40,403 bases of DNA from Paracidovorax anthurii (GTDB lineage: Bacteria > Pseudomonadota > Gammaproteobacteria > Burkholderiales > Burkholderiaceae_C): assembly GCF_003269065.1 (NCBI RefSeq), contig NZ_QLTA01000047.1, positions 1-40,403 on the forward strand. Direction: 5' to 3'. Within the stretch, counting starts at the first letter, position 1; every line of letters begins with the position of its first letter. The translations under genes and the position numbers were made by a program. Shown here one piece after another: positions 1 to 40,403 of this stretch. The notes beneath the pieces are model-generated. The model made no database searches, was not told the DNA's origin, and saw only the letters and a program-made list of their open reading frames with translations.

Positions 1-2
1 GG

Positions 3-320
3 CGCAGCACCCGGTTGCGCCGCGGCGGCAAGTGGCTCAAGACCACGCTGGTGCAGGCCGCCTGGGCGGCCATCAAAGTCAAGGACGGCTATCTGCAGGC
101 GCAGTTCCACCGCATCCGGGCACGTCGCGGTGCCAAGAAGGCCATCATCGCCGTGGCAGCCTCCATGCTCACGGCCATGTGGCACATGCTGCGTGACGGC
201 ACCGAATGGCAAGACCTGGGTGCCGCCCACTTCGACCGCACGGACGCCGCCAAAACAGCCAACCGCTTGATCCGGCGCCTGCAGCAGATCGGCTACCAAG
301 TCACCGCTGTCACGGGGTGA
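3..320 (+). mobile_element. IS110-family transposase, C-terminal part (cut by window edge)
   Basis: The reading frame is open from the first bases of the window to the TGA at 318, so only the C-terminal ~105 residues are visible. The sequence has the look of the transposase_20 part of IS110/IS1111 enzymes: a GGKWLKTTLVQAAWAA stretch, then basic residues (FHRIRARRGAKKA) and a hydrophobic AIIAVAASMLTAMWHML helix. These enzymes use a RuvC-like DEDD catalytic site with a Ser nucleophile in the C-terminal half; that part lies mostly outside the window. Whether the element is complete cannot be judged. I could not identify its right end in the following bases. Confidence 0.8.
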
Positions 321-743
321 AAGACGCAGTTTCATTTCAGGCCATGAGCCCCTTCATGAGCAAGACCGCCCTATGCAGCAGACTCTGCAGGAGCTTGGTT
401 CTTAAACCTGCAAAACGCACGGCATGGTTGCAGGAGGTGCGGCAGCTTACGCTAGATACGAATAGGGAGCGGCAGAACCTTTGATCGCAGGGCTCTCAGA
501 CATCGTTAAGTGTTGCGTGGAACACGAAAGCTGTCGAAAGCTGACAAACCGCAAATCGAAGTTCGATAAGAAAAATGAAGAAGATTTAATTTGATGGGGA
601 ATCACTCAATTGCTTCTTCTATAAATACCATAATCAATATCTATATAAGACGCTTCTGGGAACCTCTCGAAACCCAAGTGATTCATTCCCAACAAAGAAC
701 CCCTGATCCCCCACCGCCATGATCACTCCCCGTAGCGCGCTGA
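321..743. other. Non-coding stretch with AT-rich patch
   Basis: About 420 bases between two transposase pieces with no convincing gene. Roughly 500-660 is markedly AT-rich compared with the GC-rich surroundings (runs such as gaaaaatgaagaagattt and ctatataag), which suggests imported DNA or the flank of an insertion sequence. Short open frames here show no recognisable motif or ribosome binding site. Confidence 0.5.
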
Positions 744-890
744 ATAGCGCGCGCCACGGTAGCAAGGACGATGATGGCAGCCTGCCACAACATCAAGCGC
801 CTGGTGTCCTTCCTGGAGAGGGGAGTGGATGCGTTTTTCAAATCTACGCACCCCAGGGCACAGGTGCGTGCGCAGATCGCGAAAGCCTGA
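744..890 (+). pseudogene. Transposase C-terminal remnant (DDE type, IS5/IS1182-like)
   Basis: A plus-strand frame opened by an in-frame TGA at 741 and closed by TGA at 888 encodes about 48 residues. It includes TMMAACHNIKRLVSFLERG followed by a short basic tail. The MMAACHNIKRL pattern is typical of the last helix of DDE transposases of the IS5/IS1182 kind. There is no start region and no catalytic DDE part, so it is a 3' relic. The exact family is uncertain. Confidence 0.5.
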
Positions 891-1194
891 GCCCTCGGGG
901 GCCTGCAAGGCCCTGGGGCAAGGGGCTGGACCCATCCAGAGGCGTCATTGCACGCCCAGGGCACTGAAGCCTGCACGGCCCCACCCGGATCAGCGTCCGG
1001 CTCGGGGTTGTGAGAGATTCCCATATAGCTTGATGCCGGCTTCAGCCAGCCATCCGGCATATCGGACGCTGACGTACTGAGATTCCTCAACCAGAATGCC
1101 TCCATGTCGCCGTCAAATCTACCTCGGCAGCTATTAATTCAATAGCAAACCTCCCGATACGCCCGCCGATGCCCACGGCCTTACCATCGCCCGC
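891..1194. other. Intergenic region upstream of the SDR gene
   Basis: About 300 bases with no supported gene. It contains the palindrome at 1130-1146, described separately. Promoter elements for the downstream oxidoreductase were not clear. Confidence 0.4.
1130..1146. repeat. Dispersed palindromic repeat, copy 1
   Basis: GCTATTAATTCAATAGC: 6-bp arms GCTATT/AATAGC around AATTC. The 14-mer ATTCAATAGCAAAC that begins inside it recurs at 37121-37134, and a related palindrome lies at 32425-32443. All three are in intergenic DNA. Confidence 0.6.
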
Positions 1195-1968
1195 ATGCCC
1201 GACACCACCACCCCGCCCTCCCTCACCATCCTGACCGGCGCCTCGCGCGGCCTGGGCCTTGCCATGGCGCGCCGGCTGCTGCGCCCCGGCCACATGCTCC
1301 TGACCCTCTCGCGCCATGCCAGTGCCGAGCTGGCCGCGCTCGCGCGCGAGGCGGGCGCCACGCTGGAGCAGTGGGAGCAGGATCTGGCGCACGGCGCATC
1401 CGCGGCCGCACGGCTGCGCGCCTGGCTGGCCGCGCAGCCGCCGGGGCGCCATGCGGGCGCCACGCTCATCAACAACGCCGGCGTGGTGCCCCGCATCGCC
1501 CCGCTGTCGGACAGCGACCCGGCGGACCTCGCCCACGCGCTGCGCGTGGGCCTGGAGGCGCCCATGCAGCTCACCGGGGCCTTCCTGGGCGCCACCCGCC
1601 ACTGGCCGGGGCCGCGCAAGGTGCTCAACATCTCCTCGGGCCTGGGGCGGCGGGCGCTGGCCTCGCAGTCGGCGTACTGCGCGGCCAAGGCCGGCATGGA
1701 CCATTTCACGCGCTGCGCGGCGCTGGACGAGGCGCTGCACTCCAATGGCGCCAGGGTATGCTCGCTGGCTCCCGGTGTGATCGACACCGACATGCAGGTC
1801 CATCTGCGCGCCGCCGACCCGGCCGATTTCCCCGACGTGCAGAACTTCGCCAACCTCAAAACGGATGGCGCCCTGACCTCCCCCGACGACGCGGCCGCGC
1901 GCGTGCTCTCCTGGCTGGAGCGCCCGGACTTCGGCGAGCGCCCGGTGGCCGACGTGCGCGAGCCCTGA
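1195..1968 (+). CDS. SDR family NAD(P)-dependent oxidoreductase
   Basis: A 257-residue short-chain dehydrogenase/reductase, the usual length for the classical family. The Rossmann-fold glycine motif TGASRGLG is at residues 14-21, an NNAG motif (LINNAGVVPR) lies near residue 98, the catalytic Ser is in NISSGLG (147-148), and Tyr161 and Lys165 form the YxxxK motif (YCAAK). A PG motif follows (LAPGVIDTDMQ). The pattern is closest to the benzil/sepiapterin reductase-like subgroup, but the substrate cannot be told from sequence. A TctC binding protein follows after 87 bp on the same strand and may be co-transcribed. The start is the first ATG of the frame consistent with the Rossmann strand. Confidence 0.88.
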   Translation: MPDTTTPPSLTILTGASRGLGLAMARRLLRPGHMLLTLSRHASAELAALAREAGATLEQWEQDLAHGASAAARLRAWLAAQPPGRHAGATLINNAGVVPRIAPLSDSDPADLAHALRVGLEAPMQLTGAFLGATRHWPGPRKVLNISSGLGRRALASQSAYCAAKAGMDHFTRCAALDEALHSNGARVCSLAPGVIDTDMQVHLRAADPADFPDVQNFANLKTDGALTSPDDAAARVLSWLERPDFGERPVADVREP

Positions 1969-2055
1969 GACAGCCCCGCCCCGAGGGCACCAGCGGACTG
2001 CAGCGCCAAAAATAGCGGCCATTTCCCCACCCCGACGCCTGGAGACACCCCGACC

Positions 2056-3048
2056 ATGATCCGCTCCCTGATTTCCTTCACCGCCCTGGCATTCGCCCTG
2101 GGCACCGCCACGGCCCAGACCGCGCCCGCCGCCACGCCGGCCGCCGGCGGCTACCCCTCCAAGCCCGTGCGCCTGATCGTGCCCTTCCCGCCCGGCGGCG
2201 GCACCGACATCCTCTCGCGCCTCGTGGCCACCAAACTCACCGAAACCCTGCACTGGACCGTGGTGCCCGACAACCGGGCCGGCGCGGGCGGCACCATCGG
2301 CATCACCGAGGCCGTCAAGGCCGCGCCCACGGGCTACGACCTCGTCATGGGCCAGAAGGACAACCTCGTCGTCGCGCCCTATCTCTACAAGAACCTGCCC
2401 TGGGACCCCACCAAGGACCTCGTGGCCGTCGCCCACGTGGCCTACACCCCGGTGATCATCGCCACGGGCGCCAACTCGCGCTTCAAGACCCTGGCCGACG
2501 TGGTGGCCGCCGCGCGCGCCACGCCCGGCAAGATCACCTACGGCTCGCCCGGCAACGGCACCACCATCCACCTCGCGGGCGACCTGTTCGAGAAGGCCGC
2601 GGGCATCAAGCTCAGCCACATCCCCTACAAGGGCTCCAACCCCGCGCTCATGGACGCGCTGGCGAGCAACGTGGACCTGCTGGTGTCCTCCGTGCCCTCG
2701 GCCATGGGGCAGATCAAGTCGGGCAAGCTGCGCCCGCTGGCCGTCACGTCGATCCAGCGCAGCTCGTCGCTGCCCGACGTGCCCACGGTGGCCGAGTCCG
2801 GCTACAAGGGCTTCGACGTGAGCTCCTGGTACGGCGTGTTCGCCCCGGCCGGCACGCCCGCCGGCATCGTCGCCACGGTGAATGCCGAGATCAACAAGCT
2901 GCTCGCCATGCCCGAGATGCGCACGGCCATCCAGGCACAGGGCGCGGAGCCGCAATCGATGTCCAGCGCGCAGTTCTCCGCCCTGCTCAAGAGCGACTAC
3001 GCCAAGTGGAAGGGAATCGTGGAAGCGTCGGGAGCGAAAATCGAGTAA
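2056..3048 (+). CDS. Tripartite tricarboxylate transporter (Bug/TctC) substrate-binding protein
   Basis: A 330-residue periplasmic binding protein of the Bug family, which is greatly expanded in Bordetella, Cupriavidus and Comamonadaceae and usually binds carboxylates. Residues 1-20 form a Sec signal peptide with a probable cleavage after ATA-Q. Mature-protein hallmarks are YPSKPVRLIVPFPPGGGTDILSR, the VVPDNRAGAGGTIG stretch, ITYGSPGNGTTIHLAG and IPYKGSNPALMDALA. No TctA/TctB membrane genes lie next to it, so it is an orphan binding protein, which is common in this family. The ligand is unknown. GGAGA about 10 bases upstream of the ATG supports the start. Confidence 0.9.
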   Translation: MIRSLISFTALAFALGTATAQTAPAATPAAGGYPSKPVRLIVPFPPGGGTDILSRLVATKLTETLHWTVVPDNRAGAGGTIGITEAVKAAPTGYDLVMGQKDNLVVAPYLYKNLPWDPTKDLVAVAHVAYTPVIIATGANSRFKTLADVVAAARATPGKITYGSPGNGTTIHLAGDLFEKAAGIKLSHIPYKGSNPALMDALASNVDLLVSSVPSAMGQIKSGKLRPLAVTSIQRSSSLPDVPTVAESGYKGFDVSSWYGVFAPAGTPAGIVATVNAEINKLLAMPEMRTAIQAQGAEPQSMSSAQFSALLKSDYAKWKGIVEASGAKIE

Positions 3049-3172
3049 GGACTGCAGCGCCTCTGCGATGCGCGGCCCGGCCATTGCGCCATTGCGTTTC
3101 AAAATGTGATCTGATGTGTGCATGCGGCCACGGCCGCATCGCGACGACATTGTTCAACCATGAAGACCCGCC

Positions 3173-5047
3173 ATGGCAGACGCAAAAACTCCGACATCGC
3201 TGACAGCGCTCACCATTGCCGCCATAGGCGTCGTGTACGGCGATATCGGCACATCGCCGCTCTACGCCTTCAAGGAAGTGTTTGCCGCGGGGCGCCTGGA
3301 GATCACGGGCGCCAATGTCCTCGGCGTTCTGTCGCTGTTCTTCTGGACGCTGACACTCATTGTCTCGGTCAAGTACGTGGCATTGATCATGCGCGCGGAC
3401 AATCACGGCGAAGGCGGCCTGATGGCGCTGCTGGCGCTGGCGACGCAGTCCGTGCAGGACAAACCCCGCCTGAAGGGCGTCCTGATGACCCTGGGCGTTT
3501 TCGGTGTCGCCCTGTTCTTCGGCGACGGCGTCATCACTCCGGCGATATCGGTCCTGTCCGCCGTGGAGGGGCTGGAGGTGGTCACCACGAAAGCCACCCC
3601 CTACATCCTGCCGATCTCGCTGGTCGTGCTGCTCGCGCTCTTCATCGCCCAACGCTGGGGAACGGCGCATCTGGGGCGCTACTTCGGGATTGCCATGCTC
3701 GGCTGGTTTGCATGCCTCGGCCTGGCCGGGATTCCCCACATCGCCGCGCGCCCCGAGGTGTTGGCCGCGCTCCTGCCCCACCACGCGCTGGCTTTCTGCT
3801 TCGAACATTACGAGATTGCATTCTTCACGCTGGGCGCCGTTTTCCTGTGCGTCACTGGCGCGGAAGCGCTCTATGCCGACATGGGGCACTTCGGTGCGAA
3901 GCCCATCCGGCTGGCGTGGTTCCTTCTGGTCATGCCGTGCCTGACCCTCAACTATCTCGGCCAGGGCGCCCTGGTTCTGAGCACGCCTTCCGCGTCCTCC
4001 AACCCGTTTTTCCTGATGATGCCCGATTGGGCCACGCTGCCCATGGTGGTGCTGGCCACGGCGGCCACAGTGATCGCCTCGCAGGCGCTGATTTCCGGCG
4101 CGTTTTCCGCCGCCAAGCAAACCACCCAGCTGGGATACCTGCCGCGCCTGTCCATCCGGCACACCTCGGAAAGCGAGGCCGGGCAGATCTACGTGCCGGT
4201 GGTGAACTGGGCGTTGCTCGCGGGCGTGGCACTGGCGGTGATCGCGTTCCGCACATCGAGCGCCCTGGCCGCGGCGTACGGAATCTCCGTGAGCCTGGTC
4301 ATGGTGATCACCACGACATTGACGTTCTTCGTCATCCGCCATGGCTGGAAGCTCCCCCTGCCGCTGTGCATCGCTGCCACGGGGGTCTTCCTCTTCGTGG
4401 ACCTTGCGTTCTTCGCCTCCAATTCGCTCAAGATCGCGGAGGGCGGCTGGTTCCCCCTGCTCATGGCGGGTGCGCTGTACCTGGTGATGTCCACCTGGAA
4501 GGATGGCCGGCACCTGTTGCGCCGGCGCCAGAATGACGAGGCGATCGAGTTGACCCCCTTTCTGCATGCACTCATCACGACGCAGATCACACGCGTGGAC
4601 GGCACGGCGGTTTTCCTGACCTCCAATGCGGGCGTGGTGCCGGGTGCGATGCTGCACAACCTCAAGCACAACAAGGCACTGCACCGGTACAACCTGTTCC
4701 TCAACGTCCAGCACGGCGACGTGCCCCGCATACCGCTGACCGAGCAAGTGCAGATCCAGCCGCTCATCGAAGGCTGCTGGAGCGCCAGGATCAACTTCGG
4801 CTTCATGGATGAGCCGGACGTTCCGACTGCCTTGAACCAGGCCACTGAACTGCGGGCCATTCTGGACCCCATGTGCACCAGCTATTTCCTGGCGCGCGAG
4901 ACGGTCGTTCCCAAGCTGGGCGGCACCATGGCCGTCTGGCGGCAGAAGCTGTTCGCCCAGATGCACCACAGCGCCAGCTCTGCCGCGGATTTCCTGAAAC
5001 TGCCGAGCAATGCGGTCGTCGAGCTTGGCTCCAAGATAGAGATGTAG
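3173..5047 (+). CDS. kup: Low-affinity potassium transporter Kup
   Basis: A 624-residue inner-membrane protein of the HAK/KUP/KT family, which takes up K+ together with H+. The N-terminal signature [15 protein letters not shown] follows the first helix. About twelve hydrophobic segments span residues 10-440, with characteristic [19 protein letters not shown] and [13 protein letters not shown] motifs. The last ~180 residues are the soluble C-terminal domain ([23 protein letters not shown], then [10 protein letters not shown]). Length and motif order match intact family members. It stands alone, convergent with the universal stress gene downstream. The start ATG places the signature at the usual distance from the N-terminus. 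Confidence 0.95.
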
Positions 5048-5134
5048 CTCGCCTCAGAGAGGCCTCACGCTCCCTCGCAGCGCGTGGCCGCCGCCCCGAG
5101 GGGGTGTTTTTCATCCTGGGGCGGCCCGGCGATG

Positions 5135-5162
5135 AAAAAAGCGGCGCCTCGCGGAGCCGCCT
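5135..5162 (-). terminator. Rho-independent terminator downstream of usp
   Basis: Read on the minus strand, a GC-rich hairpin with GCGGC/GCCGC arms is followed by six T residues (AAAAAA at 5135-5140 on the plus strand). It sits in the 157-bp gap between convergent kup and usp and is oriented to end usp. Confidence 0.55.
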
Positions 5163-5204
5163 GGTCTGGCGTGGCCGCGGCACCGGCGCCACGGCCGGCC
5201 ACAT

Positions 5205-5642
5205 TCAGTCGCGCACCACCAGCACCGGCACGTGCACCACGCCCAGCACGCGCTGCGTGACGCTGCCCAGCACCAGTTTCTCCAGGCCGCGCCGGCCGTG
5301 CGAGCCCATCACGATCAGGTCGGCGCCGGTGGTTTCCAGCGCGCGCAGGATGCCGTCGTGCACCGCGTGCCCCTCGCCGATGGCCGTGGTCACGGCCACG
5401 CCGGCCTCTTCCAGCGCCTTGCGGGTGGCGTCCAGCGCGGCATTGGCCTCGGCGGTGGCGGCGCTCAGGTACTGCGACTGGCCATAGGCGAAATCCGCGC
5501 CCACCCCCGTGAAGGGATAGGGATCCACCACATACACCGCCGTCACCTTCGAGCCGAAGGCCTTGGCCAGCCCGGCGGCCTTGGCCACGGCGGTCTGGGA
5601 AGTCTGCGAACCGTCCACGGGAATCAGGATGTGCTTGAACAT
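5205..5642 (-). CDS. Universal stress protein, UspA family
   Basis: A 145-residue single-domain universal stress protein. It starts MFKHILIPVDGSQTSQTAVAKA and ends with the nucleotide-binding pattern ADLIVMGSHGRRGLEKLVLGSVTQRVL, a match to G-2x-G-9x-G(S/T), so it is expected to bind ATP. The frame is open 48 codons further upstream, but ATG at 5642 is chosen because an AAGGAGAAG ribosome binding site lies just before it and because family members begin at this point. A hairpin terminator follows. Family members are cytoplasmic and induced by stress or growth arrest; the trigger here is unknown. Confidence 0.93.
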   Translation of the reverse strand: MFKHILIPVDGSQTSQTAVAKAAGLAKAFGSKVTAVYVVDPYPFTGVGADFAYGQSQYLSAATAEANAALDATRKALEEAGVAVTTAIGEGHAVHDGILRALETTGADLIVMGSHGRRGLEKLVLGSVTQRVLGVVHVPVLVVRD

Positions 5643-5760
5643 GGAACTTCTCCTTGCGTTGATGGTGGGATGAAAACGTCTCCCCCGGGGTGCATCGGCA
5701 TGCCCGGCCCGGGATGGAAGCCAGTGTGACCCCGCCACGGCCGAGGTGGGTTGATTCGCA

Positions 5761-6546
5761 TCAAGCCCGGCTGCCGCCGGCGGCACCCGCGGCTTCTGCC
5801 TGGAAGCCCCCGCGCCGGCAGGTTACCACCAGCGTATCGCGGAACCCCGGCACATCCCCCACCGGCTGAATGGGCGTGGTTTCGTGGATCATGCGCGCAT
5901 CGTCCAGCAGTATCAGCGACCACGGCTCGCTCAGCGTGAAGCGGTGGCCGGTGGGCCCCGCCGCCTCGAAGATGCGCGTCTCGCCGCCCTTGATGCCCTG
6001 GCGCCCCACGAGGAACACGGCCACGAGGTCCACGCCGTCGCGGTGCGCGCCCTCGGGCGTGGGCCGCCCGATGCCGTCGGTGGTGTCGATGCGGAACTGG
6101 TGGGCCTCCAGGAACCAGCGCTCGGGCCGCGTGGCCAGGGCTGCCTGCGTCACCCCCGCGAGCGCGGCCAGCAGTTGCCGCCATGCGGGCCGTGCCGTCG
6201 TGGCATCCTGCATGGGCGCGAACCACCGCTCCATGCCGCCGTGCAGCGCGTTGTATTCCACGGGCTGCCAGTGCGCCCGGTGGGGCACCTGGCGCACGCC
6301 GTCCGGCCCGTCCGCCACGGTCTCGAAGCAGGCATGCCGCCGCCGGCGGTAGCGGCCGCCGTCCTTCAGGAACTCATCGGGCGGCAGATGCGCCCAGTCG
6401 GCCCGCAGGGCTTCGAGGTCCGGGAGCGTGCAGCCGATCCAGGCCGCCGTGTCCTCGGGCCGCAGCACCGCATAGCCCGTGCTGCGCAGATGCGCGGCCA
6501 CCTGTTCGGGCGGCAGGTAGGGAGGGGGGAAGGTGATGTGCGCCAT
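5761..6546 (-). CDS. 2OG-Fe dioxygenase family protein
   Basis: A 261-residue protein of the bacterial 2OG-Fe oxygenase family 2. The iron-binding facial triad is visible as HRDGVD (His and Asp near residues 174-176) and a distal His in DDARMIHETTPI, followed by a basic C-terminal segment that would bind 2-oxoglutarate. Relatives act on free amino acids (isoleucine-type dioxygenases) or are uncharacterised; the substrate cannot be predicted here. It is transcribed away from the PilZ gene (137 bp between starts) and toward usp, with its stop 118 bp before the usp start. Confidence 0.8.
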   Translation of the reverse strand: MAHITFPPPYLPPEQVAAHLRSTGYAVLRPEDTAAWIGCTLPDLEALRADWAHLPPDEFLKDGGRYRRRRHACFETVADGPDGVRQVPHRAHWQPVEYNALHGGMERWFAPMQDATTARPAWRQLLAALAGVTQAALATRPERWFLEAHQFRIDTTDGIGRPTPEGAHRDGVDLVAVFLVGRQGIKGGETRIFEAAGPTGHRFTLSEPWSLILLDDARMIHETTPIQPVGDVPGFRDTLVVTCRRGGFQAEAAGAAGGSRA

Positions 6547-6683
6547 AGGCCGCGGAGCTTAACCCTCCACGCCGCGCCCGCGCGCGACCGGGATCAAGAA
6601 AGCCCGCCGGGCCATGGTGCGGTCCCGCCCCGGCTGCAGTAGCATCGCGGCGGCAGACCGCACGCAGTCCCCAGGAGAAAACC

Positions 6684-7091
6684 ATGCCCCATGAACGCCG
6701 CCACTACGTCCGCGTGGCCTTCGACGCGCCGGCCCGCCTGATCGTGAGCGGCCACGGCAGCTTCGACGTGCGCGTGCTGGACGTGTCCCTCAAGGGCGCG
6801 CTGCTGCAGCTTCCCCCGGCGCTGTCGCTGCCGCAGGGCGCGCCCTGCACGCTCTCGATCCCGCTCATGGCCGAAGAGGAGCTGATCGCGATGTCCGGCG
6901 AACTGGCGCACGTGAACGGCCCCCACGCCGGCCTGCAGGGCCACACCATCGACCTCGACAGCGTCACCCACCTGCGCCGGATCATCGAGCTGCACCTGGG
7001 CGACCCGGCCCTGCTCGAACGCGATCTGCAGGCCCTGGTCTCCGCCAGCCGCGGCTGGACCTTCCCGGCCGCGCCGACCATCGGCCACTGA
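6684..7091 (+). CDS. PilZ domain protein (candidate c-di-GMP receptor)
   Basis: A 135-residue stand-alone PilZ protein. The two c-di-GMP binding motifs are present: an arginine motif at the very N-terminus (ERRHYVR, residues 4-10) and the D/NxSxxG motif as DVSLKG (residues ~33-38). The C-terminal part (DSVTHLRRIIELHLGD) resembles single-domain PilZ proteins common in betaproteobacteria. A clear AGGAGA ribosome binding site precedes the ATG. It probably acts as a cytoplasmic adaptor changing motility, pili or exopolysaccharide with c-di-GMP level; the partner is unknown. It converges on the acyl-CoA ligase with 15 bp between stops. Confidence 0.88.
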   Translation: MPHERRHYVRVAFDAPARLIVSGHGSFDVRVLDVSLKGALLQLPPALSLPQGAPCTLSIPLMAEEELIAMSGELAHVNGPHAGLQGHTIDLDSVTHLRRIIELHLGDPALLERDLQALVSASRGWTFPAAPTIGH

Positions 7092-7106
7092 CCGACCGCG
7101 CCGCCG

Positions 7107-8813
7107 TCAGGCCGGGGGCGCACCGGCCGCCCTCTCGGCCTCCTGCAGCGCGCGCCACATCACCTTGCCGCTGCCGCTCTTGGGCAGCGCGTCCGCGAAC
7201 TGCACCACGCGCGGCGCCTTGTACACCGCCATGTGCTCGCGGCACCAGCCGATGACGTCCTCCTCGGAGACATGCCCGCGCTCGGCGGGCCGCAGCACCA
7301 CCACCGCCTTCACCGTCTCGCCGCGGTAGCCGTCCGGCGCGGCGATCACGCAGGCCTCCTGGATGGCCGGGTGGCGGAACATGAGCGCCTCCACCTCCGC
7401 GGGCCAGACCTTGAAGCCGCTCGCGTTGATCATGCGCTTGAGCCGGTCGGTGAGGAAGAAATAGCCCTCCTCGTCCACGCGGCCCAGGTCGCCCGAGCGG
7501 AAGAACCGCTTGCCGTCCAGCTCGATGAAGGCGGCGGCCGTGGGCCCGGGCAGCTTCCAGTAGCCGCCGAACACGCCGGGGCCGTGGATCACGATCTCGC
7601 CCTGCTCGCCCACGGGCATCTCGCGCAGCGTGTCGGGGTCGATGACGCGTGCATCCGTGCCCATGAACGGAACGCCCAGGCACTGCTGCTTGGGGCGGTC
7701 CGGCGGATTGGTGTGCGAGGGCGCGGCCGTTTCCGTGAGGCCGTAGCCCTCGGTGTAGCGCAGGCCGAACTGTTCCAGCAGCCGCTGCGCCACGGCCTGG
7801 GGCATCGCCGCGCCGCCGCCGCCGATATAGACCAGGCTGGAGAGGTCGTAGTCGCCGAAGCGCGGGCTGGCCAGCAGGTCGATCACCATCGTCGGGATGT
7901 TGGTCCAGTTGGTCACCCGGTAGCGCGAGATGAGCCGCCCCGCGAGGTCGCGGTCCCAGCGCGGCATCATGACCAGCGTGGCGCCCACGTAGATCGACGC
8001 ATGCATCAGGCTCACCATGCCGGTGATGTGGAACATGGGCACCACCGCGAGGGTGACGCTCTCCAGCGTGGCCGTGCCCCAGAGGCTGCTGGCGACCGCG
8101 TTGTGCATGATGCTGCGGTGCGGGTGCATGCACCCCTTGGGCAGCCCCGTGGTGCCGCTGGTGTAGGGCAGCACGGCCAGATCGTCGGGCCCCACGTCCA
8201 GCACGGGCGGCGCGGCGTCGCAGGCGATCGCGTCGTGCCAGGCGTGCACCTCGCCGCCCTCCAGCGCCGGCAGCGGCCGGACCGCGCAGAGCCAGTCGCG
8301 CCACGCCGCGGGCATGGCCCGGGCCTCCGGCGATGCGGGATCGAACGCATCCACGAACTGGGTCACCAGCAGATGCCCCAGGCGCTGCGCGGGCAGCAAA
8401 GACTGGTTCGCGCCCGCCAGCTCAGGGGCCAGGTCGGCGCTGGTGATGGCCACGCGCGCATCCGGGTCGGCGATGTAGTGCCGCAGCTCATCGGCCCGGT
8501 TCATCGGATTGACCGGGACCACCACCGCGTTGGCGCGCAGGATGGCGAAATGCGCGACCACGAGCTGTGGGCAGTTCTGCATGCACAGCAGCACCCGATC
8601 GCCCTTGCGCACCCCCAGCGCGTGCAGGCGCGCCGCCAGCCGCTCGGCAGCCTGCGCGAGCCCGCGATAGGTCAGCGCCTGGCCGAAGAAAACCACCGCC
8701 GGCTTGTGCGGATAGCGCAGCGCGTTGACGGCCAGGTTGTCCCAGAGGGATGTCGCGGGGGGAACGATCGAATGGGGAAGGCGCTTGGGCCAATGGGCAA
8801 GGTGTGCGGGCAT
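7107..8813 (-). CDS. Long-chain fatty acid-CoA ligase (FadD-like, AMP-forming)
   Basis: A 568-residue member of the acyl-adenylate-forming superfamily, which activates a carboxylate with ATP and CoA. The phosphate-binding loop YTSGTTGLPKG is at residues ~217-227, GYGLTETAA follows at the A5 position, then GDLGRVDEEGYFFLTDRLKR (A7/A8), and the C-terminal catalytic Lys550 lies in SGSGKVMWR. The frame stays open far upstream (to 10073), but that part overlaps the divergent dehydrogenase and has no homology. ATG at 8813 begins a normal N-terminus. The ribosome binding site is weak. No beta-oxidation genes are adjacent, so chain-length preference is open. Confidence 0.88.
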   Translation of the reverse strand: MPAHLAHWPKRLPHSIVPPATSLWDNLAVNALRYPHKPAVVFFGQALTYRGLAQAAERLAARLHALGVRKGDRVLLCMQNCPQLVVAHFAILRANAVVVPVNPMNRADELRHYIADPDARVAITSADLAPELAGANQSLLPAQRLGHLLVTQFVDAFDPASPEARAMPAAWRDWLCAVRPLPALEGGEVHAWHDAIACDAAPPVLDVGPDDLAVLPYTSGTTGLPKGCMHPHRSIMHNAVASSLWGTATLESVTLAVVPMFHITGMVSLMHASIYVGATLVMMPRWDRDLAGRLISRYRVTNWTNIPTMVIDLLASPRFGDYDLSSLVYIGGGGAAMPQAVAQRLLEQFGLRYTEGYGLTETAAPSHTNPPDRPKQQCLGVPFMGTDARVIDPDTLREMPVGEQGEIVIHGPGVFGGYWKLPGPTAAAFIELDGKRFFRSGDLGRVDEEGYFFLTDRLKRMINASGFKVWPAEVEALMFRHPAIQEACVIAAPDGYRGETVKAVVVLRPAERGHVSEEDVIGWCREHMAVYKAPRVVQFADALPKSGSGKVMWRALQEAERAAGAPPA

Positions 8814-9182
8814 GGGGGAAGTAGCGGTGTTCCGGGGATCGGCGCAAGGCCCCCATCCTGGAGCGCGGGCGGATCGGACGTATTGGGGATGGCCCCAATC
8901 GCCGGTCACCGATGCGACGCGCCCGGCCTCGGCACTCCGCCAGCGGCGGCGCGCGGGCAGCATAACGTGTCGAAGCACCGCGTTTTTGTAACGGCATGTC
9001 CCCAAAGCCTCCCGGCATGCGCCCCGGGCCGCCGGGAGGCCGCACCATGAACGACAATCGGGGCTCCGCCGGTGCGCCACCGCCCGAGTCCGGACGGCCG
9101 GACGGCTCCAGCGCCTTCGCACCCTCATCGCTTTCACGCCGGTCCTGCGCGACGCATGCGCGCGGGGCGCGGTCCGCGGCCC
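8814..9182. other. Divergent intergenic region between acyl-CoA ligase and dehydrogenase
   Basis: About 370 bases that should hold promoters for both genes. The only clear structure is the inverted repeat at 8882-8899. Open frames crossing the region have no codon or motif support. Confidence 0.5.
8882..8899. promoter_or_regulatory. Inverted repeat, possible operator
   Basis: ATTGGGG and CCCCAAT form perfect 7-bp arms around a 4-base centre. It lies 69 bp upstream of the acyl-CoA ligase start inside a divergent promoter region, a reasonable place for a regulator site. The regulator is unknown. Confidence 0.35.
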
Positions 9183-9191
9183 ATGGACCCC

Positions 9192-10199
9192 ATGAACATT
9201 GTCATTCTCGACGACTACCAGGACGCCGTGCGCAAGCTCCATTGCGCCGCCCGCCTCGACCCCTATTCCGCCAAGGTCTACACCAACACCGTCAAGGGCC
9301 TGGGCCAGCTGTCGATCCGGCTCAAGGACGCCGACGTCATCGTGCTGATCCGCGAGCGCACCCACATCACGCGCCAGCTGGTCGAAAAACTGCCCCGCCT
9401 CAAGATGATCGCGCAGACCGGCAAGCTCGGCTCGCACGTGGACGTGGCGGCCTGCACCGAGCGCGGCATCGCCGTCGCCGAGGGCGTGGGCTCGCCCGTC
9501 GCGCCGGCCGAACTCGCCTGGGCCCTCACCATGGCGGCCATGCGGCGCCTGCCGCAGTACATCGCCAACCTCAAGCACGGGGCATGGCAGCAGTCCGGCC
9601 TGCGCTCGGCCTCCATGCCGCCCAATTTCGGCATCGGCGCGGTGCTGCGCGGCAAGACGCTGGGCATCTGGGGCTACGGCCGCATCGGGCAGATCGTGGC
9701 GGGCTATGGCCGCGCCTTCGGCATGAACGTGCGGGTCTGGGGGCGCGAAGCCTCGCGCGCCCAGGCCCTCAGCGATGGCCTGCAGGTGGCCAGCACGCGT
9801 GAGGAATTCTTCGCGCAGTGCGACGTGATCTCGCTGCACCTGCGGCTCAACGACGAGACCCGGGGCATCGTGCGGCTGGAAGACCTGTCCACCATGAAGC
9901 CCACCGCCCTGCTGGTCAACACCTCGCGGGCCGAGCTGATCGAGCCCGACGCGCTCATCGCCGCGCTCAACCGGGGCCGCCCCGGCATGGCCGCCGTGGA
10001 CGTGTTCGAGAGCGAGCCCATCCTGCAAGGCCACGCGCTGCTGCGCCTGGAGAACTGCATCTGCACCCCCCACATCGGCTACGTGGAGCAGGACAGCTAC
10101 GAGCTGTACTTCGGCGCGGCCTTCGACAACGTCGTCAACTACATCCGGGGCACACCCACCAACATCGTCAACCCGGGAGCGCTGCAGGTACGGCGCTGA
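9192..10199 (+). CDS. D-2-hydroxyacid dehydrogenase family protein
   Basis: A 335-residue NAD-dependent 2-hydroxyacid dehydrogenase of the phosphoglycerate/glycerate dehydrogenase group. The cofactor-binding motif is GIWGYGRIGQIVAGYGRAFG. Substrate and catalytic residues are the Arg of LVNTSRAELI, the Glu of VDVFESEP and the His of CTPHIGY. Two in-frame ATGs are close together (9183 and 9192); the second directly precedes the first beta strand, MNIVILDDYQDAV, and is preferred, but 9183 is possible. The substrate is not deducible. A palindromic terminator follows at 10287. Confidence 0.9.
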   Translation: MNIVILDDYQDAVRKLHCAARLDPYSAKVYTNTVKGLGQLSIRLKDADVIVLIRERTHITRQLVEKLPRLKMIAQTGKLGSHVDVAACTERGIAVAEGVGSPVAPAELAWALTMAAMRRLPQYIANLKHGAWQQSGLRSASMPPNFGIGAVLRGKTLGIWGYGRIGQIVAGYGRAFGMNVRVWGREASRAQALSDGLQVASTREEFFAQCDVISLHLRLNDETRGIVRLEDLSTMKPTALLVNTSRAELIEPDALIAALNRGRPGMAAVDVFESEPILQGHALLRLENCICTPHIGYVEQDSYELYFGAAFDNVVNYIRGTPTNIVNPGALQVRR

Positions 10200-10283
10200 C
10201 CCGCGGACCGCGCTGAAAAGACCGGCACACCCACCCGCTCCTCCCCAAGGGAACGCTTTTCACCCCGGGCAGCCAGGCAACGA

Positions 10284-10318
10284 AAAAAGGCCTCCGCATG
10301 CGGAGGCCTTCTTCTTTT
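10284..10318. terminator. Bidirectional rho-independent terminator
   Basis: A perfect 24-bp palindrome at 10287-10310 (half-site AAGGCCTCCGCA) is flanked by an A run on the left and CTTCTTTT on the right. It can therefore end transcription of the dehydrogenase on the plus strand and of the amino-acid binding protein gene on the minus strand. Confidence 0.88.
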
Positions 10319-10340
10319 CGGCGAGCCGATCGGCGGGCGA

Positions 10341-11471
10341 TCAGTTCAGCGGGGTCTTCTTGCCGTCCTTGTACACGTACAGCGTGATGGCGGGGTTCTT
10401 CAGTTCGCCGTTGGGCTCGAAGGCGATGTTGGCCGTCACGCCCTTGTAGTTGGACTTCTGCAGCTCGGGGATGTACACCTTGGGGTCCCACGAGTTGGCG
10501 CGCTTCATCGCATCGACCAGCAGCATGGTGGCGTCGTAGGTGTAGGGGCTGTACACCTGGAACTGGTTGGGGTACTTGGCGTCGTACTTGGCCTTCCAGG
10601 CGGTGCCGCCGGGCATCTTGGCCAGCGAGGCGCCGCCTTCGGCGCAGACCACGTTGGCCAGCGTCTTGGCGCCCGCGGCCAGCTTGGCCACTTCTGCCGT
10701 ACAGATGCCGTCGCCGCCGAAGTACTTCACGTTGGCCATGCCCAGCTGCTCCATCTGGCGCAGCATCGGGCCGGCTTGGGGGTCCATGCCGCCGTAGAAG
10801 ATCGCGTCGGGGTTCTTGGACTTGATGGCGGTCAGGATCGCCATGAAGTCGGTGGCCTTGTCGGTCGTGAACTGCTCGTCCACCACCTTGATGCCCTTCG
10901 TGGCGGCGGTCTTCTTGAAGACGTCGGCCACGCCCTGGCCATAGGCCGTGCGGTCGTCGATGATGGCAACGGACTTGAGCTTCAGCGTGTCGGCCGCATA
11001 GGCCGCCAGGCCCGCGCCCAGGGCGTTGTCGTTCGCGATGATGCGGAACGTGGTCTTGTAGCCGGGCTTGGTCAGGTTGGGGTTGGTGGCGGCGCCGGTG
11101 ACGTGCGGGATGCCGCAGTCGTTGTACACCTTCGACGCAGGGATCGTGGTGCCGGAATTCAGATGGCCGACCACGCCGGCGACCTTGGCGTCGCACAGCT
11201 TCTGGGCTGCGGCCGTGCCCTGCTTGGGATCGGCGGCATCGTCTTCGGCCTGCAGCTCGAACTTGATCTTCTTGCCGGCGATCGTGACACCCTGGGCATT
11301 CAGTTCTTCGACGGCCATGCGCGCGCCGTTTTCGTTGTCCTTGCCGTAGTGAGCCTGCGGGCCAGAAACCGGTCCCACGTGGCCGATCTTCACCACCTGC
11401 TCTTGTGCGGAGGCGATACCGGCAACAGCCGCGATAGCGGCAACCACGGTCAGTTTCAACTTCAATTGCAT
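10341..11471 (-). CDS. Branched-chain amino acid ABC transporter substrate-binding protein
   Basis: A 376-residue periplasmic binding protein of the LivJ/LivK class. Residues 1-24 are a signal peptide ending AGIASA before QEQVVKIG. The mature protein shows the family pattern IGHVGPVSGPQAHYGKDNENGARMAVEELNAQG, then HLNSGTTIPASKVYNDCGIPHVTGAATNP and FRIIANDNALGAG. ATG at 11471 is chosen over an upstream ATG at 11483 because ATGGAG lies about 7 bases before it and the signal peptide begins there. No liv permease or ATPase genes are adjacent, so it probably supplies a transporter encoded elsewhere. Confidence 0.92.
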   Translation of the reverse strand: MQLKLKLTVVAAIAAVAGIASAQEQVVKIGHVGPVSGPQAHYGKDNENGARMAVEELNAQGVTIAGKKIKFELQAEDDAADPKQGTAAAQKLCDAKVAGVVGHLNSGTTIPASKVYNDCGIPHVTGAATNPNLTKPGYKTTFRIIANDNALGAGLAAYAADTLKLKSVAIIDDRTAYGQGVADVFKKTAATKGIKVVDEQFTTDKATDFMAILTAIKSKNPDAIFYGGMDPQAGPMLRQMEQLGMANVKYFGGDGICTAEVAKLAAGAKTLANVVCAEGGASLAKMPGGTAWKAKYDAKYPNQFQVYSPYTYDATMLLVDAMKRANSWDPKVYIPELQKSNYKGVTANIAFEPNGELKNPAITLYVYKDGKKTPLN

Positions 11472-11493
11472 ATGAATCTCCATAAAGGGTGAT

Positions 11494-11520
11494 CGCTGAG
11501 AACCTTCTTTTCCCTCAGCG
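11494..11520 (-). promoter_or_regulatory. Hairpin in the leader of the amino-acid binding protein gene
   Basis: Perfect 7-bp arms CGCTGAG/CTCAGCG separated by 13 bases lie 23 bp upstream of the start codon, so they would fall in the 5' leader of the mRNA. It could affect stability or translation, or be an operator. No known riboswitch was recognised. Confidence 0.35.
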
Positions 11521-11618
11521 CCGGAAACATATCGCAATTTGTGGGCCAGGGCACCCGTGGATGCGAGCAGATGTGATCTAAAACCACAGGGGAATACCCT
11601 GTAGTCCCGGCAACGAAG

Positions 11619-12068
11619 TCAGCGTGCGTCAGCCCCGGGCTGCATTCCCAGCTCTTCGGCCACGGCCTCGTAGACGGCATGGCGCACCACGGCCTCGACC
11701 TCCTCGCGCAGGCGCGGCACCATCGAGCGGGTCTGCTCCTGAACCACCGTGGCGATGGCCTCGCGCAGCCGCTGGTCCAGCACCACGTCGACGCGCTGGA
11801 TGATGCGGTGGATCACCACCTCCTCGATGCCCGCAAGGTCCGGCATGGCCGCCTTCGGCTCTGCCGCCACGGCCGGCGCCGGCACGACGGGCTGCCTCGG
11901 CACCGGGCGCTCCGGCTCCGGGCGGGGCGCCGCCGGGGCCACGGCCGCGCCGGACGCACCACGCCACGGCGGCTGCCCCACGACGGGTGGCCGCCCATCG
12001 GCGACCTGCACCACATCGGTGAGCGTGGGCACGAACCTGGGAGGTGTCTTCGGCGGCTGTGCGGCCAT
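11619..12068 (-). CDS. Hypothetical protein downstream of holC
   Basis: A 149-residue protein I do not recognise. Residues 1-75 are rich in Pro, Ala and Arg and look disordered. Residues ~80-140 look like an amphipathic helical segment (IEEVVIHRIIQRVDVVLDQR, then VVQEQTRSMVPRLREEVEAV) with no membrane helix or signal peptide. The start ATG lies 3 bp after the holC stop, so it is almost certainly translated as the last gene of a pepA-holC operon. This suggests a small cytoplasmic protein, perhaps self-associating through its helical end. No function can be assigned. Confidence 0.65.
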   Translation of the reverse strand: MAAQPPKTPPRFVPTLTDVVQVADGRPPVVGQPPWRGASGAAVAPAAPRPEPERPVPRQPVVPAPAVAAEPKAAMPDLAGIEEVVIHRIIQRVDVVLDQRLREAIATVVQEQTRSMVPRLREEVEAVVRHAVYEAVAEELGMQPGADAR

Positions 12069-12071
12069 GGC

Positions 12072-12506
12072 TCAAGCTCCCTTGAGGACGAGATCGTGGC
12101 GCACGATCTCGTAGCCGCGCTGCGCGTAATGGCGCCAGCGCTCGCGCGCTCCCGCGCGGTCGGCTTCGTCATGGGCGCTCACCACCTCCACCAGCCGGGC
12201 AAAGCGCTCGAAGCCCGGAGGCACCTGCGCGCCGAGGTTCAGCAGCACGCCGTCATGGCCGCACTCGCGCGGATCGGGGGCCAGCAGCACCGGCGACGCA
12301 TCGCGCAGCTCCGGGTCGTCCTGCTGCCGGCAGTGGGCGACGAAGTCCTGCGGCCCCATGGCCCACAGCGCCCGGTCGAGCTCATCGAGCATCGGCACGG
12401 GCCCCGTGATCACCAGCCGCGCATCGCTGCGCAAGGCCTTGCGGGCGAACCGGCAGGCATAGGCCAGCTTGTCGGGCGCGTTGAAGTGAAAGGCGATCTC
12501 GGTCAT
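12072..12506 (-). CDS. holC: DNA polymerase III subunit chi
   Basis: A 144-residue HolC protein, the clamp-loader-associated subunit that links the polymerase III holoenzyme to single-strand binding protein. It starts MTEIAFHFNAPDKLAYACRFARKALRS and contains the usual MLDELDRALWAMGPQDFVAHC and VLLAPDPRECGHDGVLLNLG segments, ending in FARLVEVVSAHDEADRAGARERWRHYAQRGYE. The frame continues upstream through pepA in another phase; ATG at 12506 gives the family N-terminus. It lies 32 bp after pepA, the classic pepA-holC arrangement of proteobacteria. Confidence 0.93.
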   Translation of the reverse strand: MTEIAFHFNAPDKLAYACRFARKALRSDARLVITGPVPMLDELDRALWAMGPQDFVAHCRQQDDPELRDASPVLLAPDPRECGHDGVLLNLGAQVPPGFERFARLVEVVSAHDEADRAGARERWRHYAQRGYEIVRHDLVLKGA

Positions 12507-12538
12507 GCCGGGCCGGGTGCCATGGATGGCGGCAACGC

Positions 12539-14050
<1,512 letters not shown>

Positions 14051-14073
14051 AATCAGCGTTTTCCTTCGAGCCA

Positions 14074-15171
14074 ATGTTATTCGATTCATCCATTCGCAAG
14101 GAGCTGGCCCGCAGCTTCGGCGCGACCCTGGTGGTGCTGGTCACCGTGGTCATGACCATGATGCTGATCCGCACGCTCGGCCAGGCCTCGCGCGGCAGCG
14201 TGAACCCCTCGGACGTGATGCTCGTGATGGGCTTCACCGTGCTGGGCCAGTTGCCCACCATTCTCTCCCTGAGCCTGTTCGTGGCCGTGGTCAGCACGCT
14301 GTCGCGCATGTACCGCGACAGCGAGATGGTGATCTGGTTCGCCAGCGGGCGCGGCATGCTCAACCTGCTGGCGCCGCTGCTGCGCTTCGCCTGGCCCGTG
14401 ATGCTGGTGATCGCCACCCTCGCCCTCCTGATCTGGCCCTGGGCCAACCAGCAGATCCAGGAGCTGAAAGTGCAGTACGAACAGCGCGGCGACGTGGACC
14501 GCATCGCGCCGGGTGAATTCCAGGAGTCCGCCAACGGCAGCCGGGTCTTCTTCATCGACCGAGAAACCCCCGACGAGCAGCAGGCCACCAACGTCTTCAT
14601 CGCATCGACCGAGCGGGGCCGCGAGATCGTCACCTCCGCCCGCAGCGCGCGGCTCGAAATCCAGGGCACCCAGCGCATGGCGCTGCTCAGCGACGGCCAG
14701 CGCCTCGAAACCACCGTCGACAAGCCGGGGCTCAAGGTGAGCGAATTCACCGAGTACGGCACGCGCGTGGGCTCCGCGCCGCTCGGGCCGGCCGACGACG
14801 TGGCCGTCAAGACACGCTCCACGCGGGATCTGTTCGCCTCCAGCGATCCGGCGTTCCGCGCGGAAATCGGCTGGCGCTTCGGCCTGGCCTTCGCGGCCCT
14901 GAACTTCGTCATCATGGGCCTGGCCGTCGCCAGCGCCAATCCACGCGCGGCGCGCAGCACCAGCCTCGTGTTCGCGCTGTTCTCGTTCGTCGTGTACTAC
15001 AACCTCATGACGCTGGGCCAGAGCTGGGTCGGCTCGGGCCGCATGGGCCTGAGCGCCTTCATGGTGCTGCTGCATGGAGGCACGCTGGCCCTGGCCCTGG
15101 GTGTGCTGGTCGCGCGCCACAACCGATGGTCGCCCGGCATGCTGTGGCAACGCGCAAGGAAGCCGGCATGA
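14074..15171 (+). CDS. lptF: LPS export ABC transporter permease LptF
   Basis: A 365-residue inner-membrane permease of the LptB2FG complex, which extracts lipopolysaccharide from the inner membrane and passes it to LptC/LptA. Three N-terminal helices, a periplasmic beta-jellyroll domain (~residues 115-260, including [19 protein letters not shown]) and three C-terminal helices follow the family plan. The first helix is preceded by [16 protein letters not shown]. The stop overlaps the lptG start as ATGA, so the two are translationally coupled. The upstream gap to divergent pepA is only 23 bp, leaving no room for a conventional promoter between the genes. Confidence 0.94.
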
Positions 15172-16271
15172 AAACCATCCGAGGGCTCATCTATCGCGAG
15201 GCCGTGGCGGCCGTCGCGTTCGTCACGCTGGGCTTCCTGGCCCTGTTCTTCTTCTTCGACATGGTGGACGAGCTGCGCTGGGTCGGGCGCGCCGGCACGG
15301 ACGGCTACCAGGTGTCGCACGCGCTGATGTTCGTCGCGCTCAGCATCCCCAGCCACCTCTACGAACTGCTGCCGATCACGGTGCTCATCGGCACCATCTT
15401 CGTGATGGCCCGCTTCGCGCAAAGCTCCGAGTTCACGATCATGCGCACCAGCGGGCTGGGCCCCTGGCGGGCCCTGCGCACCCTGCTGGTGCTCGGCTGC
15501 GCCTTCGTGCTGCTCACGTTCGCGGTGGGCGACTATCTCGCGCCGGCCACCGACCGGCTGGCGCAGCTCGTCAAGGCGCGCCACCTGGGGCAGCTCACCT
15601 CGGGGGCCACCGGCGCCTGGCTCAAGGAGCGCCAGGGGAACCACTCCGTCGCGGTGAACGTGCGCGCGCTGGGCCCCGATGGCGGCATGCGCAATGTGCG
15701 CGTCTTCGAGTTCGACGGCGAAGGCCGCGTGGCCTCCACCCTCCAGGCCGCCACGGGCGAATTCGGCCAGGGCGGCTGGGACCTGCACGAGGTGAAGCGC
15801 AGCATTTTCCACCGCCGCGGAGAAGCCGAGGCGCGCGTGGAGCGGCTGCAGGAAGCCAGCCTGCACTGGCCCACCCACATCAGCAGCGACATGGTGTCGG
15901 CCTCGCTGCTCAAGCCCGACCGCATGGCCACCATCGACCTGTTCCAGTACATCCGGCACCTGGAGTCCAACGGGCAATCCGCCCAGAAGTACGAGATCGA
16001 GTTCTGGCGCAAGGTGTTCTACCCCCTGAGCTGCCTGGTGATGGTCGTCCTCTCGCTGCCGTTCGCCTACCTGCATTTCCGCTCGGGCGGCATCGCGGGC
16101 TACGTGTTCGGCGGCGTGATGGCGGGCATCAGCTTCTTCCTGCTGAACAACGTGTTCGGCTACGCGGGCAACCTGCAGAACTGGTCTCCCTGGCTCACCG
16201 CCGCAGCGCCGGGCATCATTTATTCCCTGCTCTCGCTGGCCGCCTTCGGATGGCTGGTGCTGCGGCGCTGA
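15168..16271 (+). CDS. lptG: LPS export ABC transporter permease LptG
   Basis: A 367-residue partner of LptF with the same layout: N-terminal helices ([25 protein letters not shown]), the coupling-loop region MARFAQSSEFTIMRTSG, a periplasmic domain at ~100-270 and C-terminal helices starting at FYPLSCLVMVVLSLPFAYLHFRS. The start ATG at 15168 overlaps the lptF stop by 4 bp. An upstream in-frame start (15126) is inside lptF and not needed. Confidence 0.94.
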   Translation: MKTIRGLIYREAVAAVAFVTLGFLALFFFFDMVDELRWVGRAGTDGYQVSHALMFVALSIPSHLYELLPITVLIGTIFVMARFAQSSEFTIMRTSGLGPWRALRTLLVLGCAFVLLTFAVGDYLAPATDRLAQLVKARHLGQLTSGATGAWLKERQGNHSVAVNVRALGPDGGMRNVRVFEFDGEGRVASTLQAATGEFGQGGWDLHEVKRSIFHRRGEAEARVERLQEASLHWPTHISSDMVSASLLKPDRMATIDLFQYIRHLESNGQSAQKYEIEFWRKVFYPLSCLVMVVLSLPFAYLHFRSGGIAGYVFGGVMAGISFFLLNNVFGYAGNLQNWSPWLTAAAPGIIYSLLSLAAFGWLVLRR

Positions 16272-16286
16272 GGCCGCGCGTCCCCC

Positions 16287-16679
16287 ATGCACCACTCCGA
16301 GACCCCGGAAGGCGGCGCGCGGCGCGGCGTCGTGCTGTTCGCCCACGGTTCCCGCGACCCGCTGTGGCGCGCGCCGATCGAGGCCGTCGAGGCGCTGCTG
16401 CGCGCGCGCAGCCCGGAGCTGGCGGTGCGGTGCGCCTACCTCGAACTGAGCGAGCCCGATCTCCCAGCCGCGGTGGGCAGCCTGGTGGCGTGCGGCGTGC
16501 GGCGCATCACCGTGGTGCCAATGTTCCTGGGAACCGGCAAGCACGCGCGGGAAGACCTCCCCCTCATCGTGGAGGGGCTGCGCGCCAAACACCCCGGCGC
16601 CTCCATCGCCGTGCAGGGTGCGATCGGCGAAGACCCGCGCATGACGGCGCTCATGGCCTCGATCGCGGGCGAGGGCTGA
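16287..16679 (+). CDS. cbiX: CbiX-type sirohydrochlorin chelatase
   Basis: A 130-residue short-form CbiX/SirB-like class II chelatase, which inserts Fe2+ (siroheme) or Co2+ (cobalamin route) into sirohydrochlorin. The two metal-binding histidines are His20 (LFAHGSRDP) and His86 (GTGKHAREDLP), and the AYLELSEPDLP motif lies between them. This small form works as a homodimer. It begins 15 bp after lptG and may be read from the same transcript. The next gene is cysB; because siroheme is the cofactor of sulfite reductase, ferrochelatase activity in sulfur assimilation is the more likely role, by inference from context. Confidence 0.88.
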   Translation: MHHSETPEGGARRGVVLFAHGSRDPLWRAPIEAVEALLRARSPELAVRCAYLELSEPDLPAAVGSLVACGVRRITVVPMFLGTGKHAREDLPLIVEGLRAKHPGASIAVQGAIGEDPRMTALMASIAGEG

Positions 16680-16771
16680 CGCCCCCTCCCCGCCCAGGGG
16701 CCTGAACACGGACGCCCCTCCAGGCAGCCACGAAGCGGCTCGCTTTTGCGCGCACCCTTAGACGGCTGCAG

Positions 16772-16790
16772 CATAATGACAATCACTCTT
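16772..16790 (+). promoter_or_regulatory. Candidate Fur-box-like sequence upstream of cysB
   Basis: CATAATGACAATCACTCTT matches the 19-bp Fur box consensus at 14 of 19 positions (the ATAATGA and AATCA cores are intact). It lies 14 bp before the cysB start codon, where a bound repressor would block transcription. It also contains a CATAAT that could serve as a -10 element. Only by-eye matching supports this. Confidence 0.35.
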
Positions 16791-16804
16791 AGCAGCAATC
16801 GGAT

Positions 16805-17746
16805 ATGAATCTGCACCAATTCCGCTTCGTCCAGGAAGCCGCACGCCGCAACCTCAACCTCACCGAGGCCGCGAAAGCGCTCCACACCTCGCAGCCCGGG
16901 GTGTCCAAGGCCATCATCGAACTGGAAGAGGAATTGGGCGTCGATATCTTCGCGCGCCACGGCAAGCGGCTCAAACGCATCACCGAGCCCGGGCAGCATG
17001 TGCTCAAGAGCATCGAACTCATCATGCGCGAGGTGGGCAACCTCAAGCGCATCGGCGAGCAGTTCAGCGCGCAGGACAGCGGCACGCTGAGCATCGCCAC
17101 CACCCACACCCAGGCGCGCTACGTGCTGCCGGTGCCGGTCGCGAAGCTGCGCGAGGCCTACCCCAAGGTCAATATCAGCCTCCACCAGGCCACGCCGCAC
17201 GAGGTGGCCCGCATGGTGATCGACGAGGTGGCGGAGATCGGCATGGCCACCGAGTCGCTGGCGGACTACCCGGATCTGGTCACCCTGCCCTGCTACGAAT
17301 GGCAGCACGTGCTGGTGATGCCCAACGACCATCCGCTGGCCCAGAAGGAGCGGCTGAACGTGGACGACATCGCCCATGAATCGCTCATCACCTACCACCC
17401 CTCCTTCACGGGCCGGGGCAAGATCGACCAGGCCTTCGCCGCGCGCAAGCTGCAGCCGCGCATCGTGCTGGAGGCCATCGATTCCGACGTCATCAAGACC
17501 TACGTGCGACTGGGCCTGGGCGTGGGCATCGTGGCCGAGATGGCCATGCGCGACGACCCGCTCGGGGATCTGGTCGTGCGGCCCGTGGGCCACCTGTTCG
17601 GCCAGAGCGTGGCGCGCGTGGCGTTCAAGCGCGGAGCCTATCTGCGCAACTTCGTGTACCGCTTCGCCGAACTGCTGAGCGACCGGCTCAGCCGGGAGCT
17701 CATCGCGCGCGCCATGTCCGGCCACGTGAACGACTACGAACTCTGA
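16805..17746 (+). CDS. cysB: CysB-type LysR family transcriptional regulator
   Basis: A 313-residue LysR regulator very like CysB, which controls sulfate assimilation genes in response to N-acetylserine and sulfide. It starts MNLHQFRFVQEAARRNLNLTEAAKALHTSQPGVSKAI (winged helix-turn-helix, residues 1-60). The effector domain has the CysB features SIATTHTQARYVLP, HPLAQKERLNVDDIAHESLITYHPSFTGR and DVIKTYVRLGLGVGIVAEMA. It is full length. The neighbouring chelatase gene fits a sulfur/siroheme theme. It could also be a Cbl-type paralogue. Confidence 0.9.
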   Translation: MNLHQFRFVQEAARRNLNLTEAAKALHTSQPGVSKAIIELEEELGVDIFARHGKRLKRITEPGQHVLKSIELIMREVGNLKRIGEQFSAQDSGTLSIATTHTQARYVLPVPVAKLREAYPKVNISLHQATPHEVARMVIDEVAEIGMATESLADYPDLVTLPCYEWQHVLVMPNDHPLAQKERLNVDDIAHESLITYHPSFTGRGKIDQAFAARKLQPRIVLEAIDSDVIKTYVRLGLGVGIVAEMAMRDDPLGDLVVRPVGHLFGQSVARVAFKRGAYLRNFVYRFAELLSDRLSRELIARAMSGHVNDYEL

Positions 17747-17793
17747 TCCGCCGGCCGCCCCTCCCATCGCATCGCATCGCACCCCACGCTCCC

Positions 17794-18966
17794 ATGACGA
17801 CACCCAACGCCGCCGCGCGCACGCCGGCCCTCGCGAGCAAGCTGCCCCGCGTGGGCACCACGATCTTCTCCGTCATGTCCGCCCTGGCAGCGGAACACAG
17901 TGCAGTGAACCTCGGCCAGGGATTCCCCGACTTCGACTGCGATCCCGCGCTGGTGGAGGCGGTGCATGGCGCCATGCGCGCGGGGCACAACCAGTACCCG
18001 CCGATGCCCGGGGCGCCCGCGCTGCGCGAGGCCGTGGCGCGCAAGATCGGTGCCTTGCACGGACGCGCGTACGACGCCAATGCCGAGATCACCATCACCG
18101 CCGGCGCCACGCAGGCCATCCTCACGGCCATCCTGGCCGTGGTGCATGCGGGCGACGAGGTGATCGTTCTCGACCCCTGCTACGACAGCTACGTGCCCAA
18201 CGTGGAACTGGCCGGCGGCACGGCGGTGCGGGTGCCGCTCACGCCCGGCACGTTCCGGCCCGACTTCGGCAGGATCGCCGCCGCCATCACGCCCCGCACG
18301 CGCGCGCTCATCCTCAACACGCCCCACAACCCGAGCGCCACCGTCTGGACGGCGGAGGACATGCGCACGCTGGAGGCGCTGCTCGCCCCGACCGACGTGC
18401 TCGTCATCAGCGACGAGGTGTACGAGCACATGGTGTTCGACGGCGCCGAGCACCAGAGCGCGGCGCGCTTCCCCGGGCTGGCCGCGCGCGCCTTCATCAT
18501 CTCCAGCTTCGGCAAAACCTTCCACGTGACGGGCTGGAAGGTGGGCACCGTGGCGGCCCCCGCCGCGCTGACGGCCGAGTTTCGCAAAGTGCACCAGTTC
18601 AACGTGTTCACCGTGAACACGCCCATGCAGCACGGGCTGGCGGCGTACCTGTCCGACCCCGCGCCCTATCTGCAGTTGCCGGCCTTCTACCAGGCCAAGC
18701 GCGACCTGTTCCGCCAGGGCCTGGAGGGCTCCCGCCTGCGGCTGCTGCCCAGCACCGGGAGCTACTTCCAGTGCGTGGACATCTCGGAGGTGACCGGCCT
18801 GGGGGAGGCCGACTTCTGCCAATGGCTGACGCGCGAGATCGGCGTGGCGGCCATTCCGCTGTCCGCTTTCTATGGCGACGGCTTCGATCAGCGGGTGGTG
18901 CGCTTTTGCTTTGCGAAGCGAGATGAGACGCTGCGCGAAGCGTTGTCACGGCTGCGCCGGCTCTGA
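17794..18966 (+). CDS. PLP-dependent aminotransferase, methionine aminotransferase (YbdL-like)
   Basis: A 390-residue class I/II aminotransferase. The Schiff-base lysine is Lys241 in [13 protein letters not shown]. Other landmarks are [13 protein letters not shown] near the N-terminus, the ITAGATQAI cofactor segment, NTPHNPSA and [10 protein letters not shown], ending with [15 protein letters not shown]. The pattern [12 protein letters not shown] with the QGFPDF start is characteristic of the YbdL/kynurenine aminotransferase-like group that prefers methionine in the salvage pathway; other hydrophobic or aromatic amino acids are possible. The last ~20 bp overlap the frameshifted tail of the convergent mmsA frame. 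Confidence 0.87.
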
Positions 18967-19111
18967 TCCGGCACGGTGCCTGGAACGTACCCGCGTTGCA
19001 ACCACGTGCCGGTGATCGCAAGGCGCGGGCCAGGATCGCCCCAGGCCCATTTCGCATACCGCATGCGCGTCGGGCCAGCGGAGCGGCCCCTTCCCACAGG
19101 CCCGATGCCAT

Positions 19112-20631
19112 TCACCGGGCCGTAGGCACCGCGAACTCCGCCCCTGCGAGGTGCTTGCGGGCCAGCATTGCATGATGGACTGCTGCCGGGTGTAGAAACG
19201 CACGGCTTCTTTCCCGCAGGCATGCATGTCGCCGAACAGACTCTTCGCCCATCCGTCGAAGCCGAGCCAGACCATGGGCGCCGGGATGGGCACGTTGATG
19301 CCGACCATGCCCACCCGTACCCGCCGGGAAAACTCCCGGGCAGCATTGCCGTCGCGCGTGAAACAGGCCACGCCATTGCCGAATCCGTGCCCGTTCACCA
19401 GCGCGAGGGCCTCTCTAACGTCTGCCACGCGCACACACGCCAGCACCGGGCCGAAGCGCTCTTCCCGGTAGATGCGCATGTCCGGGGTGACATGGTCGAA
19501 AAGCGTTCCCCCCATGAAGAAACCCGCCCCATGGCCCTCGACCGCCAGCCCCCGTCCGTCGACGATCAGCCGCGCACCCTCCTCGACCCCTACGTCGATG
19601 CAGGCCTCGATGCGCTCCAGCACCTGCCTCGTCACGATCGGCCCCATCTCGGCACCGGGCTCCATGCCATTCCTGACCTGGAGGGATTTCACCCGTACCG
19701 CCAGCATCGGAACGATCCGGTCCGCGACGTCGCCCACCATGATCGCCACGGAGATGGCCATGCTGCGCTCTCCGGCAGAGCCGTAGGCCACGCCGATCAG
19801 CGCGTCCACCGCCTGCTCCAGATCGGCATCGGGCATGACGACCAGGGGGCTCCTGGCCGCACCGAGTGCTTGCACACGCTTGCCGAAGTGGGCGCCTCGT
19901 TCGTCGATGTACCGGGCCATCGGCTTCGAACCCACGAAGCTCAGGGCCGCGACGTCCGGATGCTCCAGCAGGCGATCGATCGCCACCTTGTCCCCTTGCA
20001 CAACATTGAAGACACCGTCCGGCAAGCCGGCCTCCTTGAGCAGACCCGCCATGAACAATGGCGCCGAGGGATCGCGCTCGCTGGGCCTCAGGACGAACGT
20101 GTTGCCCGCCATCAGCGCCACCGAGAACATCCAGCTCGGCACCATGCACGGAAAATTGCACGGCGTGATACCCGCCACGACGCCCAGGGGCTGCCAGACC
20201 GTCCAGTTGCCGATGCCCGTGGACACCTGCTCCGTGAAGTCCCCCTTCAGGAGCTGGGGGATGCCGCAGGCGAACTCGACGATGTCGATGCCCCGGTCGA
20301 CCTCGGCCTGCGCATCCGCGAACACCTTTCCATGCTCTGCGGTGATCATCGCGGCCAGCCGGTCGCGGTGGTGCTGCATCAGTTCGAGAAACTTGAACAT
20401 GATGCGCGCGCGGCGGATCGGAGATGTCCCGGACCAGCCGGGAAACGCCGCCTGGGCGGACGCCACGGCCTCATCCACCACGTCCACCGAAGCGAGTGCC
20501 ACGCGGCGCGCCACCGCACCCGTCGCGGGGTTGTAGACGTCCTGGTATCGGGCACCGTCGCCAAGGCGGCGATCGCCCTGGATGAAGTGAACGACGTCAT
20601 CGGCAGCGGTAAATGATTCGGGCAGGGGCAT
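19112..20631 (-). pseudogene. mmsA: Methylmalonate-semialdehyde dehydrogenase (MmsA-like), degraded
   Basis: A CoA-acylating aldehyde dehydrogenase that in intact form oxidises (methyl)malonate semialdehyde to propionyl- or acetyl-CoA in valine and beta-alanine catabolism. Start ATG at 20631 has GTGGAGA before it. Family segments are clear from [18 protein letters not shown] to MIYRE-like sequence and [19 protein letters not shown]. Two defects stand out. The catalytic cysteine of the GERCMAISV motif is Ser290 (codon AGC, 19762-19764). Near the end, a C run at 19141-19144 appears one base short: restoring one base gives the usual ending [10 protein letters not shown] and a stop at 19112 (506 aa), whereas the actual frame runs on without homology to 18946. 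Divergent from a LysR gene. Confidence 0.72.
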
Positions 20632-20706
20632 CGCTTGTCTCCACAATGGGGACCGCAGTCTAGGCACGCGATGCCCCCCCACGAAGCCCTTGAATGCGGA
20701 ATCAGA

Positions 20707-20722
20707 GTTCACGAGAATGAAC
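20707..20722. promoter_or_regulatory. Candidate LysR operator (T-N11-A dyad)
   Basis: GTTCACGAGAATGAAC has 5-bp arms GTTCA/TGAAC and fits the T-N11-A rule of LysR-type regulators. It lies in the 122-bp gap between divergent mmsA and the LysR gene, 32 bp before the latter's start, the standard place for an autoregulatory site. Confidence 0.5.
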
Positions 20723-20753
20723 AATCCTCGACGCATGGAGCGAAGAGAATCAG

Positions 20754-21701
20754 ATGCCCGGAAAAAAGATCGACGCACTTTGGTCCCATGTGCACTGGCT
20801 CAACGTGCTCGCCGACCAGGGGTCGTTCACCGCTGCGGCGCGGCATCTGCGTGTCAGCAAGGCGACGATGAGCCACCACATCGGCGAACTGGAAGCGGCT
20901 GCCGGCGTGCCGCTGGTGCGGCGGACCACGAGAAGCGTCCAGCTCACCGAGGCGGGCCGGCAGTTGGTGGATGCCACCGGATCGGCGTTCATGGCGATCG
21001 CCCGGGGTTTTGAAAGCGTGCAAGACCTGGCGGACGCTCCGAGGGGCCTGGTCCGCGTGACGGCCCCGGTGGCCTTCGCCCGCCAGCAGCTCGTGCCCCG
21101 CCTGCCGCAGTTCCTCACGGCGCATCCGCAGATTCGCGTCGAATTGGACATGTCCGATGCACTGGCCTCCCTGGCCCGCGAAGGCTTCGATCTGGCGATT
21201 CGCCACAGCGCGTCCGCGCCGGAAACCCATGTCGCCTGGAAGATCTGCGACACCTCCACGGTGCTGGTGGCCAGCCGGGGCTACCTGCAACGGCGGGGCA
21301 CGCCATCGGCGCCCCGAGATCTCCTGCAGCATGAATGCCTGTACTACCCCCGTTCGCAGGAATCCGTGGCCTGGCTTCTTGAGCCGACGCAGCGGGATGA
21401 AGAGGGCCAGCGCGTCAGCATCCCGGTGCGTGGCGCGTTCGCCGCGAACAACAGCGAGGCCCTCCGCGATGCCGCCGTCGCAGGGCTGGGAATCGCGCTG
21501 CTGCCGGATTTCAGCGCCAACAGCGCGCTCGAATCCGGGCGCCTGGTCCGCGTGCTGCCCGGGTGGCGCCCCGTGGGCCCATTCGCCAGCCAGATCCTCG
21601 CCATTCGCCCCTACACCCCGCACGTGCCACGGTCCGTGCAGGCCCTGGTGGCGTTCCTGCGGGCGTCGTTCTCGACAGGCTTCGATGCAAAGGCCCTCTG
21701 A
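20754..21701 (+). CDS. LysR family transcriptional regulator
   Basis: A 315-residue LysR regulator of the DsdC/GcvA-like subgroup common in proteobacteria. The winged helix-turn-helix occupies residues ~8-67 ([32 protein letters not shown]), followed by the linker and a periplasmic-binding-like effector domain with DGFDLAIR-like [10 protein letters not shown] and the typical [13 protein letters not shown] near residue 250. It is divergent from the mmsA-like gene with a T-N11-A dyad between them, so it probably controls that gene and itself. If mmsA is dead, this regulator may have lost its main local target. Confidence 0.88.
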
Positions 21702-21827
21702 TGCCCTCCCCATCCCGGCAAAACGCCCAGGCCCGCATTCCATCCTGCAGGCATAGCTGCACGCGATCGGCCTGAAGGAGCGTCTCCATGAACCACGCTG
21801 TCATTCTCGGAAAAGTGTGAAATCTGA

Positions 21828-21844
21828 GAACGTGTTCACGATCT
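21828..21844 (+). repeat. Short repeat, copy 1 (left side of the island)
   Basis: GAACGTGTTCACGATCT. The same sequence with one difference recurs at 29653-29669, in the same orientation, just outside maf. It could be the end of a lost insertion sequence or a dispersed repeat. It lies just left of the bufferin locus. Confidence 0.4.
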
Positions 21845-21898
21845 AAGTGCTTCTTCGAGAACCGGCCGAAGTCCGGCGAAATATCGTGCAACGAGCGA

Positions 21899-22540
21899 TT
21901 ACCACCGCAGCCACTGCCGACCTGCGAGTGCGCCAAGCACCGCCGACATGCCCATCCCGAGCACGTACCAGATCGCGACGAACGGGGCCTGCATCTCAGG
22001 GCAGTGCAGCGAGTACACGCAGGCCCCCACCGCGCCGGCCAGCCAGCCGGCCGCGGCGCCGGTCAGCACGGGCCGCGTCGGCGCCAGCCCGCGCAGCGCC
22101 CACAGCAGCCCGAGGCCGATCGGAAGCGCCGTCACCGTCACGTTAAACGCGCAGGTGCGCCAGGTCGTGCCCAGCACCAGCGGCATCCGCGCCGCCGGCT
22201 CCGCCATCCACAGCCCCACCGCCGCCCAGATCCACAGCAGCGACACCGGCAGCCAGACGCCGAGCCACCAGCCGTTCATCCGTGCGCCCGGATGCCCGAG
22301 CCGGAACACCACGACCAGCCCGGTCGCCGCGACCGCCAATGGCATCGCCACCTTCTGCCAGAAGGCCGCCGTGCCCATCACCTGCGCCAGGTCGGCGCGG
22401 ATGCCATAAGCGCCCTGCACCCAGGCCAACGCCAGCGCGAGGCCCATACCCAGTGCGATCGCGAAACGACGCTCGCCCACCCGCACCGGCACCGGGTTGG
22501 CCTGCCGCGCGAGCAGCCCGATCAGCTCGTCAGTCTTCAT
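21899..22540 (-). CDS. nrsF: NrsF-type membrane anti-sigma factor (DUF1109)
   Basis: A 213-residue inner-membrane protein with six predicted hydrophobic segments, the DUF1109 architecture of NrsF, which holds a SigF-type ECF sigma factor inactive until metal or oxidative stress is sensed. Cysteines are at 130 (WRTCAFNV), 174 and 180 ([11 protein letters not shown]). The 130/180 pair has the position and spacing I recall for the two conserved sensor cysteines of Caulobacter NrsF (131/181). The start ATG at 22540 overlaps the sigma stop as ATGA and has AAGGA seven bases upstream; the ATG at 22555 is less likely. The short cytoplasmic N-terminus ([13 protein letters not shown]) would contact the sigma factor. 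Confidence 0.88.
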
Positions 22541-23082
22541 GTCATGTCCTTCCATAACCGCGCCATCGCCTTGAGCCCGCGGTGCACGCCGACCTTCACC
22601 GCCGATTCGCTCATCCCCGTCAGCTGCGCCGTCTCCTGCACCGACAGCCCCTCGAGCTTCGTATGCACGATCGGCAACCGCTGGTTTGTCGGCAGTTGCT
22701 CCAGCAGCCGTCCCAGATCGCGGCGCGATTCACCCGCCTCGTGATCCGCCGTCGCGAAAACCGCCAGCTCGTCGTCCAGCGGATCATGCAGCGCCTCGCG
22801 GCGCTCGCGCCGCCGCCACAGGTCGACCAGCTTGTAGCGCGCCACCGCATGCACCCAGGCCGTCAGCGGCTCGCCGCGCCGGTAGCTCTGGCGCTGCGTG
22901 TGCACCGCCATCAGCGTCTCCTGCACGAGGTCCTCGACCTCGTCCGGCAGCTGCTGCAGCCGGCGCCGGAAGTACCCGCGAAGCAAGGCCCCCAGGCGCT
23001 GCAGGAAGCGGTGGTAGGCCGCCGCATCCCCGTCCAGCCCGGCGACGAAGAGGTCGTGCAGCTCATGCTCGGTCGCGATCAT
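22537..23082 (-). CDS. sigF: ECF RNA polymerase sigma factor, SigF type
   Basis: A 181-residue extracytoplasmic-function sigma factor. Region 2 spans about residues 22-92 ([18 protein letters not shown], then [17 protein letters not shown]). Region 4 spans about 122-175 ([25 protein letters not shown], then [17 protein letters not shown]). Pairing with a DUF1109 protein places it with the SigF/ECF16 group. The longest frame starts at 23100, but a promoter -10 element (CGAAT) covers that region. ATG at 23082 lies 7-8 bases downstream of it and is therefore the likely start, giving a leaderless message. Its stop overlaps nrsF. Confidence 0.9.
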
Positions 23083-23089
23083 GGGATCT

Positions 23090-23117
23090 ATTCGCGTCAT
23101 GGGGATGGAAGGTTACA
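23090..23117 (-). promoter_or_regulatory. SigF-type promoter for the sigma/anti-sigma operon
   Basis: On the minus strand, TGTAACC (23117-23111), 16 bases, then CGAAT (23094-23090). It has the same elements and spacing as the promoter at 23159 and agrees with the GTAACC/CGAA pattern known for Caulobacter SigF promoters. It implies autoregulation. Confidence 0.82.
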
Positions 23118-23158
23118 GGGCCTCCGAAAAAAATAATCGAGGACTTTTTCGGTGCGGC

Positions 23159-23186
23159 TGTAACCCGGCGCCCCGCCGCCGCGAAT
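23159..23186 (+). promoter_or_regulatory. SigF-type promoter for the bufferin operon
   Basis: TGTAACC at 23159-23165, 16 bases, then CGAAT at 23182-23186. Transcription would start near 23193, leaving a leader of about 65 bases before the DUF2282 gene. The -35, spacing and -10 are identical to the divergent copy on the other strand. Confidence 0.85.
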
Positions 23187-23257
23187 TAGCTCTCGGAACG
23201 CAACGGCAGTCCGCCGCGTTCATCCTCAACCTCGCATCCATGCACAAGGAGTTCCCC

Positions 23258-23533
23258 ATGAAGTCGACCACCCTGAGCCTTGCCCTGGTCACGCTGACCG
23301 CGCTGTCCACCTCCGCCATGGCGCAAGACGCCAAGCCCGCAGCCGAAAAAGAGCGCTGCTACGGCGTCGCGATGGCCGGCAAGAACGACTGCGCCGCCGG
23401 CCCCGGCACCACCTGCGCCGGCACCTCGAAGATGGACTACCAGGCCAATGCCTGGAAGTACGTGCCGGCGGGCACCTGCACCTCGATCAAGACGCCCAAG
23501 GGCATGGGCTCGCTGGCCCCGGTGAAGTCCTGA
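23258..23533 (+). CDS. bufA1: Bufferin-family precursor peptide (DUF2282)
   Basis: A 91-residue secreted small protein. Residues 1-22 are a Sec signal peptide (cleavage after SAMA, before QD). The mature part has four cysteines at 34, 45, 53 and 74 in the DUF2282 pattern [31 protein letters not shown]2282 proteins next to DUF692 and DUF2063 genes are bufferins: ribosomally made peptides whose cysteines are modified by the DUF692 enzyme and which help cells withstand excess copper in the periplasm. ATG at 23258 has AAGGAG just upstream; the longer frame from 23081 would include the promoter and is rejected. It is the first gene of a four-gene operon read from a SigF-type promoter. Confidence 0.9.
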
Positions 23534-23546
23534 CCGGATCCGCGCC

Positions 23547-24395
23547 ATGTCACGCACGCTGGGCGCGGGCCTGGGCTTCAAGCCGGATTTCGCCGAGGAC
23601 GCGTTCGCCGCGCGCGAAGCGGGTCTGTGGTTCGAGGTCCATCCCGAGAACTACCTCGTCGCGGGCGGCCCGCGCCTGGCGCTGCTCGAGACCCTGCGCG
23701 CGACGCATCCGCTGTCGCTGCACGGGGTGTCGATGTCGCTGGCCGGCACCTCGCCGCCGGACCCCGACCACCTGCGGCGCTTCGCCGCGCTGGTCGACCG
23801 GCTGCAGCCGGCGCTGGTGTCCGAGCACCTGGCCTGGAGCCGCTTCGGCGGCGCCTACGCGCCAGACCTGCTGCCGGTGCCCCGCACCGGCGAATCGCTG
23901 CGTCTCGTCGCCGACAACCTGCAGCGCCTGCAGGACGCGCTGCGCCGGCGCGTCGCGATCGAGAACCCCTCCCACTACCTGCCCCTCGCCCATGACTGGG
24001 GCGAGGTCGATTTCCTGCATGAGCTGGTGCGCCGCACCGGCTGCGGGCTGCTGGTCGACGTGAACAACGTGTTCGTGTCGGCGAGCAACCTGGGTCTGGA
24101 CGCTGCCCCGTGGATCGACGCGATCGACGGCGACGCGGTCATGGAAATCCACCTCGCCGGTCATCGCGCCGACGCGGATACCTCGACCGGCCTGCTGATC
24201 GACAGCCACGACGCACCGGTCGCGGAACCGGTCTGGGCGCTGCTCGAGCGCCTGACGGAGCGCATCGGCCCGCGGCCGACGCTGCTCGAGCGCGACGGGA
24301 ACCTTCCGCCGTTCGGTGCCTTGATCTCGGAACGCGGCCGGGCGCAGGACGCGCTCGATGCCGCGGCCACCGCACCGACGGAGGTCCCCGCATGA
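23547..24395 (+). CDS. bufB1: MNIO (DUF692) enzyme modifying the bufferin
   Basis: A 282-residue TIM-barrel protein of the multinuclear non-heme iron-dependent oxidative enzyme family. Candidate metal ligands are visible in order: Glu30 (WFEVHPENY), His59 (SLHGVSMSL), Glu93/His94 (SEHLAWS), Glu139 (AIENPS), Asp171/Asn173 (VDVNNV), His202 (EIHLAGH), Asp219/His221 (IDSHD) and Glu249 (LLERDGNLP). In studied systems such enzymes oxidatively convert peptide cysteines into heterocycles. It starts 13 bp after the peptide gene and ends with a 4-bp ATGA overlap with the next gene. Modification of the neighbouring peptide before export is inferred from the family and context. Confidence 0.92.
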
Positions 24396-25138
24396 CGCTC
24401 GTCGAATTCCAGGACGCGTTCTGGCGCGACCTCTGGGCCGAACCCGGCGCCGCCGTGGCCCGGCCCGCCGCCTTCAACGTCTACCGCAACACCGTCCTCA
24501 AGGGCTGTGCCGATGCGCTGATCTCGCACTATCCGGCGGTGCACCGCCTGAGCGGCGATGCCTGGATGCAGGCGGTCGCGCTCGATCACGCGCGCACAAC
24601 CCCTCCCACCGGCGGCGACCTGCAGCATTACGGCGAGCATTTCCCTGCGTTTCTCGACCAGGTGCTGGCGGGCTCCGAGCTGCCCTGGCTGGCCGAAGTG
24701 GCGCGGCTCGACCGGCTCTGGAGCGAGAGCCACGTTGCCGCCGACGCGCCGCAACTGACACTGCCCATGCTGACGCGGATCGATGCCGAGCGGCTCGCCC
24801 ATTCGCGGCTGGTGCCGCATCCCGCGGCGCGCTGGCGCTGGTGCGCCGACTGGCCGGCCTTCAGCCTGTGGCAGGCCGCGCGCGAGGCGGCCGCCGACCC
24901 GAACCCGCCGCACTGGGTGGGCCAAGGCGCGCTGATGGTGCGGCCGGCGGGCGCCGTCCTCGGTCGGGAGATCGACGCCGCCGACTGCGCGCTGCTGGAC
25001 GCCTGCGCGGAGGGCCAGCCGCTGGGCTCTGCGCTGGAGGCCGTCCAGACCGGCTTTCCCGACTTCGACCCCGGCGCCGCGCTGGGCCGCCTGCTGGACC
25101 ACGGCGCATTCGCCGCCGCCATGGAGATGCCATCATGA
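24392..25138 (+). CDS. bufC1: DUF2063 partner protein (BufC-type)
   Basis: A 248-residue protein of the DUF2063 family, which accompanies DUF692 enzymes and is thought to present the precursor peptide to them. The N-terminal helical domain shows the family pattern [20 protein letters not shown] (residues ~28-47), and the C-terminal half, ending FAAAMEMPS, forms the second domain. The start ATG overlaps the bufB stop; the longer frame from 24110 lies inside bufB and is a shadow. The stop overlaps the next start as ATGA, so all three are translationally coupled. Confidence 0.9.
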
Positions 25139-25680
25139 ACACGATCACCCCGACGCCCTCGCCGTCCGCCTCCTCCGCCGCCGCCGCCGCCGCGACGGCA
25201 TCCCAGTCGGCCTCGCCGACGCTGCTTACCGCGATCCGCGACCGGCTGGAACGCTGGATCTCCCACGACCTGATCGCCCTGGCCTGCCGCTTCAGCATCG
25301 CGGGCGTGTTCTGGCTGTCGGGCCGGACCAAGGTCGAGGGCTGGTTCACGTTGACCGACACGACCTTCCTGCTGTTCCGCCAGGACTACGCGCTCCCGCT
25401 GATCCCGCCCGAATGGGCCGCCTTAATGGCCACGACGGCGGAGCACGTGCTGCCGATCCTGCTGGTGCTGGGCCTCGGCACCCGGCTGGCCGCTGCAGGT
25501 GTGCTGGGAATGACGGCGGTGATCCAGACTTTCGTCTACCCGTCGGCGTGGCCCACTCACCTGAGCTGGGCGGCTCCCATGCTCGTCCTGCTGGGACGCG
25601 GCCCGGGAAGATGGTCGTTGGACGCCGTGTTCACGCGTGTCATCAAGTCTCGAACCGCTCCATCAAGGTCACAAGGTTAA
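25135..25680 (+). CDS. DoxX-family membrane protein, last gene of the bufferin operon
   Basis: A 181-residue membrane protein with a Ser/Ala-rich N-terminus and about four hydrophobic helices ([69 protein letters not shown]). The GRTKVEGW and GPGRWSLD segments are typical of DoxX proteins found in bufferin/gig-type operons, where their role is unclear. The start overlaps bufC by ATGA. The last ~12 residues ([10 protein letters not shown]) are read antisense from a chemoreceptor remnant, so the natural C-terminus was probably altered where the island joined older DNA. Confidence 0.85.
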
Positions 25681-25860
25681 CGACCTGTTGACGCAGGCTT
25701 TCTGCTGCTGCTCTGCTCGACGAGCGCTGCATTTTGCGGAATGCCTTCCTCGATGCGAACGATCGCATCGTTGACCTGACCGACGCCGCCACTTTGCGGC
25801 ATGCAGGGCTGGCTGATGGCAGCCTCGACCCGCCGCATCGTGGCGCCGGCACGGGGCTTG
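25643..25860 (-). pseudogene. Chemoreceptor (MCP) C-terminal remnant
   Basis: On the minus strand, GVGQVNDAIVRIEEGIPQNAALVEQ is followed, after a shift of reading frame in a GCA-rich stretch near 25710, by [21 protein letters not shown] and a stop at 25643. This is the hairpin-proximal end of a methyl-accepting chemotaxis protein. The part before it (AGATMRRVEAAIS) is shortened and degenerate. The rest of the gene is missing. It overlaps the 3' end of the DoxX gene on the other strand. Confidence 0.75.
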
Positions 25861-25900
25861 GTCGCAAAAATCTCCCCGCCTGCGCCCGTAGACTGACGGT

Positions 25901-26053
25901 GTGACAGAAGAGAAGAGCCAATCGCGGAGCAAGTACCGCACGACAAACTGGAAAGCCTGCAACGCGGCGCTGAAGGCGCGAGGCTCGCTGACGATGTGGT
26001 TGGACCCGGGCATACGATGGCTGGGCAAGCCAAGCGGCAGGCGACGGCGATGA
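25901..26053 (+). pseudogene. IS5-family transposase N-terminal remnant
   Basis: From a GTG at 25901, about 50 codons encode KYRTTNWKACNAALKARGSL followed by TMWLDPGIRWLGKPSGRRRR and TGA at 26051. The RTTNWxxYNAALKxRGSLTxWLD pattern is the standard N-terminus of IS5-family transposases. The catalytic part is absent. Confidence 0.78.
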
Positions 26054-26145
26054 TTGTGCCGCGCAGGAACGCCAGCCACAGGAAGAGGCCGAGTGAGGGA
26101 TCGCAGCAGCGCAACGCAGCCATTCGTGCGTGCAAGAGGTATGTC

Positions 26146-26340
26146 TCGACCTGGCAGAGCTGGTTGATCGACGTGGCCAACGAACAGGTCGAGACACCCG
26201 AGGAGGTAACCGAGACGATAGGCCGCGCGCTGCAGTTCACGCCGAAGGAACGTCTGCTCCCCTGCACCAACCGCGGCCTCGCGCCGATGCCGCGCGCGAT
26301 GGCGCTGGCCACCAAGCTCAAGTCGCTCGCGCGCCAGCGC
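26146..26340 (+). pseudogene. MetE-like methionine synthase C-terminal remnant
   Basis: A plus-strand frame reads DVANEQVETPEEVTETIGRA, then LQFTPKERLLPCTN-RG-LAPMPRAMALA, the end of the cobalamin-independent methionine synthase-like domain. The zinc-binding cysteine of the usual PCTNCG motif is Arg here (codon CGC at 26272-26274). There is no start region and the upstream bases are unrelated, so it is a fragment. The frame runs on to 26445 without homology. Confidence 0.7.
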
Positions 26341-26360
26341 CAGAGCGCTTATGGATGGTT

Positions 26361-27365
26361 TCATCCAGCCTGGGGCGCGCTTCGGCTTGACAGCAGCGGC
26401 GGTTCGGCTGTCACGAGTCGAAGGAGCCCTTGGATGATTTGCTGAGGATCGTCGTTGGCATCGAGCACCGCCTGCCTCACGCGCAGGTGCAGCCTGTCCT
26501 CTGGCAGGGTGGCTGCATCGTACAAATGATCCATGACGAGCAGCGCGTTGCCAAGGCTCAGCCCCGGATCCTGTGCTGGTTCCAGGCCAGCAACGATATT
26601 GATGGCATTGTCGAGTGCTTCGGTGTGCAGGAGCGACTGAACCTCGATCCGTCCGGCCGGCTGAGGGTCGATCGGCATGGCCTGCCTATTGGCGCGCGGA
26701 TGCGGTCGAGGATCCACCGCGATGGCCACTGCCAGCCCTGCCGCGGCGAGTATGAAACCTTGAGCTGCCTCCCTCAAGCCTCGGTCTTGTTCGTCAGGCA
26801 GAGTGCCGGGCCCACCCACCCACAGGCCTCCGTGCACCATCATGCCAAGTCCTCCTGCAGCAACGACAGCACCTGCGTCCGCAAGCCTCGCGCGTGGATC
26901 CTGCTGCAACTCATTGATGATGAGGACCCCTGCCTGGGCCAGCGCGCCACCTGCCCGCAGGACCCCTTCAACCGTCTGCCATGCGGCCGCTGCCGCTTCC
27001 TGCGTGGCGGCTGCAGCTTGAACTGCCGTGTCTCTCAATGCGGCACCTGTCTGGACAGCCGCGTGTTGCGCTGCGGCCGCTGCTTGGCTGGCTGCGCGCT
27101 GCACCGTCGAGGCCGTGTGAAAGGCGGCCTGTCGCAGCACGGTGGCAGTCCTCTGAAAGTTCCCGGCTGTCGGCAGCGCAGCCCGCGGCACGGATACGGT
27201 GTCGCCACTGGAGGGAGGGGGCGGCCGATTCGCCAGGTCGCTCGTCACCTCCCGACCGTGCGACCGGGACGTGGAACGACGGGTCGAGGGTTGATCGACG
27301 GCCTCCTCGGCCGCATGGCGTGCCGGCAGGGCCGGCATACCAGACGATGATGTGATTGAAACCAT
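26361..27365 (-). CDS. Unrecognised protein, candidate type III effector
   Basis: A 334-residue protein that I do not recognise. The N-terminus is Ser/Thr/Pro-rich (MVSITSSSGMPALPARHA; SDLANRPPPPSSGDT at ~42-56), as in type III secretion signals. Residues ~76-136 are an Ala/Gln-rich helical, probably coiled-coil stretch. Two hydrophobic segments follow (~163-185 and ~200-217), then an acidic helical C-terminal region. ATG at 27365 has GAGGG six bases upstream, while the longer frame to 27410 would run through the predicted promoter. A PIP box with a near-consensus -10 lies upstream. HrpX-type control and secretion are inferred; a membrane-active effector or a translocon-like protein are both possible. 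Confidence 0.65.
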   Translation of the reverse strand: MVSITSSSGMPALPARHAAEEAVDQPSTRRSTSRSHGREVTSDLANRPPPPSSGDTVSVPRAALPTAGNFQRTATVLRQAAFHTASTVQRAASQAAAAAQHAAVQTGAALRDTAVQAAAATQEAAAAAWQTVEGVLRAGGALAQAGVLIINELQQDPRARLADAGAVVAAGGLGMMVHGGLWVGGPGTLPDEQDRGLREAAQGFILAAAGLAVAIAVDPRPHPRANRQAMPIDPQPAGRIEVQSLLHTEALDNAINIVAGLEPAQDPGLSLGNALLVMDHLYDAATLPEDRLHLRVRQAVLDANDDPQQIIQGLLRLVTAEPPLLSSRSAPQAG

Positions 27366-27392
27366 AGCAGCCCTCACGAAACGAAAAGCACC

Positions 27393-27453
27393 ATCGTCGT
27401 GACGCGACACACGCGTCGCCTGCGCAGCGCGAAGTCTTTTCCACGAAGCCGAA
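27393..27453 (-). promoter_or_regulatory. PIP box and -10 element (Hrp regulon promoter)
   Basis: On the minus strand, TTCGG (27453-27449), 15 bases, TTCGC (27433-27429): an exact fit to TTCGB-N15-TTCGB. Exactly 30 bases downstream is GACGAT (27398-27393), which meets the YANNNT rule except for its first base. The start codon at 27365 and its ribosome binding site follow at a natural distance. Confidence 0.72.
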
Positions 27454-27590
27454 CGATGCGTCCACGGTTTGTTCTTTGGCTCGCGCTTCGCCGAAAAACC
27501 TTGCTCGCACAGTCTGCATGCCTAGTCATATGCACAGTCCAATGCCTATATGAAACATAAGCGATGGACTATGTCCGGAGATTCAGGAGG

Positions 27591-27857
27591 CTATCTCATC
27601 GGGTTCTTGCCCTGTGCGATCTCGGCCCGCTTGACTAGCGCCATCGTCCGCGCTTCGGATAGACCGATCGCCGGATATGGCCCCAAGGTCATCTCGGGCC
27701 GCCGCGCTCCATGTCGATACCGCAACACCCACGCCGCGTTGCCAGCGGCCGACAAGGTGAAGATCAGCCCACCGCCATCACTCATCGAAAGCGGCTTACC
27801 CGCCTTGATCCACTGCTTAAGCTGCATATCGGACAGCAGCCCGCTTTTCTTTGCCAT
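27591..27857 (-). pseudogene. Truncated phage-type integrase (DUF4102 N-terminal domain)
   Basis: An 88-residue reading frame starting MAKKSGLLSDMQLKQWIKAG with GGAGAAG before the ATG. The sequence SMSDGGGLIFTLSAAGNAAW, then YRHGARRPEMTLGPYPAIGLSEAR, is the arm-type-DNA-binding domain of P4/phage-like tyrosine recombinases. It ends after AQGKNPMR at a TAG; the core-binding and catalytic domains (normally ~300 more residues) are missing. The 5' end points toward rng, 183 bp away. It marks a former integrative element, probably the one that brought in this region. Confidence 0.82.
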
Positions 27858-28039
27858 GTTCGCTTCTCCGGGTGCCGAAGGGGCCGATCCAGTCGCCTGG
27901 CTGGTCACCCAACAGGTCACCCCATCTTGTTGCGACTGGGTGGCACCCCGCGAAACCCAAAGACAGCTCACCTACCGAAAACCCCTGCCCCGACCACCGC
28001 TTGCGCGGCGTTTGAGACACGGCGGGAAGCCCTGAAACC

Positions 28040-29527
28040 TCAAAGCAACACGATGTCGTACTGCTCCTGCCCCAGGGTGCTCTCGGCCTGCAGCGAGATC
28101 GGCTTGCCGATGAAATCGGAGAGGCCCGCGAGGTGCCGGCTCTCCTCGTCCAGGAACAGCTCCACCACTTTCGCCGAGGCGACGACGCGGAATTCGCGCG
28201 GGTTGAACTGGCGCGCCTCGCGCAGGATCTCGCGCAGGATGTCGTAGCAGACACTGCGCGCGGTCTTGACGCTGCCCTTGCCCTGGCAGTGGGCGCATGG
28301 CTCGCAGAGCATGTGCGCCAGCGATTCGCGCGTGCGCTTGCGCGTCATCTCCACCAGGCCCAGTTGCGAGAAGCCGCCGGTCATGGTCTTCACGCGGTCG
28401 CGGGCGAGCTGCTTGCGGAACTCGGAGAGCACCGCGTGCTGGTGGTCGTCGCGGGCCATGTCGATGAAGTCCGCGATGATGATCCCGCCCAGGTTGCGCA
28501 GCCGCAGCTGCCGGGCGATGGCCTGCGCGGCCTCCAGGTTGGTCTTGAAGATCGTGTCGTCGAAGTTGCGCGCGCCCACGTAGCCGCCGGTGTTCACGTC
28601 GATGGTGGTCAGCGCCTCGGTCTGGTCCACGATGAGGTAGCCGCCGGACTTCAGGTCCACGCGGCGGCCCAGCGCGCGCGCGATCTCCTCGTCGATGGCA
28701 TAGAGGTCGAAGATCGGCCGCTCGCCCTTGTAGAGCTGCAGCTTGGGCACGGCGGCCGGCATGAACTCGCGGCCGAAGGCCTGCAGCAGCGCGAACTGCT
28801 CCTTCGAGTCGAGGCGGATGCTGAGCGTCTCTTCGCCCACCAGATCGCGCAGCACGCGCTGCAGCAGATTCAGGTCCTGGTGCAGCAGCGAGGCGGGCGG
28901 CTGGCGCAGCGCCGCCTCGCGGATGCGGGCCCAGGTCTTGCGCAGGTAGGCGATGTCCTCGGCCAGTTCGGCGTCGGTGGAGTCTTCGCCGTTGGTGCGC
29001 AGGATGAAGCCGCCCCCGCCGCCGTTCGCCTTGTCCCCCACCAGCGCCTGCAGCCGCGCGCGCAGCGCGTCGCGCTCGGCCGCGGGAATCTTCTGCGAGA
29101 CGCCCACGTGGTCGTCCTGCGGCAGGAAGACCAGCAGCCGCCCCGCGATGCTGATCTGGGTGGACAGGCGCGCGCCCTTGGTGCCGATGGGGTCCTTGAT
29201 GACCTGCACCATGAGCGACTGGCCCTCGAAGACCTGCTTCTCGATCGGCACCGGCGGCTCGCCCTTGCGCGCGAACATGGGCGCCTCGCCGCCCTCCTGG
29301 CGGTGCCACACGTCGGCCACGTGCAGGAAGGCCGCGCGCTCCAGGCCGATGTCGATGAAGGCCGACTGCATGCCCGGCAGCACGCGCGAGACCTTGCCCA
29401 GGTACACGTTGCCCACCAGGCCGCGCTCCAGCGTGCGCTCCACGTGCAGCTCCTGCACCGCGCCGTGCTCGACCACGGCGACCCGCGTTTCCTGGGGGGA
29501 CCAATTGATGAGGATGTCTTGTTGCAT
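28040..29527 (-). CDS. rng: Ribonuclease G
   Basis: A 495-residue RNase E/G family endonuclease that matures the 5' end of 16S rRNA and degrades some mRNAs. The S1 domain is at ~35-125 (NVYLGKVSRVLPGMQSAFIDIG). The catalytic DNase I-like part has TIDVNTGGYVG and IIIADFIDMA, which provide the Mg-binding aspartates, and the zinc-link motif CEPCAHCQGKG is near residue 408. It lacks the long RNase E scaffold tail, so RNase G fits. It is last in the rsfS-rlmH-maf-rng run on the minus strand, 141 bp after maf. Confidence 0.95.
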   Translation of the reverse strand: MQQDILINWSPQETRVAVVEHGAVQELHVERTLERGLVGNVYLGKVSRVLPGMQSAFIDIGLERAAFLHVADVWHRQEGGEAPMFARKGEPPVPIEKQVFEGQSLMVQVIKDPIGTKGARLSTQISIAGRLLVFLPQDDHVGVSQKIPAAERDALRARLQALVGDKANGGGGGFILRTNGEDSTDAELAEDIAYLRKTWARIREAALRQPPASLLHQDLNLLQRVLRDLVGEETLSIRLDSKEQFALLQAFGREFMPAAVPKLQLYKGERPIFDLYAIDEEIARALGRRVDLKSGGYLIVDQTEALTTIDVNTGGYVGARNFDDTIFKTNLEAAQAIARQLRLRNLGGIIIADFIDMARDDHQHAVLSEFRKQLARDRVKTMTGGFSQLGLVEMTRKRTRESLAHMLCEPCAHCQGKGSVKTARSVCYDILREILREARQFNPREFRVVASAKVVELFLDEESRHLAGLSDFIGKPISLQAESTLGQEQYDIVLL

Positions 29528-29652
29528 GGGGCGGCTTCGCGTCGCGCGCAGGGCGGAGGGTCAAGGGGCGGGATGGGTACCGATGATGCCTCAACGGCGC
29601 CCCGCGTGCCGGGCTCCGGGCCGGGGCCGCGCGCCCCGGCATGCCGCTGTCA

Positions 29653-29669
29653 GAACCTGTTCACGATCT
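29653..29669 (+). repeat. Short repeat, copy 2 (between maf and rng)
   Basis: GAACCTGTTCACGATCT, 16 of 17 bases identical to 21828-21844 and in the same orientation. It ends at the last base of the maf stop codon. Confidence 0.4.
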
Positions 29670-30301
29670 CAGGGCAGCAGCCCCGCCGCCCGCAGAAGCC
29701 CTGCCGTCTCGAACAGCGGCAGGCCCATGATGCCCGTGTAGCTGCCCGCGAGCCGCGACACGTACTGCGCGGCCGGGCCCTGGATGCCGTAGGCGCCCGC
29801 CTTGCCCAGCGGCTCGCCGCTGGCGGCATAGGCCGCGATCTGGGCGGGCGACATCGGCGCGAAGGTCACCTGCGACACCGACAGGGCCGCGTGCCGGGCG
29901 CCGCCGGCCTCCTGCAGCGCCACGGCGGTGAGCACGCGGTGCGTGCGGCCCGACAGCGCCGCCAGCATGCGGCGCGCGTCCGCCTCGTCTTCGGGTTTGC
30001 CGAGGATCTCGCGACCCAGCGCCACCGTGGTGTCCGAACACAGGATCGACGCGGCCTCCAGGCCGCGCCGGGCGCGCCGCGCCACGGCGGCGTCGAGCTT
30101 GAGGCCCGTCACCCGCTGCACGTAGCGCGCGGGCGCCTCGCCGGGCTTCGGCGCCTCGATGGCTTCGGCGTCTTCCACCAGCGCATCGCCATCGGCATTG
30201 GGCAGCAGCAGGACATGGCGCACGCCGAGCTGGTCCAGCAACTGGCGCCGGCGCGGGCTCTGGGAGGCGAGATAGATGAAGGGGGCAGGAGGCGGGTTCA
30301 C
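29669..30301 (-). CDS. maf: Maf/YhdE-type nucleoside triphosphate pyrophosphatase
   Basis: A 210-residue Maf-family enzyme, which hydrolyses dTTP/UTP and modified nucleotides to monophosphates. Family motifs are [15 protein letters not shown] at the N-terminus, [21 protein letters not shown] in the middle and [16 protein letters not shown] near the end; the last is typical of the YhdE dTTP/UTP subgroup. No ATG lies close to the first strand, so a GTG at 30301 ([14 protein letters not shown]) is proposed as start without a strong ribosome binding site. Upstream ATGs would add unrelated residues overlapping the divergent GNAT gene. Confidence 0.87.
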
Positions 30302-30400
30302 GGCGCAGGAGGATAGCGGATCGCGGGGGCCGCTTCGCGTGCCGGTGCATGTCTTCGAATTTCCGGCGACGGCCCGGCGGCCGGCCGGGATCATGCGGAC

Positions 30401-31072
30401 ATGAACCATCTTCCGAGCTTCCAGACCGCGCGGCTCCGGCTGCGCCCCATCGCCTTGCAGGATGCGCCCGCGCTGCTCGAGATGAGCGCGACCCGTCCGC
30501 CACGCCAGTGGATCGGCTACAACGCCCTGGCCGACATGGAGGCGGCCGAGATCTTCGTGGAGTGGATGATGATGATCGGCCGCAAGGCGATCCCGGACAT
30601 CTGCTGGGCCGTGGAGCGCCTGGAGACCCCGGGCCTGATCGGGCTGTGCCAGTTCAAGCAATGGGACCCGGTGGAGCGTGTGGCCCTGCTCGGCTACGAA
30701 CTGGCCCAGGCCCACCAGGGCCGGGGCTTCATGACCGAGGCCGTGCAGGCCCTGGTGTGGGGGTGCTTCCAGGGCTTCGGGCTGCGGCACCTGGACGCGC
30801 ACGTCCACCCCGACAACGCGCCCTCCCTGCGCCTGCTCCACCGCCTCGGATTCATCGAGCAATGCGTCCTGCACGGCGAGGGCCAATGGGATGGGGAAAC
30901 CCACGACATGCTGCTGTTCCGGCGCTTCGCCGAGGCCGCGCAGCCCGCCGCCGAAGCGCCTGCGGCCGTGGCCGCGCCTACTCGCGATGGTAGGGATGGC
31001 CAGCGTTCACCGACCAGGCACGGTAGAGCTGCTCGATCAGGAGCACCCGCACCATCGCATGCGGGAGCGTGA
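30401..31072 (+). CDS. GNAT N-acetyltransferase, RimJ/RimL type
   Basis: A 223-residue acetyl-CoA-dependent transferase. It starts [19 protein letters not shown], as in RimJ/RimL-like enzymes, and has the acetyl-CoA pyrophosphate loop [11 protein letters not shown] and the later [18 protein letters not shown]. The recognisable domain ends at about LLFRRF (residue ~174). The remaining ~48 residues are Ala/Arg-rich and the last ~30 are the antisense strand of the rlmH 3' end. The substrate is unknown. It sits on the opposite strand inside a gene order that is usually all one direction (rlmH-maf), so it looks like an insertion. Confidence 0.83.
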
Positions 31073-31445
31073 GGTCCGAGAGGCGGATGCGCTCGTGCGC
31101 GGCCTGCCGGAAGGCGGGGTCCAGGCCGTCGGGCCCGCCGATGACCAGGGCCACGTCGTCGCCCCCCAGCTGCCAGCCCTTGAGCCGCTCCGCGAGGGCC
31201 TTGGTGGTGAGTGAGGTGCCCCGCTCGTCGAGGGCCACCACGCGGGTACCGCGCGGGATGGCGGCCTCGATGCGCTCGCGCTCGGCGGCGTAGAGGGTTT
31301 CCAGCGTCTTGGAGCCGCGCGGCTCGGTCTTGACGGCCTTGAGCTCCACTTTCAGCTCGGGCGGAAAGCGCTTGGCATAGTCGTCGTAGGCCGTCTGCGC
31401 CCAGTCCGGCACGCGCTGGCCCACGGCCACGATGAGGAGTTTCAT
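30978..31445 (-). CDS. rlmH: 23S rRNA pseudouridine-1915 N3-methyltransferase
   Basis: A 155-residue SPOUT-class methyltransferase that methylates pseudouridine 1915 in helix 69 of the 70S ribosome. It starts [20 protein letters not shown] and has the knot region [38 protein letters not shown] and the C-terminal YHRE used in binding. Complete. It lies 51 bp after rsfS, and its 3' end overlaps the convergent GNAT frame by 95 bp. Confidence 0.96.
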
Positions 31446-31496
31446 CGGTCAACGATCCCCGGGCCCGGCGATCGCGGCGCCGGACGGCTACCCACT

Positions 31497-32279
31497 TCAA
31501 GCCGCCTTCTTGCGCGCCGGGGCCTTCTTGGCGGCGGGCTTCCTGGCCACGGCGGCCCGGGTGGCGGGCTTGGCGGCGGCCTTCTTGGCCGCCGGCTTGA
31601 CGACGACGGTCCTGGCCTTCGGCGCGGCCTTGGCCGGTGCCTTGGCGGCCACCTTTCCGGTGGCGGATTTCGCGGGCGCCTTCGCGGCGGCCTTGGCCGG
31701 CGTGGCCTTGGCGGCGGCCTTCTTCGCGGGGGCCTTCTTCACAGGGGCCTTCGGGGCCGGTGCGGCGGCCAGGGGGGCCTTGCGGGCCCCCGGCTTGCGG
31801 GCTGGTGCCTCGGGGGCGGCTGCGGCGGCCTTCTTGCGGGCCGCGGTCTTCCTGGCCAGTGCCGCATCGCCGGATTCGGCCGCCTTCGCCGGCTTGGGGG
31901 CGCCGAGCTTCAGGCGCACGGGCGTCTCGCCCCAGATCTCCTCCAGGCGGTAGTACTGGCGGATGGCCGGCTGCATGATGTGGGCCACGGCGGCGCCGCA
32001 GTCCACGATGATCCATTCGCCGTTGTCCTCGCCCTCGGTGCGCGGCTTGGGGAAACCGGCTTCGCGCACGGCGTCGCGCACGCTGGAGGCCAGGGCCTTG
32101 GTCTGCCGGTTGGACGTGCCCGATGCCACGATGACCCGCTCGAAGAGCGGCGAGAGCTTCTCGGTGTTGAACACCTGGATGTCTTGCGCCTTGACGTCTT
32201 CCAGGCCATCGACGATGGCGCGCTGGAGCTTGGTGACGTCTTTCTTGGCAGCGGATTCCGAACGGGTGGAAGTGGTCAT
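31497..32279 (-). CDS. rsfS: Ribosome silencing factor with histone H1-like tail
   Basis: A 260-residue protein in two parts. Residues ~14-120 are the RsfS/Iojap domain (LQRAIVDGLEDVKAQDIQVF, then ERVIVASGTSNRQTKALASS and GEWIIVDCGAAVAHIM), which binds ribosomal protein uL14 and blocks subunit joining during starvation. Residues ~121-260 are an Ala/Lys/Pro-rich tail of AAKKA/PAKAA-like repeats resembling bacterial histone H1-like proteins, so the protein is more than twice the length of E. coli RsfS (~105 aa). ATG at 32279 gives MTTSTRSES; the longer frame to 32339 has no support. The tail may bind rRNA or DNA. Confidence 0.92.
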   Translation of the reverse strand: MTTSTRSESAAKKDVTKLQRAIVDGLEDVKAQDIQVFNTEKLSPLFERVIVASGTSNRQTKALASSVRDAVREAGFPKPRTEGEDNGEWIIVDCGAAVAHIMQPAIRQYYRLEEIWGETPVRLKLGAPKPAKAAESGDAALARKTAARKKAAAAAPEAPARKPGARKAPLAAAPAPKAPVKKAPAKKAAAKATPAKAAAKAPAKSATGKVAAKAPAKAAPKARTVVVKPAAKKAAAKPATRAAVARKPAAKKAPARKKAA

Positions 32280-32424
32280 CAGGGGTCGGATGGAATAGGG
32301 GTGAAGGGCAATATAGCGCGCAACCCGCCCGGGGGCCAATGGCGCGCCGGGGCGCCGTGGAACGGCCGGGTTGTGCGTTTTTGGGATGTTTCAGGCCTCA
32401 TGTCGGCATGGAACGGACACGGGC

Positions 32425-32443
32425 AGCTATGGAAATTATAGCT
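32425..32443. repeat. Dispersed palindromic repeat, copy 2
   Basis: AGCTATGGAAATTATAGCT: arms AGCTAT/ATAGCT around 7 bases, in the 194-bp gap between hemF and rsfS. It is related in arm sequence to the palindromes at 1130 and 37111. Confidence 0.5.
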
Positions 32444-32473
32444 TTCAGGCCTTGCGGCTCCGTGGGGCCCGCG

Positions 32474-33442
32474 TCACAGCCAGTCGCGCCGCACCAGGAA
32501 GCGCTGCGTCAGCAGGGCCTCGGGCGAGCCCGGCGGGTCCTGGCGCTGGTAGGACCAGCCGGCCATCGGCGGCATCGAGAGCAGGATCGATTCGGTGCGC
32601 CCGCCGGACTGCAGCCCGAAATGCGTGCCCCGGTCCCACACGAGGTTGAACTCGACGTAGCGGCCACGGCGATAGCACTGGAAGGCGCGCTCGCGCTCGC
32701 CGAAGGGCGTGCCCTGGCGGCGCTGCACGATGGGCAGGTAGGCCCCCAGGAACGAATCCCCCACCGACTGCATCATCGCGAGGCTGCGCTCGAAGCCCAG
32801 CTCGGAGAAGTCGTCGAAGAAGATGCCGCCGATGCCGCGCTGCTCGCCGCGGTGCTTGAGGTAGAAGTATTCGTCGCACCAGCGCTTGAAGCGCAGGTAG
32901 AGCCCTTCGCCGAACGGATAGAGCGCTTCGCGGCAGCTGCGGTGGAAGTGCACCGCGTCTTCCTCGTAGCCGTAGTACGGCGTCATGTCCATGCCGCCGC
33001 CGAACCAGCAAACGGGCGCGTGGCCCTCGCGGGCGGCGGCGATCATGCGCACGTTCATGTGCACCGTCGGCACGTGGGGGTTGAATGGGTGGAAGACCAG
33101 CGACACGCCCATGGCCTCGAACGGCGCACCCGCCAGATCGGGCCGGTGCTGGGTGGCCGAGGGCGGCAGCGACGCCCCGCGCACGTGCGAGAACCCGCAG
33201 CCGGCGCGCTCGAACACGCGCCCGCCTTCGAGGATGCGCGTGATGCCGTCGCCCTGCAGCGGCTCGCCCGGCTCCTTGCTCCAGGCATCGGACAGGAAGC
33301 GCGCGCCGCCCGGGCCCTCCACGCTCTCGATGGCGGCGGTGATGCGGGACTGCAGGTCCGTGAGGTAGCCGCGCACGCGGGCCACCACGTCGGCGGACTG
33401 GAAGGGCGCGGCCGGGCCGGCCGCGGAGGACGGGCCGGCCAT
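32474..33442 (-). CDS. hemF: Oxygen-dependent coproporphyrinogen III oxidase
   Basis: A 322-residue HemF, which oxidatively decarboxylates coproporphyrinogen III to protoporphyrinogen IX in haem synthesis. Signature segments are [53 protein letters not shown] and [15 protein letters not shown], ending with [31 protein letters not shown]-like sequence. Complete. The start ATG overlaps the purD stop by one base (TGATG), so the two are coupled; the longer frame into purD is a shadow. Confidence 0.95.
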
Positions 33443-34722
33443 CAGCCCTTGACCGCCCGGTGGCCGATGTCGCGGCGGTATTGCGCGCCATCGAAGTGCA
33501 CGCCCCGCGCCACGTCGTAGACGCGCTGCTGGGCCTGCCGGACGCTGTCGGCCAGCGCGGTCACGCACAGCACGCGGCCGCCGCTGGTGCGCACCGTGCC
33601 GTCCTGCAGCTCGGTGCCGGCATGGAACACCACGGCATCGTCGGCGTCCGCCGGCAGGCCGGTGATGGCGTCGCCCTTGCGCGGGCTCTCGGGGTAGCCG
33701 TGGGCGGCCATGACGACGCCCAGCGCCGGGCGGCGGTCCCACTGCAGCTCGATCTGGTCGAGCTTGCCGTCCACCGCCGCGCCCAGCACATCGACGAAGT
33801 CGCTCTTGAGGCGCATCAGGATGGGCTGGGTCTCGGGGTCGCCCATGCGGCAGTTGAATTCGAGCGTCTTGGGCTGGCCCTTGGCGTCGATCATGAGGCC
33901 GGCGTACAGGAAGCCCGTGTACGGGATGCCGTCCTTCTCCATGCCGCGGATGGTGGGCAGGATGATCTCGCGCATGGCGCGGGCATGCACGTCGGCCGTG
34001 ACCACGGGAGCGGGCGAGTAGGCGCCCATGCCGCCGGTGTTCGGGCCCTGGTCGCCGTCCTTGAGGCGCTTGTGGTCCTGGCTGGTGGCCAGGGCGGCGA
34101 CGTTCTTGCCGTCGCACAGCACGATGAAGCTCGCCTCCTCGCCTTCGAGGAACTGCTCGATCACCACGCGCGCGCCGCCGTCGTTGTGGCTCACGCCGTA
34201 TTTGTTGTCCACCAGCATGAAGTCCACGGCGTCGTGGGCCTCCTGCACGGTCATGGCCACGACCACGCCCTTGCCGGCGGCCAGGCCGTCGGCCTTGACC
34301 ACGATGGGCGCGCCCAGGCGGTCGATGAAGGCATGGGCGGCGGCCGGGTCGGTGAAGGTGTCGTAGTCGGCCGTGGGGATGCCGTGGCGGCGCATGAAGG
34401 CCTTGGAGAAGGCCTTGGAGCTTTCGAGCTGCGCGGCGGCCTTCGTGGGCCCGAAGACGCGCAGGCCGTGGGCGCGGAACTCGTCCACCACGCCGGCGGC
34501 GAGCGGCGCCTCGGGGCCGACCACGGTGAGCTGGATCTTCTGCTCCTGCGCCCAGGCGCGCAGCGCGCGCACGTCGGTCACGGGCACGTTTTCGAGCTTG
34601 GGATTGAGGGCCGTGCCGCCGTTGCCGGGCGCCACATAGACCTTGGTGACCTTGGGAGACTGCGAGAGCTTCCAGGCCATTGCGTGTTCACGGCCGCCGC
34701 CTCCGATGACAAGAACTTTCAT
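33442..34722 (-). CDS. purD: Phosphoribosylamine-glycine ligase
   Basis: A 426-residue GARS, the second step of purine synthesis. The N-terminal domain starts [21 protein letters not shown]; the ATP-grasp domain includes [20 protein letters not shown] and the [11 protein letters not shown] metal-binding segment; the C-terminal domain ends [22 protein letters not shown]. Complete. It is 25 bp downstream of yebC and overlaps hemF by one base, forming a yebC-purD-hemF unit. Confidence 0.96.
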
Positions 34723-34747
34723 GGGTTTCCGGGTGCTGGCTCGTGCT

Positions 34748-35467
34748 TCAGAGGGCGGCGTTGTGATAGACCTCCTGCACGTCGTCGAGGTCTTCGATCA
34801 CGTCCAGGAGCTTCTGCATGCGTTCGGCGTCTTCGCCGGCGAGGTCGATGGTCACGTCGGGGCGCATGGTGACGTCGGCGGCATCGGGCACGAGGCCCGC
34901 GGCTTCGAGGGCGTTCTTCACGGCCTCGAAGTCGCCGTAGGCGGTCAGCACCTCGATGGCGCCGTCCTCGCCCGTGACGACGTCCTCGGCGCCGGCCTCC
35001 AGCGCCACTTCCATCACCTTGTCCTCGTTCGTGCCGGGCGCGAAGATGAACTGGCCGCAGTGCTTGAACTGGAAGGCCACCGAGCCCTCGGTGCCCATGT
35101 TGCCGCCGTACTTGCTGAAGGCGTGGCGCACCTCGGCCACGGTGCGCACGCGGTTGTCGGTCATGGTGTCCACGATGATGGCCGCGCCGCCGATGCCGTA
35201 GCCCTCGTAGCGGATTTCCTCGTAGTTCACGCCCTCGGCATTGCCGGTGGCCTTGTCGATGTTGTACTTGATGCGGTCGGCGGGCATGTTGGCCGCCTTG
35301 GCCTTGTCGATCGCCAGCCGCAGGCGCGGGTTGGCGGAGATGTCGCCGCCGCCGGCGCGGGCGGCCACGGTGATCTCGCGAATGATCCGGGTCCAGATCT
35401 TGCCGCGCTTCTCATCCTGGCGCCCCTTGCGGTGCTGGATGTTGGCCCATTTGCTGTGTCCTGCCAC
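34748..35467 (-). CDS. yebC: YebC/PmpR family regulatory protein
   Basis: A 239-residue YebC/TACO1 family protein beginning [20 protein letters not shown]. The family pattern continues with [21 protein letters not shown] and a [23 protein letters not shown] segment. It has long been annotated as a DNA-binding regulator; newer work links the family to translation through polyproline stretches. Complete. It is first of the yebC-purD-hemF unit and divergent from the HerA-like gene (73 bp between starts). Confidence 0.95.
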
Positions 35468-35540
35468 AGGGAGTCCTTGCTGTTGTGTCTATGTGGATTA
35501 ATCTACTGGCCGCGATTTTACTTTTGACGCCCCACCCGCC

Positions 35541-37088
<1,548 letters not shown>

Positions 37089-37110
37089 CCCGCCGCCGCG
37101 CCGCCCGGCA

Positions 37111-37133
37111 TTTGCTACATATTCAATAGCAAA
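37111..37133. repeat. Dispersed palindromic repeat, copy 3
   Basis: Perfect 7-bp arms TTTGCTA/TAGCAAA around 9 bases, 22 bp after the HerA-like gene stop. It shares ATTCAATAGCAAAC with copy 1. Confidence 0.6.
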
Positions 37134-37369
37134 CAACCCAATAAATACGGCGACATGGAGCCCCCCAGGCCCTGAAAACAGCGGCAAGGCACGCCCCGGC
37201 GGGCGGCGGGGCTCTGCCACGGGCCTTCCGGGCGGCGGGGCGCGCGGGAGCGGCGGCGCGCCGATCGCGCGCGCCGCCCGGGCGGGCCGCGAGCTATCAT
37301 CGTTCGCGACGCCGAGGCCGGCACATTCCGGCCACCGCCGGAGCGCTCCATCCCGCACAGGAAGCCGCC

Positions 37370-38347
37370 ATGACCCAGCCGACCCCGCTCGCAGCGCCCA
37401 CCCACGACGACGTCGCCGCCGCTGCCCGGCGCCTGAACGGCATCGCGCACCGGACACCCGTGCTGCGCTCCAGCACCGGCGACGAGCGGCTCGGCGCCCA
37501 GCTCTTCTTCAAGTGCGAGAACCTGCAGCGCACGGGCGCCTTCAAGTTCCGCGGCGCCTACAACACGCTCGCGCAGTTCAGCGACGCCCAGCGCGAGCGC
37601 GGCGTGCTCGCCTTCTCGTCCGGCAACCATGCGCAGGCCGTCGCGCTCTCCGCCCGCCTGCTGGACATGCCCGCCACCATCCTCATGCCCGAGGACGCGC
37701 CCGCCGGCAAGATGGCCGCCACGCGCGAATACGGCGCGCAGGTGGTCACCTACGACCGCTTCACCGAGGACCGCGAGGCGATCAGCCGGCGCCTGGCCGA
37801 AGAGCGCGGCATGGTGCTGGTGCCGCCCTTCGACCACCCGCACGTCATCGCCGGCCAGGGCACCGCGGCACTGGAGCTGCTGCAGGACGTGCCCGGGCTG
37901 GACTACCTCTTCGTCTGCCTGGGCGGCGGCGGCCTGCTCTCGGGCTGCCTGCTGGCGGCCGAGCAGCTCGCGCCGCAGTGCCGCGTGGTGGGCGTGGAGC
38001 CCGAGGCCGGCAACGACGTGCAGCAGTCGCTGCGCGCCGGGCACATCGTGCACATCGCCACCCCGCACACCATCGCCGACGGCGCGCAGGCCACCGCGCC
38101 CAGCCCCCTCACCTTCTCCATCATCCAGCGGCTCGTGCACGAGGTCGTCACCGTGGCCGACGCCCAGTTGGCCGAGGCGCTGCGCTTCTTCGCCGAGCGC
38201 ATGAAGCTGGTCGTCGAGCCCACGGGCGCCCTGGCCCTCGCGGGCGCGCGGCACGGCGGCCTGGACCTGCGCGGCGCGCGCGTGGGCATCGTCATCAGCG
38301 GCGGCAACGTGGACCTGCCGCGCTATGCGCGCTTTCTGGCAGACTGA
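37370..38347 (+). CDS. Threo-3-hydroxy-L-aspartate ammonia-lyase / threonine dehydratase-like
   Basis: A 325-residue fold-type II PLP enzyme. The Schiff-base lysine is in RTGAFKFRGAYN (near residue 63), with SSGNHAQAVA as substrate loop, GGGGLLSG as phosphate-binding loop and VISGGNVDL near the C-terminus. The length (no regulatory ACT domain) and the TPHTIADGAQA segment fit the threo-3-hydroxyaspartate ammonia-lyase/serine racemase-like group, which removes ammonia from hydroxyaspartate or serine. Catabolic threonine dehydratase is the alternative. Single gene followed by upp after 75 bp. Confidence 0.88.
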   Translation: MTQPTPLAAPTHDDVAAAARRLNGIAHRTPVLRSSTGDERLGAQLFFKCENLQRTGAFKFRGAYNTLAQFSDAQRERGVLAFSSGNHAQAVALSARLLDMPATILMPEDAPAGKMAATREYGAQVVTYDRFTEDREAISRRLAEERGMVLVPPFDHPHVIAGQGTAALELLQDVPGLDYLFVCLGGGGLLSGCLLAAEQLAPQCRVVGVEPEAGNDVQQSLRAGHIVHIATPHTIADGAQATAPSPLTFSIIQRLVHEVVTVADAQLAEALRFFAERMKLVVEPTGALALAGARHGGLDLRGARVGIVISGGNVDLPRYARFLAD

Positions 38348-38422
38348 CCGGTTTTTCCGGCCGCCGCGCCCACGCCCCCGGAAGGCGCCGCGCCGTTCTT
38401 CTTTCCCCCTCCCCCACAGGCC

Positions 38423-39070
38423 ATGAGCACCGAGACCTCCCCCGGCAACGTCCACGTCATCACCCACCCGCTGGTGCAGCACAAGCTGACCCTGATGCGC
38501 CGCAAGGACGCCAGCACCAACAGCTTCCGCCGCCTGCTGGGCGAGCTGAGCACGCTGATGGCCTACGAGCTCACGCGCGACATGCCGCTGTCGGACATCG
38601 AGATCGAGACCCCGCTGGAGACCACGACCGGCAAGGTCATCGACGGCAAGAAGCTGGTGCTGGTCTCCATCCTGCGCGCGGGCAACGGCTTCCTGGACGG
38701 CATGCTCACCGTGGTGCCCGGCGCGCGCGTGGGCCACATCGGGCTCTACCGCGACCCGGCCACGCTGCAGCCCGTGGAGTACTACTTCAAGATGCCTTCC
38801 GAGATGGAAGAGCGCGACATCGTCGTGGTGGACCCGATGCTGGCCACCGGCAACTCCGCCGCCGCCGCGGTGGCCAAGCTCAAGGCACTGAAACCGCGCT
38901 CGGTGAAATTCATGTGCCTGCTGGCCGCGCCCGAGGGCATCGCCACGCTGCAGAAGGCCCATCCGGACGTGCCCATCTACACCGCCGCCATCGACCGCGA
39001 ACTGAACGAACACGGCTACATCCTGCCGGGCCTGGGGGACGCGGGCGACCGCATCTTCGGCACCAAGTAA
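38423..39070 (+). CDS. upp: Uracil phosphoribosyltransferase
   Basis: A 215-residue UPRTase, which makes UMP from uracil and PRPP in pyrimidine salvage. It starts with [23 protein letters not shown]; the PRPP-binding loop is [19 protein letters not shown], and the uracil-binding C-terminus is [17 protein letters not shown]. Complete; the start ATG is the first in frame. Confidence 0.96.
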
Positions 39071-39084
39071 GGGGCGTTCAGGGG

Positions 39085-39117
39085 GCGTTCATCCCCCCTT
39101 GCCATCCAGGGGAACGC
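39085..39117. terminator. Possible stem-loop between convergent upp and RTX genes
   Basis: Arms GCGTTC..CCCC and GGGG.AACGC can pair with a small bulge and a ~13-base loop. There is no clear T run, so termination is uncertain. The rest of the 161-bp gap shows nothing else. Confidence 0.3.
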
Positions 39118-39231
39118 AAGGGAGCCAGGCCCCCCCGCCCGGGACAACGCCCGCTACCTCGCGGCGCGCGCCACCCCACCGGCACGGCGATGGCCTCCGC
39201 GCGCAGCGCGGAGCACCACCGCCGCGAGGCC

Positions 39232-40403
39232 TCACGACCAGTTCGCCACCGCGATCGTGTTCGCCAGGCTGCCCTGGCGCTCCGCCACCAGCCCGCTCTG
39301 GCCCGCGGCGGGCGGCGCGAACGCCGCCATCGCCGACACCAGCGCATTCGCCTGGCCGTCCAGCGATGCCAGGCCCTGCAGGCCCTCCAGGCTCTGGCTG
39401 CGCGCATGGGAGACGAACCAGTCGATGACGGCGGCCGCATCGTCCGCGCCCAGGCTGCTGGCGGCCTGCGCCTGCACCCCGTGGATCAGGATCGGCGCGG
39501 CATCGGCGAGCGGGTCCGCGCCCTCGGCGGCCAGGAACTTCGCGGCGGAGGCCTGCAGGCCCCACGCATCCCCCGGCTCCTCCAGCACCGGCTCCACCGG
39601 CACCAGCGCGCGGACATTGGCGATGTGGGCGGGCGCGCTCTCATAGGGCGACGCCGTCACCTGCATCCCGCCGTCCACGCTGGCGATCGCACTCGCCACC
39701 GCCGTTCCAGCGACCACGCTGCCGGCCGCGCCACCCGCGCCGCCGGCGGCGCCCGCAAGGAGCCGGTCCCGGATCGCCGGCAGATCCCACACCGTGCCAT
39801 CGGCGAATGCGATGCGCTGCACCGCGTTGTAGGCGTTGCCCGGGTCGTCGTTGCGCAAGAAGCTGCGGATGATCACCTTGTCCTGCGTGCCCGCGATGGA
39901 CACCTCCAGCCCCAGGGTGCCGCTGGACCAGCCGTCCGCCACCCGGTTGAGCACGATGTCCTCGGGCTTCACGCCCTCCTTGAACTGCAGCGTGTTCTGC
40001 CGGTGGGCCGATTCGTCCATCGCATAGGGGTCGTGGCCCAGCTGCACGTAGTCCTGCCCGTCGCCCCGGCCGAAGCGATACACGTTGTGCAGGCCGTAGC
40101 CGCCGCTCAGCGTGTCGTTGCCCGCCCCGCCGTCGAGCACGTCGTCCCCGCCCTGGGCGGAGAGGAAGTCGTTGCCGTCGCCGCCCAGCAGCACATCGTC
40201 GCCATCACCCCCATAGAGGCTGTCGTCGCCCCCCAGGCCGCTGATCGTGTCGGCGCTCTTCGTGCCCGTGATCGTGTCGTTGCCTTCCGTGCCCGTGTAC
40301 AGCCGGCCCAGGATCGCCGACATGTCCCACACCGTGCCGTCGGCGAACGCCATGCGCTGCACCACGTTGCGGCCGTTGCCCGGGTCGTCGTTCAGGAAGA
40401 AGC
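39232..40403 (-). CDS. RTX calcium-binding secreted protein, C-terminal part (cut by window edge)
   Basis: At least 389 residues, open to the window end, so the N-terminus is missing. It contains glycine/aspartate nonapeptide repeats ([20 protein letters not shown], then [18 protein letters not shown]), which bind Ca2+ after export, each block followed by the haemolysin-related module [16 protein letters not shown], then [17 protein letters not shown]. The module end occurs twice, 540 bp (180 aa) apart, showing tandem 180-residue units. The last ~170 residues are Ala-rich and end NTIAVANWS, consistent with an uncleaved type I secretion signal. Toxin, adhesin or enzyme activity cannot be told from this part. 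Confidence 0.85.

What the first reader, a model, noticed from the sequence alone, without database searches (positions are those of the whole stretch)
21899..25680. Complete bufferin (copper-stress RiPP) locus with its own SigF/NrsF control pair
A DUF2282 peptide with signal sequence and four Cys, a DUF692 MNIO enzyme with all expected His/Asp/Glu ligands, a DUF2063 partner and a DoxX protein are joined by short gaps or ATGA overlaps. The divergent unit is an ECF sigma factor and DUF1109 anti-sigma factor. This is a self-contained sensing, regulation and peptide-modification cassette in a likely plant pathogen, where host copper and copper pesticides are relevant. Gene content is seen; modified peptide chemistry and copper binding are inferred from studied relatives.
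Basis: partly seen in the sequence, partly recalled or inferred. Interest (0 to 1): 0.88.

Follow-up and report, generated by a model that had tools for sequence, protein, structure and literature searches.

The report
Horizontally acquired copper-bufferin gene cassette
This is an ordinary, complete set of genes for making a small copper-soaking peptide together with its own on/off switch, a known kind of system, which here seems to have arrived from another bacterial lineage at a spot where foreign DNA lands.

Summary
Window 21899-25680 holds six intact genes: NrsF (DUF1109) anti-sigma and ECF sigma factor (minus strand); DUF2282 peptide (BufA), MNIO enzyme (BufB), DUF2063 partner (BufC) and DoxX (plus strand). 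It is a member of the Buf1 bufferin kind, already described in Caulobacter. I add: (1) two back-to-back ECF16-type promoters lie between the units, the only exact GTAACC-N16-CGAA sites in the 5.47-Mb genome, so the predicted regulon is this cassette; (2) 59 of 80 relatives have such a pair, a box-reversed control 0 of 80; (3) the cassette looks horizontally acquired: BufB nests in a Mitsuaria/Roseateles clade (100/99), yet the host's RNase G is 73-75% identical to theirs and 88% to Delftia's; (4) it sits in about 9 kb of DNA absent between aminotransferase and RNase G in 3 of 16 same-genus genomes. "Plant pathogen" could not be tested. Copper binding and sensing stay inferred, and published phenotypes are mixed. 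Verdict: new member of a known kind.

The parts
21899..22555 (-). nrsF: anti-sigma factor (DUF1109/NrsF), 218 aa, conserved Cys135 and Cys185; membrane topology taken from Caulobacter NrsF, not predicted here
   Evidence: Pfam NrsF 222 bits; Cys135 kept in 67 of 70 and Cys185 in 66 of 70 aligned sequences
22537..23082 (-). sigF: ECF sigma factor, 181 aa from the likely true start at 23082; its 3' end overlaps the nrsF start
   Evidence: Sigma70_r2 and r4_2, PRK12536 above cut-off; start placed from promoter position and relatives
23091..23117 (-). ECF16-type promoter of sigF-nrsF: TGTAACC-N16-CGAA; the start codon follows 8 nt after CGAA, so the message may be leaderless or nearly so (inference)
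   Evidence: pair conserved in relatives
23159..23185 (+). ECF16-type promoter of bufABC-doxX: TGTAACC-N16-CGAA, 72 nt upstream of the bufA ATG
23258..23533 (+). bufA: DUF2282 Buf1 precursor, 91 aa, N-terminal signal-like segment, Cys34, 45, 53, 74
   Evidence: Pfam DUF2282 91 bits; the four Cys invariant in 80 of 80 aligned sequences
23547..24395 (+). bufB: MNIO (DUF692) peptide-modifying enzyme, 282 aa
   Evidence: PF05114 308 bits; NF050167 MNIO_BufB 334 over cut-off 310; invariant His/Asp/Glu/Asn set in 81 of 81
24392..25138 (+). bufC: DUF2063 partner protein with RRE-like C-terminal half (PME type 1), 248 aa
   Evidence: Pfam DUF2063; AlphaFold2 model pLDDT 89.5; top PDB match 3dee NGO1945, then chain A of the TglHI complex
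25135..25680 (+). doxX: DoxX-family membrane protein, 181 aa
   Evidence: Pfam DoxX 60.5 bits
18967..28026 (.). DNA absent between aminotransferase and RNase G in three same-genus genomes (edges approximate): aldehyde dehydrogenase, LysR, the buf1 cassette, an ORF without Pfam match and an integrase remnant
   Evidence: alignment ends of the two flanks are 29-70 bases apart in L135, L136, L137
27591..27971 (-). tyrosine-integrase remnant (126-aa ORF, Arm-DNA-bind_3 domain only)
   Evidence: Pfam PF13356 62.6 bits

Best explanation
It is a complete Buf1 bufferin cassette with its own ECF16-type SigF/NrsF switch, acquired horizontally from a Mitsuaria/Roseateles-like lineage. NrsF sits in the inner membrane and holds SigF. 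Excess copper (or another thiol-reactive stress) acting on its two conserved cysteines frees SigF. SigF then fires the two back-to-back promoters, raising sigF-nrsF and bufABC-doxX. BufC binds the precursor and presents it to BufB, which turns the two central cysteines (45 and 53) into 5-thiooxazoles. The product is exported by Sec and chelates copper in the periplasm, with Cys34-Cys74 as a disulfide. DoxX is a membrane helper of unknown role. Shown here: genes, motifs, promoter pair, phylogenetic conflict, empty sites. Inferred from studied relatives: chemistry, export, copper binding, sensing.
For: Family scores. Four BufA Cys 80 of 80, a BufB His/Asp/Glu/Asn set 81 of 81, NrsF Cys135 67 of 70 and Cys185 66 of 70. 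Promoter pair: two exact GTAACC-N16-CGAA sites in the whole genome, both here, against one site for the backward control pattern; expected 0.02 in the window for the TGTAACC form; a divergent pair in 59 of 80 relatives against 0 of 80 for a box-reversed control. It fits the printed ECF16 consensus (T/C)GTAAC-N17-CGAA (PMC8315932, passages). Homologs of all six genes and the promoter pair lie on the C. metallidurans CH34 megaplasmid. Lateral origin. BufC model matches NGO1945 and the TglHI partner.
Against: No direct evidence that this copy is expressed, modifies its peptide or binds copper. Published phenotypes are mixed: the corresponding C. metallidurans cluster is reported not to affect copper resistance, perhaps masked by other determinants (PMC8224329, passage), and Caulobacter SigF, CC2906 and CC3255 are reported as not essential for metal resistance (PMC3511200, section heading). 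The NCBIfam NrsF equivalog model scores below its cut-off (136 of 300). SigF was not found in 13 of 80 relatives and NrsF not in 11 of 80, though some of those contigs are short. Direction of transfer rests on one protein tree and one housekeeping comparison. (Confidence lowered from 0.85 to 0.83 on adding the two published phenotypes.)
Confidence: 0.83

Rival explanations
1. The switch mainly senses oxidants (hypochlorous acid, chromate, disulfide stress) at the NrsF cysteines, and copper is only one of several triggers; bufferin is then one arm of a thiol/redox response.
For: A Brucella pair of the same kind answers hypochlorous acid and drives a putative methionine sulfoxide reductase operon (PMC8315932, abstract and passages); Caulobacter SigF controls genes in the response to chromium and cadmium (PMC3511200, abstract).
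Against: Caulobacter SigF genes rise with copper in all conditions tested there and a sigF mutant is copper-sensitive (PMC8224329, passages); [quoted passage not shown] No exact second SigF-type site, for instance before an msr gene, was found in this genome.
Confidence: 0.2
2. The cassette is ancestral in the host genus and was lost in most species; similarity to Mitsuaria/Roseateles reflects slow evolution.
For: A second genome of the genus, G013, also has a Buf1 locus.
Against: The G013 copy is on another contig, its BufB is 61% identical, and G013 is one of the three genomes whose aminotransferase-RNase G site is empty. The window BufB is sister to a Mitsuaria protein at 100/99 support while RNase G is closest, among 20 named genomes compared, to Delftia.
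Confidence: 0.08
3. The locus is a decaying passenger in an island and no longer works.
For: An integrase remnant lies 1.9 kb away and the DNA to the right of the cassette is lower in G+C (0.639 against 0.706).
Against: All six frames are open; conserved residues, Cys and both promoters are kept.
Confidence: 0.05
4. The DUF2063 protein is a DNA-binding regulator of the operon rather than an enzyme partner.
For: Pfam still calls the domain 'putative DNA-binding' and NGO1945 was first read that way (PMC2954202, start of abstract in the search listing).
Against: The fold matches NGO1945 and the TglHI partner chain; PMC12452194 (section 18) and PMC12668002 (part of the results) treat such proteins as MNIO partners.
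Confidence: 0.03

Closest known systems
Caulobacter sigF-nrsF / CC3254-CC3257 (CCNA_03363-03366) locus, taken as the bufferin 1 locus
   Same: DUF2282, DUF692, a hypothetical protein (taken as the partner) and DoxX genes under SigF (PMC8224329, passages); reported start site of CC3254 at -61 (PMC3511200), here 72 nt from CGAA to the bufA ATG
   Different: Caulobacter SigF drives further operons (CC2907-2905 and an msrPQ-like pair); here no exact GTAACC-N16-CGAA site lies outside the cassette
Cupriavidus metallidurans CH34 locus on NC_007974.2 (taken from recall as the gig operon; tags were not matched)
   Same: Homologs of all six genes and the divergent promoter pair
   Different: 41-62% protein identity
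Mitsuaria sp. GD03876 locus (L021)
   Same: 89.5% nucleotide identity over 21895-25623, same promoters
   Different: The 2.3-2.7 kb of flanking DNA held does not match; its genome's RNase G is 74% identical
Oxazolin/HvfABC-type loci
   Same: MNIO, DUF2063 partner and DoxX-like protein
   Different: HvfB, HvfC and HvfX models all below cut-off (220 of 360, 23.6 of 142, 40.7 of 80); DUF2282 precursor instead of EGKCG repeats

Membership tests
Buf1 bufferin | DUF2282 precursor with signal peptide and four conserved Cys | tested here: met
   DUF2282 91 bits; four Cys 80 of 80; signal segment read by eye, no predictor run
Buf1 bufferin | MNIO enzyme of the bufferin-maturase type | tested here: met
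   NF050167 334 over cut-off 310
Buf1 bufferin | PME type 1 partner: DUF2063 plus RRE-like domain, about 250 aa | tested here: met
   DUF2063, 248 aa; fold matches 3dee and TglHI chain A, TM-scores 0.53-0.63, rmsd 5.5-8.2; sequence searches of the PDB found no partner protein
Buf1 bufferin | Thiooxazole on the central Cys, copper binding, copper protection | not testable with these tools
   Needs mass spectrometry and growth tests
ECF16 SigF/NrsF switch | Sigma gene next to a DUF1109 anti-sigma factor with two conserved Cys | tested here: met
   PF06532 222 bits; Cys135 and Cys185
ECF16 SigF/NrsF switch | Target promoter (T/C)GTAAC-N17-CGAA | tested here: met
   Both promoters fit; consensus from PMC8315932
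ECF16 SigF/NrsF switch | NCBIfam NrsF equivalog NF042994 cut-off | tested here: not met
   136.4 bits, cut-off 300; a homolog, not assigned as that equivalog
ECF16 SigF/NrsF switch | NrsF releases SigF under metal stress | not testable with these tools
   Reported for Caulobacter under chromium (PMC3511200, abstract)

The most novel reading that the evidence does not exclude
The whole copper module, with its own sigma factor, anti-sigma factor and private promoter code, moves between lineages as a regulatory island of about 3.7 kb that needs nothing from the new host's regulators; the one-cassette regulon and the near-leaderless sigF start are what make it portable.
Probability: 0.55. Interest if true: 0.42.

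Novelty: new member of a known kind. Interest (0 to 1): 0.27.

Why it matters
The system itself is known. The useful part is that this copy looks like a clean natural transplant: a sigma/anti-sigma pair with two promoters and no exact target site elsewhere in the genome, in a genus where 15 of 17 genomes searched show no DUF2282 match. That makes it a tidy object for asking whether bufferin loci spread as autonomous copper-tolerance cassettes and what NrsF really senses.

Tried and rejected
Considered and rejected: a wider SigF regulon in this genome. One mismatch in TGTAACC-N16-CGAA gives 14 sites (the two exact ones included) against 16 for the backward pattern. In the 15 genus genomes without DUF2282 the exact shorter pattern occurs 0-3 times each, the backward control 1-6 times; G013, with its own cassette, has 5 sites, two of them at that cassette. 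Plasmid search: of 245 records with a match none covers 80% of the cassette; the best listed are C. metallidurans at 67% and two Pseudomonas plasmids at 39%. The search for 'bufferin' alone listed only 'buffering' papers. PDB sequence searches with BufC found only chance-like carbonic anhydrase matches or nothing before the fold comparison. Whether any of the four FHIPEP genes belongs to a type III secretion system was left untested (searches failed).
Full report
Observation. The junctions are a 13-bp gap (bufA-bufB) and two ATGA overlaps. The sigma factor probably starts at 23082: on the minus strand CGAA is followed by TAGATCCC and then ATG, and the four Mitsuaria/Roseateles relatives displayed have GTG at that point. 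Starting at 23100 would put the start codon inside the promoter.

Conserved residues. With the window included, BufA keeps all four Cys in 80 of 80 sequences, and BufB keeps a set of His, Asp, Glu and Asn residues in 81 of 81 (for example H59, E93, H94, E139, D171, N174, H202, D219, H221, E248). That these include the iron ligands is recalled from the family, not mapped on a structure here; the solved relatives 3bww, 8hci and MbnB are matched by sequence. NrsF keeps Cys135 in 67 of 70 and Cys185 in 66 of 70. I take these as C131 and C181 of Caulobacter NrsF, whose replacement raises SigF-dependent expression and which probably face the periplasm (PMC3511200, abstract and sections 7 and 9 read). 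BufC Cys205 and BufB Cys166 are each invariant in 81 of 81, for which I have no explanation.

Partner protein. The BufC model (20 sequences, pLDDT 89.5) has NGO1945 (3dee) and chain A of the TglHI complex (8hci, 8hi7) as its three best PDB matches (E 6e-5 to 3e-4, TM-scores 0.53-0.63). Chain A is taken as TglI. This supports an enzyme-partner role over a DNA-binding one.

Promoters. GTAACC-N16-CGAA occurs twice in the 5.47-Mb genome, both times between sigF and bufA, one on each strand, boxes back to back 44 bp apart; the backward control pattern occurs once. So the count is not remarkable, the place and orientation are. Chance expectation in the window is 0.02 for the TGTAACC form. Of 80 relatives, 59 carry a divergent pair within 200 bp, against 0 of 80 for a control with each box reversed; 38 of the 59 have a spacing of 38-57 bp. 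An exact site lies near bufA in 67 of 80 and upstream of the sigF match in 53 of 80. The pattern fits the printed ECF16 consensus (PMC8315932, abstract and passages). With one mismatch allowed there is no excess over control, so the predicted regulon is the cassette itself.

Relatives. In the 80 loci, BufC was found in 80, BufA in 79 (the missing one, L042, begins 17 bp before bufB), DoxX in 75, NrsF in 69 and SigF in 67. C. metallidurans CH34 has homologs of all six genes and the promoter pair. A conjugative Pseudomonas plasmid has the cassette with NrsF but no detectable SigF. NrsF itself was found in 37 of 200 genomes drawn from the host's family.

Lateral origin. DUF2282 is present in 2 of 17 same-genus genomes searched, this one included. 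The window BufB pairs with Mitsuaria sp. GD03876 at 100/99 support, inside a seven-row set (100/100) whose other six members are all Sphaerotilaceae (midpoint root). Of six loci compared at DNA level (L021-L026), the best is 89.5% identical over 21895-25623, and in all six the matches lie within the cassette, give or take four bases. Of 20 loci whose genomes I compared (20 of the 80), host RNase G is 88% identical to Delftia sp. PS-11, 79-82% to the other Comamonadaceae included, and 73-75% to the six Mitsuaria/Roseateles/Rubrivivax genomes. So gene tree and host disagree.

Landing site. I fetched the DNA downstream of RNase G from 16 same-genus genomes and list alignments over 150 bases. In 3 of 16 (G007, G013, G016) the aligned aminotransferase and RNase G ends are 29-70 bases apart, without the intervening 9 kb. 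In 4 of 16 (G010, G011, G012, G015) other DNA of 2.7-9.3 kb lies there. In 9 of 16 the left flank was not seen within the stretch, one of them (L123) because its contig ends after 2.1 kb. The window's own stretch holds an integrase fragment near its right edge. This fits an insertion hotspot; whether the aldehyde dehydrogenase and LysR genes came with the cassette is open. G013 has its own, distinct Buf1 cassette elsewhere.

Known or new. Caulobacter SigF/NrsF with the DUF2282-DUF692-hypothetical-DoxX genes and their copper response are in print (PMC3511200; PMC8224329, passages). PMC12452194 (abstract, sections 4, 14, 17, 18 and passages read) reports sigma and NrsF genes in Buf1 clusters, thiooxazole chemistry, and modification of the central Cys with a disulfide between the outer two. 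PMC12668002 (abstract, part 1 of 3 of the results, and passages read) unites these products as captophorins. Against a simple copper story, PMC8224329 (passage) reports no effect of the C. metallidurans cluster on copper resistance, and a section heading of PMC3511200 says SigF and two of its genes are not essential for metal resistance. Acquisition of a gig-type operon on an integrative element is printed for Legionella (PMC5413113, passages). One full-text search for DUF692, horizontal, copper and DUF2282 (nine papers listed) showed no title or abstract start on a transfer or site like this one, the Legionella paper apart; I did not search further. So the cassette is a new member of a known kind; the lateral move and one-cassette regulon are modest additions.

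Noticed in passing
G000 contig C5:114404-115183 (L001): Second MNIO locus of this genome: MNIO and DUF2063 genes follow a 457-aa protein with a partial ferritin-like match (over its cut-off) and a Cys-rich stretch with repeated CAGQG-like motifs, a possible long, unusual substrate. None of the other 16 genus genomes searched has a counterpart MNIO gene.
   Followed up: partly
window 23117-23159: Between the two promoters, A-rich and T-rich tracts (CCGAAAAA...TTTTTCGG) lie symmetrically upstream of both -35 boxes; by eye, A/T tracts recur there in many relatives. Possibly UP-type elements or a further operator.
   Followed up: partly
BufC Cys205 (window about 25004-25006) and BufB Cys166 (about 24042-24044): Each is invariant in 81 of 81 sequences with no role known to me.
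   Followed up: no
L140 (NZ_CP083747.1, 61495-66357): Buf1 cassette on a conjugative Pseudomonas plasmid keeps nrsF and both promoters but has no detectable sigF, so it may rely on a sigma factor encoded elsewhere.
   Followed up: partly
window 26364-27410 (-): 349-aa Ala-rich ORF without any Pfam match, in the DNA missing from three relatives.
   Followed up: no
G000 contigs C24, C34, C42, C60: Four FlhA/SctV-family (FHIPEP) genes, more than one flagellum needs; not classified.
   Followed up: no
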